Below, piece after piece: positions 1 through 64,000 of a stretch of 64,000 bases of DNA. The stretch is taken from contig NZ_JACAWV010000023.1 in the NCBI RefSeq assembly GCF_013390595.1, forward strand, positions 1-64,000, written 5' to 3'. This DNA is from Rhizobium sp. RM. Its GTDB lineage: Bacteria; Pseudomonadota; Alphaproteobacteria; Rhizobiales; Rhizobiaceae. Under the pieces are notes generated by a model. The model made no database searches, had not been told where the DNA came from, and worked only from the letters and a program-made list of their open reading frames with translations. Each line of letters starts with the position of its first letter. Position 1 is the stretch's first letter. The translations under genes were made by a program, and so were the position numbers.

Positions 1-145
1 AATCCGTCCAACGTAATGTCAAACATGTGCATGAGGATGTCTTCGCTTTGTCGGATTGGGGATCTTCGAACAAACCGAAGACGGAAAGGTTCACGGACCC
101 TATGACGTGATCCGCGCAAATTTCGACCTCCGAGCCACAGCCTGA
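1..145 (+). pseudogene. C-terminal fragment of a winged-helix (HVO_A0114-like) regulator, frameshifted
   Basis: Two overlapping frames together read like the end of the small winged-helix regulators often annotated as HVO_A0114-type or antitoxin-like DNA-binding proteins. The first frame gives NVKHVHEDVFALSD. After a missing base near position 55 the next frame gives LGIFEQTEDGKVHGPYDV and ends in a stop at 143-145. The HEDV...L and GKV..PYD pattern is characteristic of that group as I know it. The 5' part lies outside the window. The frameshift means that, as sequenced, the full C-terminus cannot be made in one frame. A plain hypothetical protein is the alternative. Confidence 0.5.
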
Positions 146-381
146 TCCAAGCCGGGGCAGCCTATGCCCAGACGGCCATCGCACGTAGCCATCATTCGCC
201 GACCCATGAGGCAAGAACCCAAACATTCGCGTGCCAACTCATCATCGATGGCTACAGTGGCCTCATCGGATCTCAATTGCGTCATCTGGAAATGGGGCAG
301 TGTCGCTCCTTCCAGCCTGATAGGGATCGACGACGAACGTCGTTTGTCGGACTGACGGGCAAGGCGCGCGTTCAGATTCAA

Positions 382-1194
382 CTAGTTCAGCCATTCGCAG
401 CGGTAGGCTAGAACCGGCTCAGCAAAACCTTTCAGCCGGAAGTGACTGCCCTCCACAGCCACGTCAACGCTACCATATTCCTGTAGAATCCTGTCCGAGA
501 AGAGTATCTGATCACCATCTGCCGCAGCGCAAAGCCGTGCCGCCAGTTGTACTGTCGTTCCGAAAAAATCATTGCTGTCTTCAACCGGCTCACCACAGTC
601 CAGCCCGATGCGAACGTGGATTGGTTCTCCATTGTCCCGGTTATAGCGATGAAACGCGCGCTGGATATCAATGGCGCAATCAACCGCGAATGGCGTCGTC
701 GAAAACACGGCCATGATGCCATCACCCGTGTGCTTCACCACCCGTCCTGATCGTCGCGCAACGCATCCTCTCACAAGCGCATCATGTGCCCTGATAAGTT
801 CGGCTGCCATGAGATCACCTAGGCGGGACGTCATTTCCGTCGAGCCGACAATGTCCGTAAAGAGTACCGCCCGGTGACCCGCATCCATCTTTCTTGAACC
901 GGTGCAGCTTCCGACAGGATCCTGTATTCGCCCCAGAAATGCTTCGACAGCCGAAAGTGCGACTTCCACGACTTCACTGGCGATGAACCCGTGCGCCTCC
1001 CGATGCACGCATTGAGCAGTTTCCGCATCCGGCGCATCCATCAGGCAAAACGCCGTACCACGATGATCATCGAACCAGTAGGTCAGAAACCTGACGCCGT
1101 ACTGATCCTGAATATTGAGGTCCTTGAGATGAGCTGCAGCGATATCTGCAGCAGAAACTCCGGCAAGATCGTGCCGGTCCATAAAGATAGGCAT
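382..1194 (-). CDS. DUF4242 domain fused to class III adenylate/guanylate cyclase
   Basis: A 270-residue soluble protein. Residues 1-90 match the small DUF4242 (SCO4226-like) fold, with TYWFDDHRGTAFCL and an HREAHG stretch. Residues 107-265 are a class III nucleotidyl cyclase: FTDIVGST carries the first metal Asp (D114), HTGDG the second (D158), and K154 and R220 fit substrate/transition-state positions. It would make cAMP or cGMP in the cytosol. No membrane segment is visible. The start is supported by GGGAGG just upstream. It is transcribed alone, divergently from the methyltransferase. DUF4242 may act as a metal or redox sensor for the cyclase, but that is inference. Confidence 0.85.
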   Translation of the reverse strand: MPIFMDRHDLAGVSAADIAAAHLKDLNIQDQYGVRFLTYWFDDHRGTAFCLMDAPDAETAQCVHREAHGFIASEVVEVALSAVEAFLGRIQDPVGSCTGSRKMDAGHRAVLFTDIVGSTEMTSRLGDLMAAELIRAHDALVRGCVARRSGRVVKHTGDGIMAVFSTTPFAVDCAIDIQRAFHRYNRDNGEPIHVRIGLDCGEPVEDSNDFFGTTVQLAARLCAAADGDQILFSDRILQEYGSVDVAVEGSHFRLKGFAEPVLAYRCEWLN

Positions 1195-1428
1195 ACGCTT
1201 CCTCCCCGAGAATGAAGTGCCTCTCCTACATCAGTTTACGACCTCTGAAAACAGCCGTCCATCGCCCGTCCGGGTGACCCTCAGAGCCACTCCCTAACCG
1301 AAATGTACGCCCCCGTTTACGTGACAATTTTGGGATCTCCGGCTATACTGCGTTCTATACGAGCATTCACTGGCGCGGATTTCTGTCGCCAGCCTTTGCC
1401 CGCCAACAGATGATTTGGGGGGAATGCA

Positions 1429-2493
1429 ATGACACAGCTCGACGAAGCAAAACTCAACTCTTTCATTGGAAAAATGCTGGGCGATCTCGGCGGCGCCTTT
1501 AGCGTGCCGACCGTCAGGATTGGCCTGCGATTGGGGCTCTTTGACGCGCTGCACCGCTCAGGTCCCGTGACCTCAACGGGCCTAGCAGTGGCAGCTGGCA
1601 ACCTTTCCGAGCGATACGTGCGTGAATGGGCCTTAGCACAGGCTGCAAACGGATACATAGATTACGACAGCGCTTCTGAAACCTTCAGTCTTTCCCCTGA
1701 ACAGACAATGGTATTCGTCAACAAGGATAGCCCGGTCTACCTGGAAGGCGCCTTCGATCTGGCAGCCGCCATGATCGAGGGAGAACCAAAGGTCGAGAAA
1801 TCGTTTCGAACCGGCGGCGGCGTACGCTGGGGTGATACTGCCGGCTGCCTTTTCTGTGCGACCGGGGCATTTTTCCGCCCAGGCTATGTCAACAATATCG
1901 TTCCCTGCTGGATACCCTCACTACAAGGGGTCGAGGAAAAACTCAGCAAAGGTGCGAAGGTGGCTGACGTTGGATGCGGCGTCGGTTTCTCCACCATCCT
2001 CATGGCCGAGGCCTACCCGAATGCAAGTTTCATCGGTTACGATTTCCATCAACCATCGATCGACGAAGCCAACAAGCATGCCAAAAACCACGGCGTTGGC
2101 GATCGCGTCAAATTCGTCGCAGCAACCGCCAAAGACATCATGGACACCAATTTCGATCTCGTCACCAGCTATGACTGCCTACACGACATGGGAGATCCGC
2201 GTGGATGCGCCGCGCACATGTCGCGGATCCTCAAAAACGATGGTACATGGATGATTGTTGAGCCGATCGCAGGCGATCGCCCGGCAGACAACATGAACCC
2301 GGTCGGCAGGCTCTACTACAACGCGTCGACCATGATCTGCGTACCGACATCACTCGATCAGGAAGTCGGTGAAGGACTGGGGGCCCAGGCTGGGGAAGCT
2401 AGGCTCTCCCACGTCATTCGTTCAGGAGGGTTCAAAAACGTCAGGCGCGCATTTACAGGACCGTTCAATATGGTCCTTGAGGCCCGACCGTGA
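1429..2493 (+). CDS. SAM-dependent class I methyltransferase with N-terminal winged-helix dimerisation domain
   Basis: A 354-residue protein. The N-terminal ~110 residues form a winged-helix region of the type found in O-methyltransferases and Rv2258c-like enzymes. Motif I, VADVGCGVGFST, lies at about residues 177-188, followed by an acidic motif (FIGYDFHQP) and the motif IV region (SYDCLHDMGD). The protein should bind S-adenosylmethionine and methylate a small molecule; the substrate cannot be told from sequence. The ATG follows a strong GGGGGGAA ribosome site. It diverges from the cyclase gene and a small ORF follows. Confidence 0.85.
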   Translation: MTQLDEAKLNSFIGKMLGDLGGAFSVPTVRIGLRLGLFDALHRSGPVTSTGLAVAAGNLSERYVREWALAQAANGYIDYDSASETFSLSPEQTMVFVNKDSPVYLEGAFDLAAAMIEGEPKVEKSFRTGGGVRWGDTAGCLFCATGAFFRPGYVNNIVPCWIPSLQGVEEKLSKGAKVADVGCGVGFSTILMAEAYPNASFIGYDFHQPSIDEANKHAKNHGVGDRVKFVAATAKDIMDTNFDLVTSYDCLHDMGDPRGCAAHMSRILKNDGTWMIVEPIAGDRPADNMNPVGRLYYNASTMICVPTSLDQEVGEGLGAQAGEARLSHVIRSGGFKNVRRAFTGPFNMVLEARP

Positions 2494-2647
2494 GAGCACA
2501 CTCAAAAGGCAACTGATCCATGCCAATGAAATGGATCGCTCGGACACGCTCACGCCGAAAACAACCGATCTCAAGAGGGATATCAACTTACAGACGAAAG
2601 TTTCGGACAATAAACGTGTGATTAAAACACTCCCACGAGGAGTACGC

Positions 2648-2818
2648 ATGCCCGATAAACAAGACGATATTACCGAGGAAATCTTGATGCTGGCTTGGGC
2701 GATCACCGCCAAGCATCTGACACGCGGAGAAAAAGACGTCACCAGAATAGTTGCGGACGCTATCCTACAGGAACGATTGCGTTGGGAAAACCGTCTTCAC
2801 CAACCTCAACAGGGATGA
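2648..2818 (+). CDS. small hypothetical protein, 56 aa
   Basis: A short ORF beginning MPDKQDDITEEILMLAW and ending in a Gln-rich tail. The ATG has a good AGGAG site five bases upstream, which is why this start is preferred over longer in-frame extensions that overlap the methyltransferase. It is helical and charged, without signal peptide or membrane segment. I do not recognise the family. It lies 154 bases after the methyltransferase and converges with the ankyrin gene. Confidence 0.5.
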   Translation: MPDKQDDITEEILMLAWAITAKHLTRGEKDVTRIVADAILQERLRWENRLHQPQQG

Positions 2819-2854
2819 GACATCCACCGCACAACGAATGCATCGCACCTATGC

Positions 2855-3499
2855 TCAGTCATTTGCTTTAGCCGTTTCAAGCAGCGTGGCGATTGCCGAC
2901 AGCCCACGCGCCCGGGCGTGGGCCAACGCATTCTTTCCGTCAGTGTCCTTGATGTCGACGTCAGCTCCGGCCTGCAGCAATGAGCGAACGATGCGCTGGA
3001 AGGTCGGACTACCATCCGTCAAGATCGCAACTTCGAGCAAGGCTGTCCATCCAAGCCTGTTGACATGATCGACATTAACCCCAGCCGCAATCAGCAAGTC
3101 GACTCCATCAGGGTGGCCCTTCTCCGCAGCAGGGATTAGAGCGGTGCCGCCAAATCGGTTTGTGCTCGTCAGATCGGCCTCGTGCGCGAGGATCATACGC
3201 AGAATGTCCACAAGGCCTTGAGCTCCGGCCACAAGAAATGGGCTATCTTGAATGCTGTCCTTGGCATTTACATCAGCTCCGGCGGCAAGGAGCAGACGCG
3301 CGGCATCGATATCGTTTTTCCAGACCGCCACCAGAAGTGCTGTTTGGCCCCGTGCGTTTTTCTCCTCGACAGAGCTGCCCATAGCCAACGCCTGCTCCAG
3401 TCCAAGACCGTCGCCACGTTCCACAGCACCCAACACCGTGGCTGACGCGTTACCGCCCAGTGCCATCATCAAAACTCCCACTATCAGAAATCGTCGCAT
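2855..3499 (-). CDS. exported ankyrin-repeat protein
   Basis: A 214-residue protein with a signal peptide at residues 1-20 (MRRFLIVGVLMMALGGNASA) and then four to five ankyrin repeats. Repeat hallmarks include GQTALLVAVWKNDIDAARLLL, AAGADVNAKD, GGTALIPAAEKGHPD and QAGADVDIKDTDGKNALAHA. Ankyrin repeats mediate protein-protein contacts, and periplasmic members are often linked with catalase or toxin-immunity roles. No partner is evident here. It is upstream of, and separate from, the HEPN pseudogene remnants. Confidence 0.8.
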   Translation of the reverse strand: MRRFLIVGVLMMALGGNASATVLGAVERGDGLGLEQALAMGSSVEEKNARGQTALLVAVWKNDIDAARLLLAAGADVNAKDSIQDSPFLVAGAQGLVDILRMILAHEADLTSTNRFGGTALIPAAEKGHPDGVDLLIAAGVNVDHVNRLGWTALLEVAILTDGSPTFQRIVRSLLQAGADVDIKDTDGKNALAHARARGLSAIATLLETAKAND

Positions 3500-3514
3500 T
3501 CTGTGCTCGACACG

Positions 3515-4414
3515 TCAGGCTGCGTTTTCGAGCTTTTCAAGATGCTCCTCGCAAACGATCTTCACCAGATCGAGCAGATGTCCAGTTCGCTCCACGAGTC
3601 ACACGAGCGCGTCCTCGCTGATCTCGAAATGTTTTGAGTAGCAGGCTTTGACGTAGGCTTCGTTGAGGGTGTTGAACCAGGCCCGTTTCCGGTGCTGATC
3701 TCCTGGAAAAGCATCGGCCAGCCGGCGATCCTGCTCCTCTGCAAGCGACCGCAAAAACTTGATGTTGTGCGACGCGGGACCGTAGTTTGTCAGCGTCAGT
3801 AGAACACAGGAGTACGCCTGCTCCAACGATTGATGAAGTAGAAAGGAAGCTCTTTTTGCAAAGCCCTGTTCTCGCGCATGGATCGCGAGAGAGAAAAACT
3901 CATTGAGTGCCTCAAAGCGATCATCAAAATGTTCTCGTGCTACCCGCAAACGTTCTTCCGGCGTCAGCGGCTTCGGCTCGACCAGCGGCTGCTCATCCAG
4001 TTCATAGAGAGCAATGCCTTCCTTGCTAGAAGTACTGGCCTTCCCTGAGGTTGGTATTCACCTCGCGCAGCGAATGCACGATGAAGCTGACAGGCGTCTC
4101 GATAAAGCTGTCGCGGATCAGGCGGTCGGCTGCCTTGTACCAGTATTCGGCAAAGTCCGTGAGCTTGCGGTTGTTGACGATCACCAGCAGATCGAAGTCG
4201 GAGCGATAGCCTTTCATCGTATGCGGCTCGTCGACAAAACTGCCGCGCGCATAAGAACCGAACAGGATGATTTTCAAAATGCGTCCGCACTTCTTGACGC
4301 GTCAGATGTTCCTTTCTTCAGCGCGTCCTCAAACTCTTCGTGCAGGATCTCCAGCGCGCGCGTCAGTTCTCGCTGCTTTCGAGGCGGAATATGATCGAGG
4401 GAGGAATTCATCAT
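3515..4414 (-). pseudogene. nucleotidyltransferase-HEPN protein, broken in three places
   Basis: Read across three lesions, the sequence gives one ~295-residue protein. It has an N-terminal helix (MNSSLDHIPPRKQREL), an MNT nucleotidyltransferase domain with GSYARGS and the SDFDLLV metal motif, and a C-terminal HEPN domain (ending VKIVCEEHLEKLENAA). Lesions: a one-base loss near 4290 shifts the frame before KKCGRILKIILFG; a small deletion/stop near 4026 breaks the linker between QYF and KEGIALYELDE; and TGG has become TGA near 3599 inside the HEPN part. HEPN/MNT pairs commonly act as RNase toxin and AMPylating antitoxin. Here the single-chain version is very likely dead. Confidence 0.8.
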
Positions 4415-4571
4415 GGGCAGAATATCTGATCAACTCTGGTGGAAATCATTGACGCAAATTGCTTGGTGCCCCGGACCTTACATGCTTCGTCCAAAAGCAC
4501 AAATGACAGAAGTGCCAGCGAGATCTTCCACTGAGACAACGATAATTGACGATCGGATCGACGCGAACGGA

Positions 4572-5178
4572 TCAACGCGAACGGACCGGTGCCGACCCTT
4601 TGCTTCTGGCAATCTCGGGTTTACAGCGTACTGCAGATAGCAGTGATCCCGCCATGCGCGCAAGCGTGCCATCCTTCAGGGCCAGTTGATGGAACAGCGC
4701 CATGACGATGTGCCCGGCAATCAAGGCTGACAGGCACCACGACAAAACCCCATGCAACAGGTTGGCAGGCGCCACCATCCAGTCGATCCTGACACCGGTT
4801 GCCGGTATCCACGGCATAAAGCCACGACCGTTGCCGTAGGCCCTTAGAAGCGCCAGCGCAGGAATGACAAATCAGCCCATAGAAACTGAAATGGACAACA
4901 GCGGCAGCCCGGCCCGACCAGCCTGAAGCGCGTTCCGGCCGTCTCCCGCGATTGATCCGCGTCCAGATGACACGAATGACGACAAGGATAATCGTCAGCA
5001 GGCCCACTGCTCCATGGCCCGGTCCGAACGATGTCACGCTCTTTACCCAGTCAGCCGGACCGAAGACACGCCACATGACGATAACGGCAAACTGCCAGAT
5101 CAGCAAGTAGGCCATGCCCCAATGCAAGAGACGGCTGATCAGTCCGTAACGACCCGGCGAATCCAGCCACATGTTCAT
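4572..5178 (-). pseudogene. cytochrome b561 family protein, frameshifted
   Basis: The first frame (MNMWLDSPGRYGLISRLLHW through FSFYGL) carries the first two to three membrane helices of a small di-haem cytochrome b561, with His at HW and GPGHGAVG. The frame is lost near 4870. The next frame continues the family sequence (MPWIPATGVR, then LLHGVLSWCLSALIAGHIV) to a stop at 4572. Together they would make a ~200-residue quinone:acceptor electron carrier of the inner membrane. The start is chosen because AAGGATAG lies five bases upstream. A sequencing error cannot be excluded, but the flanking genes are also broken. Confidence 0.75.
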
Positions 5179-5373
5179 TGCTCTATCCTTCATGCGCTGC
5201 ATCTACCCGCGAAGGCAGACAGAGACAATGCTGCCGACACCAACCCATGCCTGCGTCCCAATAAACATTGCTCATGGAGGTGCATTGAACGTCGCAGCGG
5301 TCTGGCGCTACTCGCACTTCTGTCAGTCGTCAGCCCCTCGACCCGGTGCTAGCCATGTCTGCGGATATCAAAA

Positions 5374-5385
5374 AGGGCGCACTTA
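5374..5385. other. oriT nick-site-like motif (TAAGTGCGCCCT on the minus strand)
   Basis: The 12-mer matches the conserved nick core shared by oriT regions of RSF1010/IncQ, pTF1 and Ti-type mobilisation systems, as known from the literature. It sits 58 bases upstream of a MobA/TraA-type relaxase start, the usual arrangement. It is probably a relic, because the relaxase is broken. Confidence 0.5.
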
Positions 5386-5442
5386 CGAGTTGGACCGGTC
5401 TTGCTCCTCACATGTGCGCCTTCCCCGGCAGTGGAGGCAGGC

Positions 5443-6100
5443 ATGGCGATCTACCACTGCAGCATCAAGCTGATCTCTCGCGGTGCCGGCAGAAGTGCGG
5501 TTGCGGCCATCGCCTATCGCACCGCAAGTCGCATCAAAAACGAGCGCGAGAATGTGCTCTATGACTTCACCGCAAAGCGCGGCGTTGGCCACTGCGAAAT
5601 TGTCCTTCCCGACGGTATGGAGGCACGTTGGGCACTTGACCGATCGCCCCTGTTGAGTGCGGCTGAGAACACTGAGCGCCGCCTTGATGCCCGCGTTGCC
5701 CGCGAGTTTGAGACCCCCTTCCGCATGAGCTTGAGACTGCCGCTAACACGCGCCTTTACCCGCTATCTCGCCAACAAATTTGGCACCGCCGTCGACTTCG
5801 CAATCCACGAGCCTGTCGAGACCTGCCAGGGTCAAAACGACGGAACATCAAAGCTCACGCGATGATGACCACGCTGACGCCTTCCACACCGCCATTGCAG
5901 ACGTCATGGGCATCATAGCAACTGGTCAAACTCCAGGCAGAACAGCATAGCGAGCCAGCGCGCTTTCCACCATTGCCACGGTGGTCGGCTTTGCCGGTGC
6001 TGGCAAATCAATCGTGCGGGCCGCCACAAGGCACCTAGGCGGGCAAAGGGCAGATGGCACCTGCCACAGGCGGTGGGTGATCACGTTCTCCAAAAGAAGC
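5443..6100 (+). pseudogene. MobA/MobL-TraA type relaxase, degenerate
   Basis: The intact N-terminal stretch (MAIYHCSIKLISRGAGRSA, AAIAYRTASRI, YDFTAKRGVGHCEIVLPDG) is typical of the MobA/MobL relaxase domain that nicks oriT. The frame is lost near 5840. Just beyond, in another frame, NIKAHAMMTT is the decayed His-U-His metal motif, with Lys where the first His is expected. Around 5966-6010 a third frame reads STIATVVGFAGAGKS, the Walker A of the TraA helicase half. A full TraA exceeds 1,000 residues, so most of the gene is deleted. It marks a former mobilisable element. Confidence 0.75.
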
Positions 6101-6305
6101 GAGCCGGCGGTCTGAAACGAAGGACGGGACGATCATCAAATCAAAGTGCGTTGTCGCCCGGCAACTTCGACTTCAATGAAGCGTATGCGATTGCGGTTAC
6201 TGAGTATATTGCCTGCCGGAAGCTCGCTCCACAGCAGCGCAAGGCTCATCATCAGGTTACCACAAGCCGTGGGGTTTCTCTTTCACGAGGTCCTCTTCAA
6301 AACGT

Positions 6306-6749
6306 CTAACTCGTAACCGCCTTGTTCTCGAAGCGCACCCGGAAATTTCGCCTCTGGAAATCTTCCTTGAAACAGACGAAAACCAGTTCTAGGTCCCTGG
6401 AAGCGTCGCGCTTGCCAAGAAGACTGAGCGACGCAACGATCACTTCATTGTAACCACGAGTCAGGCGAAAGGCAGCATTGCGTATCTCGGTCGCGTCGGG
6501 ATCCCGGCGCTCTTCACGGCGTTCATAGACGATCCAGAACCTGGCATTGTCCCAGGCAAGCTGCAGCATCTCTCTGACCAGCGCATGAAATTCTTCGGCA
6601 CTCATCGAAGGGGCCCATGACAATGGCGTCTCGCCCAAATCGCTCGCAGCATTGAAATAACCATCGTATTCATGATCGGCAGTGAGTGCCTGCTCGATCA
6701 TTTCGAATGCCGCGCCTTCGGAGATTGGCGTCTTGAAGAATATTGCCAT
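6306..6749 (-). CDS. hypothetical protein, 147 aa
   Basis: An intact ORF starting MAIFFKTPISEGAAF. It is rich in acidic and aromatic residues, with no signal peptide or membrane helix. I do not recognise a domain. Its composition and codon use look like a real rhizobial protein rather than a shadow frame, and no better ORF covers the interval. It lies between the relaxase remnant and the region before the Bug receptor. The 205 bases between the relaxase remnant and this gene hold only a weak 78-residue plus-strand ORF that I cannot support. Confidence 0.6.
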   Translation of the reverse strand: MAIFFKTPISEGAAFEMIEQALTADHEYDGYFNAASDLGETPLSWAPSMSAEEFHALVREMLQLAWDNARFWIVYERREERRDPDATEIRNAAFRLTRGYNEVIVASLSLLGKRDASRDLELVFVCFKEDFQRRNFRVRFENKAVTS

Positions 6750-6923
6750 GCAACTGAACCGGCCTGCGATACGACTATTGAATCGAGACTACAGACAGCG
6801 GTGAAAAAGGGCAATATTTATGCCGAAAAGGTTGTCGCGTTTGAAGCAGTCGCTCACCGCCGAGATGCTTAAACTGAACGTCGCTCTCAACGGAGGAAGA
6901 CCATTCAGAAGGCAAAACCACGC

Positions 6924-7070
6924 ATGTTCATCGAGGTCGATAACGTCAATGCAGCGGCTTTCGACCAATGGGTCGTTGAGAACGACTACGAGAAAATAGC
7001 CCGCTTCAAGCGCTATCCCTCAAACGAGAACTTCATGATTGCCCATCGCAGCAGTCCGCATCTGGTTTAG
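6924..7070 (+). CDS. small hypothetical protein, 48 aa
   Basis: A short ORF beginning MFIEVDNVNAAAFDQW and ending SSPHLV. The frame stays open for several codons upstream, so the true start may be earlier. The residue mix is protein-like, but no domain is recognised and no strong ribosome site was found. A 9-bp stem terminator follows within 45 bases. It may be a fragment of a longer lost gene. Confidence 0.35.
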   Translation: MFIEVDNVNAAAFDQWVVENDYEKIARFKRYPSNENFMIAHRSSPHLV

Positions 7071-7112
7071 CGACGTGATTGGCGGCGCGCGAACACCTTT
7101 CGAATGAAAGAG

Positions 7113-7136
7113 AGGCTAGACCTTACCGTCTAGCCT
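7113..7136. terminator. rho-independent-type hairpin
   Basis: AGGCTAGAC and GTCTAGCCT form a perfect 9-bp stem around a 6-base loop. On the minus strand it is followed by a CTCTCTTT tract, so it fits as terminator of the Bug receptor gene that ends just upstream, and may act in both directions. Confidence 0.65.
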
Positions 7137-7159
7137 TTCCGTAACAAAATCGTGCCAGA

Positions 7160-8149
7160 TCAATCCATCTGGACGTTGGCGTCTTTCACGACGGGCCCCC
7201 ATTTGGCGATTTCCGCCGAAACATGGGTCTTCAATTCTTCAGGTGACGAGCCAACGATTTTCGCGCTGAAATCGGCCATACGGGCAGCGACGGCAGGGTC
7301 AGCCAGGGCCTTCTTTGCGGCTGCATTGAGCTTGTCGATCACATCGGCTGGCGTGTTGGCCGGCGCAAAAAGCGCATTCCAGGTATAGGTCTCATAGCCC
7401 GGCACCGTCTCGGCAATCGTTGGCACGTCCGGGAAGGACGATGCACGTTCGGCAGTCGTCACGCCAAGCGCCCGAAGTGTCCCCGATTTGATATGGCTGG
7501 AGGACGAAGGCAGATTGTCGAACATGATCGAGATCTGGTTGCCGAGAAGATCGTTCAGTGCTGGCCCGGCGCCCTTATAGGGAACATGCTGCATGCTGAC
7601 GCCGGTCATGCTTTTGAAAAGCTCGCCTGAAAGATGAAGGGGTGTGCCGTTACCGGATGAGGCGTAGGCATATTTGTCGGGCTCCGCTTTGAGCAGCGCG
7701 ATCAGTTCCGCGACATTGTTGACCTTGAGTTCCGGGTTGACGACCAGCACGTTCGGAACGACGACGAGCAGCGATACGGGGGCGAAATCCTTTTCAGGGT
7801 CATAGGGCTTCGTCTTGAGAATGAGCGGGTTCAATGCGTGGGTCGCGACGGTCCCCATCAAGATCGTGTACCCATCCGGGTCCGCTCGTGCCACACGATC
7901 GGCGCCGAGATTTCCACCTGCGCCAGCGACGTTTTCAACGACAATTTGCTGGCCAAGCTCATCCCCCATTTTCTGGGCGATGACGCGCGCCACAACATCC
8001 GTCGATCCGCCCGCTGCAAAAGGCACGACCAGCGTGATCGTTCGTTCTGGAAAACTTTGGGCGCTCGCTGGCATTCCTAGGAAAGATAACGATGCTGCTC
8101 CGGCGGCAAGTTTCAGCAACATCCGCCGTTTCGAAAACCGGTTATTCAT
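7160..8149 (-). CDS. tripartite tricarboxylate transporter receptor (Bug/TctC family)
   Basis: A 329-residue periplasmic solute receptor. The N-terminus has a twin-arginine-like signal (SKRRMLLKLAAGAASLSFLG, cleavage near ASA-QS). Family landmarks follow: FPERTITLVVPFAAGGSTDVV, the VENVAGAGGNLG loop and the GTPLHLSGELF region. Members bind carboxylates such as citrate, or nicotinate-like acids. No TctA/TctB membrane genes lie beside it, so it is an orphan receptor. GGAGGG precedes the ATG. It lies 126 bases downstream of the superoxide dismutase gene and may share its transcript. Confidence 0.85.
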   Translation of the reverse strand: MNNRFSKRRMLLKLAAGAASLSFLGMPASAQSFPERTITLVVPFAAGGSTDVVARVIAQKMGDELGQQIVVENVAGAGGNLGADRVARADPDGYTILMGTVATHALNPLILKTKPYDPEKDFAPVSLLVVVPNVLVVNPELKVNNVAELIALLKAEPDKYAYASSGNGTPLHLSGELFKSMTGVSMQHVPYKGAGPALNDLLGNQISIMFDNLPSSSSHIKSGTLRALGVTTAERASSFPDVPTIAETVPGYETYTWNALFAPANTPADVIDKLNAAAKKALADPAVAARMADFSAKIVGSSPEELKTHVSAEIAKWGPVVKDANVQMD

Positions 8150-8275
8150 GAACCCTCCTCGTGTGTGGCCTCCTCGCCACGCCGGTATAGTAGCCCAACT
8201 TGCCTCAAGGGCAACCCGCAGGAAGTCTTATGCTTCCCACGGGTCCGAGAGATGCCCGCTGAGGAAAGTGTGTGC

Positions 8276-8971
8276 TTAAGCCGCTATACGTTCTTCAATG
8301 ACCCGCCAGTTGATCAGCTTGTCGAGAACCGCTGCAATGTGATCGGCCTTCCGGTTTTCATAGTCCACGTAATAGGCATGCTCCCAGATATCGATGCCGA
8401 GATAGGCCGGACGGCCAACGGCGACGGGATTGTTCCCGTCTTCGTATCCGATAAGCGCGAGCCGATCGTCGTCACCGCGCGTAAACCAGACCCAACCGGT
8501 TCCAAATACAGTGTCTGAAACGTCGACTGCGCGCTTGATAAAGCCGTCATATCCCCCGAATGCGGTTTCTATTGAAGTTGCAAGATCGCCTTGTGGTCTG
8601 TTCGGTCCACCTGGAACAAACTGGTCCCAATAGGCGACGTGGTTCCAGGCCTGGGCAGCGTTGTTGAAAATCTTGACATCGCCCTCGGCTTTGGACGTCG
8701 CAGACTGCCGAACAGTTTCGTCCAATTCCATATCAGCATAGCGGGTGCCTTGTGCGAGCGCATTGAGCTTATCGAAATAGGCCTTGTGATGTTTGCCGTA
8801 ATGCAAACCCACGGTTTTGGCAGAAATAACCGGCGCCAAATCCCCTTCCCCAAACGGAAGCGGTGGCTGTTTCAGGGGCAAGGCCGCACGCGCGACATGG
8901 GGTTGGGAAAACATCGTGGAAGCTGCCGCTGCCACACCGGCTGCAAGAACTGTTCGTCTTGTGATCGTCAT
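8276..8971 (-). CDS. sodB: exported Fe-type superoxide dismutase
   Basis: A 231-residue protein with a Tat-type leader (ITRRTVLAAGVAAAAS) ahead of a complete Fe/Mn superoxide dismutase. By alignment to family knowledge the metal ligands are H57 (LHYGKHH), H111 (QAWNHVAYW), D194 and H198 (GIDIWEHAYY). Gln108 in the N-terminal AAQxWNH motif points to the Fe type. It would convert superoxide to peroxide and oxygen in the periplasm, unlike the usual cytosolic enzyme. The ATG has CAGGAGG upstream. Confidence 0.9.
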   Translation of the reverse strand: MTITRRTVLAAGVAAAASTMFSQPHVARAALPLKQPPLPFGEGDLAPVISAKTVGLHYGKHHKAYFDKLNALAQGTRYADMELDETVRQSATSKAEGDVKIFNNAAQAWNHVAYWDQFVPGGPNRPQGDLATSIETAFGGYDGFIKRAVDVSDTVFGTGWVWFTRGDDDRLALIGYEDGNNPVAVGRPAYLGIDIWEHAYYVDYENRKADHIAAVLDKLINWRVIEERIAA

Positions 8972-9127
8972 GGGGTCCTCCTGAGGAAACTAAGCCAAGG
9001 AGAACCAACAAAGTCAGCACAGGTTGCCTTCACGATCCCGTGCTGGTGTTATTCTGGACATTAAACGGCTATCGGGCACCGCCCTGGCTTCTCATCCAAG
9101 GGAGTGCCCGAAGCATGTTCGCCGAAC

Positions 9128-9448
9128 TTACCAGCGATAATGATCGCGGCCGTCTCTCCAGTCCCTGCGGTCGCGCCATTCGCGCCACTCGCGTCGGGCC
9201 TGGCGTTCGCGCCACTCGCGACGGGCTTCCCAACGGTCTCGGCGATCCCAACCACGCTCATAGCGAGGAGGACCGTTCGGACGGCAGTAGCCCCGTGGCG
9301 ACAGGTGAAACCCACGGCCGCATGCATAGTCCACCTTCTGGACGTGGGATACCGAAGGGGCAGAAGGTTGACCGACGAGCATCGCGTTTGCGGCCGTGCC
9401 AAACAGGGTGCCGAACAGCAATCCGGCGGTGATAAACATCTTATGCAT
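9128..9448 (-). CDS. small exported GCG_CRPN-type, Arg/Trp-rich protein
   Basis: A 106-residue protein. It has a signal peptide ending TAANA, then a cysteine motif (DYACGRGFHLSPRGYCRPN) of the GCG_CRPN type, and a C-terminal half made of degenerate Arg/Trp/Asp/Glu repeats (WRERQARREWREWRDRRDW). The start is set by AAGGAGGGAG directly upstream; longer in-frame extensions lack this. The function of the family is unknown, and the charged tail suggests envelope binding. The coding strand is unusually repetitive. Confidence 0.75.
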   Translation of the reverse strand: MHKMFITAGLLFGTLFGTAANAMLVGQPSAPSVSHVQKVDYACGRGFHLSPRGYCRPNGPPRYERGWDRRDRWEARREWRERQARREWREWRDRRDWRDGRDHYRW

Positions 9449-9610
9449 CTCATCTCCCTCCTTGTGGGATGAGTGCGATTTAGCGCTACGGCCAGTGAAC
9501 TGCAGGTGAATGAAAAGTGATCTTTTCGTGGCACAGCCACCGGACCGCCTCAGTTGCATCCGCGGCATTTTTCTGGTGGTGATCTTTGCCAGATTACCTG
9601 CGAATACTCC

Positions 9611-10531
9611 CTAGCGATTGCGAAACACGGTGCAGGATCCACCGCCGCTTTTGATCCGTCCGCACAGCTCGTTGGCCTCTGCTCGCGTCTCCCGACCAAT
9701 GCGTGCGGCGTAACGCGGACGCGAACCGAAGTTCCCGCCGCGCTGGCGAACGAGGAGCGCACGTTCCGCATTCAACGGTTCGGGCAGCCTGACGATTGCT
9801 CGTGTAAAGAGACGGCTTGCGACAGACGGATTATAATGCGCCGAAAGTTGCACACCCCAAGGTGCCCAGTCTGCTGACGCCAACAGAACGGGGTCCCGCA
9901 TGGTTCGGGTGACTGAGAGCCGGACACAGGCTTCAAGGAAAGGCCTGTTATCATCGAGGGCGGGAGCAACGCGCTCAGGCGGCGTATCTTTCCAGGTTTC
10001 GACGGGATAGCCGGTGATTGCGAAGACATAGTCGCGTGTCTCTGTGGGAAGCCGCCCCTTATCGATGAAGGTCCGTAGTCCCGCCTCGCCGGCGTTATAC
10101 GCTGCGGCAGCCAGGCCGTAATTTCCGAACCTTGCGTTCAGTTCGGCAAGGTAGGCTGCTGATTTTTCCAACGCCTCGACAACGTTGAAGCTATTTTCAA
10201 GTCCGCGCAATTTCGCAGTCCCGGGCATAAACTGTGCGATACCTTCTGCCCCTTTCGGGCTGACCGCGTCGGCGCGAAACAGGCTTTCCCGCCATATCAG
10301 CCTCGCGAAATAATCCGGGGGCACAGCGTGGCGCAACGCCAGGACCTCGATTGCGTGACAAAGATCATTGTCATAGCTCTCTGCCCGGATGCAGAGCTCG
10401 GGAGCGACCTCATGTGTCGAAAGACAGGAACCTTCGTTCTCATTTTTTGGCCCCGAGGCCGCAGCATCTGTAACGATGACCAGCGCGCAGACGCTCAGAA
10501 CCAGTAGGCTGCCTAGAACGCGATTGACCAC
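9611..10531 (-). CDS. exported lytic transglycosylase (SLT domain)
   Basis: A 306-residue murein hydrolase with an N-terminal hydrophobic leader, then the SLT fold. IWRESLFRADAVS holds the catalytic Glu (about E82), followed by EGIAQFMPGTA and AAAYNAGEAG. The last ~70 residues, ending in SGGGSCTVFRNR, resemble a SPOR-like peptidoglycan-binding tail. It cleaves glycan strands in the periplasm. GTG is preferred as start because GGGGAGAT lies just upstream; an upstream TTG is also in frame. Rhizobial homologues often accompany secretion or conjugation systems, but none is complete here. Confidence 0.85.
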   Translation of the reverse strand: MVNRVLGSLLVLSVCALVIVTDAAASGPKNENEGSCLSTHEVAPELCIRAESYDNDLCHAIEVLALRHAVPPDYFARLIWRESLFRADAVSPKGAEGIAQFMPGTAKLRGLENSFNVVEALEKSAAYLAELNARFGNYGLAAAAYNAGEAGLRTFIDKGRLPTETRDYVFAITGYPVETWKDTPPERVAPALDDNRPFLEACVRLSVTRTMRDPVLLASADWAPWGVQLSAHYNPSVASRLFTRAIVRLPEPLNAERALLVRQRGGNFGSRPRYAARIGRETRAEANELCGRIKSGGGSCTVFRNR

Positions 10532-10709
10532 GCCATCTCCCCTATCATTCAAGGCGCAACACGCTCACTATCCAACAATCTTCGGTGTCTGCCTAGTCTT
10601 TGCCAGCAACAGGGGCCCGGCATCCCATCTCAGAAACCCGCCCTTCCAGAACAAAAAACCGGACACGTTTCTTAATCCTCCCGAAACCGGCGTTTTCTAT
10701 TATGAGCAT

Positions 10710-12494
10710 ATGCGAATAAGTACGATCACCAATTGGGCCTATGGCATAACCGTTGTCCTGACTGCCCTGTCGGCAGGGGCATTCATCATGGCGTCTCGAA
10801 GCGCCAACGATGAGCGGCTTGCTGTTGAGGAGCGACTGCGGCTCGACGAACTGGTCGAGGATCTGGAAATCGGCGCTGAAGTTCGCAGCGACGAAGCGCG
10901 TCTTTATGTAATGCGCGGCGAAAAGCGCCATCTGCAAGCCTTCGAGAGTGGCGAGAATAACGTGAAACGTCTTGAGGAAGCGGCCGCGCGGCTTGAGGAG
11001 CATGGCCTCAATCAGACCGAATCCAACGCCTTGAAGCAACTGACGGTCGATGCAGACGCTCTTGATGCCCTCGAGCGGTCTGCAATTGGAGCCTACGGGA
11101 ACGGCGACACAACCGGCGCCCAGCAGACGCTTTTCGGTCCGGAGCATGAGAGGCTACAGTCCGATCTTCTCGGTCAGGTCAACACATTCCGGGCTCTTGT
11201 CGATGCGCGCACGGGTGCCGCCTTTAACACTGCACGCGAATTTGCAGATTGGTGGAGCCTGGCCGCTCGCGCGATCCTCGGCCTGACTGGCGCCCTCTTC
11301 CTGGCGGTGCTTTATTTCATCCTGAGGCGGCGCATCACCATGCCGCTCGCGCGCATGACCGGGATTGTAAGCCGTCTGGCAAAAGAGGATTACGCAGTCG
11401 AAGTACCACAGGACCGGCGGCTCGATGAGATCGGCGAGATGAACAAGGCGATCCTCGTTTTCCGGGAAAACGGACTGGAGCGGGAACGTCTGGACGCGGA
11501 GCGGCGTGCGGATCAGCAAACGAAAGACCTGCTGCTGCAAATGATGCACAGGCTTCAGGCCTGCCAGACGGAAGCCGAACTCGCAGATATTGTCGCCCGT
11601 TTTGCGCCGCAGATCTTTCCCGACCATGCCGGCGGCCTCTATATTTTGAGCAACGACAAATCGATGCTGAATAGGACTGGAAGCTGGCTAGACCCGCAAC
11701 ATTCAGATCCCGCCTTTACCACGGATGCCTGCTGGGCCCTGCGTCGCGGCCGCCCACATGTGAGCGGTGTCGCCGCCACAGATGTTCCCTGCCTGCACCT
11801 CCACGGCGAAGAGGCGGAAACCTTGTGCATCCCATTGACGGCAATGGGCGACATGATCGGGCTTCTCTATCTGGAGAGGCCAGAAAACAGGCCAACTGCC
11901 AATGCCGGTGCACAGCTTTATCTCGAATTGATTGCCGAGAATGTCGGGCTTGCCATCGCCAACCTGCAACTGCGCAACACGCTGACAGACCTCGCTGAAA
12001 GGGATGCGCTGAGCGGGCTCTATAACCGTCGATTCCTCAATGAGAGGCTCGAGCATTATAGAAAATCCACATCGGAAAACAGCCTCGCCTGCCTGATGAT
12101 CGATATCGACCACTTCAAGCGTTTCAACGACATGTTCGGTCATGATGCGGGGGACATGGTGATCCAGCATGTCGCTCAGATCATCCTCAATACGCTCCGT
12201 GATCGGGGCACCGCCTTCCGGTTCGGGGGCGAGGAATTCACCGTCCTCATTCCTGATCGTGGAGAAGATGACTGTTACGCATTGGCCGAAGAACTGCGTG
12301 AGAACGCCGGCCGCGCACATCTTTCGCACGACGGACGCCCGCTCGGCCGGATTTCCATTTCGATTGGCCTAGCCATTTCACCCGAAGATGGACCTGCACA
12401 AACGCTTGTAAGCCGCGCCGATGCAGCGCTTCTGATGGCGAAGGCGAAGGGCCGCAATCAGACTGTCCGAGCGGCCGAAACTGGTGAGCTATAA
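10710..12494 (+). CDS. membrane diguanylate cyclase (HAMP-GAF-GGDEF)
   Basis: A 594-residue sensor. A membrane helix at ~9-31 is followed by a periplasmic four-helix-bundle-like domain (~35-190), a second helix at ~192-214, HAMP (~215-270), a coiled coil, GAF (~290-430) and GGDEF (~440-590). The active-site GGEEF is at 506-510, so cyclic di-GMP synthesis is likely. The inhibitory I-site, normally RxxD just before it, reads RDRG, so product inhibition is probably lost. The start is taken at the ATG leading MRISTITNW; the in-frame region upstream overlaps the transglycosylase on the other strand. Its signal is unknown. Confidence 0.85.
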   Translation: MRISTITNWAYGITVVLTALSAGAFIMASRSANDERLAVEERLRLDELVEDLEIGAEVRSDEARLYVMRGEKRHLQAFESGENNVKRLEEAAARLEEHGLNQTESNALKQLTVDADALDALERSAIGAYGNGDTTGAQQTLFGPEHERLQSDLLGQVNTFRALVDARTGAAFNTAREFADWWSLAARAILGLTGALFLAVLYFILRRRITMPLARMTGIVSRLAKEDYAVEVPQDRRLDEIGEMNKAILVFRENGLERERLDAERRADQQTKDLLLQMMHRLQACQTEAELADIVARFAPQIFPDHAGGLYILSNDKSMLNRTGSWLDPQHSDPAFTTDACWALRRGRPHVSGVAATDVPCLHLHGEEAETLCIPLTAMGDMIGLLYLERPENRPTANAGAQLYLELIAENVGLAIANLQLRNTLTDLAERDALSGLYNRRFLNERLEHYRKSTSENSLACLMIDIDHFKRFNDMFGHDAGDMVIQHVAQIILNTLRDRGTAFRFGGEEFTVLIPDRGEDDCYALAEELRENAGRAHLSHDGRPLGRISISIGLAISPEDGPAQTLVSRADAALLMAKAKGRNQTVRAAETGEL

Positions 12495-12643
12495 AGCGAG
12501 GGCCATCTTTAAGGGTGATGCATTCTTGCAACTATATGTGCGAATTTCGTGGAAAACTAATATTTATAGCAGAATTCCTGCTTGGCAGGTCCTCTTCGCC
12601 ACGCAAGTATGAGTCGACCGCGGACGTCTGTATGGAGGTTTTT

Positions 12644-12757
12644 ATGACGTACGATTGGGACGGACGAAAGACACGCAGCCTGAGGGCCGTGAAACTGACG
12701 ATCATCAGCCTGACAGCACTTTTCGTGCTGACGGCACCGATACTCGCCTACCATTGA
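12644..12757 (+). CDS. small single-pass membrane protein, 37 aa
   Basis: MTYDWDGRKTRSLRAVK is followed by one hydrophobic helix ending APILAYH. GGAGG sits five bases before the ATG. Similar tiny MTYDW-starting proteins are familiar from rhizobial genomes but have no assigned role. It may be a membrane modulator. It lies 149 bases after the diguanylate cyclase, in the same direction. Confidence 0.6.
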   Translation: MTYDWDGRKTRSLRAVKLTIISLTALFVLTAPILAYH

Positions 12758-12782
12758 GGCGAACCAATTCCGATTAAAAAAT

Positions 12783-13880
12783 TCAGGCAGTCTGACGGCT
12801 CGTGGCTCTCGCCCTGAGCCGTTTTTTCAACCATGCCTGCACAGGTTGGTCGTACCAGACCGTAAGAGCCCATGAGAAAACCACAACAGCAGCAATAAAG
12901 GCGTAGCCGTAGAGGCTCGCGGCGTTGCCCTGGGTAAGGCTGGGCAGAAGGAACACGGTCCAGGCAAGGAGCGGGATATGCAAGACGTAAACCGCGTATG
13001 ATGCCGTACCGAGAAACGATGAGAGGGCGCCGACAATCTTGTCCGGCACCGTTCTGCTCGCCAGATAAAGCAGGACCGGCCACCCAGCCACGACCATAGC
13101 CAGATCGTAGAACGGCCGCACGGCGCGCGATATCGGCAAAGCAAGCACGAGACACACAAAGGCCAGGTAGAGCAACGCGCTCACTGGCGCAAATTTGGGG
13201 ACGTGGTCGCGAAAACGATAGATCAACACGCCAACCAGGAAGGAAAAGAACACCCGTCCCATGCCGGCGTACATTTCATGCCAACGGAAACCGGCGTGAA
13301 GCTTGCCGAATTCAATGGCGGCAACGACCAGCAGGCAAAGGCTAAAAAACACAATGCACAGAATGAAGCGCAAACTCGCACGCACACCCCAGCGCGCGTA
13401 GAAGGTGTTTACCACCAGTTCGTTGAATAGCGACCAGGCCGGGCTTACAAGAAAAAGCGCACCGTTGAGAGTAATCGTGAAGGGTGCCGGGAGGAAAAGC
13501 AGACCTGTCAGGAGCACGACCCCAAGCTCGGAAAGATTTATTGGCCTGTGGAGGTCATCAATCGGGGTCGGCAGTCCGAGCACATAGAGGCAGATGAAAA
13601 ACGCTGCCATCAAAAGAAGTGAAAGAACATATAGCGGATAGAGACGGAAGAAACGCGCTGTCATGAATGTAGCGGGCGACGTCGTTCCGTCGGCAAGCTT
13701 CTTTCCGTAGGCATGTGCGAGGACGAAACCGCTCAAGGCGAAAAACAGGTCGACAGCAAGGTAGCTGGATTCCTCAGGCCTTCCGAAAAATAGCTCTGCA
13801 TGCCGGTGTACGATAAAAAGGGCGGCCACGCCCCTAATCCCATCCAGCAGAACGAACCGTTCCGGCACCGATATGGCCAT
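12783..13880 (-). CDS. acyltransferase 3 family membrane protein
   Basis: A 365-residue integral membrane protein with about ten hydrophobic helices. The N-terminus has the family signature LDGIRGVAALFIVHRH with the catalytic-type His and the Arg, then DLFFALSGFVLAHAYG. Members acetylate or otherwise acylate extracellular sugars such as exopolysaccharide or Nod-factor-like molecules (OafA/NodX type). It stands alone, converging with the small membrane protein. The ATG was chosen over an in-frame TTG two codons upstream. Confidence 0.85.
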   Translation of the reverse strand: MAISVPERFVLLDGIRGVAALFIVHRHAELFFGRPEESSYLAVDLFFALSGFVLAHAYGKKLADGTTSPATFMTARFFRLYPLYVLSLLLMAAFFICLYVLGLPTPIDDLHRPINLSELGVVLLTGLLFLPAPFTITLNGALFLVSPAWSLFNELVVNTFYARWGVRASLRFILCIVFFSLCLLVVAAIEFGKLHAGFRWHEMYAGMGRVFFSFLVGVLIYRFRDHVPKFAPVSALLYLAFVCLVLALPISRAVRPFYDLAMVVAGWPVLLYLASRTVPDKIVGALSSFLGTASYAVYVLHIPLLAWTVFLLPSLTQGNAASLYGYAFIAAVVVFSWALTVWYDQPVQAWLKKRLRARATSRQTA

Positions 13881-13980
13881 CTTCAAAAACCCGAAGCAGA
13901 AAGACTGTTGAACAAACGGCGAATGCCTACTTTCGGTTCATTGCACCGTCTCGACGGACGTTCAAGACACGATCCGTTGT

Positions 13981-14009
13981 AAATAAAAAAGACGCCGGAA
14001 ACCGGCGTC
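13981..14009 (-). terminator. rho-independent terminator of the orphan sugar receptor
   Basis: GACGCCGG and CCGGCGTC form an 8-bp GC stem with a 3-base loop, followed on the minus strand by TTTTTTATTT. It lies about 50 bases past the receptor stop codon, showing that this receptor is transcribed without transporter genes after it. Confidence 0.85.
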
Positions 14010-14057
14010 TCATGATCTCAAGGGGCCTGTTGGCCGCCATGTCGCATCAGGGACAGT

Positions 14058-15362
14058 TTATCCCCGTTTGCGGAGTGTTCTGGTGCCGGTATCAACGAGG
14101 TTCTGAGCAGCCTCATCGACGCTTGCGCGCCCGAATGCGAGTGAATCGGCGATCGGCCGCATAACACCGCGATCAAATTCGTTTGCGCCGATCGGTGCGG
14201 GTTCCGGGTATGGATCAAGCTTTCCGGAGAGACCTTCAATATAGTCTACCGTCTTGCGCTCAGTCTCGTTGAGGCTCGGCAGTACGGCCTCGCGCACCAT
14301 CTTGGAAGGTGGCACGCCACGCTCGACACCGAGGACCTTGCCCGCAGCAACGTCATTGACAAAGAAGCTGATGAACTTCGCCGCCTCTTCCGGTTTGGTT
14401 GAAGTGGATGAAATAGACCAGATCAGCCCGGGACGGTAATAGTGACCGGTGGGCTTGCCTTCACCTTCGCCTGGCAACATGCCCACCGAAAGCGTCTTCT
14501 TGTTCAACTGCTGATAACCGACCAGCTGATTGGAGTAGGCAAATCCGATTGCCGAATTGCCAAGTGTCAGGGAATTGGATTCGATCGTATTGTCATCGCG
14601 GGTCTGAATGTCGGCCGAAACGGCGAGACCGGCCTGCCTCAGATCTTCCCAATAGGCGAACCACTCTTTTGCGTCTTCCTTGTTGAACCCGATGGTTCCG
14701 TCCTGGAAGAGCAGCTTGCCGCGCTGGCGCAGCCAAACGTCGAAGACGTAGTGGTAGCGTCCACCATAGGGGACGGCCCAGTAATTGCGCCGTGCAGGCG
14801 CATTTTTCTTGTAGTCCTTTGCCAGTTCGGCAAGCGCCTTCCAGGTGATTTGTTCCTTTGGAATGGAAACGCCGCCCTCTTTCAGCGTCTCAGCGTCATA
14901 CATCATGCAAAACGAGTTCAAGCCGAGACCGACGCCATAGAGCTTTCCGTCAATGCGGCAAAGGTCGACTTCTGTCTTGCCGAAACCTGACAGATCAAGC
15001 GAGGAACCGACGAACTTGTCGAGCTCCATGCAGGCTCCACGGCCGGAGTAGTCAGCGATCGTCGAGGGCTCGAGCTGGAAAATATCCGCCACATTGCGAC
15101 CGGCCATAGAGGTTGCAAGTTTAGTCCAGTAGTCGGAGCCGGCGATCATTTCGCCGCTGATCGCCGTCTTAGGATCTGCTTTCTGATAAAGCGAGATCAC
15201 CTCATTGGTGCGCCGGCTTCGATCGGCCGATCCCCACCAGACACACCGCAACCGGTTTTCCTGGGCCTGCGCATTGAAGGCGCCGACCGTTGCACCAAGC
15301 CCCAGGGCCCCTACCCCCATTGCTGCTGTCATCAAAAACTTACGTCTGTCGATAGTTTGCAT
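14058..15362 (-). CDS. carbohydrate ABC transporter solute-binding protein (orphan)
   Basis: A 434-residue periplasmic binding protein of the MalE/extracellular family 1 type. It has a clear Tat leader (DRRKFLMTAAMGVGALG) and then RCVWWGSADRSRRTNEVI. It is closely similar in layout to the second receptor of this window (CVWWGSADRS against MLWWGSQERA), so the two are paralogues. The start follows GGGAGGAG. No permease follows; a strong terminator does. It diverges from the LacI regulator, so it is probably induced with the DUF2264 operon and may lend specificity to the transporter encoded at 21-28 kb. Confidence 0.9.
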   Translation of the reverse strand: MQTIDRRKFLMTAAMGVGALGLGATVGAFNAQAQENRLRCVWWGSADRSRRTNEVISLYQKADPKTAISGEMIAGSDYWTKLATSMAGRNVADIFQLEPSTIADYSGRGACMELDKFVGSSLDLSGFGKTEVDLCRIDGKLYGVGLGLNSFCMMYDAETLKEGGVSIPKEQITWKALAELAKDYKKNAPARRNYWAVPYGGRYHYVFDVWLRQRGKLLFQDGTIGFNKEDAKEWFAYWEDLRQAGLAVSADIQTRDDNTIESNSLTLGNSAIGFAYSNQLVGYQQLNKKTLSVGMLPGEGEGKPTGHYYRPGLIWSISSTSTKPEEAAKFISFFVNDVAAGKVLGVERGVPPSKMVREAVLPSLNETERKTVDYIEGLSGKLDPYPEPAPIGANEFDRGVMRPIADSLAFGRASVDEAAQNLVDTGTRTLRKRG

Positions 15363-15376
15363 CTGCTCCTCCCGCG

Positions 15377-15437
15377 TTTTGCAAAATTTGCATAAATAAG
15401 TTATTTCTTGCAAATTTTCTATCATTGCAATATTTGC
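15377..15437. promoter_or_regulatory. divergent promoter region with candidate LacI operators
   Basis: GCAAAATTTGC (15381-15391) is a perfect GCAAA-A-TTTGC palindrome and GCAATATTTGC (15427-15437) is a near copy 46 bases away. Extra TTGCAA half-sites occur at about 15409 and 15453. They lie between the receptor gene and the lacI-family start, on AT-rich DNA suited to overlapping promoters. Binding by the adjacent regulator is inferred. Confidence 0.6.
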
Positions 15438-15473
15438 ATCATTATTGCTTCGTTTGCAAGCACAGGAGTCACA

Positions 15474-16526
15474 ATGCCAGACGCCACCGATATCAACCGT
15501 CCCCGCCAGGCTGACATTGCCCAGCGCGCGGGTGTTTCGATCAGCACAGTTTCTCGCGTGCTTGCGGGAGAAAAGGGCATAAGCGCCTCTATCCAGACGA
15601 AGGTTCTCGGCGTTGCTGCCGAACTCGGATACCCGTTAAGACCGGCAAATTCTGGCGTGGCCATGCCTCTGGATGGCAAACGCATTATCGCCTTCATGTC
15701 TGCAGAACGGGCAACGGGCGATATCGGGGCGTTTTACCATGACATCCTCGACACGTTGCGCGGCCTTTCTCAAAGCGAAGGGTTCGAACTCGACATCAAA
15801 CTGCTGCATCAGGCGCAGATCGACGAAACAATGATGCAGCGCGCCTGTGAGGCCGATGGTCTTCTCGCAATCGGCCTAGATCCCGAAGACGACAAGATCA
15901 GCCGTATGGCGCAGGGCGTGTTGCCGACGGTCCTTGTCAATGGTGCGGACCCAGCCATGGCGTTCGACTGCGTCTCTCCCTCCAACTTCTACGGTGGACG
16001 ACTGGCTGGAACCCACCTGACGGAACTCGGCCATCGCAAGGTCGCCTATATCGGTCCCGACCATCGTCACACGGTGCGGGAGCGAATTCGAGGCTTCCGT
16101 CACGCCATCCGCACGACAGAAGGTACGGATTATAACGAAGTACTCCTTTCGACGACTGAGAGCGGCTTTGCGCAGGCTGGCGAAGCCGTCCGCCGGTTAC
16201 TTGCCGAAAAGCCGGAAATCACCGGCCTTTTCTGCATGAACGATGCGATTGCTCTCGGTGCGCTCGGTGCAGTCCAGGAACTTGGACTGAGCGTTCCCCA
16301 GGATATTTCGGTGATCGGTTTCGACGACCTGCCATTTGCGGAGCTCTCTACGCCAAGGCTGACAACCATTCGCGTCGACCGTCGCGAAATTGCCCGTGAA
16401 GCAATCGACCTCATGCGACGCCGGCTGCTCGAGCCGTCCGCCAATTCCCGGCAGGTACAGCTCGCTGTGCATCTCGTCGAAGGTCAGACCGCAGATGTTG
16501 CGGGAAAGGCAAAAACCGATGACTGA
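15474..16526 (+). CDS. LacI-family transcriptional regulator
   Basis: A 350-residue repressor. The N-terminal helix-turn-helix reads ADIAQRAGVSISTVSRVLAG, followed by the hinge and a periplasmic-binding-like sugar domain (FYGGRLAGTHLTELGHRKVAYIGP, then DISVIGFDDLPFAELSTPRLTTIRVD). The chosen ATG has CAGGAG in front of it. It overlaps the DUF2264 gene by 8 bases, so regulator and enzymes are one operon. The effector should be the sugar, or sugar breakdown product, handled by that operon. Confidence 0.9.
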   Translation: MPDATDINRPRQADIAQRAGVSISTVSRVLAGEKGISASIQTKVLGVAAELGYPLRPANSGVAMPLDGKRIIAFMSAERATGDIGAFYHDILDTLRGLSQSEGFELDIKLLHQAQIDETMMQRACEADGLLAIGLDPEDDKISRMAQGVLPTVLVNGADPAMAFDCVSPSNFYGGRLAGTHLTELGHRKVAYIGPDHRHTVRERIRGFRHAIRTTEGTDYNEVLLSTTESGFAQAGEAVRRLLAEKPEITGLFCMNDAIALGALGAVQELGLSVPQDISVIGFDDLPFAELSTPRLTTIRVDRREIAREAIDLMRRRLLEPSANSRQVQLAVHLVEGQTADVAGKAKTDD

Positions 16527-18381
16527 TCCCAACATCCGCTTCAACCCACTCCACGGAAATGCCTTGCAAAGCAGAGCCGACGTGAGGAAGGCGCTCGACG
16601 ATTGCTTTGCACCGCTCCTTCCCTATTTTTCGGACGGAGCCGGGCGCGTGACGCTCAGCGGAACGGCTGCCCATTTCGATCGGGCGGCAGCGGATCTGGA
16701 GGGATTTGCACGTCCGTTATGGGGCATTGCGCCACTTGCCATCAGTGGCGACCATTTCGAACATTGGCCGCTTCTTGCCAAGGGCATAGCAAACGGCACC
16801 GATCCGAAACACCCGGACTATTGGGGCGATGTCCGCCAAAAGGACCAGCGGCTCGTAGAGCTTGCCGCAATCGGATTTGCGCTTCGACTTGCACCACAAC
16901 ACCTCTGGGAACCGTTATCCGATGCGCAAAAAGCAAATGTCAGCCATTATTTGCTGACGGCGCGCGAGCGGACCTATGCCGACAACAATTGGAAGTTTTT
17001 CCGGATCATGGTCGATATGGCGCTCGACCACCTCGGCATTGCGTTCAATCGCGACCTCACGGAGACGTTCCAGGCTGAGCTCGACGGCTTCTATATTGAC
17101 GATGGCTGGTACCGGGACGGAAACTACCGCAGGATCGATCACTACATTGCATTCGCCATGCATTTCTACGGTCTGATTTATGCAAAGCTCTGCAAACCGG
17201 ATGATGTCTACGGACAACGGTACAGGGAGCGGGCACGCCTTTTTGCCGGTGACTTTGCGCAATGGTTCGATGAAGACGGCGGTACGCTCGCCTTCGGTCG
17301 CTCGATGACCTATCGTTTCGCCTGCGGCGGTTTCTGGGCAGGTCTGGCCTTTGCCGATGAGGAGGCGCTCCCCTGGGGCAAGATAAAAGGTCAATATCTG
17401 CGACACTTGCGCTGGTGGGCGCAAAAACCGGTCGCCGATCGCGATGGCGTGCTTTCGATAGGATACGGCTATCCGCAACTTACCATGTCAGAAAGCTATA
17501 ATTCTGCCGGCTCACCCTACTGGGCCTTCAAGGCGTTCCTGCCGCTTGCGTTGCCCGAGCATCACCCATTCTGGCAGGCGAAGGAGGAACCTATCGAGCG
17601 ATCGCAAAAAGTGACGCCGCTTCTCCACCCCGGCATGGTGACGATGCGCTCGAACGGTACTGTCACGGCATTGAGCTGCGGCCAGGAAAACCTGATGATG
17701 CGTGGCGGGCCGGAGAAATATGCCAAATTTGCATACTCCTCCCGATATGGCTTCGGCGTGGAAGTTGACGAGCGGGGGTTCAAGACCAACGGCTTCGACA
17801 ACATGCTCGCCTTTTCGGACGACGGTTTGCACTACAGGGTCAGAGAAACCAATGAAACTGCGGTCCTTGCGCAGACAAACTTGCGCGCGACATGGCGGCC
17901 CTATCCCGACGTTTCTGTTGAGACGACGCTTGTTCCAGCAGGCGATTGGCACATCCGGCTGCACAGGATCGTTTCCGAGCGACCTCTCTGGGTGACGGAA
18001 GGCGGATTTGCGATCGAACGCAACGATGGCGACCGCGATCCTTCGGTTGAGGCGACAGGGCGGGCAACAGCAGATTGCGGTTCGGACCTCTCGGCAATTG
18101 TCGATCTCGGCTCGACGATCGAAAGACAAGGCGTTGCCTTGAAAGCGCTGCCGAACACCAACCTCATTCACGCAAAAACCACGGTCCCGCAGTTGCGGGG
18201 AAAAATCCCGGCCGGGGAAAGTTTCCTAGCCTGCGCAGTCTTTGCCGCGAAAAAGGACACACAGAACGGTGACGCTTTGCCAGACGCCCCTGATCTTCCG
18301 GATTTGGAAGCGTTGGACAGGGTGTTTTCGCAAGACGGCAGAACCGTGAGCGCGATCGCCGTCATCGGGGATGGCACATGA
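16519..18381 (+). CDS. DUF2264 domain protein (putative polysaccharide/uronide-processing enzyme)
   Basis: A 620-residue protein. The first ~370 residues match DUF2264 as I know it, an alpha-toroid with many aromatic residues: FARPLWGIAPLA, NNWKFFRIMVD, DDGWYRDGNYRRIDHY and FGRSMTYRFACGGFW. The C-terminal part is beta-rich. No signal peptide is visible, so it acts in the cytosol on imported material. The fold recalls unsaturated glucuronyl hydrolases and lyases, but the reaction is unproven. It is translationally coupled to lacI upstream and to the dehydrogenase downstream (ATGA overlap). Confidence 0.8.
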   Translation: MTDPNIRFNPLHGNALQSRADVRKALDDCFAPLLPYFSDGAGRVTLSGTAAHFDRAAADLEGFARPLWGIAPLAISGDHFEHWPLLAKGIANGTDPKHPDYWGDVRQKDQRLVELAAIGFALRLAPQHLWEPLSDAQKANVSHYLLTARERTYADNNWKFFRIMVDMALDHLGIAFNRDLTETFQAELDGFYIDDGWYRDGNYRRIDHYIAFAMHFYGLIYAKLCKPDDVYGQRYRERARLFAGDFAQWFDEDGGTLAFGRSMTYRFACGGFWAGLAFADEEALPWGKIKGQYLRHLRWWAQKPVADRDGVLSIGYGYPQLTMSESYNSAGSPYWAFKAFLPLALPEHHPFWQAKEEPIERSQKVTPLLHPGMVTMRSNGTVTALSCGQENLMMRGGPEKYAKFAYSSRYGFGVEVDERGFKTNGFDNMLAFSDDGLHYRVRETNETAVLAQTNLRATWRPYPDVSVETTLVPAGDWHIRLHRIVSERPLWVTEGGFAIERNDGDRDPSVEATGRATADCGSDLSAIVDLGSTIERQGVALKALPNTNLIHAKTTVPQLRGKIPAGESFLACAVFAAKKDTQNGDALPDAPDLPDLEALDRVFSQDGRTVSAIAVIGDGT

Positions 18382-19394
18382 CGAAGAGGCTTGCCCGCCT
18401 GAGCTTTGCGATGGCTCCAGAAAGAACCAGACACGTCCTGGCGCCGGCGACTGTCGAGCGGCTTGCCCGGTCGGTGGATATTCTTGGGCACGCCGCCGTT
18501 ACCGATTTCCACGATCCGAGATACCGGGCACAGCTTGAACAAACCGAAATCCTGCTGACCGGGTGGGGATGTCCGCAAATCGGTGAGCATGAATTGTCAC
18601 TGATGCCCAACCTCAAGATGATTTCGCACGCAGCCGGGACAGTCAAATATTTCCTGTCACCGGTCGTATTCAGACACGGCATTATCGTCTCGAGTGCCGC
18701 CGAGGCCAATGCACAGCCTGTTGCAGAGTTTTCACTTGCGATGATCCTGCTTGCCGGAAAACGTGTGTTCAGCTTCCGGCGGATTTATGCGGACGATCGG
18801 GGACGGGAAAACGTCGACAGGCTGCAGTCGGAGGCTATCGGTAATCTCGGGCTGACGGTTGGGATCATCGGCGCGTCACGCATCGGGCGGCGCGTTTTGA
18901 AGTTGCTTCAGCCGTTTGATTTCGACTGCATTCTTTTTGATCCCTTCCTCACAGACAAGGACGCAAACGCCCTTGGTGCACGTCTGGTCACGCTCGACGA
19001 GTTGATGGCGACAAGCGACGTAATCTCGCTGCACGCCCCATCTCTTCCGCAGACACGCCACATGATCGGCAAAGCCATGTTGTCCCTGATGAAGGACGGC
19101 GCAACGCTGATAAACACGGCACGCGGCGCACTGGTGGATGACGACGCATTGCTGAGCGAACTTCAGAAAGGCCGTATCGAGGCCGTGATCGACGTAACAG
19201 ACCCGGAGGTACCGCCGCGTTCGTCGCCCTTTTATAGCCTTCCGAATGTCTTCCTGACGCCCCATATTGCCGGCGCTGTCGGGCTTGAGCGGGCGCGCCT
19301 CGGCGAAATGGCGGTTGACGAGATCGAACGCTACTGTCGCGGAGAGGCGCTTGCGCAACAAATCCAGATCGAACATCTCGAGATGATTGCATGA
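18378..19394 (+). CDS. D-2-hydroxyacid dehydrogenase family protein
   Basis: A 338-residue NAD(P)-dependent dehydrogenase. The Rossmann loop reads GIIGASRIGRRVL. Catalytic landmarks are NTARGALVDDDAL (Arg), PEVPPRSSPFYSL and TPHIAGAV (His). It should interconvert a 2-hydroxy and a 2-keto acid, such as a sugar acid from the substrate of this operon. ATGA overlaps couple it to both neighbours. Confidence 0.85.
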   Translation: MTKRLARLSFAMAPERTRHVLAPATVERLARSVDILGHAAVTDFHDPRYRAQLEQTEILLTGWGCPQIGEHELSLMPNLKMISHAAGTVKYFLSPVVFRHGIIVSSAAEANAQPVAEFSLAMILLAGKRVFSFRRIYADDRGRENVDRLQSEAIGNLGLTVGIIGASRIGRRVLKLLQPFDFDCILFDPFLTDKDANALGARLVTLDELMATSDVISLHAPSLPQTRHMIGKAMLSLMKDGATLINTARGALVDDDALLSELQKGRIEAVIDVTDPEVPPRSSPFYSLPNVFLTPHIAGAVGLERARLGEMAVDEIERYCRGEALAQQIQIEHLEMIA

Positions 19395-20167
19395 GACCGT
19401 TCGAACCCGGCCTTTGCTCCGTTACCTTCCGCTCGATGGAGCCGCAAAAACTAATCGGCCTCGCAGCTGCAAACGGTCTTTCGGCGATTGAGTGGGGTGG
19501 CGACATCCATGTGCCTCCGGGCGACCTTGTCAAAGCGAGGGCGGTCGGCGCTCAGACGGCGGACGCAGGCCTTCGGGTATCGTCTTACGGTTCTTATCTT
19601 TTCGCGCCAGATTTCGAGTTTGCAGACGTCGACGCCGTACTCGACACGGCTGAGGCATTGAACACCCGTCACATTCGTGTCTGGGCGGGCAGCCGCAAAC
19701 GCCCTTCTGCCGACTATCGCCCGAATGAACGAGAGGCTGCGACAACGGCCCTCGCAAAGATCTCTGAGAGCGCCGCCAAACGTGGCATGACGATTGGCCT
19801 CGAATACCATCCGAATTCGCTGACGGATAATCTGGTATCGTCGCTGCAACTGGCAAACGATCTGCCGTTCGACAATCTCTTTTTCTACTGGCAGCCCGCT
19901 CCCGGATTGCCCCTTGAAGAGGCATTAAAGGAGATTGCGGCGCTCGGATCACGTGTTTGCCATCTCCATGTCTTCGCGTGGCTTGCCGACGCAAGCAGGC
20001 TTGCCCTTTGCGAACATGAAAACTACTGGCGCGCCTGCATCGAAGCGATGCCTCAAAGCACCTGGCAATCGGCGGCTTATACCATGCTCGAATTCGTGAA
20101 AGGCGACGATCTCGCTCAATTCGAGCAGGATGTCGCAACGCTCAAGGCAATTCTTGGGCGATCCTGA
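19391..20167 (+). CDS. sugar phosphate isomerase/epimerase family protein (xylose-isomerase-like TIM barrel)
   Basis: A 258-residue TIM-barrel protein. AIEWGGDIHV, RVWAGS, IGLEYHPNSLTD and CHLHVF mark barrel strands with the usual metal-binding Glu/His positions. It is the last gene of the LacI operon, followed by a hairpin. It likely isomerises or epimerises the sugar or sugar acid produced by the upstream enzymes. The exact substrate is unknown. Confidence 0.8.
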   Translation: MRPFEPGLCSVTFRSMEPQKLIGLAAANGLSAIEWGGDIHVPPGDLVKARAVGAQTADAGLRVSSYGSYLFAPDFEFADVDAVLDTAEALNTRHIRVWAGSRKRPSADYRPNEREAATTALAKISESAAKRGMTIGLEYHPNSLTDNLVSSLQLANDLPFDNLFFYWQPAPGLPLEEALKEIAALGSRVCHLHVFAWLADASRLALCEHENYWRACIEAMPQSTWQSAAYTMLEFVKGDDLAQFEQDVATLKAILGRS

Positions 20168-20205
20168 GAGCACCGTCAACGCGCCAGGGTCGAACGGAGC
20201 GAAGA

Positions 20206-20232
20206 CGCAACGCGGATCAACGCCGCGTTGCG
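20206..20232. terminator. bidirectional terminator-like hairpin
   Basis: CGCAACGCGG pairs with CCGCGTTGCG (10 bp, 7-base loop) between the converging isomerase and haem-binding-like genes. There is no clear T tract, so function as a terminator is only likely. Confidence 0.45.
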
Positions 20233-20246
20233 CGTAACGAAGGGTA

Positions 20247-20672
20247 TCAGGTCAGGCTGGCGAGGAAGCGATCGATACCGGCCTGCGCACACTGGCTATC
20301 CTGCGCGGGTGTACCGGAACTTAGCCCAATGCCGCCGACAACGTCGCCGTCCACAATCACGGGGAGACCACCGGCCACGACGAGAAGCCTTCCCCCAATT
20401 GCCGAATTGATGCCGTAAGCGGGCTGGCCGGGCTGACTTACCGTCCCGTAGCTTTCTGTCGATCTCTTAGCGCCGGCTGCGGTGTAGGCCTTGTCCTGCG
20501 CAATGATGCTGCTCGTAAGCTTGCCGCCATCCATGCGTTCGAATGCAATCAACTGACCGGATTCGTCGGTGACGGCAACGCACATCGGGACGCCGATCTC
20601 CTCGGCTTTTGCCACCGCACCCGCAATGAGGACGCGTGCATCCGCCAGACTAAGGCGCTTGATGGTCAGCAT
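20247..20672 (-). CDS. GlcG/HbpS family haem-binding-like protein
   Basis: A 141-residue protein fitting the DUF336 family: LADARVLIAGAVAKAEEIG, CVAVTDESGQLIAFERMDG, then GGLPVIVDGDVVGGIGLSSG. Family members include GlcG and the haem-binding HbpS. They often sit in carbon-catabolic clusters with unclear roles. It has no signal peptide and is single-gene, with AAGGAG before the ATG. Confidence 0.85.
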   Translation of the reverse strand: MLTIKRLSLADARVLIAGAVAKAEEIGVPMCVAVTDESGQLIAFERMDGGKLTSSIIAQDKAYTAAGAKRSTESYGTVSQPGQPAYGINSAIGGRLLVVAGGLPVIVDGDVVGGIGLSSGTPAQDSQCAQAGIDRFLASLT

Positions 20673-20857
20673 GAATTTCTCCTTGGTTCAAATGAAACGT
20701 CATTGGAGGGTTCAGGTTACAGGGACCGTCATGCCACGAATATTGGAGATAATGGAGATTGATTTGTTCAAATTCGGAAAGCATCAGCCGTCGCAGCGCT
20801 CTAATGTGGCGAGGCGTAGGCCATCGGTTTGCGACGCCGCGTCATGGTAACAGATCT

Positions 20858-21337
20858 TCATCTATCCACGTTCGGCTCCGACATCCGCGCTCTTGCGAGT
20901 GCGTCTGCCTGATCGTTGCCATCAAGGCCGGAATGCCCTTTGCACCACTCTATGACGATCTCAGGGTTCGAAAGGAGGAGCCTGTCCACCTCCTGCCATA
21001 GCTCTTTGTCGGGTATCGCCCGTTTGCGCACACGGCTGTTTGCGTTGATACGCTTCCATCCATTGCCTCGCCAGATAGAGCGCCAGCGTTGACATCCCTC
21101 GACAACATGACGGGAGTCCGTCCGAATGACAGCACCCGTTTTCTGAGCCTTGTCGTCCAGCCACGTTAGGGCTTTCAATACGGCCAGCACTTCGAAGCCA
21201 TTGTTGGCGATGCCGGTCTCCGCTCCACTGTCAGAGTGGATTTCCTGGCCGTTTCGATAAACGACGAACGCCCAACCGCCCGATAAGGTGGCAGGTTTGC
21301 AGGAACCGTCGGCAAAGATAACGAAAGGGTCGGTCAT
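20858..21337 (-). CDS. rnhA: ribonuclease HI
   Basis: A 159-residue RNase H fold with all catalytic acids in place: FADGSC (Asp), NNGFEVLAVLKAL (Glu), RTDSRHV (Asp) and HSGLDGNDQAD (His, Asp). It removes RNA from RNA:DNA hybrids. The sequence departs from the usual TNNRMEL form, suggesting an accessory copy. The start is uncertain: an ATG seven codons upstream is also in frame and neither has a good ribosome site. Confidence 0.85.
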   Translation of the reverse strand: MTDPFVIFADGSCKPATLSGGWAFVVYRNGQEIHSDSGAETGIANNGFEVLAVLKALTWLDDKAQKTGAVIRTDSRHVVEGCQRWRSIWRGNGWKRINANSRVRKRAIPDKELWQEVDRLLLSNPEIVIEWCKGHSGLDGNDQADALARARMSEPNVDR

Positions 21338-21542
21338 CGAGGACGTTTTAGCGCACATATCAAGCCGCGCAATCGTCTGCGATCATGAATGCGACAAACC
21401 TCGATCGGAAACCTCGCGCCCGCGACCGCGCAGAAGCAGCGCAAGGCAATTTCCCATCGGTGGCCGGCAAGGTCCAGCCACCGAAATCTTTGCCTCAAGA
21501 TCGTGAACGCTGCCATTCGTCAAAATGACGTGGCATTTGCGC

Positions 21543-22619
21543 TCAGATGCGCCGCCCATCTGCTCCGAACAGATGGGTCTGCGACAGATCAAAGGCAAAA
21601 GGTATCGTCTCGCCGATACGGATCTGCCTTTGGCCATCCAGGAGAACGGTTGCAGGCTGACCGTCCGGTGTGTTGGTGTAAATCACCGTAGAACCGCCAA
21701 GGTGTTCGACAAGCTGGATCGAAGCGTCACCGAGCGAAGCCGAATGCGACTGCGGGTTCACATGTTCCGGGCGCACGCCAAATGTCAGCGGCTCGTTCTC
21801 CTGTGCCATCACCGGTTTCTCGAGGGTGATACGCTGCCCGGCAACCTCGATCGTGCGATGTGAGCTGTCACCATTAGAAAGTCTGGCGGAGAGGAAGTTC
21901 ATCTTGGGCGACCCGATGAAGCCTGCGACGAACTTGTTGGCGGGGTTGTTGTAGAGATCGAGCGGCCGTCCAACCTGCATGATCTTGCCGTCACGCAACA
22001 CGACAATCTTGTCTGCCATTGTCATGGCCTCGACCTGATCGTGCGTGACGTAGATCATCGTGCTGCCGAGAGCCTGGTGAAGCTTGGCAATCTCGACACG
22101 CATCTGGACGCGCAGCTCGGCATCGAGGTTGGAGAGCGGTTCGTCGAACAGGAAGATCTTAGGCTCTCGCACGATCGCCCGGCCGATCGCCACACGCTGA
22201 CGCTGGCCGCCCGAGAGCGCCTTTGGTTTGCGCTGCAGAAGCGGCCCGATCTGCAGAATATCTGCGGCCTTGTTCACGCGCTCTTCGATTTCAGCCTTCT
22301 TGTAACCGGCCGTTTCGAGACCGAAGGCAAGGTTCTTGTAGACACTCATATGCGGATATAGCGCATAGGATTGGAACACCATCGCGATACCGCGCTTGGA
22401 GGCGGCGGTCTCGTTGACACGTGTCCCATCGATTTTGAGGTCCCCGCCAGAAATTTCCTCCAATCCGGCGATCATGCGCAGAAGCGTGGATTTGCCGCAT
22501 CCGGACGGTCCGACAAAGACAGTAAATTCGCCCGGTTCGATCTGCAGATCGATACCGTGTACGACAGTCAGTGCGCCGTAGCGCTTGACGATTTTCTCAA
22601 GAGTGATGCTGCTTGCCAT
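21543..22619 (-). CDS. sugar ABC transporter ATP-binding protein (UgpC/MsmK type)
   Basis: A 358-residue ATPase with Walker A GPSGCGKST (about 37-45), the Q-loop, signature LSGGQRQRVAIGRA and Walker B FLFDEPLSNLDA. It also has the C-terminal TOBE/OB extension typical of CUT1 sugar importers (TFGVRPEHV). It energises the two permeases encoded upstream in the same operon and is the last gene of that operon, 21 bases past the second Gfo dehydrogenase. Confidence 0.9.
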   Translation of the reverse strand: MASSITLEKIVKRYGALTVVHGIDLQIEPGEFTVFVGPSGCGKSTLLRMIAGLEEISGGDLKIDGTRVNETAASKRGIAMVFQSYALYPHMSVYKNLAFGLETAGYKKAEIEERVNKAADILQIGPLLQRKPKALSGGQRQRVAIGRAIVREPKIFLFDEPLSNLDAELRVQMRVEIAKLHQALGSTMIYVTHDQVEAMTMADKIVVLRDGKIMQVGRPLDLYNNPANKFVAGFIGSPKMNFLSARLSNGDSSHRTIEVAGQRITLEKPVMAQENEPLTFGVRPEHVNPQSHSASLGDASIQLVEHLGGSTVIYTNTPDGQPATVLLDGQRQIRIGETIPFAFDLSQTHLFGADGRRI

Positions 22620-22640
22620 GCTGTTCCTCCCGTCCCGCGT

Positions 22641-23708
22641 TCAAGGCCGCCAGGTGACGTATTTCGGATGGCCCTGGCCGATCGGCAAGGCAACATCACT
22701 ATTGGTATCGTTGGAATGATAGACCGCCGCCAGAAGCTCCAGCGAACGATGAGCGTCAGCGCTGGTGACCGGCGGTTTTTCGCCCGTTTCCAACGCCTGA
22801 TAAAAGGCCTCCATCTGCCCGTTGAAACGTCTGCCGACCGCGGGCATTTCTGAAAGCAGCGCATCGATCTTTTTCCCGACCTCTTCGTTGGCCGGAACGA
22901 TGCGCCATGGTCCATCGCCCGGCGAATAGGGCGAGTGATTGCTTTCAAACGTCACGTTCTCAAATGCGAGATGCAGACGGCTCTCCTCCTCCTGCGCCCC
23001 AAGCGTTGCAGTTGCCGAGACAACGGCACCGCTCTGCATGAGAAGGCTTGCAGAGACGCAATCTTCGACCTCGATCGCATTGACCCGTGTGGTCGTGCGC
23101 GCAAATACCCGCGAGACTGGCCCCATGAGATAGGTCAGCATGTCATGAAGGTGGATGGCGTGGGTCATCATCACGCCGCCCAGCTCGGTGGCCCAGCGGC
23201 CCCGCCACGGGTTGTCGTAATAGTCTGCGCCACGGTTCCAGAAGGTCTCGGCTGTTGCAACGTAAGCCTTGCCGGCCAGACCGCTTTCGACGATGCGGCG
23301 AACTTGCTGTACACCCTCTCCATAACGGTACTGGAAGATCGGCATCAGAACCCCGCTTGACTTTTCCTCTGCGGCCATCACCTCATCGACCTCGGCGAGT
23401 GAGCCGGTCAACGGTTTTTCGCAGACGACATTTTTTCCTGCTGCAAGAGCCTGCAGGATCAGTCGCGTATGCGTCGCCGGTGGCGTGCAGATATCGACGA
23501 TATCGACATCCTCCATCGCCATGATCTCGTCTGAGGAGAGCGTGCGGCGCGGCACGGAAAACTCATCTGCGACCGCGTTCAGGCGTTTTTCATCGAGATC
23601 GCATAGCGCAACCAGATCGAACTTGTCAGCGTGGGGTTGATACCCTTCGACAATATGCGACTTGCCGATGCCGCAGCCGATAACGGCAACCTTGTAACGT
23701 TTAGCCAC
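22641..23708 (-). CDS. Gfo/Idh/MocA family oxidoreductase
   Basis: A 355-residue NAD(P)-dependent sugar dehydrogenase. The Rossmann fingerprint VAVIGCGIGKSH is near the N-terminus, then CEKPLTG with the catalytic Lys, and an ATELGGVMMTHAIHLHD active-site helix. The start is GTG, overlapping the stop of the previous gene by 8 bases (GTGGCTAA). It should oxidise or reduce a ring carbon of the sugar imported by this operon. Confidence 0.85.
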   Translation of the reverse strand: MAKRYKVAVIGCGIGKSHIVEGYQPHADKFDLVALCDLDEKRLNAVADEFSVPRRTLSSDEIMAMEDVDIVDICTPPATHTRLILQALAAGKNVVCEKPLTGSLAEVDEVMAAEEKSSGVLMPIFQYRYGEGVQQVRRIVESGLAGKAYVATAETFWNRGADYYDNPWRGRWATELGGVMMTHAIHLHDMLTYLMGPVSRVFARTTTRVNAIEVEDCVSASLLMQSGAVVSATATLGAQEEESRLHLAFENVTFESNHSPYSPGDGPWRIVPANEEVGKKIDALLSEMPAVGRRFNGQMEAFYQALETGEKPPVTSADAHRSLELLAAVYHSNDTNSDVALPIGQGHPKYVTWRP

Positions 23709-24714
23709 GATAGGTTCCCTCCGCCATCTGCTGTGCCTTGAGTGCGACTTCCATGGCTGCAAAGCAGCGCGCCTGCGGCATCGCAGTCTCGGTGCGATTA
23801 CGGATATCATGGAGAAGCTGGCCGCCATAGGGCAACTCGACGTTCGAGCAATCGATGTGCTGAACGCCCTTCTTGTCGGTGAGGAAGAGGTGATTACCAC
23901 CATCTCGCCCGGCAACGTCGATGTTCTTGCGGATCTCTATTGCACCTTCCGTTCCCGTGATGAAGAGACGCCCGTCCCCCCAACTCGGCAAGCCCTCCGG
24001 CGTAAACCAGTCGACGCGAATAAAGCCGTCGGCATCGGCGGTCGACAAATGGATGTCCCCGCTGTCCTGCAAGCCTGGCCATTCCGGGTGAGCGCGGTTG
24101 GAAACGGTTGCTGACCGAATTTCGACGCTCTCGGCACCGGTGAAGAACAGGAACTGCTCGCACTGATGTGAGGCGATATCGACGAGAATGCCGCCATACC
24201 GTTCGCGTTTGAAGAACCATTCAGGCCGGGTTGGCGCACGCAGGCGGTGCGGACCGAAGCCTGCTGTCGAGACGACCTTTCCGATCGCTCCTGCGGCAAC
24301 GAGTTCGCCTGCCTTCACGGTGGCACGATTTTCGAAATGTTCTGAATAAAGGATCGAGAAAATACGCCCGGTTTCTGCCTGGACGCGCCGCACATTGGCA
24401 AGTTCGTCCATCGTGACCATACCAGGCTTGTCGACCATCACATCTTTGCCCGCCCGCATGGCCGCAATCGCAATCCCTGCCCTGTCACCTGGAATGGCAG
24501 AACTGATGATAAGGTCGATGCTGTCGTCATCCAGGAAACGGCGTGCGTCGTCGGTACGGGGACCGCCGGGGAATTTCTCGCCATAAGCCCGGGCCAGGTC
24601 GTCTTCCTCGGCATAAAAGCCGACAAATTCGGCACCCGCATTCAGAAGGCAGTTGGTCTGCCCGTAAATGTGGTCGTGATTGATGCCGATCGTCGCAAAT
24701 CTTACAGGTTTCAT
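23701..24714 (-). CDS. Gfo/Idh/MocA family oxidoreductase
   Basis: A 337-residue protein with an N-terminal fold reading FATIGINHDHIYGQ, where Rossmann Gly residues are partly replaced. It then has VDKPG (catalytic Lys), a YGGILVDIASHQCEQF helix and a C-terminal beta domain. It is a paralogue of its downstream neighbour, with which it is translationally coupled. It lies 18 bases after the permease gene. Two such enzymes in one transport operon suggest an oxidation/reduction pair on the same sugar. Confidence 0.85.
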   Translation of the reverse strand: MKPVRFATIGINHDHIYGQTNCLLNAGAEFVGFYAEEDDLARAYGEKFPGGPRTDDARRFLDDDSIDLIISSAIPGDRAGIAIAAMRAGKDVMVDKPGMVTMDELANVRRVQAETGRIFSILYSEHFENRATVKAGELVAAGAIGKVVSTAGFGPHRLRAPTRPEWFFKRERYGGILVDIASHQCEQFLFFTGAESVEIRSATVSNRAHPEWPGLQDSGDIHLSTADADGFIRVDWFTPEGLPSWGDGRLFITGTEGAIEIRKNIDVAGRDGGNHLFLTDKKGVQHIDCSNVELPYGGQLLHDIRNRTETAMPQARCFAAMEVALKAQQMAEGTYRG

Positions 24715-24732
24715 CGGAAATGCCCTGGCCTT

Positions 24733-25608
24733 TCAGCGTTTCATGCCGGTTGTCGCGATGCCTTCGATCAGCAACCGCTGGAAAAAGAGGAAAAACAGGA
24801 AGACCGGCACCAAAGAGAGATTGGACATGGCGAAAAGCGAGGTCCAGTCGGAGCTGCCGGTGGAGTCCACGAAGGATCGCAGACCAAGCTGAACGGTGTA
24901 GGTGTTAATGTCGTTCAGATAGATGAGCGGACCGAAGAAATCGTCCCAGGTCCAGATGAAAGAAAAGATGGCTGCCGTTGCAAGGACCGGCATCGACAAG
25001 GGCAACATGATCTTCCAGTAGATGCGGAACGGGCTGCAACCATCCATCACGGCAGCTTCGTCCAGTTCACGCGGAATGCCGCGGAAGAACTGCACCATCA
25101 GGAAGATGAAAAACGCATCCGTCGCCAGAAATTTCGGCACGATCAGCGGGAGCGATGTGTTCACCCATCCAAGCTCGAGGAACAGGATATATTGCGGGAT
25201 CAGCACTACATGATAGGGCAGCATCAGCGTGCCGAGCATGAGCGCAAACCAGAAATTTCTCCCTCCGAAGCGCAATCTCGCAAAGGCAAAGGCTGCAAGC
25301 GAGCAACCGACAACGTTGCCGATTGTCGCAAAGATCGCAATAAGGGCGGAGTTCCAGAAGAACTGGCCAAAACTGACCTGTAGCCCGGTCCAGCCGCGAA
25401 TATAGCCACCGATATCGACGGCCGAGGGAATAAGCGACGAGGTACCGAAGAGCTCGTCCTGGGGACGGAACGATCCTGAGATCATCCACAGGATCGGATA
25501 GAGCATCGCAAACGACACAATGATCAGGGTCGTGTGCAAGAGCACCGAACGCATCGGGGAACGTTGCGGGCCATCGCCTGGCCGGGGGGCGGTAACAGCA
25601 TCAGTCAT
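24733..25608 (-). CDS. carbohydrate ABC transporter permease (MalG type)
   Basis: A 291-residue inner-membrane protein with six predicted helices and the EAA loop ELDEAAVMDGCSPF that docks on the ATPase. The start MTDAVTAPRPG is chosen because its ATG overlaps the stop of the other permease by 8 bases (ATGACTGA). It forms the import channel with the MalF-type subunit. Confidence 0.9.
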   Translation of the reverse strand: MTDAVTAPRPGDGPQRSPMRSVLLHTTLIIVSFAMLYPILWMISGSFRPQDELFGTSSLIPSAVDIGGYIRGWTGLQVSFGQFFWNSALIAIFATIGNVVGCSLAAFAFARLRFGGRNFWFALMLGTLMLPYHVVLIPQYILFLELGWVNTSLPLIVPKFLATDAFFIFLMVQFFRGIPRELDEAAVMDGCSPFRIYWKIMLPLSMPVLATAAIFSFIWTWDDFFGPLIYLNDINTYTVQLGLRSFVDSTGSSDWTSLFAMSNLSLVPVFLFFLFFQRLLIEGIATTGMKR

Positions 25609-26554
25609 CGTAGTGCACCCAGTATTTCGCGCTGAGGAACGAGAAGGCCGTGAACAGCGAAATGATGATGACGAGGATCCAGGCAAGTGCCGAGGCATAC
25701 CCCATGCGGAAGAAACCGAAGGCTTCCTGATAAAGATAGAGCGTATAGAACAGTGTCGAGTTGATCGGCCCGCCCGTACCTTCCGAGATGATGAAGGCAG
25801 GCGTAAATGCCTTGAAAGCGTCGATCGTCTGGATCACGGCGTTGAAAAAGATCACCGGTGTCAGAAGCGGCAGTGTAATCCGGAAGAACTGTCTTACCTT
25901 GCTTGCACCGTCGATCTCGGCTGCTTCATACATATCTTGCGGCACTTGGCGCAGACCCGCCAGGAAGATGATCATTGGCGAGCCGAACTGCCAGACCGAC
26001 AGGATGACCAGCGTATAGATCGAATAGTCGGGGTTGGAAATCCAGCTCGGGCCTTCGTAACCGAATAGCTGCCAAAGAAGCATGTTGACGAGCCCGTCAG
26101 AGGCAAAGAGCTGGCGCCAGAGGACCGCGATCGCAACCGATGAACCGAGGAGCGATGGCAGATAGAAGATGGCCCGGTAGAGCGTCAGTCCCTTGATGCC
26201 ACGATTGAATGCGAGCGCCAAAAGAAGCGCGAAGATCAGCTTCAGCGGAACCGAAAGCAGGACATAGGTGAAGGTCACCTTCATCGCGGCTGCGAATTTC
26301 GGATCATCGGTGGCAATTCGGACGTAATTGGCTGCCCCAACCCAATCGGGCGATTGCAGCAGGTCGTAATTGGTGAACGACAGATAGAGCGAGGCCAGCG
26401 CCGGACCGAGAGTCAGGCCAAAGAACCCGATCAGCCAGGGCAGGAGAAACAGGTAGGCGTGAATGTTACGGTCGAAAATTCGACGCGCGCCTCCCCGTTT
26501 CGGGAGAGCCGCAGCGCGGCTCTCCTCTACGAGAGTTTCAGATCGAAAGGCCAT
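25601..26554 (-). CDS. carbohydrate ABC transporter permease (MalF type)
   Basis: A 317-residue inner-membrane protein with a positively charged N-terminus (PKRGGARRIFDRN), six helices (first LFLLPWLIGFFGLTLGP) and the EAA motif DMYEAAEIDGASKV. It pairs with the MalG-type subunit. It begins a few bases after the solute-receptor gene, so receptor and channel are co-transcribed. Confidence 0.9.
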   Translation of the reverse strand: MAFRSETLVEESRAAALPKRGGARRIFDRNIHAYLFLLPWLIGFFGLTLGPALASLYLSFTNYDLLQSPDWVGAANYVRIATDDPKFAAAMKVTFTYVLLSVPLKLIFALLLALAFNRGIKGLTLYRAIFYLPSLLGSSVAIAVLWRQLFASDGLVNMLLWQLFGYEGPSWISNPDYSIYTLVILSVWQFGSPMIIFLAGLRQVPQDMYEAAEIDGASKVRQFFRITLPLLTPVIFFNAVIQTIDAFKAFTPAFIISEGTGGPINSTLFYTLYLYQEAFGFFRMGYASALAWILVIIISLFTAFSFLSAKYWVHYDD

Positions 26555-26557
26555 ATA

Positions 26558-27847
26558 TCACTTCCGTTTGATAACGGTTTCGGATTCCTTGACGAGCTTG
26601 TCGCCACCCTGCTCCGGCGAAATCTTGCCGAAACCGACTTCTTCAGCCGTCCGTTTCAGGACGAAGGCAAATTCCCCTGCGCCTGGAGGAGGAGCTGGCG
26701 GCAGGTTGCCGACGCCAGGGGTAATTTCTGCGATGTACTCAACCATGCTCTTGCTGACGTCATCGAGTTTCGCTGTCAGCTGGTTGCGCATGGATTCGGA
26801 GGCTGGAACGCCACGCTCGACCCCAAGGATATCGATGCCCTCGGGTTCGGCGACGAGGAAATTGATGAAACCGATTGCCTGTTCGATGCCAGCGCTACCA
26901 TTGGCAACACTGATGAGCATCGACGGCTTCAGATAGTGACCCGACGGCGCATCTTTCGAAACCTTCGGATATGATGTCATGGCAAGCTTCGACTTGTTGA
27001 GTGCCTGGTATCCAACGAACTGGTTGGAGTGGGCGAACGCTGTGGCAGCCTTGCCGGTCGTCAGCGCATTGGTTTCAATGTTGAGCTGATCGAGCGCCTG
27101 GATATCGGCTGGAACACAAGCCTTGCTCTTGCGAAGATCCGCCCACATGGTGAACCACTTCGTCGCATCCGCTGTATCGAAGCCTATACCACCGTCTTCG
27201 GTGTAGAGAGCCTTGCCTCCCTGCCGCAGCCAGTTTTCAAAGCTCGGCTCGACACCACTGGCATCTGCGGTCGCATAATAATTGGGTTTCGGCTTCTTCT
27301 CGGCGAATTTTGCACCGTTTTCGGCAAACTCTTCCCATGTCTGACCGATCGTCGGCGGGGTAATGCCCGATTTTTCCCAGGCAACCTTGTCGAAGAAGAC
27401 GGCACTTGAGTTTACGCCAAGATTGACGCCGTAGAGTTTGCCGTCGACCCGACCGGAATCGATGTTCATCTTGCCGAAGTCGTCGATCTTCAGGCCCTTG
27501 CCGATATGGTCGTCAAGTGGCGCCAGCGCACCGCGCCGGGCGTATTCGAAGATGTAGCGATAGTCCATCTGGATAAGATCGGGCGCGTTTCGGCCTGCAA
27601 CCTGTGTTGCCAGGCGCGGCCAATAATCGCTCCATCCGGCAAACTCGCCAGCGATTTCGAGATCGGGCTTGACCTGCTTGTAGGCGGCGATTGCCTTGTT
27701 GGTACGATCGGCGCGTTCCTGCGATCCCCACCACAACATACGCAGGCGGGCGGCCTGCGCTGACGCGGAACCTCCCCCCAATGTTGCGAGTGAAAGGGCC
27801 GCAAGCCCGGCCGAAAGCACAGTACGCCTCTGAAGCATCACGGACAT
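26558..27847 (-). CDS. carbohydrate ABC transporter solute-binding protein
   Basis: A 429-residue family 1 receptor with a Tat-like leader (LQRRTVLSAGLAAL) and RMLWWGSQERADRTN at the mature N-terminus. It is the first gene of a six-gene transport and dehydrogenase operon; GGGAGGAG precedes the ATG. It lies opposite the TetR regulator with an operator-like palindrome between them. It is a paralogue of the orphan receptor at 14-15 kb, implying related ligands. Confidence 0.9.
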   Translation of the reverse strand: MSVMLQRRTVLSAGLAALSLATLGGGSASAQAARLRMLWWGSQERADRTNKAIAAYKQVKPDLEIAGEFAGWSDYWPRLATQVAGRNAPDLIQMDYRYIFEYARRGALAPLDDHIGKGLKIDDFGKMNIDSGRVDGKLYGVNLGVNSSAVFFDKVAWEKSGITPPTIGQTWEEFAENGAKFAEKKPKPNYYATADASGVEPSFENWLRQGGKALYTEDGGIGFDTADATKWFTMWADLRKSKACVPADIQALDQLNIETNALTTGKAATAFAHSNQFVGYQALNKSKLAMTSYPKVSKDAPSGHYLKPSMLISVANGSAGIEQAIGFINFLVAEPEGIDILGVERGVPASESMRNQLTAKLDDVSKSMVEYIAEITPGVGNLPPAPPPGAGEFAFVLKRTAEEVGFGKISPEQGGDKLVKESETVIKRK

Positions 27848-27909
27848 TGGCAACTCCTCCCTATTGACTGCCAAATTAATGATGAGAGCAAACGACACTT
27901 GCCGTTTTA

Positions 27910-27925
27910 TAACTAATTGGTTACA
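27910..27925. promoter_or_regulatory. candidate TetR operator, site 1
   Basis: TAACTAATTGGTTACA is a near-palindrome between the transport operon and the tetR gene. A 14-of-16 copy precedes the catabolic operon downstream, so the adjacent TetR protein is the likely binder. Confidence 0.65.
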
Positions 27926-27965
27926 TGGGAACACCGATCGTTAGCATTGTCAAGCGGGTGCTGAA

Positions 27966-28664
27966 GTGGAAAAAACAGAGAAAACCATCCCGAACGAACC
28001 GGCATCGGAAGAAACGCCTGCGGCAAAGCGCAAACGTGCCGTCACGCAGACCAGAAACCCGGAGCGAACCCGGGCAGCCATTCTCGAGGCAGCCCGTCGC
28101 GAGGTCGCAGCGAAGGGTCTGGCTGGCGCGCGAATCGATGTCGTGGCTCGCCGCGCCGGAACCAACAAGCGAATGATCTATCACTATTTCGGTGACAAGG
28201 ACGCACTCTATCTCGCTGTTCTGGAAGACGCTTACCGCCACATCCGCCATGCTGAGCGACGCCTCGATCTGACACGCAAGGCGCCGAGCGAAGGCCTGCG
28301 GGAACTGGCGCTTTTCACATGGCACTATTATCTCGATCACCCGGAATTCCTGAGTATCCTCGCCACAGAAAACCTCAACAGAGCGCGCTATCTCAGGCAA
28401 TCTCAGGCAATTGCCGAGATGCACTCGAACTTTATCTCCGAACTGGAGGACGTGCTTCGCCGTGGCAGGGAGACCGGCGAATTCCGCACGGGGCTCGATC
28501 CAGTCGATGTCTATCTGACCATAGCGTCACTCGGTTTCTTCTATCTGTCCAACCGCTTCACGCTCTCCACGATCTTTCAGCGTGACCTCGGCGCCCCGGC
28601 TGAGCTCGAAAGATGGGGTCAACATATCGTCGACACCGTGCTTGCTGCACTGCGTCCAACTTGA
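27966..28664 (+). CDS. TetR-family transcriptional regulator
   Basis: A 232-residue regulator. A charged 25-residue tail precedes the DNA-binding domain: RAAILEAARREVAAKGLAGARIDVVARRAG and NKRMIYHYFGDKDALYLAVL. The C-terminal helices resemble the TetR_C group of AcrR/RutR-like proteins. The first codon is GTG with no strong ribosome site. It lies between the transport operon and the catabolic operon; matched palindromes on both sides suggest it represses both and is released by a sugar-derived ligand. Confidence 0.9.
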   Translation: MEKTEKTIPNEPASEETPAAKRKRAVTQTRNPERTRAAILEAARREVAAKGLAGARIDVVARRAGTNKRMIYHYFGDKDALYLAVLEDAYRHIRHAERRLDLTRKAPSEGLRELALFTWHYYLDHPEFLSILATENLNRARYLRQSQAIAEMHSNFISELEDVLRRGRETGEFRTGLDPVDVYLTIASLGFFYLSNRFTLSTIFQRDLGAPAELERWGQHIVDTVLAALRPT

Positions 28665-28837
28665 TCGTTGCGCAGCAAATTCCCCTTTCAGGCCAAGGGG
28701 AAGAGAGCGTGTGCGGTTGCGAAGGACATCAGGATTTCTCCCATAACGTTTAGTTGGCGGTGCTGGAAACGGCTCCGCCTTTTTTCATTTTTGCGCGTAA
28801 ATGCGCCTTGACAGATCGCCCCCATCGCGATCACAAA

Positions 28838-28853
28838 TAACCAAATGGTTACA
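28838..28853. promoter_or_regulatory. candidate TetR operator, site 2
   Basis: TAACCAAATGGTTACA lies 62 bases before the start of the catabolic operon. It differs from site 1 at two positions and carries the same TGGTTACA half. A hairpin (TTCCCCTT/AAGGGGAA at 28680-28702) between tetR and this site may end the tetR transcript. Confidence 0.65.
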
Positions 28854-28914
28854 AATATCCGTTTTGGGAAAAACCGCAGCCAGCGGTAGGCGAGCTGTCT
28901 TGGGAGGACAATTC

Positions 28915-30057
28915 ATGAAACGTATCGGCGTCATCATGCACGGGATCACCGGCCGCATGGGCTACAATCAGCATCTCGTGCGCTCAGTACTGGCCATTCG
29001 TGACCAGGGTGGCGTGACACTGAAGAGCGGCGAAAAGGTCATGCTCGACCCGATTCTCGTTGGTCGAAACGCAGAAAAGATAGAGGAAATCGCCAAGCGG
29101 CATAACGTTGCCCGCTGGACAACAGATATCGACGCAGCACTTGCCAATCCGGAGGATACGCTGTTCTTCGATGCCGGAACCACACAAATGCGCGGTAGCC
29201 TTCTGGAAAAGGCCATCAAGGCCGGCAAGAACGTCTATTGCGAAAAGCCAATCTCCGACACGATGGAGGAAGCGATCGCCATCGCAAAACTGGCAGAGAG
29301 TGCCGGGATCAAGCATGGCGTTGTCCAGGACAAGCTGTTTCTGCCGGGACTTCGCAAGCTCGCCATGCTGCGCGATAGCGGCTTCTTCGGGAAGATCCTC
29401 TCGGTGCGCGGAGAATTCGGCTACTGGGTTTTCGAGGGTGACTGGCAGCCAGCGCAACGCCCCTCCTGGAATTATCGCCTGAAGGATGGCGGCGGTATCA
29501 TTCTCGACATGCTGTGCCATTGGCGCTACGTGCTCGACAATCTCTTCGGAAAGGTTCAGTCGGTCAGTTGCCTTGGCGCAACCCACATTCCCCAGCGCTT
29601 CGATGAGCAAGGCCGTCCTTATGCGGCAGACGCAGATGATGCGGCCTATGCCACATTCGAGCTGGAAGGCGGCGTGATTGCCCATATCAACTCATCCTGG
29701 GCAGTGCGCGTGCGCCGTGACGATCTCGTGACCTTCCAGGTCGACGGCACCCACGGTTCGGCAGTGGCGGGCTTGACGAAATGCTGGACGCAACATCGTA
29801 CAAACACGCCGAAGCCCGTCTGGAACCCAGACCAGCCACAGACAATCGATTTCTACAAGACCTGGCAGGAGGTTCCTGACAACGTCGTCTACGACAACGG
29901 CTTCAAGGCGCAGTGGGGAATGTTCATTCGCCACATCGTCGACAACGAACCCTGGCCTTATGGCCTGATGGAAGGCGTGAAGGGCGTGCAGCTTGCCGAA
30001 CTCGGGATCAGGTCGTGGAAGGAGCGTCGCTGGCTCGACGTTCCGGAAATCGTCTGA
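28915..30057 (+). CDS. Gfo/Idh/MocA family oxidoreductase
   Basis: A 380-residue dehydrogenase beginning MKRIGVIMHGITGRMGYNQ (nucleotide-binding Gly residues). CEKPIS carries the catalytic Lys and GGGIILDMLCHWRYVLD the active-site helix. TGGGAGGA precedes the ATG. It is the first gene of a four-gene catabolic operon likely controlled by TetR. The long C-terminal part is typical of sugar-oxidising members. It probably starts breakdown of the imported sugar. Confidence 0.88.
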   Translation: MKRIGVIMHGITGRMGYNQHLVRSVLAIRDQGGVTLKSGEKVMLDPILVGRNAEKIEEIAKRHNVARWTTDIDAALANPEDTLFFDAGTTQMRGSLLEKAIKAGKNVYCEKPISDTMEEAIAIAKLAESAGIKHGVVQDKLFLPGLRKLAMLRDSGFFGKILSVRGEFGYWVFEGDWQPAQRPSWNYRLKDGGGIILDMLCHWRYVLDNLFGKVQSVSCLGATHIPQRFDEQGRPYAADADDAAYATFELEGGVIAHINSSWAVRVRRDDLVTFQVDGTHGSAVAGLTKCWTQHRTNTPKPVWNPDQPQTIDFYKTWQEVPDNVVYDNGFKAQWGMFIRHIVDNEPWPYGLMEGVKGVQLAELGIRSWKERRWLDVPEIV

Positions 30058-30068
30058 GGAGATCGAAC

Positions 30069-31232
30069 ATGAGCGAACTCCAGCTTCCCAACGAAGATCG
30101 TACGATCGGTCTATACAAACTCTCCGGCACTCCCATTGCTCTTGAGAAGCGGGATGCAGCCGATTTCAATCGTGTCGCCTTCGCCGCCGCTCACGTGGTG
30201 GCGGACCCCTTCGCCGACAATGACCCATGGCTGACGCCCGCCATCGATTGGGATGCCACCTTGCGTTTTCGTCACCGGCTCTGGGACCTTGGGCTTGGCG
30301 TTGCAGAAGCAATGGATACAGCACAGCGTGGCATGGGCCTGGCGTGGCCGCAGGCTCAGGAGCTGATTTCCCGAGCGCTTAAGGAAGCCGCGACCAGAAA
30401 AGATGCGCTGATCGCCTGCGGCGTCGGAACCGACCATCTCAGCGGCACGGATTACAGCCTCAACCAGATTGTTGACGCTTATCTGGAACAGCTTGATTTC
30501 GTTCAAGGACAAGGCGGTCGCGTTATCCTTATGGCAAGCCGCGCTCTTGCCGCCGCCGCCCGCTCACCGGACGACTATCTGGAAACGTATTCGCGCGTAC
30601 TAGCGAAGTCTGACGACAAGGTCGTGATCCATTGGCTCGGTGAAATGTTCGATCCAGCCCTTGAGGGATACTGGGGCTCGGCCGACCACATGACGGCCAT
30701 GGATACTTGCCTAGCGATGATCGAAGGCAATGCCAGCAAGATCGATGGGATCAAGATTTCGCTTTTGTCGAAGGAGAAGGAAATCGTCATGCGCCGCCGC
30801 CTGCCGGAAGGTGTGCGGATGTATACGGGTGACGACTTCAATTATGCCGAACTGATCGCGGGCGATGACCAGGGCCATTCGGATGCACTGCTTGGCATAT
30901 TTGACGCGATTGCACCGGCGGCCTCAAAGGCGCTTGCGAGCCTGAAGCGCGGGGCAGATAACGAGTTCTTCGACATTCTCGAACCGACGGTCGCGCTTTC
31001 GCGGCACATCTTCAAGGCGCCGACGCGTTTTTACAAGACGGGCGTCGTCTTCCTGGCCTACCTCAATGGCCTGCAGGATCACTTCACCATGGTCGGAGGG
31101 CAGGAAAGCACCCGTTCCACGCAACATTTCGCCGAACTCTTCCGGCTGGCTGACAAGGCGAATGTCCTCTCGGACCCGGATGAAGCCACCCACCGCATGA
31201 AGGCGTTTCTCGCCGTGAGGGGTATCCATTGA
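30069..31232 (+). CDS. DUF993 family protein (dihydrodipicolinate-synthase-like aldolase)
   Basis: A 387-residue protein matching DUF993, a divergent branch of class I aldolases. GVGTDHLSGTDYS and DGIKISLLSKEKE are notable; the Lys of the latter is a good Schiff-base candidate by analogy with DHDPS. It could cleave or form a C-C bond in a keto-sugar acid produced by the upstream dehydrogenase. It lies 11 bases after the Gfo gene. Chemistry and substrate are inferred. Confidence 0.8.
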   Translation: MSELQLPNEDRTIGLYKLSGTPIALEKRDAADFNRVAFAAAHVVADPFADNDPWLTPAIDWDATLRFRHRLWDLGLGVAEAMDTAQRGMGLAWPQAQELISRALKEAATRKDALIACGVGTDHLSGTDYSLNQIVDAYLEQLDFVQGQGGRVILMASRALAAAARSPDDYLETYSRVLAKSDDKVVIHWLGEMFDPALEGYWGSADHMTAMDTCLAMIEGNASKIDGIKISLLSKEKEIVMRRRLPEGVRMYTGDDFNYAELIAGDDQGHSDALLGIFDAIAPAASKALASLKRGADNEFFDILEPTVALSRHIFKAPTRFYKTGVVFLAYLNGLQDHFTMVGGQESTRSTQHFAELFRLADKANVLSDPDEATHRMKAFLAVRGIH

Positions 31233-31233
31233 A

Positions 31234-32667
31234 ATGGCCGCTCCCTACATCTTAAGAGCTGTCGACGCCGAAGTTCTCGAACGCGGTGTGACAATGCGTA
31301 TGCCGTTTCGTTTCGGGGCTGCGACCGTCACCGAGGCACGGCAGATCTTTCTGCGCCTAACCGTTGAAGACCACACCGGTCGGACAGCGAACGGCTACGC
31401 CGCCGAGTTGATGGTACCGAAGTGGTTCGACAAGAACCCGGCTCTGAGCAACACCGACAATGAGCGTCAGTTACGGCGCTCACTCGAAATTGCGGTTTCA
31501 CTTGCGCTTGCGGCAAAGGCCGCAAGCGCATTTTCCATTCATGCCGAGTTGGAACCACAACAGCACCAGAACGCTGCAGAAGAGGGCTTGAACGGCCTCA
31601 TCGCATCTTTCGGGCTCGCCCTGGTCGACCGTGCGATCCTGGACGGGCTCTGCCGTCTGACCGCCCTACCGGTTGCCGACGCGGTGCGCCAGAACCTGCC
31701 CGGCATCGATACCAGCACTACGCCTGATCTTGACGGCTTCGATGTCGGTTTCTTTCTCCGCGACCTGTCGCCAAAACCAACGATCATGTTGCGTCACACG
31801 GTGGGCTACATCGACGCTCTGACACGGGGCGAAGTCAAAACACCACCGAGAAATGACGGTTTGCCTGAGTGCCTTGAAGACGAAATCCGGGCCTATGGGC
31901 CACGATACTTCAAGCTGAAGGTCTCCGGCAGGCCACAGGACGACGTGGAGCGGCTATCGGCCATTGCGTCTGTCCTCGACACGCTCCCCGATTATCAGGC
32001 AACCCTCGACGGCAATGAGCAGTTTGAGAATGAAGATGCCTTGATCGACCTCATCGATCGCATTGAGGCATCGCCGTCGCTCACGCGTCTACGCCAGTCT
32101 CTGTTATTCGTGGAGCAGCCCTTTGCCCGTGCGAGCGCTCTTTCCGTGCCCGTCAGCAGAGTTGCACGTCGAATATCAGTCGAAATCGACGAGTCCGACG
32201 GTACCAAAGACGCATTTCTCGAGGCGAAAAAGCAGGGTTATCGCGGTGTTTCGTCCAAGTCCTGCAAGGGTATCTATCGCTCCATCCTGAACAGAATGCG
32301 GGTCGATGCCTGGAACGAGGAAAAGGATGGCGGCTTCTTCATGTCGGCAGAAGACCTGACAACCCAGGCCGGCATCGCGCTCCAGCAGGATCTCGCGCTC
32401 GCATCGATCATCGGTCTGACGCATATCGAACGCAATGGCCATCATTACGTGGACGGCATGCAGGGTGCCTCACCTGAAGAAGGCCGGATATGGGTGTCAG
32501 CGCACAGCGACCTCTATCGCGAAGAAAAGGGCCGCCCGAGGCTTCAGATCCGCAACGGAGAAATTTCGCTCGAGACTACGCTGCGGGCACCCGGCCTCGG
32601 CATCAACGATGCTGCGGCTCTTGCCACGTTCAAAACACTTCAGGAAAAACGGGAGGATGCCGCATGA
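31234..32667 (+). CDS. enolase-superfamily protein (mandelate-racemase-like)
   Basis: A 477-residue protein. Superfamily positions can be traced: YFKLKVSG (Lys-x-Lys near 227-229), LDGNEQF (Asp259 and Asn261), VEQPFA (Glu), VEIDESDG (acid) and VSSKSCKG (second Lys). It likely abstracts the proton alpha to a carboxylate and dehydrates or racemises a sugar acid. It is longer than the usual ~380 residues because of an extended N-terminal domain. It starts 2 bases after DUF993 and overlaps the next gene. Confidence 0.8.
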   Translation: MAAPYILRAVDAEVLERGVTMRMPFRFGAATVTEARQIFLRLTVEDHTGRTANGYAAELMVPKWFDKNPALSNTDNERQLRRSLEIAVSLALAAKAASAFSIHAELEPQQHQNAAEEGLNGLIASFGLALVDRAILDGLCRLTALPVADAVRQNLPGIDTSTTPDLDGFDVGFFLRDLSPKPTIMLRHTVGYIDALTRGEVKTPPRNDGLPECLEDEIRAYGPRYFKLKVSGRPQDDVERLSAIASVLDTLPDYQATLDGNEQFENEDALIDLIDRIEASPSLTRLRQSLLFVEQPFARASALSVPVSRVARRISVEIDESDGTKDAFLEAKKQGYRGVSSKSCKGIYRSILNRMRVDAWNEEKDGGFFMSAEDLTTQAGIALQQDLALASIIGLTHIERNGHHYVDGMQGASPEEGRIWVSAHSDLYREEKGRPRLQIRNGEISLETTLRAPGLGINDAAALATFKTLQEKREDAA

Positions 32668-33485
32668 GCCTGGAAGGTCTTTCGATCAATTTCGCTACCG
32701 TCCGCCAGGGCGGTTCATTCGGTGCCATCGTGGACGCTTGCCTTGCGCACGGGATTACGGCCATCTCTCCGTGGCGTGAACATGTTCATGGCGTCGGTCT
32801 TTCTGAAGCAGCCCGCATCGTTGCAGAAAACGGACTGCGCCTGAGCGGTCATTGCCGCGGCGGCTTTTTTCCGGCACCGGATGCGGAAGGGCGTCGCAAG
32901 GCGATCGATGACAACAAACGCGCAGTAGACGAGGCTGCCGCCATGAAGGCCGACTGCCTGGTCCTCGTTGTTGGCGGTTTGCCTGCCGGCTCACGCGACA
33001 TCAAGGGGGCACGGCAAATGGTGGAAGACGGGATGACCGAGCTTTTGCCTTATGCTCGAGCGGCAGGTGTCCCGCTTGCGATTGAACCGCTCCACCCATT
33101 TTACGCAGCAGAGCGGGCCTGTTTCAACACGCTCAAACAATCGCTGGATCTTTGCGACAGACTTGGCGCCGGAACAGGGGTTGCCATCGATGTCTACCAT
33201 GTCTGGTGGGATCCCGAGCTTGAGGCTCAGGTAGCGCGCGCCGGGCGCAACGGACAGATCCTTGCGCATCACATCTGCGACTGGCTGGTGCCAACGACCG
33301 ATCCCCTTAATGACCGCGGCATGATGGGCGACGGCGTCATTAATCTGAAGGCGTTTCGTACCATGATCGAGGCGGCCGGGTTCTTTGGACCACAGGAGGT
33401 CGAGATCTTCTCGCATCGCTGGCAGGCACGGCCCATGGACGAGGTCCTTTCAACCTGTGTCGAGCGTTTCAAAACCGTGTGTTGA
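32664..33485 (+). CDS. sugar phosphate isomerase/epimerase family protein
   Basis: A 273-residue xylose-isomerase-like TIM barrel. GITAISPWREHVHGVG, LVLVVGGLPAGSRD, LAIEPLHPFY (Glu) and VAIDVYHVWWDPE (Asp/His) fit metal ligands, and LAHHICDW is a later one. It is coupled to the enolase-like gene by an ATGA overlap and ends the operon. Together the four enzymes suggest oxidation, rearrangement and cleavage of an unusual hexose or uronic acid. Confidence 0.85.
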   Translation: MSLEGLSINFATVRQGGSFGAIVDACLAHGITAISPWREHVHGVGLSEAARIVAENGLRLSGHCRGGFFPAPDAEGRRKAIDDNKRAVDEAAAMKADCLVLVVGGLPAGSRDIKGARQMVEDGMTELLPYARAAGVPLAIEPLHPFYAAERACFNTLKQSLDLCDRLGAGTGVAIDVYHVWWDPELEAQVARAGRNGQILAHHICDWLVPTTDPLNDRGMMGDGVINLKAFRTMIEAAGFFGPQEVEIFSHRWQARPMDEVLSTCVERFKTVC

Positions 33486-33618
33486 TTTTGGTCCGGGAGA
33501 GCTAAAAGCCCGAGAGGATCAAACAACGCTGACACTACACATCGCACACGTTCACGCGCCCAACACATGCCAATGACGGCTGCATTGCGGTTACGTCACC
33601 GCCCCCAAAATCGCATTG

Positions 33619-33653
33619 CCTCCGGCCCGTCTGCATTGTGACGAGGCCGGAGG
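33619..33653. terminator. terminator-like hairpin between converging operons
   Basis: CCTCCGGCC and GGCCGGAGG form a 9-bp GC stem with a 17-base loop between the catabolic operon and the converging peptide-type ABC operon. The loop is long and no T tract follows, so efficiency is uncertain. Confidence 0.4.
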
Positions 33654-33669
33654 GATACGATCGAGAGTT

Positions 33670-34584
33670 TTATTCAGCGGCTATTGCAGCCTTGCCGCTA
33701 TTGAGCGCAATCAAACGATTGGCTCGCTCGAGGCTTTGCGGCTGCTCGGAACGGTAACGCCGCCCGATCTCCATCATCAGTACGGTTTGCGGCAGGAAGG
33801 TCAGCTCCGAAAAGATATCGTCCCAGTCGATATCGCCCCAGCCAAGCGGCATATGCAGATCGCCGATCCCGAGCGCTGTGTTTTCCTGCGGATGATAGGC
33901 CGTATAAAACCCCTGCGGACGCCCGAATGAATCATGGACATGCAAGTGACCGGCCACGGGCGCCATGGCGCGAAGCTGGTCACGGAAATCCAGCCCGCGA
34001 TAAGTGGACTCGATGTAGGCGTGGCTGAAGTCGATGAGCGCGACAAGGTTCGGATGATTGATGGTCCGAACGGTCTCTGCGACCTCTGCAGGCGTTTGAC
34101 GATATTGACCGGGCTGCGTCGAGAAGATGTTTTCCAGCGCAACACGAACACCATGTTCTTTGGAAAACTCGGCCAGCTCGACGAGCGCGTCACGCTCACG
34201 TTTGTCGGCATCGGCACGCTCGGCAATCTGGTCAGGACGCAGTGCACCCCCATGCTGGACGAGAATGCCGGCTCCGATGCGTTCACAAAGCACTGCGAGC
34301 GCTTTTGCTGCATCGAGCTGATAACGGCAGGTCACAGGATCCATGAAATTGGAAGAGACAAGGCCGTGTACCGTGTATCGGAAGTCGAACTGCTTGACGA
34401 GTTTGACGAAGCGCTCGGCGCGCTCTTCGATGATACGGCCGCCCGCCACGATATCGAGACTTGTCACGCCGATCTCAACGGTGTCGCAGCCGATATCTGC
34501 AAGCGCCCTCAGATCGCTTTCAAGTGTTGCCAGTTCACCGTCGTCCGAACCAGCGTTGAAGCCGGTGCCAATTAGATTGCTCAT
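33670..34584 (-). CDS. sugar phosphate isomerase/epimerase family protein
   Basis: A 304-residue TIM barrel: CDTVEIGVTS, YTVHGLVSSNF, LVQHGGAL, VALENIFST (Glu), ALIDFSHAYI (Asp/His) and GHLHVHDSFG carry the metal-binding pattern of AP endonuclease 2-like enzymes. The start is the ATG of MSNLIGTGF, with GGAGAAAACGAAG upstream. It is the last gene of the peptide/opine-type ABC operon, after the phosphodiesterase, so it may process the sugar moiety released by that enzyme. Confidence 0.82.
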   Translation of the reverse strand: MSNLIGTGFNAGSDDGELATLESDLRALADIGCDTVEIGVTSLDIVAGGRIIEERAERFVKLVKQFDFRYTVHGLVSSNFMDPVTCRYQLDAAKALAVLCERIGAGILVQHGGALRPDQIAERADADKRERDALVELAEFSKEHGVRVALENIFSTQPGQYRQTPAEVAETVRTINHPNLVALIDFSHAYIESTYRGLDFRDQLRAMAPVAGHLHVHDSFGRPQGFYTAYHPQENTALGIGDLHMPLGWGDIDWDDIFSELTFLPQTVLMMEIGRRYRSEQPQSLERANRLIALNSGKAAIAAE

Positions 34585-34607
34585 CTTCGTTTTCTCCAGG
34601 TGTAGGA

Positions 34608-35354
34608 CTATGCTGTTTCGGTAAGCGTGGCGCGCAAACAGAGTGCGAGATCCGGACTGTCGCTGGTCAAGTGACCGATGCCGCGTTGCAGCCAGTCGCG
34701 GATCAGACCCTCGTCGTTCAGCGTCCAGACGCAGAGACGCGACAGCGGCAGTTTCGCTGTGATGTTCGACCATTCCTCGTCCATGAGCTCATGGTGTATT
34801 GCAACGATATCGACGAGGCTCTCAACTGTGTCGATAAAGCTCGAAAGGCCACCCTGTCTTTGAGCCCAGTCACGGTTGACGGAAACAAGCCGGGCGATAC
34901 CCGGGGCTTCAAGACGGCAGTCTTCCAGGATCGATGTGTCGAAGGAGGTCAGGTGGCAACGACCGCCAACTTTGAACCTCTCAATCTCTGCAGCGACTTT
35001 TGCGGCAATCCCTGGATAGGGTTTTCCCACTTCATCCACCTTGATCTCGACATGCAGATCTTTTCCTGAAGGCGCGAGAACCTCGAGCACCTCCGATAAT
35101 GTTGGAACAACGTCCTGACTATCCTTGAGGCGGGTGGCAATGCGATCTTCTGGAGAAAGCAGGCGGACAGCTCCCTGCCCTTCGGTTGTCCGGTCCAGGG
35201 TCGCATCATGGATCACGATCAACTCGCCTGCATCGGTCAAATGGACATCAAACTCGATCGCGTCGACGTCAAGTGAAAGAACGTTTCTGAAGCCGGTCAG
35301 GCCATTTTCGGGCCAGAGATTGCGGGCGCCACGGTGGCCGGTGATTTTTGTCAT
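34608..35354 (-). CDS. glycerophosphodiester phosphodiesterase
   Basis: A 248-residue GDPD-family enzyme. ITGHRGARNLWPENG holds the first catalytic His and the Glu/Asn pair. AIEFDVHLT and IHDATLDRTT supply metal ligands and the second His, and HVEIKVDE the later Glu. No signal peptide is visible, so it would hydrolyse imported phosphodiesters in the cytosol. The second of two nearby ATGs is preferred from AGGA spacing. It lies in a transporter operon, as AccF does in agrocinopine operons. Confidence 0.88.
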   Translation of the reverse strand: MTKITGHRGARNLWPENGLTGFRNVLSLDVDAIEFDVHLTDAGELIVIHDATLDRTTEGQGAVRLLSPEDRIATRLKDSQDVVPTLSEVLEVLAPSGKDLHVEIKVDEVGKPYPGIAAKVAAEIERFKVGGRCHLTSFDTSILEDCRLEAPGIARLVSVNRDWAQRQGGLSSFIDTVESLVDIVAIHHELMDEEWSNITAKLPLSRLCVWTLNDEGLIRDWLQRGIGHLTSDSPDLALCLRATLTETA

Positions 35355-35378
35355 GGGCATATCCTGATCAGGTTGAGG

Positions 35379-36260
35379 TCAGCGAAGTGTTGGGTCGAGT
35401 TTGTCGCGCAACCAGTCGCCCACAAGCGAAATCGAAAGCGTCGTGACCATGATGACAAAGGCGGGAGCCAGCATGATCCATGGCGCGCGGGTGAGATATT
35501 CACGGCCAAAGCCGACCATGTTGCCGAGGCTTGTCTCCGGCGGCTGAACGCCAAGGCCAAGGAACGACAGGCCGCTTTCCATGAGGATGATTTCGGGAAA
35601 CGTCAGTGTCATGGATACGATCAGGGTCGAAGCGACGTTGGGCAGGATATGCTTGAGGTAGACGCGCGACGGCGTTGCTCCAAGCTGCACGACGGCTGCG
35701 GCGTAACCTTGTGCACTGGCAGAAATCGCCAGACCACGCGCAATACGGGCGTATCTCTCCCAACCGTAAAATCCCATCAGGCAAATCAGGAGAGGCATGG
35801 ACGATCCAAAGAAGGCGAGTACCGCAAGCGACATGATGAGAAACGGCAAGGCTGCCTGAAAATCGGCCAGCACGAGCACGAAGTGCTCCACCGTTCCGCG
35901 GAACTTGGCCGCCAGGAAACCGAGCGTCGTTCCGAAAACTGCGGATATGATCGTTGCGCCGAATGCAATCACCAAAGAGACACGGATCGACTGGATCAGG
36001 CGCGAAAGGACATCCCGTCCAAGCTCGTCTGTGCCAAGCAAATGCGGAAACGTGCCCGGCATGGCAAGACGGGCCCGAAGGTCCATGGCCGTAATCCCAT
36101 AAGGACGAAGCTGATCGGCAAAAATCGCCACCAGAACCATGAGGCCAAGCCAGAAGAAACCGAAGCCAACGGAGAACGGCAGTTTACGAAGGCCTTTTCC
36201 GATCCGCACGAGCATATGGTTTTCGGATTTGGTGGGAAGTGAAGTGTCTGCAACCGTCAT
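35379..36260 (-). CDS. peptide/opine ABC transporter permease (DppC type)
   Basis: A 293-residue inner-membrane protein. It has an N-terminal cytosolic tail, a first helix (GFGFFWLGLMVLVAIFA), the family sequence HLLGTDELGRDVLSRLIQS and a permease core ending LVGDWLRDKLDP. It pairs with the DppB-type subunit encoded 11 bases upstream. The start is the ATG of MTVADTSLP. Confidence 0.9.
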   Translation of the reverse strand: MTVADTSLPTKSENHMLVRIGKGLRKLPFSVGFGFFWLGLMVLVAIFADQLRPYGITAMDLRARLAMPGTFPHLLGTDELGRDVLSRLIQSIRVSLVIAFGATIISAVFGTTLGFLAAKFRGTVEHFVLVLADFQAALPFLIMSLAVLAFFGSSMPLLICLMGFYGWERYARIARGLAISASAQGYAAAVVQLGATPSRVYLKHILPNVASTLIVSMTLTFPEIILMESGLSFLGLGVQPPETSLGNMVGFGREYLTRAPWIMLAPAFVIMVTTLSISLVGDWLRDKLDPTLR

Positions 36261-36271
36261 GATCACACTCC

Positions 36272-37198
36272 TCAATGGCCGGACTGGCTGCGAAGCCGGG
36301 GATCGAGCCAGCCATAAAGCAGGTCGACGACGAGGTTGGAGATGACCATTGCAGCGGCAATGACAAGCAGGATGCATTGCACGACCGCCAGATCGCGGTT
36401 GGTGACCGACACGACCAGAAGCCTGCCGATGCCTGGCCAGGAAAAGATGGATTCCACCACCACGGCACCTGCAATCAGGGAGCCGACCATAAAGCCGACA
36501 ATGGTGACAATCGGTACGGCCGCATTCGGCAGCGCATGGGTCCAGACCACATCATTCCACTTCAACCCTTTTGCGGAGGCCGTCCGGATGAATGGCTGGC
36601 TCATGACTTCAATCATTGCTGAGCGGGAGAACCGGGCAAGAATACCGATACCACCAATGCTCATGGTCAAAGTCGGCAGGATACCGTGCTGCCAGGTGTC
36701 CTGTCCGCCCGATGGAAGAAGACCAAGCGTGATTGAGAAGATCAGCACCAGCAACAGTCCCATGACAAAAGACGGGATTGTGAAACCGAGAATGGCGCCA
36801 AAGATCACGCCGCGGTCGATTACGCTCTGACGATGCAGGGCGGCATAGACGCCAGCCGGAATACCGATGACCAGTTTCAGAAGCAGCGCTGGTATTGTCA
36901 GTTGCAGGGTTGCCGGAATGCGTTCGACGACGAGGTGAATGGCGGATGCCTTGTCGCGCATCGACACACCGAAATCACCGGTAAAGATCGATTTCATGTA
37001 AGCGAGGTATTGCACCCAGAGCGGCTGATCGAGCCCCCACGCGGCGCGAAAAGCCCGCAAGGATTCCTCGGGCACATCGGGCCCGAGCATAACCTGCGCT
37101 GGATCGCCGGACATGCGCAACACAATGAAAGCGAATGTCAGCACGGCAAGTATGGTCACAAATGCGCGCAACAGGCGGATAAGAACATAACGTATCAT
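36272..37198 (-). CDS. peptide/opine ABC transporter permease (DppB type)
   Basis: A 308-residue inner-membrane permease starting MIRYVLIRLLRAFVTIL. FIVLRMSGDPA and the DVVWTHALPNAAVPIVT dock loop are typical, and VVESIFSWPGIGRLLV and DLLYGWLDPRLR close the chain. It forms the channel with the DppC-type subunit. It lies 12 bases after the second ATPase gene. Confidence 0.9.
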   Translation of the reverse strand: MIRYVLIRLLRAFVTILAVLTFAFIVLRMSGDPAQVMLGPDVPEESLRAFRAAWGLDQPLWVQYLAYMKSIFTGDFGVSMRDKASAIHLVVERIPATLQLTIPALLLKLVIGIPAGVYAALHRQSVIDRGVIFGAILGFTIPSFVMGLLLVLIFSITLGLLPSGGQDTWQHGILPTLTMSIGGIGILARFSRSAMIEVMSQPFIRTASAKGLKWNDVVWTHALPNAAVPIVTIVGFMVGSLIAGAVVVESIFSWPGIGRLLVVSVTNRDLAVVQCILLVIAAAMVISNLVVDLLYGWLDPRLRSQSGH

Positions 37199-37210
37199 CG
37201 TCTCTATTCC

Positions 37211-38188
37211 TCAGGCAGCAACGGCAAGTGCCGGCACCAGATGACATGCAGCCGTGCGTCCCGGCGCGATCGCGCGAAGCTCCGGCACCGTATTGCGGCA
37301 CTGCGCAGTTGCCATCGGACAACGGGGATGGAACGCACAGCCCGTTGGCCTGCTCGCCGGATTTGGCGGTTCGCCTTGCAGGATCACACGCCCTTCGAGC
37401 GGTCTGCCGGGAACCGGAACACTCGACACCAGCGCTTTGGTATAAGGATGCTGGGGTGTCCGGAAAATCACGTCGGAGGATGCTTCTTCGACAATACGGC
37501 CGAGATACATCACGGCGACACGGTCAGCGATATTGCGAACGACCTTGAGATCGTGGCTGATGAAGACCATCGCGATATCGTGATGTTCCTGTAGATCGCG
37601 CAACATGTTGACGACCTGTGCCTGGATGGAGACATCGAGCGCTGAAACTGGTTCATCACAAACAAGAAGCCTGGGACGCGACGCCAGTGCACGGGCGATG
37701 ACGGCTCGCTGGCGCTGGCCTCCTGAAAGTTCATGGGGATAGCGCCCTGCCTGATCGGCACGCAGACCGACCGCACTCATAAGCTCGCTAACGCGTGAAG
37801 CAACGTGCTCTTTCGGAACAAGAGAATGGATCTCCAGAGGCTCGCCGATCTGCGCAGCGATCGTCAGGCGCCGGTCGAGGGCCGAAAGCGGGTCCTGGTA
37901 GACGAGCTGCATTTTTGCACGCAGCTTGCGCCATTGCGGCGTGCCGAAAGCTGGCATCGACTGTCCCTCAAAAGAGACGTTTCCCCCCTGTGGCGCGTCA
38001 ATTCCAAGCAACATCCGACCGAGTGTCGATTTTCCAGATCCGCTTTCACCGACAATCCCGAGTGTTTCACCGGGACGAACCGAGAGCGACACGCCGTCGA
38101 CTGCCCGCACGGGTGTCTGTTTTCCAAAGACGCCACGCCGCACCTGATAGGTTCTGACCAGATCCCGTGCTTCAATCAGATTTGCCAT
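37211..38188 (-). CDS. peptide/opine ABC transporter ATP-binding protein (DppF/OppF type)
   Basis: A 325-residue ATPase. [16 protein letters not shown] is Walker A, ELSGGQRQRAVIARAL the signature and LLVCDEPVSALDVSIQ Walker B. The C-terminus has the Cys-containing oligopeptide-type extension (CAFHPRCPMATAQC) seen in families that carry an Fe-S-like or Zn site. The ATG lies one base after the stop of its partner ATPase, so the two are coupled. Confidence 0.92.
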   Translation of the reverse strand: MANLIEARDLVRTYQVRRGVFGKQTPVRAVDGVSLSVRPGETLGIVGESGSGKSTLGRMLLGIDAPQGGNVSFEGQSMPAFGTPQWRKLRAKMQLVYQDPLSALDRRLTIAAQIGEPLEIHSLVPKEHVASRVSELMSAVGLRADQAGRYPHELSGGQRQRAVIARALASRPRLLVCDEPVSALDVSIQAQVVNMLRDLQEHHDIAMVFISHDLKVVRNIADRVAVMYLGRIVEEASSDVIFRTPQHPYTKALVSSVPVPGRPLEGRVILQGEPPNPASRPTGCAFHPRCPMATAQCRNTVPELRAIAPGRTAACHLVPALAVAA

Positions 38189-38189
38189 G

Positions 38190-39188
38190 TCAGAACGCTC
38201 CTTCAAGGACCGGGCTCCGGCTCATTTTTGGCGTTGAACCGAGCGGCCGAAGGCAGGCAATTCTGCGGCCATCGGACGCCGCCGATATTTCCGGCCTTTG
38301 TGTTCGACAGGCATCGACGACATTCGAACAGCGGGGCGAAAACGCGCACCCTTCCGGCAGGTGCCGTGGATCGGGGACGGTTCCGGGAATGGGAACAAGG
38401 CGCTTGCGTTCACCATCGAGGCTGGGAAGTGCATCGAAAAGACCACGGGTGTAGGGATGGCGTGGGTTGGCAAACAAGGCGGAAATTTCGCCCTGTTCAA
38501 CGACGCGACCCGCATACATCACGAGTGCACGCTCACAGACCTGCGCAACGGCGCCAAGGTCGTGGCTGATGAACACCGTCGCCATGCCGGTTTCGCGGCG
38601 AAGTTCAATAAGAAGGTCGAGGATCTGCGCCTGAATGGTTGCATCGAGCGCAGTCGTCGGCTCATCGGCAATCAGGAGATCAGGTTCGCCGGCTAGCGCC
38701 ATGGCGATCATCAGACGCTGACACTGGCCGCCGGAGAATTCATGCGGAAAAAGGTCGATACGACGACGTGCATCGGGAATTCCGACCATATCCAGCAAAC
38801 GCAACGCTTCAGCTTTGAGCGCTTCGCCCCTCAAGCCGCGATGAAGAGACAGCGCCTCGGTGATCTGGCGCCCGATGCGAATGACAGGATTGAGCGACGA
38901 AGACGGATCCTGGAAAATCATGGCGATCTTACCGCCACGTACGGCCTCAAGTGCGGCGCGCGGTTGTCCAACAAGCTCGCGACCTTCGACGCTCACCGAA
39001 CCGGTAACGCTCGCCTTACCGGGCAAAAGACCAAGAGCTGCAAGCCAGGTGACGGACTTGCCACAGCCTGATTCACCGACGAGACCAATCGCCTCGCCGC
39101 GTTTCACATCGAGATCGATGCCATGCAACACCTGAACGCCATCGAAGGAAACCTTGAGGTTACGCAACTCCACAAGATTGGACGTCAT
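38190..39188 (-). CDS. peptide/opine ABC transporter ATP-binding protein (DppD/OppD type)
   Basis: A 332-residue ATPase: GESGCGKSVTWLAAL (Walker A), FSGGQCQRLMIAMAL (signature, with Cys in place of the common Arg/Gln), LLIADEPTTALDATIQ (Walker B) and the C-terminal FSPRCSNVVDAC oligopeptide extension. The ATG of MTSNLVEL has AAAGGTGAG at good spacing; an upstream in-frame GTG is less likely. It forms a heterodimer with the DppF-type protein. Confidence 0.92.
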   Translation of the reverse strand: MTSNLVELRNLKVSFDGVQVLHGIDLDVKRGEAIGLVGESGCGKSVTWLAALGLLPGKASVTGSVSVEGRELVGQPRAALEAVRGGKIAMIFQDPSSSLNPVIRIGRQITEALSLHRGLRGEALKAEALRLLDMVGIPDARRRIDLFPHEFSGGQCQRLMIAMALAGEPDLLIADEPTTALDATIQAQILDLLIELRRETGMATVFISHDLGAVAQVCERALVMYAGRVVEQGEISALFANPRHPYTRGLFDALPSLDGERKRLVPIPGTVPDPRHLPEGCAFSPRCSNVVDACRTQRPEISAASDGRRIACLRPLGSTPKMSRSPVLEGAF

Positions 39189-39249
39189 CGCGCTCACCTT
39201 TCCTATTGTTAGGAATGTTCAAACCGTCTTTAGAAACGGCAATAGAAAT

Positions 39250-39276
39250 GCCGGCCGCTCTTATCGGGCGGCCGGC
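39250..39276 (-). terminator. GC-rich hairpin between receptor and ATPase genes
   Basis: GCCGGCCGC pairs with GCGGCCGGC (9 bp) just past the receptor stop, within the operon. Without a T run it probably slows or partly stops transcription, or stabilises the receptor mRNA, giving more receptor than transporter. Confidence 0.5.
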
Positions 39277-39291
39277 GCAATTTTTGATCGA

Positions 39292-40926
39292 TCAGGTCGA
39301 CCAGTTGTTGGAGCGGAAGTCCATTGCGAAGGCGGGCGCGGCCTTCCACTTGAGCGACTTCTTCATGCCGGTGAAGACGGCGTTCTGGTGCAGAACCTGA
39401 TAGACGGGATCTTCGCGCTCGCAGATTTCGAGCATGCGCGCGAAGGCCTTCTTGCGCTGATCGTGATCGGTCGAGGTTTCCATAACGACGGAGAGCTTGT
39501 TAACCTCCTCGTTTGACCAGTCCTTCTTCTGCTGCACTTCACCGTTCGGACCGAACTGCGTGACCATCGGCGTGATCGGATCGTTGATGGAGTTTCCGGC
39601 TGACCAGTCACGCACGCCCTTGACGCCCTGCGGATCGTGAATCTGAGCCCAGTTTTCCTTCATTTCGATCTCGACGTTGAGGCCGACCTGTTTCCACATC
39701 TCGACCATGATCTGCGCATTGGCAGTCTGGTTGGTGTAGTAGTTGTTGAGCAGGCGATATGGGATCGGGTCGCCTTTGTAACCGGCTTCCTTAAGGAGCT
39801 TCTGCGCCAGTTCCGGATTGAACTCCGGAGCGGCCCAGCCATCGACGAACATCTTCGTCGCGCTGTAGGAATCGAACTGGAGACCGGCCGGGATAACCGT
39901 CTGGCCACCCCAGAGCGCCTCGACGATAGCCTGACGGTCGATCGAATGGGTCATTGCGCGACGCACGAGCGGATTTGCAAGGATCGGGTTCTGGGTGTTG
40001 AAGACCGAAATACGATGGTTCCAGATAACGGAATTCTGTACTTCAAGGCCTGGCGCTGCCGCAACGGTGGCGATCTGGTCAGGCGGCAGATCGCAGGCGA
40101 AATCATACTCGCCTGAGAGCAGGCCGTTCACGCGCGACGCAACTTCCGGAACCTCGACGAAACGGATTTCCTGAAGTGGCGGACGGCCGCCCCAATATTC
40201 ATCGAAAGCAACGAGCGTCAGCGAAACGTCGGGCTTGTATTCGCCGACCATGTAAGGGCCTGTGGTGACTGGCTTGCGCGCCCACTCCGCATAGGACGCA
40301 GCCTCATCCCAGGCGCGACGGTTGGCGATCTGGCTGCCACCGGAGTAGAGACGTCCTTCCAATGTGACGTCCGGCGTGGCGTTGTGAAAACGCACGGTAT
40401 ATTTATCGACGGCTTCAACACCTGCCAGCGCCGGCCAAAGACGCCGTGCTGCACCAGGCACAACGGCCGGCAATTCCTTGACGGTCGCAGGTTTGTTGTC
40501 GGCCTCGAAGATCGTCTTGCCGCCCTTCGGCTCAGTGTTACCGAACACCCGCTCCTTGGAAAAGGAGAACACCACGTCTTCAGCCGTCAATTCGTCGCCA
40601 TTGTGGAACTTGACGCCCTGGCGAAGCTTCAGTTCGAGGGTCTTGTCATCGATGCGCTTCCATTCCGTCGCCAGTCCGGCAACAGGTCCCTGATTGCCCA
40701 TCCAGTCGCGCAGGATCAGGCCTTCCCAAAGGTTCGGGTAAAAGACCCGCTCACCGACGTTCGACTGTTCGTACCAGACATCGAGTGTGTTGTTGTTGGT
40801 GATCTTCTGCACAGCGATCGTTACCGACGGCCGCTGACCCTGGCTGAATGACATGCGTGGCAAGATGAGCGTGCCTGCGGCAGCGCCCATCAATCCAAGC
40901 GCGTGGCGACGATTGATGGAAAGCAT
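39292..40926 (-). CDS. peptide/opine ABC transporter solute-binding protein
   Basis: A 544-residue family 5 receptor with a Tat-like leader (INRRHALGLMGAAAG). SBP_5 landmarks include LATEWKRIDDKTLELKLRQG, VKFHNGDELTAEDVVFSF and VRRAMTHSIDRQAIVEAL. GAAGGAG precedes the ATG. It is the first gene of an operon with both ATPases, both permeases, GDPD and an isomerase, and it diverges from the SorC-type regulator. Ligands of the family include peptides, nickel, opines and agrocinopines; the GDPD neighbour favours a sugar phosphodiester. Confidence 0.9.
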   Translation of the reverse strand: MLSINRRHALGLMGAAAGTLILPRMSFSQGQRPSVTIAVQKITNNNTLDVWYEQSNVGERVFYPNLWEGLILRDWMGNQGPVAGLATEWKRIDDKTLELKLRQGVKFHNGDELTAEDVVFSFSKERVFGNTEPKGGKTIFEADNKPATVKELPAVVPGAARRLWPALAGVEAVDKYTVRFHNATPDVTLEGRLYSGGSQIANRRAWDEAASYAEWARKPVTTGPYMVGEYKPDVSLTLVAFDEYWGGRPPLQEIRFVEVPEVASRVNGLLSGEYDFACDLPPDQIATVAAAPGLEVQNSVIWNHRISVFNTQNPILANPLVRRAMTHSIDRQAIVEALWGGQTVIPAGLQFDSYSATKMFVDGWAAPEFNPELAQKLLKEAGYKGDPIPYRLLNNYYTNQTANAQIMVEMWKQVGLNVEIEMKENWAQIHDPQGVKGVRDWSAGNSINDPITPMVTQFGPNGEVQQKKDWSNEEVNKLSVVMETSTDHDQRKKAFARMLEICEREDPVYQVLHQNAVFTGMKKSLKWKAAPAFAMDFRSNNWST

Positions 40927-41274
40927 CGTGATTTCTCCTTCGAGAGATGACAGACGACGATGGGCCGAAACGGAAAACCCGTCTCTGCACCGTTTTGATG
41001 AAGGGCTTTTTACGGCCCGGTGAAGTTTTGATGACGGCCCCGCGCGGTTACCGCGAAGGGCAGATTTCAGGTGTGAACAGTTGGCCAACCGAAAAAATTA
41101 CGGACCTTGAGAACACTGTCACAATCGAAAGTTACGAGGTTCATGTGGTCGCCGTTTCGGAGGGCCGCACTATGCTGGATCATTGATTCGGGAAGCGTGG
41201 GCTCTTGCGAACCGGATGGGCTTGACCACGCCTCCCTCTGCGGCCAATGATTAAGTTACAAATGTTACGCACAT
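40927..41274. promoter_or_regulatory. 348-base divergent control region with candidate SorC operators
   Basis: No gene is supported here. TGTCACAATCGAAAGTTAC (41117-41135) shares TGTCACAAT and AAGTTAC elements with the stretch at 41253-41283 just before and across the regulator start, where AAGTTAC, GTTAC and TGTGACAATT recur, partly inverted. These repeats are good candidate operators for the adjacent SorC-type regulator, controlling itself and the ABC operon. Confidence 0.45.
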
Positions 41275-42252
41275 GTGACAATTGATACGGGGGATGGTTT
41301 GGATAACCGGGATATGATGGTGAAGGCGGCGTGGCTCTATCACGTCGAAGGATTGACGCAGGCGCATATCGCGGAGCGAATGAACCTCACCCGCAGGCGC
41401 GTCAACGAGTTGCTGGCGATGGCCCTGGATCAGGGTATTGTGCGTATCAGCTTTGCATCCCCACTTGCCGAGAGTGTCGAGCTCGAATCGAAGCTTTGTT
41501 CGGTTTTCGGGCTCGAAGAAGCTGCGGTTGTCATGACACCTGCAGACCCCGGCCAACTGCAGACAGTCATCGGTCGAGCAACGGCAGCCTTTCTCGATAG
41601 GCTTATCCAGGTTCGCAAACCGGCCTCGCTGGGTGTCGGTTGGGGCACGACGTTGCGCGAAACCGTCGAGCACATGACGCCAGTCAACGCGCCCGACATT
41701 AAGGTTCGATCAATGATGGGTGGGCTGACAAGAGGTTCAGAAATCAACACCTTCGAAATCGTACGGCGCTTTGCCAAGGTTCTCGGTGCGGAATGCCATT
41801 ATCTCGCCGCCCCGATTTATGTCGACAGTGCAGGCTCTCGCGACATCATCATGGCGCAACCCGCCTTCCGCGATCTTTTGCAGGAAGCCGCGAATGTCGA
41901 GGCATCGTGCCTCAGCGTTGGGGACCTGACGAAGGAATCACTCCAGGTGCGCTATGGCCTGCCTTCAAAACAGGTCATCGAAGAGTTGCGGGCAGCCGGC
42001 GCGGTGGGAGATATCATCGGGCATTATCTTGATGGGCGCGGCAATCCCGTGGACCACGGCATGAATGAGCGGGTGATTGCGCTCGATCTTGAGGAGTACA
42101 GGCAGATACCGTGCCGGATCATTACCTCTGGGGGCGTTCACAAATACAACTCGTTGCGGGCAGCCTTGTCAGCAGGCCTGGCAACGGTTCTCGTCACAGA
42201 CACCGAGAGCGCAAGGTGGCTTCTTGAAAATCCCGCTCCGCCTCCCGCATGA
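41275..42252 (+). CDS. SorC/DeoR-type sugar-binding transcriptional regulator
   Basis: A 325-residue regulator. The helix-turn-helix (YHVEGLTQAHIAERMNLTRRRVNELL) is followed by the SorC effector domain: SLGVGWGTTLRETVE and GGVHKYNSLRAALSAGLATVLVTD, with PAFRDLLQEAANVEASCLSVGD in between. SorC proteins bind phosphorylated sugars. GTG is the longest start and overlaps the operator-like repeats; TTG at 41299 after GGGGGAT is an alternative. It lies opposite the ABC operon it probably controls. Confidence 0.88.
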   Translation: MTIDTGDGLDNRDMMVKAAWLYHVEGLTQAHIAERMNLTRRRVNELLAMALDQGIVRISFASPLAESVELESKLCSVFGLEEAAVVMTPADPGQLQTVIGRATAAFLDRLIQVRKPASLGVGWGTTLRETVEHMTPVNAPDIKVRSMMGGLTRGSEINTFEIVRRFAKVLGAECHYLAAPIYVDSAGSRDIIMAQPAFRDLLQEAANVEASCLSVGDLTKESLQVRYGLPSKQVIEELRAAGAVGDIIGHYLDGRGNPVDHGMNERVIALDLEEYRQIPCRIITSGGVHKYNSLRAALSAGLATVLVTDTESARWLLENPAPPPA

Positions 42253-42282
42253 GCGAATGTACGCTCTCAAATTCGCTGTTAA

Positions 42283-44250
42283 TCAGCCAGACGACAGTGC
42301 CGCGACCGGATCGAGACGTGATGCGTTGCGAGCCGGCAGGTAACCGAAGACGACGCCAATCAGGGTTGAGCAAACAAAAGCCGCGACGATCGAGGTCCCC
42401 GAGTAAACAAGAGCAAAATTACTACTGAAGAGGCTGAAGGCTGCGCCGAACCCAAGGCCGCCGAGAATGCCGAGCCCCCCCCCGATGATGCACACGAGTA
42501 CAGCCTCGATCAGGAATTGCCTTAGAATATCGCTGCGCCGTGCCCCGACCGCCATCCTGACGCCGATCTCGGAGACACGCTCTGACACTGACACGAGCAT
42601 GATGTTCATGACACCGATGCCGCCGACGAGAAGAGAAATCACCGCGATGGCAGCAACGAGGATCGTCATGGTCCGCGTGGTGCTGGTGATCGTTTCCCTG
42701 ATGTCGTCAGTGTTGAGAATATAGAAATCCTTGGTGCCGTGGCGTTGTGTCAAAAGGGACGTCACCGCTTGTTCCGCCAATGACGCCTCTATATCGTCGC
42801 TCACCTGTACCGTGATACTGCGCAATGAAAGACTGCCGAGAAAGCGGGACTGGACGGCGGTGTATGGGAGATAGAGCGACAGGTTCTGGCTCGAACCGAA
42901 GCCGCCCTGCTGCGCCTGGGTCACACCAACAATGCGGGCTGGAACCTTGCCGATCAGAATGACCTGCCCGACAGGGCTACCGTTGAAGTCGGCAAAGAGC
43001 GACTTACGGGTATTTTCGTCAATCACGACGTCCTGCGCCTTTTCGCGGACACTCGCCGCGTCAAAAAAGCGGCCCTCCGACAGTTTCGTGCCCTTGGCAG
43101 CAAAATACTGGTCACTGACGCCGTTGACGAGCGCGTTTGCTTCCTTCGCCCCGAAGCGGACTGTGCTTGATGTCGATACGGTAGGTGTCACCGCAGCAAC
43201 ATAGGGCTGGCCTGCAAGGGCATCCGCGTCGGAAACCACCAATGTTGTGATTTTTCCCGACCGAATGTCGCCGAAATCCTTGCCTGCGAAGATTTCCAGC
43301 GTATTCGTTCCAAGGCTTGAAATATTCTGTAGCACGCGCTGTTGCGATCCTTGCCCAAGCGCAACGACACCGATGACGGAGGCGATACCGATGATGATGC
43401 CCAGCATCGTCAGGAAAGTACGCAACTTGTGTGCCCGCATGGAAAGAAGCGCCATGCGGAATGCTTCCTTTAGGGATGACCAGATCCCACTTAGGCCACC
43501 TTCTGAAGCAGGTTCGAGTTTCGCGGCTGGGGCCCCTGAGACAACCCTAATTTTCGCGTTGTCGCCCTCCGGGCGATCAGAAATGATTTCCCCATCGCTG
43601 ATTTCAATGATGCGGTCGGCGCGCCTGGCGATTGCCATATCGTGGGTCACGATGACAACTGTGCGCCCTTCGGCGTGCAATTCGCTGAGGATGCGCAGCA
43701 CTTCCTCGCCGCTCGTGCTGTCGAGAGCGCCTGTCGGCTCGTCAGCCAGAATAATACCGGCGTCATTCATCAAGGCGCGGGCGATGGAAACGCGCTGTTG
43801 CTGCCCGCCGGAGAGTTGGCCCGGGCGATGATCCAGTCGCGCGCCCATACCGAGGCGGTTTAACAGCTTCGCAGCATTGCTTTTGCGTCCAGCCTGGGAT
43901 TGCCCCGCATAGATCGCAGGGATCTCCACGTTGCCGAGTGCCGACAGTTCGCCGAGAAGGTGATAGCGCTGAAAGATGAACCCCAGATGTTCGCGCCTGA
44001 GCGCTGATAATGCATCCGCATCGAGATTGGCCGTTTCCTGACCCGCTATCGCATAGGTTCCGGAGGTCGGCCGGTCGAGGCAGCCAAGAATATTCATCAG
44101 CGTCGACTTGCCGGAACCGGACGCTCCGACGATGGCGACCATTTCACCGGCCTCGATCGTCAGATTGACGTTCTTGAGCACGCTGATTGTGCCATCTCCG
44201 GAGGGGTATTCGCGGCTGACCGCCTTAAGCGCAATGAGTGGCTCGCCCAT
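42283..44250 (-). CDS. macB: MacB-type ABC transporter, ATPase fused to permease
   Basis: A 655-residue protein. The N-terminal ATPase has Walker [13 protein letters not shown], signature [15 protein letters not shown] and Walker [14 protein letters not shown]. The C-terminal half has four membrane helices around a large periplasmic domain, with [15 protein letters not shown] at the first helix and the FtsX-like [21 protein letters not shown]. It works with MacA and an outer-membrane TolC-like channel to export macrolides, peptides or other molecules. It starts 3 bases after macA. Confidence 0.92.
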
Positions 44251-44253
44251 GGC

Positions 44254-45486
44254 TCAGAATCCCATCGGCGGCGGTCCACCACCTGGGCCACCGACTGCAG
44301 TCGTCGTGACCTGAGATGACGCCTCGCCCGTTACCACACGCTCGTGTTCGGCAAGGCCGGAACGAACCTCGACCGTAACCTTGTTGTTCAGTCCGGTCTC
44401 GACCTTGCGGTCGACGACTTTGCCATCGTCGGCGAGGACACGAACCGAATAGGCGCCATCTCCAAGCTGCGCACCGAGAGCAGCAGCAGGGATGGTCAGG
44501 ACGTTTTTGGCATCTCCGAGGACAATGTGAACCTCGGCAGTCATGTACGTCCGAAGCTTCCCATCCGGGTTCGGCACGTTGAAAACGCCATTGTAATAGA
44601 TCGCCTCGGACGAAGAGGTCGAACTCGACGAGGAAGACGACGACGTTGAGGAACTGGATGAACTGAAGCTGGAATCGCTGCGCACAGACTCTGGCGCAGG
44701 CTCGATCGAGGCAAGCGTCGCCTCGTAGCGTTTGTTGGGTTCTCCGAGCACGGTAAAATAGACAGGCAGATCTGGCTGAACGCGGGTGATGTCGGCTTCG
44801 GATATCTCCGTACGAACGGTCATGCTGTCGAGCTGGCCAAGAATAACGATGGTCGGTGCAGATTGCGTTGCATTAACCGTCTGGCCTTCCTGGCTGACGA
44901 TAGAAAGCACAGTACCGGCGATCGGTGCAGTAATCCTTGTGTAGTCGAGATTGGCTTGTGCTGTTTCGACGGCAACCTGCGCTTCTTCGATCTGCGCGTC
45001 CAGCGCCTGGATTTGCGCTTCGGTGACAGCAAGAGCAGCGGCTGCGCTTTCCAGATCCGCGCGAGATGTCGTATTTTTTGAGGCCATGTCTTTTTGGCGG
45101 GCAAGGCTTTGATTGTTGAGAAGCAGCGTTGCTTCTTTTTCAAGGCGCTGAGCCTTAACGTTTGCAAGTGCCGCCTTCGCGGTCCTGAGACTGTTCAGCT
45201 GTGTTACGGAATCAATCTCGGCGATCAGATCGCCCGCTTTGACGACGTCGCCAAGAGCGATCTTGACTGCAGTAATGCGGCCTGAGGCCTGGGCGCCGAC
45301 GGCAACCAGGCGAGATGGCTTCAGGGTGCCGGTCGCAAGCACAGTCTGCTCAACATCTCCTCGCGTCACCGCAGCCGTCATGACATTTGGTGTCGCAGCA
45401 CTGCTATATTGCGAAGAGATCCAGAAGCCGCCTGCCGCGAGGATCGCGAGAGCGATGAACGCGCCTGTCTTGCGTGCCGTTTTCAT
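44254..45486 (-). CDS. macA: MacA-type periplasmic adaptor with a poly-Ser insert
   Basis: A 410-residue membrane-fusion protein: N-terminal anchor (GAFIALAILAAGGFWI), lipoyl halves (GTLKPSRLVAVGAQASGR and ITAPIAGTVLS), a coiled-coil hairpin (~95-180) and beta-barrel domains. Residues ~265-293 are almost entirely Ser with a few Thr, before EAIYYNGVF, an unusual loop in the beta-barrel part. The C-terminus is Gly/Pro rich. It links MacB to an outer-membrane channel. A trailing small gene in the same direction lies upstream, so the block may be one operon. Confidence 0.92.
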   Translation of the reverse strand: MKTARKTGAFIALAILAAGGFWISSQYSSAATPNVMTAAVTRGDVEQTVLATGTLKPSRLVAVGAQASGRITAVKIALGDVVKAGDLIAEIDSVTQLNSLRTAKAALANVKAQRLEKEATLLLNNQSLARQKDMASKNTTSRADLESAAAALAVTEAQIQALDAQIEEAQVAVETAQANLDYTRITAPIAGTVLSIVSQEGQTVNATQSAPTIVILGQLDSMTVRTEISEADITRVQPDLPVYFTVLGEPNKRYEATLASIEPAPESVRSDSSFSSSSSSTSSSSSSSSTSSSEAIYYNGVFNVPNPDGKLRTYMTAEVHIVLGDAKNVLTIPAAALGAQLGDGAYSVRVLADDGKVVDRKVETGLNNKVTVEVRSGLAEHERVVTGEASSQVTTTAVGGPGGGPPPMGF

Positions 45487-45506
45487 GTGTCTTTCCTGTC
45501 CGATAA

Positions 45507-45731
45507 TTATCGGGTAGCCGCTCTTTTCGAAACTGCCTTGGTGCAGTTGGCTTGGGCGGTCTTTCCATTCGCCATCTTCTGCTTGGCCTTTGTGCAGACA
45601 GAAGCTGGCTGTTTTTCCTCCTGGCGTGTCTTGGCCGGAGTTGGCGAAGAAGGCTTGTCTTTCGCAAAGGCAACCGACAATGCGAGGCTCAGACCGAAGA
45701 GAGACGCCAGTGCGCCGTAGAAATATTTCAT
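45507..45731 (-). CDS. small exported Lys-rich protein, 74 aa
   Basis: MKYFYGALASLFGLSLALSVAFA is a signal peptide. The mature part is Lys/Ala/Gln-rich with two Cys (ASVCTKAKQKMANG, NCTKAV) that could form a disulfide. The ATG follows AAGGACATCAGG. I do not recognise the family. It precedes macA by 20 bases and may be co-expressed with the efflux genes. Confidence 0.65.
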   Translation of the reverse strand: MKYFYGALASLFGLSLALSVAFAKDKPSSPTPAKTRQEEKQPASVCTKAKQKMANGKTAQANCTKAVSKRAATR

Positions 45732-45803
45732 CCTGATGTCCTTTTGAATTCGCGCGGGGGACCGCAAGTCCGCGATCCCCCGGCTAGACCGTTTCCGGCC
45801 GGG

Positions 45804-45839
45804 TTCCTCCTTTACTGGGGGGCAGTTTTAAAGGAGGAA
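45804..45839. repeat. 10-bp inverted repeat in an intergenic gap
   Basis: TTCCTCCTTT and AAAGGAGGAA form a perfect 10-bp stem with a 16-base loop between the exported LTXXQ-like gene and the small Lys-rich gene. A second imperfect GC hairpin lies at 45755-45782. They may terminate or attenuate; the AGGAGG sequence is palindromic rather than a ribosome site for a visible ORF. Confidence 0.4.
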
Positions 45840-45851
45840 TTTCTGATTTAG

Positions 45852-46502
45852 TCAGCCTCTCGGCCCGTCGTTATCATCCCAATCCGCATCACTGGAGGGC
45901 GACCCCTGCATTGGATCCTGCATCGGATCTTTGGGGCCCATCAGGGCGGGACCAGGAGGAGGCGTAATCATCCTCTCTATTCCGGCGAGCTTCGCCAGTT
46001 GGTCCGATGTCAGGACTGTGCGCAACGTTTGGACTGCACCTTGCAGGGCCTTGGCCTTTTCAGCCTTGGCAAGGATTGCACCCGCCAGCCGCTCACCAGG
46101 CAGACCGGCTTCAGAAACTTCGTCTGTCCGGAGCTGCGCGGCAGGCAATTTCTCCCTGCCGGACGCATCCGCTGCGAAGTCAGGCAACGGCCGCGGCGGT
46201 CTGGGACCAAGGGAAAGTACGTCCTGCAAAGCGGTCGTATACGAGCGCCATGGACCGAGCTGATCCGGAGTGATGCCGATATAGACTTCCACCGCAGAAA
46301 GCTGCGCTGCGAGCCCAAAGGTAAAATGAACGGCGACGTCGTCCATCCGCGCCGGCGGTGGAAGGTGGTCTGGACGGACAGGGGTTGCCTGCTCTTTCGT
46401 TCCATTCTGCGGAGGCACATCCTGCGCTACGGCAGGCAAGACCACGGCGGCGCCACATATGACGGCGGAGACGACGGCAGTAATCAACAGAGGCTGTTTC
46501 AT
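45852..46502 (-). CDS. exported LTXXQ/Spy-CpxP-like protein
   Basis: A 216-residue protein with a signal peptide (MKQPLLITAVVSAVICGAA, end VAQ). Helical segments follow with VEVYIGITPDQLGPWRSYTTAL and LRTVLTSDQLAKLAGIE, which resemble the LTxxQ repeats of periplasmic Spy/CpxP stress chaperones. The C-terminus is Pro/Asp/Met-rich. The start is set by GGGAAGGAAAG. It diverges from the two-component system, which probably controls it in response to envelope stress. Confidence 0.7.
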   Translation of the reverse strand: MKQPLLITAVVSAVICGAAVVLPAVAQDVPPQNGTKEQATPVRPDHLPPPARMDDVAVHFTFGLAAQLSAVEVYIGITPDQLGPWRSYTTALQDVLSLGPRPPRPLPDFAADASGREKLPAAQLRTDEVSEAGLPGERLAGAILAKAEKAKALQGAVQTLRTVLTSDQLAKLAGIERMITPPPGPALMGPKDPMQDPMQGSPSSDADWDDNDGPRG

Positions 46503-46703
46503 CTTTCTTTCCTTCCCTTGTGGGGCATGGAAAGAGATTATGGGGGCAGAGTTTCCCTCCTTCGTCCCAATGTTTCTGGTCTTGGCCCGTTTGGCCATTT
46601 TTGTAAACGAATGTTTCCGGACGAGCGTCAGAAAGCTTTCGTTGCAAAAATCCGGCTTTTATTTCTGCCGTTTCGATATAGTGCCGCCAAAAGGTTGGAT
46701 AAA

Positions 46704-47435
46704 ATGACGGCTAACGCACCCACTCACATATTGATTGTTGACGACGATCTCGAAATTCGCTCGCTTCTTGCAAAATACCTTGGTTCGCAAGGCTTCAGGG
46801 TCTCTGCGGCAGCGGATCGCCGCGAATTTGAAGAACGTATTTCAAGCTCTGATCCGGATCTCATCGTTCTGGATGTCATGCTGCCAGACGGTTCCGGCCT
46901 CGATATCTGCCGCGACCTCCAGGGCCGCAAGACACGCACACCTGTTATTCTTCTCACAGCGCTGAAAGAGGACGTGGACCGTATCGTCGGACTTGAAATC
47001 GGCGCAGACGACTATCTCGGCAAACCCTTCAACCCACGCGAACTGACAGCCCGCATCAAGGCAGTGCTTCGCCGTTCAGGCGCGCAGGAGCCTGCGGCGC
47101 CAGGTGCAAACGTCTATAGCTTTGCCGATTTTTTTGCTGACCCTGAACAGCGCTCGGTTATACGCACAAATGGCGAAAAGATCGATCTGACAGGTGCCGA
47201 GTTTGATCTGTTGAAAGTATTTCTGGACAGGCCCGGTCGTCTGCTTTCACGCGACCAGATCCTTGACCTGACGCAAGGCAGGGACCGCGGACCGTTTGAC
47301 CGGTCGATCGACGTCCTGATGAGCCGCCTGCGCAAAAAGCTGGATATGGATGATGCTCCGCCTATTTTCAAAACTGTCCGAAACGGCGGTTACCAGATGA
47401 CCGTATCCGTTAAATCCCAACCGGTGCAGCGATGA
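46704..47435 (+). CDS. OmpR-family response regulator
   Basis: A 243-residue protein. The receiver domain has acidic residues ILIVDDD, phospho-acceptor D57 (LIVLDVMLPD), T85 and K107 (LGKPFN). The C-terminal winged helix (LTGAEFDLLKVFLDRPGRLLSRDQ, RSIDVLMSRLRKKL) binds DNA. It overlaps the kinase gene by ATGA. It likely activates the divergent exported-protein gene and perhaps macAB. Confidence 0.92.
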   Translation: MTANAPTHILIVDDDLEIRSLLAKYLGSQGFRVSAAADRREFEERISSSDPDLIVLDVMLPDGSGLDICRDLQGRKTRTPVILLTALKEDVDRIVGLEIGADDYLGKPFNPRELTARIKAVLRRSGAQEPAAPGANVYSFADFFADPEQRSVIRTNGEKIDLTGAEFDLLKVFLDRPGRLLSRDQILDLTQGRDRGPFDRSIDVLMSRLRKKLDMDDAPPIFKTVRNGGYQMTVSVKSQPVQR

Positions 47436-48697
47436 ATTCCCTCAGAAACCGGATAGCAGCGCTCCTCATCGCTGCTATCATTGCTGTCGTGGCGCTTGCG
47501 ACATTCACGGCGCAACAAACGCTGCAGCCACCCTCACCTCTCTCTACGATAGATCCGATCGCGCGCCTGCTTGGATTGGCTGTCACCATCGCAGAGCGCG
47601 AGCCGGCATTGCTGCCCGACGAAGGCCTGTCAGTCCAGGCCGAACCACCGGCAGGCCATGTAGACAGGATGCTCTCCGAATTTCTTGGCAAGGCGCTCGC
47701 GATCCAGGGGAACGGTCGGGCCGCAATGGTGGTCCGCGTCGAGAACCATCCGGCACCGGTTGCCGCTGTCGCGCTCGAGAAAGGCGGCTGGCTGGTGGCA
47801 GAGGTCCCTAATCTTGGCCCTCCTCCCGGCGGCTGGAAAACGTTTGGCATGTGGATCGTGCTGATCGTCCTGGGTAGCGCTCTTGTTTCGATCTTCGCCG
47901 CGCGAAAAATCACGCGCCCGCTCGACCTGCTGGAAAACGCGGCGGAGAGCATCGGGCCTGACGGATCTTTGCCACATCTGCCAGAGACTGGACCCGGTGA
48001 GATACGCGCCACGGCGCGTGCCGTGAACACGTTGACGGCACGCCTCAAGACAGCCGTTGAGAGCCGGATGCGCCTCGTTGCCGCTGCAGGACACGACCTC
48101 AGAACACCAATGACCCGCATGCGGCTTCGAGCAGAGTTCATCGAGGATGATGCCGAACGGGCAAAGTGGCTCGCAGATCTCGAAGAACTCGACGCGATTG
48201 CAGATAGCGCCATCATGCTGGTTCGCGAAGAGGTCAGTCAGGACCCGGTTCGCGACGTTGATGTCGGCAAGATGCTGGAGGAAATCACCAGCGAACTCGG
48301 TGACCTTGGACACCAGGACGCAATCGACTTCCATAAACCGGATAACTCGGCCGTAATCCAGGCTGCTCCGCATGCGCTGAAAAGAGCGCTGCGCAATCTC
48401 ATCTTGAACGCTGTCACCCATGGGAAGGGTGCCGATATCCATCTGACACAGGATGATAGTGAGGTGGTCGTGATAATCACCGACGAAGGTCCTGGCATTC
48501 CCGAGGAGCTGATCGGACGCGTGTTCGAGCCATTTTTCCGCGTCGACCCTGCGAGGCGAAAATCAGTCCCGGGTGCAGGACTTGGGCTGGCGATCGCCAA
48601 GGAGATTATCGAGCGTTTCGGCGCGACAATCTCGATCGCAAACCGCAAGAAGACGGGCCTGGCGCAAACAGTGATTTTCCCAAAGTCTGCAAAATAA
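47432..48697 (+). CDS. sensor histidine kinase (EnvZ/CpxA type)
   Basis: A 421-residue inner-membrane kinase: first helix IAALLIAAIIAVVALATF, a ~120-residue periplasmic sensor, second helix (TFGMWIVLIVLGSALVSIF), HAMP (~150-205), the H box AAGHDLRTPMTRMRLRAEF with H221, then the N box (NLILNAVTHGKG) and G boxes (DEGPGIPEEL, GAGLGLAIAKEI). It phosphorylates the OmpR-type partner encoded just before it. The signal is probably envelope stress, given the neighbours. Confidence 0.92.
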   Translation: MNSLRNRIAALLIAAIIAVVALATFTAQQTLQPPSPLSTIDPIARLLGLAVTIAEREPALLPDEGLSVQAEPPAGHVDRMLSEFLGKALAIQGNGRAAMVVRVENHPAPVAAVALEKGGWLVAEVPNLGPPPGGWKTFGMWIVLIVLGSALVSIFAARKITRPLDLLENAAESIGPDGSLPHLPETGPGEIRATARAVNTLTARLKTAVESRMRLVAAAGHDLRTPMTRMRLRAEFIEDDAERAKWLADLEELDAIADSAIMLVREEVSQDPVRDVDVGKMLEEITSELGDLGHQDAIDFHKPDNSAVIQAAPHALKRALRNLILNAVTHGKGADIHLTQDDSEVVVIITDEGPGIPEELIGRVFEPFFRVDPARRKSVPGAGLGLAIAKEIIERFGATISIANRKKTGLAQTVIFPKSAK

Positions 48698-48720
48698 AAA
48701 GCGCCGGGTTTCCCCGGCGC
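48692..48720. terminator. strong hairpin terminator between converging genes
   Basis: GCGCCGGG and CCCGGCGC (8 bp, 4-base loop) sit between the kinase and monooxygenase stops. On the minus strand a TTTTTATTTT run follows, giving a classic terminator for the monooxygenase; it may also stop kinase transcripts. Confidence 0.8.
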
Positions 48721-48730
48721 TTCCTTGAAT

Positions 48731-50533
48731 TCAGCTCAGATGATGGCGTTGTTGCAAGCCGTAGACGGGGGTATCGAGCCCCACCTGACGTGCCTTGAGC
48801 TGCAGGGACAGGTATTGGGAGTAATGGCGCGACTGGTGAAGATTTCCGCCGTGAAACCAGAGGGCCTCCTGCTGGGTCGGCTTCCACATATTGCGCTGCT
48901 CGCCTTCCCATGGTCCCGGGTCTTTTGGCGTGTCGGAGCCAAGCCCCCAGCACTTTCCAACCTTGTCGGCAACGTCCTTGGAAATGAGGTCGGCGGCCCA
49001 GCCATTCATGGAACCATAGCCGGTCGCGTAGACCACGAGGTCTGCCTTGAGTTCGCGGCCATCTTTCAACACAACCGCATCCTCCGTGAGATGTGATACG
49101 TCTGAACCGGACTTCAGTTTGATTGAGCCGTCGATGACAAGATCGCAGGCACCGACGTCGATGTAATAACCCGACCCGCGCCTCAGATATTTCATGAAGA
49201 GACCGGAGCCGTCAGCACCCCAATCCAGCATGAAGCCGGCTTTCTCGAGTGCCGCATAAAAATCGGCGTCTTTCTCACGCATCCGATCGTAAAGCGGTAT
49301 CTGAAACTCATGCATGATCCGGTAGGGCAGCGAAGCGAAAATCAGGTCGGCTTTCCTCGTCGTCATGCCCGCGGCAACCGCCCGTTCCGAATAGAGATCA
49401 CCCAACCCGATTTCCATCAGGGAATCTGAACGGACAATATGTGTTGAAGACCTCTGCAACATCGTGACATCGGCTCCAGCCTCCCACAGTGCTGCGCAGA
49501 TATCGTGGGCGGAGTTGTTCGAGCCGATGACGACAACCTTCTTGCCGGCATATGCGTCTGGTCCTGGATGCTGTGACGAATGCTGTTGCTCGCCCTTGAA
49601 GAGATCCTGCCCAGGTATCTTTGGAACATTAGCCTTGCCCGACATGCCGGTGGCAAGCACCAGTTGCTTCGGCCGCAGCACGACGTCCTCGCCGTTTCGC
49701 TCGACGACAACCGTCCATTCCCTGGCGGCGTCATCGTAGGTAGCCGATTTGCAGCTCGTTGAGCCCCAATAGTTGAGCTCCATAACCTTCGTATACATTT
49801 CCAGCCAGTCGCCAACCTTGTCCTTCGGGGTAAAAACTGGCCAGTTTTCCGGGAAGGGAATATAGGGGAGATGGTCGTACCAGACCGGATCATGCAGGCA
49901 GAGTGATTTGTATCGCTTGCGCCAGCTATCTCCCGGCCGCTCGTTCTTTTCGATGATGATCGCCGGGACACCCAATTGGCGAAGCCGGGCGCCGAGAGCA
50001 ATACCACCCTGTCCGCCGCCAATGATCACAACATAGGGCTGCGTCGTGTAACCGAGTTCTTCAGTTTCCTTCTCGCGCTTTTCCTTCCAGTTCGTCCGGT
50101 TTTTGCCATGACCATGTTCCGCCCCCATCGGACGGCGAAGCCCCTTTGGTTCTTCATGCCCCTTGATTTCGCTCATCGTCGTCAACAACGTCCAGATCAG
50201 GCCGTTTTTCAGACGAATATGACCGTAACCACGTGTCGTCGCCGTTTCGAATTCAAACCAGCCATCCGTAACGCCGCCAGCGTCACCTGCGGCTTCGTTG
50301 GTATCCTGTACGAAATTGCGAGGTTTGATACGAGACAGCTGGCTCTGCAGCATGTCCCTGACCTGCGGTCGCCCTTCCATGGTTTTCAGGTTCCAGGTGA
50401 ACGTCACGAGATCGCGCCAGTAGCACTCCTCCTGAAAGAGGTTGACGGCGGCTTCGACATCTCCTCTTTCCAGGGCCTCACTCAACTTGGAAAGTACGGC
50501 ATCGATTTTTGTCGCAGGGCTAACGTCAAGCAT
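48731..50533 (-). CDS. SnoaL-like domain fused to flavin-containing monooxygenase
   Basis: A 600-residue protein. Residues 1-135 look like an NTF2/SnoaL-like cone (LERGDVEAAVNLFQEECYWRD). Residues ~165-600 are an FMO/YUC-like oxidoreductase: YVVIIGGGQGGIALGARL binds FAD, FKGEQQHSSQH fits the FxGxxxH motif with His in place of the terminal Trp, and KKVVVIGSNNSAHD is a degenerate NADPH loop (GSNNSA in place of GxGxxG). It would oxygenate a small organic compound, perhaps a ketone linked to the butanediol/acetoin genes upstream. GGAGGAG precedes the ATG. Confidence 0.85.
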   Translation of the reverse strand: MLDVSPATKIDAVLSKLSEALERGDVEAAVNLFQEECYWRDLVTFTWNLKTMEGRPQVRDMLQSQLSRIKPRNFVQDTNEAAGDAGGVTDGWFEFETATTRGYGHIRLKNGLIWTLLTTMSEIKGHEEPKGLRRPMGAEHGHGKNRTNWKEKREKETEELGYTTQPYVVIIGGGQGGIALGARLRQLGVPAIIIEKNERPGDSWRKRYKSLCLHDPVWYDHLPYIPFPENWPVFTPKDKVGDWLEMYTKVMELNYWGSTSCKSATYDDAAREWTVVVERNGEDVVLRPKQLVLATGMSGKANVPKIPGQDLFKGEQQHSSQHPGPDAYAGKKVVVIGSNNSAHDICAALWEAGADVTMLQRSSTHIVRSDSLMEIGLGDLYSERAVAAGMTTRKADLIFASLPYRIMHEFQIPLYDRMREKDADFYAALEKAGFMLDWGADGSGLFMKYLRRGSGYYIDVGACDLVIDGSIKLKSGSDVSHLTEDAVVLKDGRELKADLVVYATGYGSMNGWAADLISKDVADKVGKCWGLGSDTPKDPGPWEGEQRNMWKPTQQEALWFHGGNLHQSRHYSQYLSLQLKARQVGLDTPVYGLQQRHHLS

Positions 50534-50613
50534 ATCATCTCCTCCATGCTTGCTTGATGGACTTCTTAAGTCGTCGTCCGTTTCGCGGGCGCCGACCAAA
50601 ACCTTTGACCACA

Positions 50614-50638
50614 AGCGCCGGGCTCCTCTCCCGGCGCT
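50614..50638 (-). terminator. terminator-like hairpin between dehydrogenase and monooxygenase
   Basis: AGCGCCGGG and CCCGGCGCT form a 9-bp stem with a 7-base loop, 14 bases past the dehydrogenase stop. Only a weak T-rich stretch follows, so read-through into the monooxygenase is likely. Confidence 0.5.
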
Positions 50639-50651
50639 GGTAGCATGATGC

Positions 50652-51725
50652 TTACTTCGAAAGATCGATCAGGATTTTGAGATGCGTTCCGGCCGGATCA
50701 AGCAAGGCATCAAACCCCTCTTTGACGGCGGTATCCAGCGTGATGCGTTTGGTGACGACCTTGCTCGCCGGAAGTAGTCCAGAGGCAATCAGCCTGATCA
50801 CCCTGGGCCAATAATGCGTGGGATAGGCCCATGAGCCTTTGACCTCCAGATCGCGGAAAGTAACCTGGAACCAGTCGAGCGGGTTTTCGTGCGGATGCAG
50901 GCCGGTTTGAACGACGACACCCTGCTTGCGCACCGCGTCCACACAAGCCTTCAACGCGTGTTCGTTGCCAACGCATTCAATGGCAACATCACAACCTACA
51001 TTGCCCTCGGTCCGGGAACGAACGACATCACCAACGTTGTCGCGCTTTGGATTGATGGTAATGACGTCCGGCAAAATCTCTCGTGCGTAGTCGAGACGTT
51101 TATCGTTGAGGTCTGAAACGAAAAGCTGTGCGGCACCAGCGGCACGCGCCGCAAGCAGGGTCAGCATGCCGATCGGACCGGCTCCAGTGACCAGCACACT
51201 ATTGCCGGCGGTGACGCCACCGCGATCGCAGGCGTAGACGGCAACGGCGGTTGGCTCAACCAGGGCTGCCTCCTCATCTGTCATGTCATCCGGAATCTTC
51301 TGGACGTTATAGTCATTGACGAGCGCAGCTTGCGCCATCCCTCCGCCGATCCAGCTCAAACCGACCAGGGCCAATTCAGGGCTAAGGTGAAACAATCCGC
51401 GATCCGAGAAATAGTCACCGGACCGGGGCATGACGAGTGGCTGGATCGACACGCGATCGCCCACCTTGACGTTGCTTACGCCCTCGCCAACTGCCTCGAC
51501 AACACCACCAAATTCGTGGCCGAGGACCTGGGGACCATGGGCGCCGGTAAACGGATGTGGTTCTTTGGGAATGAAAATTGGGCCGTAGCTATATTCATGA
51601 AGATCTGTTCCGCATATTCCGACGAACCTGTTGCGGACAACGACCTGACCGGGACCCGGCTTTTCCGGCTCGGCAATATCTTCGATCCGCAGATCCTTGG
51701 CCGCATGAAACCTGAGCGCGCGCAT
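50652..51725 (-). CDS. zinc-dependent butanediol/acetoin dehydrogenase-like alcohol dehydrogenase
   Basis: A 357-residue medium-chain dehydrogenase. The catalytic-zinc region GICGTDLHEY (Cys), LGHEFGGVVEAVG (His-Glu) and VEPTAVAVYACDR, with NAD-binding VLVTGAGPIGMLTLL, place it with (R,R)-butanediol dehydrogenases. The structural-zinc four-Cys loop is absent (PRSGDYFSDRG). The ATG has GGGAGA at good spacing. A sigma-54 promoter and enhancer precede it, so it is probably the main target of the AcoR activator. Confidence 0.88.
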   Translation of the reverse strand: MRALRFHAAKDLRIEDIAEPEKPGPGQVVVRNRFVGICGTDLHEYSYGPIFIPKEPHPFTGAHGPQVLGHEFGGVVEAVGEGVSNVKVGDRVSIQPLVMPRSGDYFSDRGLFHLSPELALVGLSWIGGGMAQAALVNDYNVQKIPDDMTDEEAALVEPTAVAVYACDRGGVTAGNSVLVTGAGPIGMLTLLAARAAGAAQLFVSDLNDKRLDYAREILPDVITINPKRDNVGDVVRSRTEGNVGCDVAIECVGNEHALKACVDAVRKQGVVVQTGLHPHENPLDWFQVTFRDLEVKGSWAYPTHYWPRVIRLIASGLLPASKVVTKRITLDTAVKEGFDALLDPAGTHLKILIDLSK

Positions 51726-51762
51726 GTTGTCTCCCATTGGCTGCTTTTAATGCCAATTGGGC

Positions 51763-51778
51763 AGCAAGAGACATGCCA
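51763..51778 (-). promoter_or_regulatory. sigma-54 promoter of the dehydrogenase
   Basis: On the minus strand TGGCATG-tctc-TTGCT matches the -24/-12 consensus TGGCACG-N4-TTGCW at all key bases. It sits about 38 bases before the dehydrogenase ATG. Confidence 0.85.
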
Positions 51779-51854
51779 GCAGGCCTGAGAGGCCGAAAAC
51801 CCCTTCCCCGCTGGCCAATCCGGATCATTGATAGTTTTTTTGGATCACCGGGAT

Positions 51855-51884
51855 TGCAACAACTGTGGCGCAACAGGTGTTGCA
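51855..51884. promoter_or_regulatory. enhancer-like inverted repeat for AcoR
   Basis: TGCAACA and TGTTGCA are perfect inverted arms 16 bases apart, with a second inner GCAACA/TGTTGC-like pair. The centre is about 92 bases upstream of the -24 element, the usual place for a bacterial enhancer-binding protein. Confidence 0.65.
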
Positions 51885-51891
51885 GTCTGCA

Positions 51892-53778
51892 TCAGTGGAG
51901 CCTTCCAATGCCGTATCGCTTCATTTGCCGATGAATCGTCGAACGATCGATGCCGAGGCGGCGCGCCGCCTCGGAAATATTGCCTTGGCAGGCCGACAAT
52001 ACTGCCCGCAGTTCCTGCTCGCGGTTGCCCTGTGCATTGACCGGTTGATGTGGCATGACGCTTTCGGGGAGATCCTCCACCTCGATTACACCGTTTTCAC
52101 AAATTGCCCCTGCAAATGCGATGACGTTGTCGAGTTCACGGATATTACCCGGCCACGGATAGGCAGAAAGTGCCGTCTCCGCGTCGCTCGACAGGGAGAG
52201 CGGTCCCCGTCCGGACCCATGTTTTTCCAGCAGGCGTTTAACTACCCAATGGAAATCGCTCCGCTCGCGGAGCGATGGGAGGGTGAGAATTGCCGTGTTC
52301 AGCCGGTAATAAAGGTCGCCCCGAAAACGGCCATCCGCTATCATGTCCGCTAATGGCCTGTGGGACGCCGACATCACACGGAAATCGACCTTCCTGGCGA
52401 CCGACCCACCGACCGGTAGCACCTCGCCTTCGGCCAGAACACGCAGAAGCCGGCTCTGCGCAGCAAGCGGCATGTCACCAATTTCGTCCAGGAAAAGCGT
52501 TCCGCCCTCCGCCTCCTCGATCAAACCTTTTCGTCCTTTTGCAAGCGCCCCGGTGAAAGCACCTGGCAGATATCCGAACAGCTCACTTTCGATCAATTGT
52601 TCGGGGATTGCGGCGCAATTGACAGCCACAAAGCGGCCAGTGACACCGCTTGCCTCGTGCACGATGCGAGCAAGATGTTCCTTGCCGGTTCCCGTCTCTC
52701 CCTGAATCAGGATCGGCAAAGCTGTTGGTGCGAGCTTTCTCACCTTGCGGCGCAGCGTCTCGATGTCTGGTGTCTGACCACCGAGGCGGTCCATGGCGGA
52801 CAAATGCGGCACACCCCGCCGAATTTTGACGCCGATCGGGCGCTGTTGCGGTTCGATCGCATGCACGTAAAGCGTTGAACCATCGCGGACCGCGATGCGT
52901 CTGTCCTGCGGCAACCGGCTTCTGGTCAGGGATGCGAGGTCGTCGACCTCCGCTTCGAAAAATCGAGACACCGGTTGCCCGATCAGCGCGTCGATGTTTC
53001 TCCAGTCAAGACCGCATGACGACGCCAGGATACGGGCCCCGCCGTGCGTCATGCCGGTGATGAGCCCACCGCCGTCCAACGAGATTGCCGCCTCTGGGTC
53101 CACATCGAGGAATTCCGGTGCGCCAGCAAACCGCAAGACAAGGTCGTGGCGGCTATGCGCCATCAAGTTCGCAAGTTCGATGCGCCGGACGGTAGACGAA
53201 ACGAGATGGCGCGCCATGTTCTGGCTCGCCTTGAGGATCGGTGAACTCAGAAGCGAGATGTCTAAAACCGCGGCCAGCGATCCGTGCATGTCGTAAATCG
53301 GCGCTGCTGTGCACGAGAGTGGCGTATGGGTCATGTCGAAGTGATCCGACTGATGGATTGTCAGCGCCTCGCCTGTTGCGATGCACGCTCCGACTGCACA
53401 GGTTCCTGCACGCGGCTCGGACCATTCTGCGCCAAGATAAAGACCTGCCTTTCGCAAATTGTTATTGAAAGACGGATCTCCCAAAAACTCGACAGTGACA
53501 CCCTGACGATCAGAAAGAAGCAGAACGTAATTCTGCTCTGCGACCTGACGGTAGAGCCTTTCCAGGCCCGATCTTGCGATGTGGACGAGATCCTCGGCCT
53601 GCTGGCGATGTTCACGCAGGCGCGTCTCGGAGACGATGACCGCCTCGCGTGCCTTGGCAGGATCAAGGCGGTATTCTTCCAGACATCGCCGCCACGACTC
53701 GACAACAACGTCATCACGTCCGGTATTTGCACCATGCCCGACGTTTTCGATTTCCCTGATGTGATCAGCAAATTGCAT
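51892..53778 (-). CDS. acoR: AcoR-type sigma-54-dependent transcriptional activator
   Basis: A 628-residue enhancer-binding protein. An N-terminal GAF-like sensor (~60-220) and a PAS-like region (~225-310) are followed by the AAA+ domain (~325-555). The latter has Walker A GETGTGKEHLAR (~355) and a GAFTGA loop (ELFGYLPGAFTGA, ~404) that contacts sigma-54. The Fis-type helix-turn-helix (NISEAARRLGIDRSTIHRQM) closes the chain. Acetoin or a similar ketone or alcohol is the family's usual inducer. It lies directly upstream of its probable target. Confidence 0.92.
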   Translation of the reverse strand: MQFADHIREIENVGHGANTGRDDVVVESWRRCLEEYRLDPAKAREAVIVSETRLREHRQQAEDLVHIARSGLERLYRQVAEQNYVLLLSDRQGVTVEFLGDPSFNNNLRKAGLYLGAEWSEPRAGTCAVGACIATGEALTIHQSDHFDMTHTPLSCTAAPIYDMHGSLAAVLDISLLSSPILKASQNMARHLVSSTVRRIELANLMAHSRHDLVLRFAGAPEFLDVDPEAAISLDGGGLITGMTHGGARILASSCGLDWRNIDALIGQPVSRFFEAEVDDLASLTRSRLPQDRRIAVRDGSTLYVHAIEPQQRPIGVKIRRGVPHLSAMDRLGGQTPDIETLRRKVRKLAPTALPILIQGETGTGKEHLARIVHEASGVTGRFVAVNCAAIPEQLIESELFGYLPGAFTGALAKGRKGLIEEAEGGTLFLDEIGDMPLAAQSRLLRVLAEGEVLPVGGSVARKVDFRVMSASHRPLADMIADGRFRGDLYYRLNTAILTLPSLRERSDFHWVVKRLLEKHGSGRGPLSLSSDAETALSAYPWPGNIRELDNVIAFAGAICENGVIEVEDLPESVMPHQPVNAQGNREQELRAVLSACQGNISEAARRLGIDRSTIHRQMKRYGIGRLH

Positions 53779-53891
53779 CGAGACTGTAGCGGCTCCTCCC
53801 GAAAGCCACTCTCCCTTTCAATCCATGTCTCTCGTCTAGCACAGATGATGCACCATGGCGACGGCCGCATTCTCTCGGTTGACTGAAGGGA

Positions 53892-55085
53892 TTATGCCGC
53901 CTCTTCGTCGAGGTAGCGTTCCACGAGACGTGCCCACATTGCGGCCCCGGTCGTCAGGCTGCCATCGGCGAAGTCGTATTTCGGATTGTGCAGCATGGCT
54001 GAATTCTCGCCGTTCCCCATCCGCAGGAAACTCCCCGGCTTGCGCTCCAGGAAATAGGAGAAGTCCTCGCTTCCGGGAATGAGATCGGAGGTCGCTACCT
54101 TGTCGGCACCGACCAGTTCCTCTGCCACCAGACGCGCAAATTGTGTTTCGGCATCGGAATTGACGACAACAGGATAACCACGCTCATAGTCCACCTCGAC
54201 AGTTGCCCCGTGCCCCTCTGCAACTGACTGTGCAAGCCTCTTGATACGCTCTTCGAGGAGATCCCTGATTTTAGGATCAAACGAACGGATGCTGAGCCCC
54301 AGTCTTGCGTATTCGGGGATGACGTTGACCACTTCGCCGGCATGGATGGTTCCCACCGTAACGACAGCGGTCTGTGTCGGATCGATACTACGCGAGACAA
54401 CTGTCTGCAGTGACACGACGAGATTGCAGGCGACTACGATCGGATCGACAGCCAGATGGGGGCGCGACGCATGACCACCCTTGCCCCGGATTGTGATGTG
54501 CGCCGTGTCGGACGAGGCCATCATCGGACCAGACCGCAGACGGAATGTGCCTTCCGCAAACCCCGGATGATTGTGCAGGCCAAAAATCGCGTCGAACGGA
54601 AAACGCTCAAACAGGCCGTCAGCAATCATCTTTTGCGCACCACTTGGTTTCCCCGCCTCCTCGGCTGGCTGAAAAACCAGTGTGACCGTACCGTTAAAGC
54701 GCCGGGTTTTTGCAAGATACTGGGCTGCACCGAGGAGGACCGTGGTGTGGCCATCATGCCCGCAGGCATGCATTACGCCTGGTCTCGTGCTCGCATAGGC
54801 AAGGCCCGTGTCTTCTAGAATTGGCAGCGCATCCATATCCGCACGAATGGCTATGCCCTTGCCGCCATTTCCTGCACTGAGACGGGCAACAACACCGTGC
54901 CCACCGATATTGCGCGTCACCTCATAACCCCAACCTTCCAGCTTGTCCGCGACATAGCGCGCCGTCTCGGCCTCCTCGAAAGAAAGCTCCGGGTTGGCAT
55001 GAAGGTGCTGGCGGGTCTCCTTCAGCTCCGCTTCCATGTCGTCGAAATCAGAAAGACGCGCATAGCCATTGTCAAATGTCGGCAT
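53892..55085 (-). CDS. M20 family amidohydrolase (hippurate hydrolase/IAA-amino-acid hydrolase-like)
   Basis: A 397-residue metallohydrolase. The M20D landmarks are HACGHDGHTTVLLG (metal Cys/His), FQPAEEAGKPSGAQ (catalytic and metal Glu pair), GLHNHPGFAEG (His) and a dimerisation lid with GGHASRPHLAVDP. DLIPGSEDFSYFLERKPG supplies the last ligand region. It removes an acyl group from an amino acid or peptide in the cytosol. The chosen start is the ATG of MPTFDNGY; a longer start is possible. It converges with nothing and diverges from the iron sigma factor. Confidence 0.88.
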   Translation of the reverse strand: MPTFDNGYARLSDFDDMEAELKETRQHLHANPELSFEEAETARYVADKLEGWGYEVTRNIGGHGVVARLSAGNGGKGIAIRADMDALPILEDTGLAYASTRPGVMHACGHDGHTTVLLGAAQYLAKTRRFNGTVTLVFQPAEEAGKPSGAQKMIADGLFERFPFDAIFGLHNHPGFAEGTFRLRSGPMMASSDTAHITIRGKGGHASRPHLAVDPIVVACNLVVSLQTVVSRSIDPTQTAVVTVGTIHAGEVVNVIPEYARLGLSIRSFDPKIRDLLEERIKRLAQSVAEGHGATVEVDYERGYPVVVNSDAETQFARLVAEELVGADKVATSDLIPGSEDFSYFLERKPGSFLRMGNGENSAMLHNPKYDFADGSLTTGAAMWARLVERYLDEEAA

Positions 55086-55216
55086 TGGATCCCAGCTCTG
55101 GTTAGCGATTCCGGTTCTCCCTCGTACCTTTGCCGCTGAACTCCGCTGGATCAAACAAAAAGCATCATGCCTTGCCTCGAAAATTCAACCTGCGAGCATT
55201 CGGCACCACAAATACA

Positions 55217-55231
55217 TGATAATAATACTCA
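55217..55231. promoter_or_regulatory. RirA-type iron-responsive operator (TGA-N9-TCA)
   Basis: TGATAATAATACTCA is an exact TGA-N9-TCA, the consensus for the rhizobial iron repressor RirA, inside a wider CATGA/TCATG inverted repeat. It lies 76 bases before the sigma-factor start, in AT-rich DNA, consistent with iron repression of this uptake cluster. Confidence 0.6.
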
Positions 55232-55306
55232 TGTTTATTGCCATCCTGCAAGTTTTCACCTATGGACCGCTCAACAGCACAGTCTTTTCCGTTCGGAACC
55301 CGCCTC

Positions 55307-55831
55307 ATGTGGAGCAAACCCACGTCCCGCACCCTCATCGATGACGCTCTGCAGCTTCACTATGAAGACCTTTGCCGGGCGATGGTCCGGCGTGGGCATA
55401 CGGCGGGTATCTCGCAGGAGATCGTCCACGATCTGTATTTACGTCTGACCGGAAAACCTCGATTGCCTGAAAACCGTTCGCTGATACGCGCATTTCTGGT
55501 TCGGGCCTGCGCCAATCTCGGCATTGACCGCCTTCGCCGCGAACAGTTCGAAAGGAAGCTCTTTTCCGGGAGCGCCGAGGAGGCACTCGCTGTTCCCCAA
55601 CCCGTAATCGATGCCGAAAGTCTTGCGGACAGGGAGCACCGGCTGAACATTTTGCGTCAGGCAATCATGAAGATGTCACTCCAGAGAAGACAGGTCTTCC
55701 TGGCGAGCTGTATCGGCGGCCTCAATTCGGAAGAGATTTCAAAGCGAAGCGGCATTACAAAAAACATGGTGGATCGCCACCTGCGCAAAGCCTACCTCCA
55801 TTGCCTGGAGTGCCTAGAGGACACGTTATGA
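55307..55831 (+). CDS. FecI-type ECF sigma factor
   Basis: A 174-residue sigma-70 family protein. Region 2 (LHYEDLCRAMVRRGH ... SQEIVHDLYLRL) and region 4 (SLQRRQVFLASCIGGLNSEEISKRSG) are present. The start is uncertain: in-frame ATGs at 55262 and 55238 add up to 23 residues and none has a clear ribosome site. It overlaps fecR by ATGA. It should direct RNA polymerase to the downstream receptor gene when the receptor signals. Confidence 0.88.
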   Translation: MWSKPTSRTLIDDALQLHYEDLCRAMVRRGHTAGISQEIVHDLYLRLTGKPRLPENRSLIRAFLVRACANLGIDRLRREQFERKLFSGSAEEALAVPQPVIDAESLADREHRLNILRQAIMKMSLQRRQVFLASCIGGLNSEEISKRSGITKNMVDRHLRKAYLHCLECLEDTL

Positions 55832-56781
55832 CAGGCACATCAGTGAAAACAGCGACCGCACTTCGCGCGCAGGCTATCGACCTCTTCCTTCAGCAGCGTG
55901 ACCGGCCGGATGACATAGTCCTTGCCGCAGATCTTGAGGCATGGCTTGCAGCCAACGAACAGCACGCGGCGGCTTTTGAGCGTGTTCGATGTCTTATGGG
56001 CGATGCGGGTCTTCTGGTGACGAACGACCATGCCTTTGTTGTTCGGGCAACGCGTAAGAGCAGCCTCACCAATGGCAAGATCGCGACAACCCTTGCATTC
56101 GGCGTTACGCTCGCCGCGGGTCTTTATCTTGCCGACATCCCGATGCGGTTGCGTGCGGACCACATGTCCGAAACGGCGGAACGGCAGATCGTCACGACGC
56201 CAGATGGGTCGACTATAACGCTTAATGCCAACTCCGCCATTGCCTTGCGCTTCACCGCAACCGAGCGTCAGGTTCTACTATTGCGCGGAGAGATTTTTGC
56301 CCAAGTTGCTCCCGATGCTATGCGACCGTTCTCGGTCGTGGCGGCAGGTGGCACGACCACCGCGCTCGGCACCGCCTTCGACGTCAACATGCACGAGGGC
56401 ATGACAAACGTTGCTGTTCTTGAGCACAGCGTTTCTGTTGATCTGGCGGGACAGCATGATGTCAGCCGACTGCAGGAAAACCAACAGGTGAGCTACAAAT
56501 CGGATGGAACGATTGGCGCGATCGAAGCGGTTGATCCGACATCGATCGGTGCGTGGCGACACGGCCGCTTTGTTTTCGAGGACAAGTCGCTGGCGGAGGT
56601 TGTCGGAGCGTTCCAGCGCTACATTCCAGGTCGCATTATCGTAACGCAGGAAAAGCTTCGTCAAAAACGCCTGTCGGGTAATTTTGACTTGTCGGATCCG
56701 CAGGCAGCTCTCATCGATCTGGCCACAGCGCTAGACGTGCGTGTGATGACAGCTGGTCCCTTCCTCACAGTGCTCTATTAA
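55828..56781 (+). CDS. FecR-type anti-sigma/signal-transducing protein
   Basis: A 317-residue inner-membrane protein. A cytosolic N-terminal sigma-binding domain (DUF4880-like, LEAWLAANEQHAAAFERV) is followed by one helix (IATTLAFGVTLAAGLYLA) and the periplasmic FecR domain (TPDGSTITLNANSAIAL, LRGEIFAQV, AGGTTTALGTAFDV). The C-terminal STN-like part contacts the receptor. It relays receptor occupancy to the FecI-type sigma factor. Confidence 0.9.
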   Translation: MTGTSVKTATALRAQAIDLFLQQRDRPDDIVLAADLEAWLAANEQHAAAFERVRCLMGDAGLLVTNDHAFVVRATRKSSLTNGKIATTLAFGVTLAAGLYLADIPMRLRADHMSETAERQIVTTPDGSTITLNANSAIALRFTATERQVLLLRGEIFAQVAPDAMRPFSVVAAGGTTTALGTAFDVNMHEGMTNVAVLEHSVSVDLAGQHDVSRLQENQQVSYKSDGTIGAIEAVDPTSIGAWRHGRFVFEDKSLAEVVGAFQRYIPGRIIVTQEKLRQKRLSGNFDLSDPQAALIDLATALDVRVMTAGPFLTVLY

Positions 56782-56865
56782 TTTTTTCCTCGGGGTGTCC
56801 TTAATGAACCGGCTCATTCGTTCGGAAAGCAGAAACATATCTGCTTCACCCGAAAGGTGCCCCTG

Positions 56866-59364
56866 ATGAAAAGAAACAAGCCAGTTGCAAGCCGCAAGAG
56901 CGTAGCAACTCTTTTTCCGCTTCTGTTTGCCAGCGTCGCAATCTTGGCCGTTCCACACAGCGCCGATGCGCAGCAAATGCAGACGGTTGCCATCGACCTG
57001 CCAGCTGGCACCATGGCAGGCGCACTCAACCGTCTTGCCAGCCAGTCCGGGCTACAGCTCGTCTATGATGCATCGATCGCAAACGGCCTTCGAAGTGCTC
57101 GTGTCAGCGGAACAATGACACCGACAGAAGCGCTCGACAGACTGCTTTCAGGCACCGGTATTCACTACCGCGTCATCGGTGGCAAAACGATCAAGATGGA
57201 GAAAACAGCGTCTTCCGCAGATACATCCGCCGAAACCGGCGAGACGGCTCTTGCGCCAATCACGATCAAAAGCGGTCGTGTCTTCAATGGTGATGCTCCA
57301 AGTGTCAGCGAAATCAGTTCAGAAAAAATTGAGGCGGCCCAGGCCAACTCCCTGCCACAGCTTCTGTCACGCACGCCAGGCGTGACCGCCGGGGGCGGTG
57401 TCAGGGCGCAGGGGCAGACCTTATCCATTCGTGGGTTCGCGCGCCAATCCGACACACGCATCCTGCTCGACGGTGCGCCCAAGAACTTCGAACGGTATGA
57501 TCAGGGAACTGTCTTTATCGATCCGGAACTCTTAAAGCGCGTAGAGATCCAGAAAGGCGCAACGTCCGTCCGTTATGGCAACGGTGGCTTCGGCGGCACC
57601 GTCATCATGGAAAGCAAGACAGCCTCGGACATGCTGAACAAAGGTCAGACGTTCGGTATGTGGGGCAAGACAAGTTATCAAACCGCAAACCGCCAGTTTC
57701 TTGAATCCGGTGCCATTTATGGAAAATCGGATTTCGGCGGACCTGTGACCTACGACGCACTGGCATCCGCGATCTGGCGCAAGAGCGATAATGTTCGCGT
57801 GGGTGGCGGCCAGGTCTATGACGCATCGAACGACAAGCTGACGTCCTTCTCCGCTAATGCAGGGGCCGCCTACGATGGTCATGAACTGCGTGGTTCGGTG
57901 ATTTACGGAAAATCTGCTGACTACGGCCCACTTGCGGCCAATCGCGGCGATCTTGGCGTGACCGCTTTCAGCATTTCACGCTACGGCGCTGAGCAAGCAA
58001 GATTGCGTGCGTTGGCTTGGCGCGACATGAAAGACTTCTCCTCCACCTTGAAGTATGCCTACGACGGGGACAGCGACCTTGTGAATTTCAAGGCGATGGC
58101 AAGCTTCTCGGCGACCAGCCTCGATATGACACGCCCGACAATTGCCGGTTTTGTACCTACCGCCTCACTTGGTGGCATGAACGACGAGACGAAATATACA
58201 GACTTCAAACTTGAAGCAGAAAACACATCCAATTTCGAACTCGGTGGTGTCTCGCACGTCGCCAATTACGGCGTCCAGTACATGCGCCATGACCGCGATT
58301 CGCTGATGTATGACATCGGCAACCGAACGAGTGCCCAGTACAACTATGGACATTATGCGTCCTGGATCAAACCTGAGGGCACGCAGGAGACGATCTCAGC
58401 TTTTTTCCGGGACGAGATCGGCTTCACCGACACCTTCAAGCTAACACCGGGGATACGCTTCGACCACGTTCGCTCCGAGGGTGTTCCGAACGCAGCCCCC
58501 CGTTACAACAATCCTCTTGCTGGTCATGATTACTCCGCCGTCTCCCACAGCGGGGCGACGCCAGCACTCAGCGCCCGTTGGGAGTTAACACCCAATGCGA
58601 CATTCTATGCTGACTGGGCATACGCGATGCGCGCGCCGGTCATTGATGAACTCTACTCAAGCCAGAGCGTGGCAAGCACGGCATCTGCGACATCGCGCAA
58701 TTTGGAGGTCGAACGAAACAACAACTTCAATCTGGGCGTCTCCCAGCAGTTCGACGATGTATTCACCAGTGGCGATACCATACGTGCATCGATTGGTGGG
58801 TTTTACAATCACGTCACGAACCCAATCACGCGCCGTTTCGGTAGTGCTAACCTCGCACGTGTAAGCAATGTCCCGTTCTACTGGAACACGCCTTCTTACA
58901 AGATTTACGGACTCGAGTTCTCGACCAGCTACGATTCGGAATATGTGTTCGGAAATCTTGGTCTTTCATGGATGAATGGATCGCGCCATGGTGCGATCAA
59001 CGATGTCTACGGTCCCGATACCTACGCAAATGATCTTTCGCCGTTTACGGCGACAGCGCAACTTGGCTACAAAATTCCGGATTGGGATCTGTCACTAAGC
59101 TGGAATGGTCTGTTTGTGGCCCATCAAGAACGCACTCCCGTCAATCAGGGTACGGGGTACTTTTACGCCCGCCCGGAAAGCCTCGGATATGCAGTGCACG
59201 GCATTTCGCTCGACTGGACACCAAAGGAGGGTAAATTTGCCGGCACCGAGGTCCATGCCTCGATCGATAACATCTTTGACAAGTATTATATGCCTTATCT
59301 GAGCGATGGCATCGCTGCGATGCCAGGGCGCAATTTCAAACTGTCGATCAGCCGCAAATTCTAG
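56866..59364 (+). CDS. TonB-dependent siderophore receptor with N-terminal signalling domain
   Basis: An 832-residue outer-membrane receptor. A signal peptide (cleavage near ADA-QQ) precedes an STN/secretin-like signalling domain at ~47-100 (AGALNRLASQSGLQLVYDAS), then the plug (~125-240; SISGRV-like start, LSRTPGVTAGGG, SIRGFARQSDTRILLDG) and a 22-strand barrel ending LSISRKF with the expected terminal Phe. The signalling domain matches its FecI/FecR partners. The start is the ATG after GAAAGGTG. No siderophore biosynthesis genes are nearby, so it probably takes up a foreign siderophore or haem-like ligand. Confidence 0.92.
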   Translation: MKRNKPVASRKSVATLFPLLFASVAILAVPHSADAQQMQTVAIDLPAGTMAGALNRLASQSGLQLVYDASIANGLRSARVSGTMTPTEALDRLLSGTGIHYRVIGGKTIKMEKTASSADTSAETGETALAPITIKSGRVFNGDAPSVSEISSEKIEAAQANSLPQLLSRTPGVTAGGGVRAQGQTLSIRGFARQSDTRILLDGAPKNFERYDQGTVFIDPELLKRVEIQKGATSVRYGNGGFGGTVIMESKTASDMLNKGQTFGMWGKTSYQTANRQFLESGAIYGKSDFGGPVTYDALASAIWRKSDNVRVGGGQVYDASNDKLTSFSANAGAAYDGHELRGSVIYGKSADYGPLAANRGDLGVTAFSISRYGAEQARLRALAWRDMKDFSSTLKYAYDGDSDLVNFKAMASFSATSLDMTRPTIAGFVPTASLGGMNDETKYTDFKLEAENTSNFELGGVSHVANYGVQYMRHDRDSLMYDIGNRTSAQYNYGHYASWIKPEGTQETISAFFRDEIGFTDTFKLTPGIRFDHVRSEGVPNAAPRYNNPLAGHDYSAVSHSGATPALSARWELTPNATFYADWAYAMRAPVIDELYSSQSVASTASATSRNLEVERNNNFNLGVSQQFDDVFTSGDTIRASIGGFYNHVTNPITRRFGSANLARVSNVPFYWNTPSYKIYGLEFSTSYDSEYVFGNLGLSWMNGSRHGAINDVYGPDTYANDLSPFTATAQLGYKIPDWDLSLSWNGLFVAHQERTPVNQGTGYFYARPESLGYAVHGISLDWTPKEGKFAGTEVHASIDNIFDKYYMPYLSDGIAAMPGRNFKLSISRKF

Positions 59365-59393
59365 GTCGTGCAACAAAACGACTGGCCGAACAT

Positions 59394-59420
59394 GAACTGC
59401 GGAATCCACTTCCGCAGTTC
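59394..59420 (+). terminator. hairpin after the TonB-dependent receptor
   Basis: GAACTGCGGAA and TTCCGCAGTTC form an 11-bp perfect stem with a 5-base loop, 30 bases past the receptor stop. No T run follows, so it may stabilise the 3' end rather than terminate. Confidence 0.5.
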
Positions 59421-59812
59421 CAGTCAAAACGCCTCCCTTTCACGACAAAACTCCCCGTCGGCGCGCACAGGAGATCGTTTACCGAAGCGTCCATGCACCT
59501 TTCCCGACGAGTTGCTCGTACGAGCAGCCGATGTCCCTAGTGAACAGATCCCGTGGCATCGGCAACATTCTGCGCAACGAATGTCATAAAATCGGAAACG
59601 AAGAATTTGGACTGTTGTTACCGAGCATATCACATTTCACAACGACACCGTTCTCGCGAGTCAAGCACCAATTGTGACTGAAGGCTAAGGTCTAGCCGTG
59701 CACAACCTGCTTTTTTTGCAAGGTCGACAGACATGGTAAGGATCACTTGAGAATTAGAGGCCCGGAAGCCGAACCCACTATTTGCTCGCTGAATAATCAT
59801 TTTCGAGGCATA
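59421..59812. other. gene-free stretch
   Basis: About 390 bases with only short overlapping frames that show no domain, ribosome site or conserved composition. No clear promoter or repeat was seen. It lies between the iron-uptake unit and a pseudogene block and may contain more decayed sequence. Confidence 0.5.
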
Positions 59813-60160
59813 TCAATTTTCCCTGCTCGTGCATCGTTCGGCCTCAAACTTCTTTACTCGTTCCGGCCCGAAGCAGTCCGTTCGATCATTTCCCAACGTA
59901 CCAGCCGGTCGGCCGAAGACGACGTTGTCGTCAGGGCGATCCGAAGGTGCCGGGCGACATTCCCACTTCGGATGTTCATCGAAGAAAAGAAGCGCCTGAA
60001 TGTCGAGGACGTTGAGCGAGTTCTGCATGACTGCCGCTGCCTCAGCGACCTTGAAGCGACGGGTAAAGCGTTCAAACGCTATGGCGAGTTTTTCGATCTG
60101 TTCGGGCAAAGGTTCTCTTGGCTTCACCAAAAGCGTTGTGTACTCTCGCCTGCATATCAT
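59813..60160 (-). pseudogene. MarR-family regulator, frameshifted and truncated
   Basis: The first frame gives a MarR-type N-terminus (REPLPEQIEKLAIAFERFTRRF and NVLDIQALLFFDEHPKW). The frame shifts near 59955, and the continuation NVARHLRIALTTTSSSADRL-VRWEMIERTASGRNE is the winged-helix recognition region of MarR proteins. The usual C-terminal dimerisation helices are missing. It was probably once a divergent regulator of the ACT-domain/hydrolase genes that start 80 bases away. Confidence 0.65.
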
Positions 60161-60242
60161 CTTGGAAGATGAAGCTCCCGCCGGACGCAAATACTTGCAA
60201 TGCGGGAATGTCCTTCTTCAGTCAAACTGTGGAGGGACTCTT

Positions 60243-60632
60243 GTGAGCCTAAATTTGAGAATTCGTTTTGTCCCAGGTCTCTATGCCGTTTCGCGTTTAG
60301 AGGCAAAAGAGGATGTTCCCGCTTGGCTAAGCGGCCCGGGTTTCAAGGCCGTCATATATTCAGATGACGAGGTAACTCTCGTCTGCCTTGAGGAACGCGT
60401 GCCTAGCGGGATCACAGCCGAGACGGGCTGGGCTTGCCTACGCACTATTGGCCCTTTCCCGTTCGACGCGGCTGGCATCGTTAAGTCCCTCATCACTCCG
60501 CTTTCTGACAACGGAATTGGTGTGTTCGTTATTTGCACGTTCGACGGAGAGCATGTGTTGATCCCTGCAAGCGAGGCGAACAGCGCAAAGCGTTTCCTCG
60601 AAATCGCCGGACACACGGTGGAAAATGACTAG
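60243..60632 (+). CDS. ACT-domain protein
   Basis: A 129-residue protein made of two ACT-like halves. LNLRIRFVPGLYAVSRLEA begins the first, GWACLRTIGPFPFDAAGIVKSL and GIGVFVICTFDGEHVLIPA form the second, as in the CASTOR/ACT_7 regulatory group. Small ligands such as amino acids are the usual effectors. GTG is preferred because GGAGGG lies six bases before it; a longer frame upstream overlaps the MarR remnant. It overlaps the hydrolase pseudogene by 8 bases, showing an old operon. Confidence 0.75.
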   Translation: MSLNLRIRFVPGLYAVSRLEAKEDVPAWLSGPGFKAVIYSDDEVTLVCLEERVPSGITAETGWACLRTIGPFPFDAAGIVKSLITPLSDNGIGVFVICTFDGEHVLIPASEANSAKRFLEIAGHTVEND

Positions 60633-61051
60633 AATACTTTTTCTTCCGGGGTCAGTCGGCAGCGCGGCATTTTGGAAGCCGGTGGCCAGGCACATGGAGC
60701 TGGATGGTGTATTTTTCGATTGGCCTGGCCTTGGTGATGAACCGGCCCGAACTGATGTCGGCAATATCGATGGTATTGGATCGCATGAACGAACCGGTCA
60801 ACATCGTCGCTCAATCGATGGGCGGCATCGTTGCCATCAAAGCAGCATTGGCGGCACCTCGAAAGATAGTTCGTCTCGTATTGACAGTCACCTCCGCTGG
60901 CGTGCCTTTTGCGGACCTTGGTGGATCGATAAGCAACGTGTTTAAAAGCAATTTTATGGTCGCGGGGTTTTACCTTGGCGTGACAGATCCAGCTGTAAAA
61001 TTGGTTGGCTGGGTAAGATCTCATTTTTCTCCAACAAGTGATAGATGGTAA
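60625..61051 (+). pseudogene. alpha/beta hydrolase, frameshifted and 3'-truncated
   Basis: The first frame (MTRILFLPGSVGSAAFW, FFDWPGLGDEPARTDV) is the start of an alpha/beta hydrolase with the oxyanion loop. Near 60770 the frame shifts to MVLDRMNEPVNIVAQSMGG, which holds the nucleophile elbow (QSMGG), and IKAALAAPRKIVRLVLTVTS. Sequence after PFADLGGS no longer looks like the family and the acid and His of the triad are missing, so the 3' end was probably replaced by unrelated DNA. Confidence 0.75.
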
Positions 61052-61176
61052 GCAAAATTGGCATGTTGCGCATTTGGGATAGCTTCGCCAGGCTGTTTAG
61101 TAATGCGACAGGTGGCTGAATAAGGCCGGTTTTGGCCCGAAGCGGTCATTCGTGGCCAAATCGGATCCCAATTTGG

Positions 61177-63714
61177 TCAGGATTCGACGAACCATTGAGA
61201 AGGTCCCATTACTCTTTCCGTCGTCCCGTGAGGGTCTTTATTAAAGGATGCAGCCTTTTGCAGTCTGCGTATTCCATAGCCACCGCTGTCTAATGTGTCT
61301 GAGGGCTGGTAGCCAACCGGTATCCTGAAGAAATTATTGATCTGCCAAAAGGCACAGTTATCTCTCGCGGTGCGTAGCTCAACAACCACGGTAAACATTT
61401 CGTCCATGCTGATACGCATGAGACCGTTCGTCCCGAGCAAGGCACTGTCGTCGAGACTAATCTTACATACCGATATAGGTGTCTTTCCGATTGTGTGGGT
61501 TGTGATTGTGATCTCACGAAACCGCTTATCTGGCCAATGCAGATTTATCGTTCGGCTCGCCGGAATGTTATCGGTCGGATAGATCAGGCTGTGGTTCTGC
61601 GAGCTGCCGTCGACGATAAACGCGTTTTCGGTACGTCTAAGACCAGATACGCCAACATAAGAATGAGCGATATCATCGACCTCGATATGGAGGCGACTAT
61701 ATGTGATCTCGGCCATGCCCCGTGCGACCGCTGTTTCGCAATAGTAGTCATTTAGCACCGCGTCAGGGATTGTTCTGGTCAAGTATCTCCGGATTTTATC
61801 CACGCGTCCACTTTGACCCGCCAGCATGATTGACGAAAAGTTCCGTTTGTAGGCGACGTCGGTTTTTTCAGCTTCCTCGTTAGTCTCGCCGATGATGTCG
61901 TCGTGCTCTCGTGCAAAACTGATGCAATCCTCGACACATTTCACGTATCTCTTGAAGAGGTTGATTGTCAGATCATTTAGATCCTTCCGAGTGACCTCTA
62001 TGTGTAATGGTTTGACGACGCCACCCGCGAACTCAACGTCCTCAAGCGAGATGGTGAAGGCCTCTGTGGTAGACAGCGCAACTTTTGCGCGCTCTACCTC
62101 TCGCTCTAAGCTGAGCTCAGAATAGCTTATTACGGGCGACACACCGAGCCGCCTAGATTTGATCAACCCAACAACAAAGTCCTTAAGCGCAAGATCAAAA
62201 TCGATACCTCCGAGCTTTGCATCGCCACTCGACGCAAGAACCTTAAATTCGATGCGCCTAGTGAGAGCATCCTCACTATTGAGGTCGATACTCAGCGCAT
62301 CGTCTTCGAGTTCCCATTCTATATCCTCAACCTTGGCGTAAACCACTGCCACGTCAAGCGTGCCCCCTCCCATATCGACAACCAAAACATGTTTATCGGA
62401 GTAAGACACTTCACTGGCGCGCTGTCCGGTTTGGAAGGAGGATAAGACGTTGAATGCGGCAGCCGTCGGTTCAGGTATGATTCTTTCGACCCGAACGCCG
62501 GTAGCCTGGACGCAATCGACAATTCGCGACACGTCTAGAATATTGTAGTCGGTTGGAATTGAAAGAACGCAACGCCGGGCTTTTGTTCCCGTTGTGTGCT
62601 GGAAGGTGTCAATGAGCGAGCGTATGACAAGCATTGCATACTGATCGGGTCGCAGCCCCTTATCGTCAGCTGCGTCTTCGAAAACGCGCGATAACAAACG
62701 CCTCTTCGCATATCGGGATGTAACACCAGAAAAGTGGTCAACGCCAACCTCGTAGTTCCCATCCCCAAAAAACCTTACCGTGGAAGGCATGCAAATTTTG
62801 CCGCTACCATCTCTGATAAACTCGTAGCCGGAAGCCGTTCCATATGCCAAAATCGATTTGGTCGTTCCAAAATCAATAACTACAGGTAACGGGAAGTCTG
62901 GAAGAAATGTCTCCTCCTGCCTGAGCTTCACCTCTCGGCCCACCCACGGTGGCAAATAAAGGCGATCCGAGAGCTTCGATATCGGGAGGACGAAATCTCT
63001 AGCATTATCGCCCAAGATCGAAACTGGCGTTTGAGAAGGAATACGTAGCCGAGCGCAGGTGCTGGGCACGTGCCTTGCCAAAAAGTCTCCGAGTTCGTGC
63101 AATCGGCGGCAGTCAAATTCCAGTTCAAGCGCTTCTGATAGACAGTAAGTAAAGACACCCCCTTCAATATTGCCGTGCTCGCGAGCCGCCGCCCTAGCAT
63201 CCGTAGAGAAGAACACCGCGAGGTTCGAACCTTCCGCGAATGAGATGAGTGGAATTAGCGGTTCAGTCGCTGCCGGATAATTGAAGTTATCCCGGCAGGC
63301 ATCAATGAAAACGAGAATCGTCTTTGCGTTGATCTCGCAACATTTTCGTATCAGTGTGGCAAGTGAAATCGACGTTTCAGGAAGGGCGCCATAAACTGCG
63401 TCCTGAGGGATCAGATAGTCTTGACCTTGATCCGATCGGAAGCCGTGTCCACTGAAGTAGAAAACGAAAGCCTCCAGCGGTGGACCATTCCGAAACTGTT
63501 CGAACGCATCAAGACGCTTAAATATGGTGCTGCGACTTGACAAAAAATCTATCTGATTATTATCGCTCGTACAACAAACCGCAGCCTCCTTGTCGAAGCT
63601 CGAGGTTTTAATGAATTGTCCGCGCGCCTTTCTTGCGTCGGCGTCGGCGTACGATAGAGATGGTATCCGAGGGTCACTATATTCAGCGACACCGACAAAA
63701 AGGCCCGCCCTCAT
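61177..63714 (-). CDS. caspase-like protease fused to Hsp70-type ATPase
   Basis: An 845-residue protein. Residues 1-245 are a caspase-like (C14/metacaspase) domain: MRAGLFVGVAEYSDPRIPSL, FVFYFSGHG with H90 and ILVFIDACRDN with C140, so the catalytic pair is intact. After a ~30-residue linker, ~278-675 form an Hsp70 nucleotide-binding domain: VVIDFGTTKSI (phosphate 1), IIPEPTAAAF (connect 1), LVVDMGGGTLDVAVV (phosphate 2), KLGGIDFDLAL and IMLAGQSGRVDKIRRYL (adenosine). Residues ~685-800 look like a substrate-binding beta domain (IYPTDNIPASRTI). It is a cytosolic, single-chain protease-chaperone. It is 10 bases after the upstream small gene, whose GAGG serves as its ribosome site. Confidence 0.9.
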   Translation of the reverse strand: MRAGLFVGVAEYSDPRIPSLSYADADARKARGQFIKTSSFDKEAAVCCTSDNNQIDFLSSRSTIFKRLDAFEQFRNGPPLEAFVFYFSGHGFRSDQGQDYLIPQDAVYGALPETSISLATLIRKCCEINAKTILVFIDACRDNFNYPAATEPLIPLISFAEGSNLAVFFSTDARAAAREHGNIEGGVFTYCLSEALELEFDCRRLHELGDFLARHVPSTCARLRIPSQTPVSILGDNARDFVLPISKLSDRLYLPPWVGREVKLRQEETFLPDFPLPVVIDFGTTKSILAYGTASGYEFIRDGSGKICMPSTVRFFGDGNYEVGVDHFSGVTSRYAKRRLLSRVFEDAADDKGLRPDQYAMLVIRSLIDTFQHTTGTKARRCVLSIPTDYNILDVSRIVDCVQATGVRVERIIPEPTAAAFNVLSSFQTGQRASEVSYSDKHVLVVDMGGGTLDVAVVYAKVEDIEWELEDDALSIDLNSEDALTRRIEFKVLASSGDAKLGGIDFDLALKDFVVGLIKSRRLGVSPVISYSELSLEREVERAKVALSTTEAFTISLEDVEFAGGVVKPLHIEVTRKDLNDLTINLFKRYVKCVEDCISFAREHDDIIGETNEEAEKTDVAYKRNFSSIMLAGQSGRVDKIRRYLTRTIPDAVLNDYYCETAVARGMAEITYSRLHIEVDDIAHSYVGVSGLRRTENAFIVDGSSQNHSLIYPTDNIPASRTINLHWPDKRFREITITTHTIGKTPISVCKISLDDSALLGTNGLMRISMDEMFTVVVELRTARDNCAFWQINNFFRIPVGYQPSDTLDSGGYGIRRLQKAASFNKDPHGTTERVMGPSQWFVES

Positions 63715-63724
63715 TGGCAGAACC

Positions 63725-64000
63725 TCAACGAGGGGCTAGCTTTACTTCTATTGCTCCTTTCGCTTCCGCGCCTGCCGCAGCGACGAGGCGTACTTCCCCT
63801 TTGACCGTGATCTCAAATTTTAAAGAGATTTCTTTCAAAGTCAGGCTTTTAGCACCAAGCTCAGAGCTATCGAATACGGTAGAAACTGTCTGCAAGGCTG
63901 CTCTGAATTGATCCCTCAATGTTTCGGAGCTGATTTGGGTGAGAACACCCTCAGCGCCTCGCTGAGCCATTGATTTTGTGCCTTCATTATCTGCACCGGC
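63725..64000 (-). CDS. peptidase-co-occurring (Pepco/Trypco-like) small protein, 5' end outside window
   Basis: The visible part ends the protein: TLRDQFRAALQTVSTVFDSS is an amphipathic helix, then KSLTLKEISLKFEITVKGE and RLVAAAGAEAKGAIEVKLAPR form a beta pattern. It resembles the C-terminus of small Pepco/Trypco-type domains that accompany caspase-like or trypsin-like proteases in predicted conflict systems. An ATG exists at 63970, but the frame stays open to the window edge, so the start is probably beyond it. It sits just upstream of the protease-chaperone in the same direction. Similarity is by eye. Confidence 0.55.
   Translation of the reverse strand, partial: AGADNEGTKSMAQRGAEGVLTQISSETLRDQFRAALQTVSTVFDSSELGAKSLTLKEISLKFEITVKGEVRLVAAAGAEAKGAIEVKLAPR

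Follow-up and report, generated by a model that had tools for sequence, protein, structure and literature searches.

A caspase-type protease joined to an Hsp70 nucleotide-binding domain in a Pepco-paired gene of Rhizobium sp. RM

Does the 64,000-nucleotide stretch of Rhizobium sp. RM DNA analysed here (hereafter, the window) encode a protein in which a caspase-type protease and an Hsp70 are parts of the same chain and, if so, what might such a protein do? In animals, Hsp70 and caspases occur as separate proteins and affect one another during apoptosis; a fusion would place a caspase and its Hsp70 switch on a single bacterial chain.

Results

A single open frame encodes both halves of the fusion

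The fusion gene (61177-63714, minus strand) is one uninterrupted frame of 845 codons without an internal stop, and Pfam recognised in its product both Peptidase_C14 (residues 5-216, E=1e-9) and HSP70 (best stretch residues 489-602, E=1.1e-29), each above the curated cut-off (Table 1). Because residues 226-308 contain no ATG and alternative starts there are limited to TTG234, TTG254, GTG258, GTG262, and TTG289, a gene-calling error in which two genes were misread as one is unlikely; we rejected it and the single gene stands. The central claim of the original prediction, that a caspase-type domain with intact H90 and C140 is joined to an Hsp70 ATPase domain, was borne out by Pfam, by AlphaFold2 modelling with Foldseek, and by the single open frame: one chain joins a caspase-type protease to an Hsp70 nucleotide-binding domain.

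Table 1 Coordinates of the fusion protein's parts, its partner gene, and the surrounding segment
Feature	Position in window	Strand	Evidence and remarks
Caspase-like (C14) domain, aa 1-247	62974..63714	-	Pfam, AF2, Foldseek; H90 codon 63445-63447, C140 codon 63295-63297
Linker, aa 248-275, ATG start absent	62890..62973	-	pLDDT <50 at aa 251-260 of caspase model
Hsp70 nucleotide-binding domain, about aa 276-668	61711..62889	-	Pfam HSP70, PDB sequence matches, residue map, Foldseek
C-terminal tail, aa 669-845	61180..61710	-	pLDDT <50 from aa 683 on
Pepco gene, 98 aa	63725..64000; start at contig position 64021 (21 bases beyond window)	-	Pfam PF24393
Genome-specific segment holding the pair	59569..64000 (59569-64345 of contig)	.	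Comparison with same-species and same-genus genomes, G+C

The two halves were folded as separate models, since a full-length mixed alignment superimposed caspases on Hsp70s. The AlphaFold2 model of the caspase half, based on an alignment of 22 sequences, had a pLDDT of 84 and a pTM of 0.86, and Foldseek returned the MALT1 paracaspase as its best match (E=4.6e-13) with metacaspases next. H90 and C140 are invariant across all 58 rows of an alignment (A4) of the window protein and 57 Pepco-linked caspases described below, and the window caspase also keeps 16 further invariant columns. With this modelled fold and the catalytic dyad, the caspase half belongs to the caspase superfamily (C14), its protease activity being putative. 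PADLOC matched the fusion with its generic 'caspase' model alone (E=4.9e-7).

By sequence, the Hsp70 half matched mortalin, DnaK, and BiP in the PDB (E 1e-17 to 1e-15). Foldseek matched its structural model to DnaK at E=4.3e-25, a value to be read with the weakness of the model (mean pLDDT 58) and the presence of DnaKs in the underlying alignment; 30 of 41 ten-residue blocks average at least 60 in model residues 1-410, and model residues 413-575 lie below 50. Structural comparison recovered both the caspase fold and the actin-like Hsp70 fold. The claim that all nucleotide-binding motifs are present held in part: DFGTT (281-285), EPTAAA (415-420), DMGGGTLD (447-454), and LGGIDFD were found, but AGQSGR (632-637) is a degenerate form of the last adenosine motif and R338, adjacent to K337, aligns in the residue map with the catalytic Lys of Hsp70, which we take to be K70 of E. 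coli DnaK. We conclude that this half, which contains the phosphate-1, phosphate-2, and adenosine motifs, is an Hsp70 nucleotide-binding domain of the actin-like fold, in which the exchange of Lys for Arg at the catalytic position may leave little ATPase activity. The tail had been taken for a putative substrate-binding region, a claim for which comparison with the Hsp70 substrate-binding domain gave no sequence support (hmmsearch E=0.09; hhalign probability 0.2%; best p=0.023 of 9 shuffle tests, with 3 further targets dropped in which the linker motif was absent); it may be a degenerate, putative domain of this kind.

The fusion gene is paired with a Pepco gene

An intact 98-aa frame precedes the fusion gene on its strand at a distance of 10 bp, and the 81 aa from an inner Met match Pfam Pepco (PF24393) with E=1.1e-14 and 55 bits against a cut-off of 27. 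This protein also matches Trypco1, below that family's cut-off. The gene, which lies partly beyond the window, went unnoticed in the first reading. With Pepco directly beside a same-strand peptidase gene, the locus is a Pepco-peptidase pair.

We compared the locus with a census of 80 Pepco loci, 74 of them cyanobacterial. A caspase ORF is present within 300 bp on the strand of Pepco at 58 of the 80, and the gene order is that of the window for 51 proteins (gaps of -47 to 30 bp) and reversed for 8; the remaining 22 loci include 4 with a caspase fragment and 3 with a CHAT protein beside Pepco. Alignment A4 holds the window protein and 57 of the 59 Pepco-linked caspase proteins, the short L086 and L125 being left out. 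Across its 58 proteins the C-termini include FGE-sulfatase in 35, GUN4 in 10, and WD40, PBP1A-like, and HSP70 in one each, the last being the window protein; none of the 57 other Pepco-linked caspases carries an Hsp70 tail. An Hsp70 HMM built from 10 sequences, including L027 (wrong frame) and L028 (probably a false N-terminal extension), gave three matches over the Pepco loci, namely a DnaK-type gene in L127 and two pieces in L113, all of them separate genes, and tblastn for Hsp70 over the 80 loci agreed in finding L127 and L113 only. A Pepco homologue, a caspase-SAVED gene, and a CD-NTase gene also stand in a row on a plasmid of Oscillatoria nigro-viridis; this pair is additional to the 58 census loci. 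A 90-aa gene upstream of a Sinorhizobium caspase-FGE gene was considered as Pepco and rejected as a Gly/Thr/Ser-rich repeat, Pepco there lying downstream.

Like the window, the Pepco-linked caspases of Rhizobium, Sinorhizobium, and cyanobacteria (caspase-FGE, -GUN4, and -SAVED) combine a small Pepco gene with a same-strand gene for an N-terminal caspase, share its His and Cys positions (SGHG or AGHG at about 90, DACR at about 140), and differ in a swapped C-terminal domain; in the window protein, by contrast, Hsp70 fills this C-terminal slot and the caspase falls outside their clade. Its caspase domain is 21-26% identical to those of 21 Pepco-linked caspases. In a tree from which two intended outside caspases, L022 and L023, were left out (motif not found in the extracted frame), the window caspase and 4 other rows lie outside a 30-row clade (98/95) containing the Pepco-linked caspases; a very long branch connects the window caspase to this clade (85/80), a placement that the program called unsure. 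Because the window caspase branches outside the Pepco-linked clade, its pairing with Pepco may be independent.

By Pfam profile, and with the genome itself included, the genomes with Pepco number 1 among 289 from the class, 2 among 398 from the phylum, and 2 among 247 from the family; among 14 control genomes, Methanosarcina acetivorans alone matches, below the cut-off. Caspases of the phylum resembling the caspase half (E<=1e-8) were found in 10 of 299 genomes, again including its own. Ten of the best-scoring other Pseudomonadota caspases were examined, the nine others of this set and one from G055, a genome of the 100 relatives compared; in all ten the caspase domain is C-terminal, and neither Hsp70 nor Pepco matched in the stretches examined near them.

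The pair lies in a genome-specific segment

The segment that holds the pair measures 4.8 kb and has a G+C content of 0.51 compared with 0.57 for the rest of the window. The one same-species genome compared (G958) matches through 59568 and resumes at 64346, and in eight same-genus genomes the genes flanking the segment are only 64-238 bp apart. Both the fusion and Pepco are absent from all nine genomes, searched whole, where matches to the fusion were partial and of the DnaK type. Frames read by eye place a sigma/FecR/TonB-receptor cassette, an ACT-domain gene, a broken alpha/beta-hydrolase, and sugar-catabolism genes in the neighbourhood; the broken hydrolase sits in the same segment as the pair. 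Among the neighbouring frames, read by eye, we recognised no defence gene beside the pair and no GrpE, J-protein, or McrB/McrC gene, and the frames between 54 and 64 kb and over a further 16 kb, likewise read by eye rather than by family search, included no recognisable CD-NTase.

A second caspase-Hsp70 fusion was not found in the collections searched

Among the matches listed for 101 genomes (its own and 100 relatives) and 398 genomes of the phylum, a full-length fusion appeared in its own genome alone; these searches cover about 500 genomes in all, and a distant fusion could hide among the DnaK matches. Pattern scans of genome and viral contigs, a method that detects close relatives only, gave no relative. 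Of 72,556 plasmid records, 184 match somewhere and none has a single place covering 80% of the fusion; for phages, the figures are 22 of 50,697 records and again none at 80%. The genome, plasmid, and phage searches all favour close relatives. Nor was a caspase-Hsp70 fusion found in the portion of the open-licence literature consulted, including the section of Kaur et al. on EACC1-caspase systems.

Comparison with known systems

In System 4 of Kaur et al. (2020), EACC1 accompanies proteins that begin with a caspase and end in one of up to 50 C-terminal domains and, as far as the text of that paper describes it, the system shares with the window a small 5' gene followed by a caspase with a variable C-terminal domain (PMC7159879). 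Its partner is described there as the transmembrane EACC1, whereas the window partner matches Pepco, and an Hsp70 tail is not named in the text of the section on EACC1-caspase (PMC7159879). The NCBIfam model caspase_w_EACC1 matched at 3.5e-11 with 43 bits, short of its cut-off of 140, and with this score and Pepco as the partner we rejected membership in that system. The CBASS-like operon of O. nigro-viridis shares a Pepco homologue, an N-terminal caspase, and a domain in the C-terminal sensor slot, but Pfam detects no SAVED in the window protein and no CD-NTase was recognised at the locus in the frames read by eye; CBASS membership was rejected on these grounds.

Hsp70 is itself present in predicted conflict systems. 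According to the portions of the sources consulted, CoCoNuT and related McrB systems contain an Hsp70-like NBD/SBD unit in a predicted defence protein, as does the window, but fused to the McrB GTPase or McrC rather than to a caspase (PMC11090510), and GAP1-N2 GTPase systems likewise include Hsp70, with HSP70, GrpE, and DnaJ as separate proteins, a GTPase at the centre, and no caspase fusion mentioned in that text (PMC7159879).

Discussion

Our working hypothesis, to which we give somewhat less than an even chance, is that the pair forms a two-gene, horizontally acquired conflict module for defence or programmed death, in which a protease has an Hsp70 switch where relatives would place a sensor. 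The setting of a regulated executioner, already suggested by the original prediction, is favoured by association, namely by the Pepco neighbour, the variable C-termini of Pepco-caspase pairs, the CD-NTase context in Oscillatoria, and the accessory segment, but not by any recognised defence gene beside the locus. At rest, the protease would be kept off, with Pepco as an adaptor or inhibitor. The Hsp70 module, filling the slot held by SAVED in the Oscillatoria relative and by lectin-fold FGE in 35 of 57 relatives, would act as a nucleotide-gated sensor of polypeptides that are unfolded or foreign, or perhaps of RNA. On meeting its ligand it would shift its nucleotide state or conformation and bring caspase domains together; in this way chaperone binding or ATP state, as originally proposed, might switch the protease on, and the active protease would cut targets of the host or toxin-like ones, with death or growth arrest of the infected or stressed cell as the outcome. 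A protease with a C-terminal sensor is described for Lon-SAVED, which is switched on by a cyclic oligonucleotide (PMC9704534, as far as consulted). We consider it rather doubtful that the protein is a fully self-contained, chaperone-gated suicide caspase, with the Hsp70 nucleotide state as recognition and timing switch for foreign or unfolded protein (or RNA) and with Pepco braking it or acting as adaptor; a slow Arg-substituted ATPase could in that case be a timer that lets the cell recover before death. Counting against a defence module are the lack of a recognised defence gene nearby, the position of the caspase outside the Pepco-linked clade, the rarity of Pepco in the phylum (2/398 genomes), the generic PADLOC match, and the C-terminal caspase domains, without Pepco or Hsp70, of the best-scoring other Pseudomonadota caspases. 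The view of Kaur et al. that variable C-termini are effectors (PMC7159879) and the Arg at the catalytic-Lys position, with the little ATPase activity it may leave, speak against an Hsp70 switch, as does a tail whose peptide binding is putative.

The slot occupied by Hsp70 can also be read as holding cargo. An auto-processing caspase, signalled by Pepco, might free Hsp70 as an effector or decoy that, for example, sequesters phage proteins or competes with DnaK, much as Kaur et al., in the text consulted, view the variable C-termini of EACC1-caspases as effectors, not sensors, and propose their deployment by autoproteolysis (PMC7159879). However, 35 of the 58 tails are FGE-type, and their C-type lectin fold is proposed as an antigen sensor in related systems in the part of that source consulted (PMC10907252). 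The linker of about 28 residues, poorly ordered where modelled, would suit such release, whereas the Oscillatoria relative has SAVED in this slot, a domain that Pfam names as a sensor, and we regard the cargo reading as unlikely. Hsp70 domains classically bind unfolded polypeptides, and it is conceivable, if less probable again, that the protein is a quality-control chaperone-protease whose Hsp70 binds misfolded host proteins for the caspase to trim or degrade, unrelated to phage or cell death. Partners of chaperone type, prefoldin and Clp_N among them, do appear in caspase surveys in the parts consulted (PMC3501461, PMC8283722), yet the segment is absent from nine related genomes, no GrpE or J-protein gene was seen in neighbouring frames by eye, the protein is paired with Pepco, the catalytic Lys is replaced, and a peptide-binding domain is putative at best.

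That replaced Lys, together with the one degenerate adenosine motif, resembles what is thought of CoCoNuT-type NBD/SBD units, which would bind ATP and hydrolyse it poorly; because sensing of RNA or a ribosome ligand is proposed for Hsp70-like units on McrB/McrC proteins in or near CoCoNuT (PMC11090510, in the part consulted), the window Hsp70 might likewise sense such a ligand rather than peptide, with the protease answering to aberrant RNA or translation. No RNA-binding feature came to light in the protein and no McrB/McrC gene was recognised nearby in the frames read by eye, and we judge this very unlikely. To a chance fusion in decay, without function, we assign the lowest probability of all: the copy is the single one known, with no second example in our searches, the segment also contains a broken hydrolase, and the catalytic Lys is changed, but 845 codons remain open, the caspase dyad, 16 other invariant columns of A4, and the main ATPase motifs are retained, and an intact Pepco frame lies 10 bp away.

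Predicted conflict systems of bacteria repeatedly feature caspases whose C-terminal partners can be swapped, the partner being a possible sensor or a possible released effector. What is new here is Hsp70 in the C-terminal slot of an otherwise known type of Pepco-caspase pair, apparently a novel form of a predicted bacterial self-destruct device. Because Hsp70 biochemistry is readable through nucleotide state, peptide binding, and J-protein stimulation, the fusion would make the question of sensor versus effector directly testable. The Pepco census is useful on its own for finding candidate defence proteases.

The caspase–Hsp70 chain and its partner gene

The fusion gene is a single frame of 845 residues without a stop, in which Pfam finds both Peptidase_C14 (E=1e-9) and HSP70 (E=1.1e-29) above their curated cut-offs. 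The caspase half models as a confident fold (pLDDT 84, pTM 0.86) with the MALT1 paracaspase and then metacaspases of plant, trypanosome and yeast as top PDB matches, and the dyad H90/C140 had been correctly named in the original prediction. The Hsp70 half leads to mortalin, DnaK and BiP by sequence and to DnaK/BiP by fold, the model behind the fold match being weak (mean pLDDT 58; fair across most of the nucleotide-binding domain and below 50 from aa 683, residue 413 of the Hsp70-half query P0004, on). This half had been called a complete Hsp70 ATPase; the domain is present but its completeness was overstated, as the alignment puts R338, adjoined by K337, at the conserved ATPase lysine position, gives AGQSGR as the last adenosine motif versus VGGQTR in the aligned DnaK row, and reveals insertions of ~21 and ~18 residues between motifs. 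The region presented as a putative substrate-binding tail (669-845) has no significant match to the DnaK substrate-binding domain; a BLAST alignment with a Paracoccus Hsp70 runs on into it, a suggestive hint of tail kinship only. Because no ATG lies between residues 226 and 308, separate production of an intact Hsp70 from this gene is unlikely.

The fusion gene is preceded, at a distance of 10 bases and on the same strand, by a 98-aa gene that was missed earlier and starts 21 bases beyond the window. Over 81 aa from an inner Met it matches the small partner-gene family Pepco (PF24393) at 55 bits versus a cut-off of 27. Pepco is rare in the phylum of the window genome (2/398 genomes, with 2/247 in the family and 1/289 in the class, own genome counted each time).

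Pepco partners and variable caspase tails

When genome_contigs was scanned using an alignment of four Pepco sequences, 117 of the 132 pattern matches proved to be relatives, and the census comprised the best 80 of these 117 relatives' loci, 74 of them cyanobacterial by title; because three of the four query sequences were caspase-linked Pepcos and the fourth was that of the window, the sample is biased towards the caspase-linked kind. A same-strand caspase ORF lay ≤300 bp from Pepco at 58 of the 80 loci (59 proteins, some truncated by contig ends), downstream in 51 (gaps -47 to 30 bp) and upstream in eight. Four of the other 22 loci had a caspase fragment directly adjoining Pepco (L081, L130, L139, L143), seven a caspase at greater distance within the locus (L071, L077, L085, L093, L101, L135, L136) and three a CHAT protein downstream (L090, L116, L119), and the methods used found neither caspase nor CHAT in the remainder. 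Because CHAT–GUN4 proteins directly follow Pepco, Pepco takes CHAT as well as caspase partners. A CHAT protein also precedes a weaker Pepco homologue (2e-5) on a Streptomyces plasmid, and plasmids of Rhizobium jaguaris and Sinorhizobium meliloti have the order caspase–FGE-sulfatase, then Pepco. The Pepco homologue of Oscillatoria nigro-viridis is a member of a CBASS-like operon, opposite which genes of ThiF type and E2 type are encoded on the other strand. Patatin-like phospholipases, one of which adjoins Pepco, are an effector type known from defence systems; the gene adjoining Pepco in genome G048, without a Pfam match, is presumably a trypsin-like protease, judged from its GDSG motif. Unfused DnaK-type genes lie within ~3 kb of Pepco at two of the 80 loci, which may be coincidence.

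For tails, 58 proteins were scanned, the window's and 57 of the 59 Pepco-adjacent caspases. Peptidase_C14 matched in all 58, and their caspase alignment has 18 invariant columns, His90 and Cys140 among them. Among the matches listed (all but the 42 rarest of 67 matched families), the C-terminal module was FGE-sulfatase in 35/58, GUN4 in 10/58, and WD40 repeats, a PBP1A-like transglycosylase/transpeptidase and HSP70 in one each, the last being the window protein. The caspase–PBP1A-type fusion would be striking, if real.

Features in the window and at comparison loci (L-numbers, fetched stretches)
Feature	Coordinates	Remarks
Caspase–Hsp70 fusion	61177-63714	minus strand
Alpha/beta-hydrolase gene, truncated	60625-61051	split across two frames; strand opposite to fusion; in genome-specific segment
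ACT-domain gene	60000-60629	adjoins broken alpha/beta-hydrolase
Sigma factor, FecR-like and TonB-receptor genes	55238-59364	consecutive; frames read by eye
1.7-kb insert in same-species genome G958, containing the ParD-like frame	L153:1260-2956	
PBP1A-type caspase fusion	L131:10374-13379	1001-aa frame; Pepco-linked; attributed from C-terminal sequence
Pepco homologue, caspase–SAVED, DncV-like CD-NTase	L062:5848-9427	consecutive; Pepco by tblastn, 2e-11; Oscillatoria nigro-viridis plasmid pOSC7112.01
Patatin-like phospholipase gene	L056:8288-9768	adjoins Pepco; genome G451
CHAT–GUN4 proteins	L090:4785-5894; L116:10285-11604	directly downstream of Pepco
DnaK-type genes	L127:5932-7791; L113:13207-15071	unfused

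A second caspase–Hsp70 chain was not found in ~500 genomes, 72,556 plasmids and 50,697 phage records, and the main texts of two caspase surveys (PMC3501461, PMC8283722), by term, do not name one. We rate the Hsp70-tailed caspase as new within an already known kind; because only close relatives come within range of the large scans, its absence elsewhere is not proven.

Possible roles and kinship

Given the observed parts and their order, we infer that Pepco may restrain or recruit the fusion protein, that the C-terminal Hsp70 module would be a sensor and that the caspase domain, a predicted protease, would be the executioner. The sensor reading is suggested because the Oscillatoria relative has SAVED in the position taken here by Hsp70, because Lon–SAVED is a studied protease with a sensor (as described in part of PMC9704534), and because the FGE type has a C-type-lectin fold and domains with that fold are proposed, in a section of PMC10907252, to sense antigens in related systems. 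Passages of Kaur et al. (PMC7159879) read such tails the other way, as released effectors, and we keep this as a rival; on a third reading, the Hsp70 might sense RNA, as proposed for CoCoNuTs in part of PMC11090510.

The EACC1-caspase proteins described in Kaur et al. (PMC7159879, in part) have the same pattern of constant caspase and variable tail. The window protein differs in scoring 43 bits against a family cut-off of 140 and in having Pepco in place of EACC1, and its sequence does not establish membership of that named family; all 58 proteins match the EACC1-caspase model at E<=0.001, a threshold other than the 140-bit cut-off. A tree of 35 caspases places that of the window outside a 30-row clade (98/95) of 23 Pepco-adjacent caspases and seven others of the same loci, with just four further rows outside. 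Its junction with this clade has values of 85/80, and its branch, 3.4 changes per site long, was flagged by the program as unsure. Because of this position and long branch, the Pepco–caspase–Hsp70 pair would either have split off long ago or have been assembled independently.

Genomic setting

In the window genome, 5.2 kb separate the TonB-receptor gene from the next gene (glycosidase-type by frame reading). The receptor was found in 14 of 39 genus genomes, the own and same-species ones included; among the 12 others compared, 64-238 bp lie between both flanking matches in eight (G005, G012, G015, G019, G026, G031, G036, G037), and the second flanking gene was not found beside the receptor in four (G007, G010, G014, G029). 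In the single same-species genome, G958, the match breaks off at 59568 and resumes at 64346; the intervening 1.7 kb is unrelated DNA and includes a frame that we take to encode a ParD-like antitoxin. Neither the fusion nor Pepco occurs elsewhere in nine genomes (eight of the same genus and G958), and the G+C of the segment is 0.51 versus 0.57 in the rest of the window. The segment occupies an insertion site whose cargo differs between genomes, a pattern expected of accessory defence genes; no further defence genes were recognised beside the fusion. Part of Kaur et al. (PMC7159879) describes VMAP caspases with alpha/beta-hydrolase neighbours; the window's alpha/beta-hydrolase gene is disrupted and lies on the strand opposite to the fusion. 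By frame reading, the sigma factor, FecR-like and TonB-receptor row appears to be a cell-surface signalling cassette.
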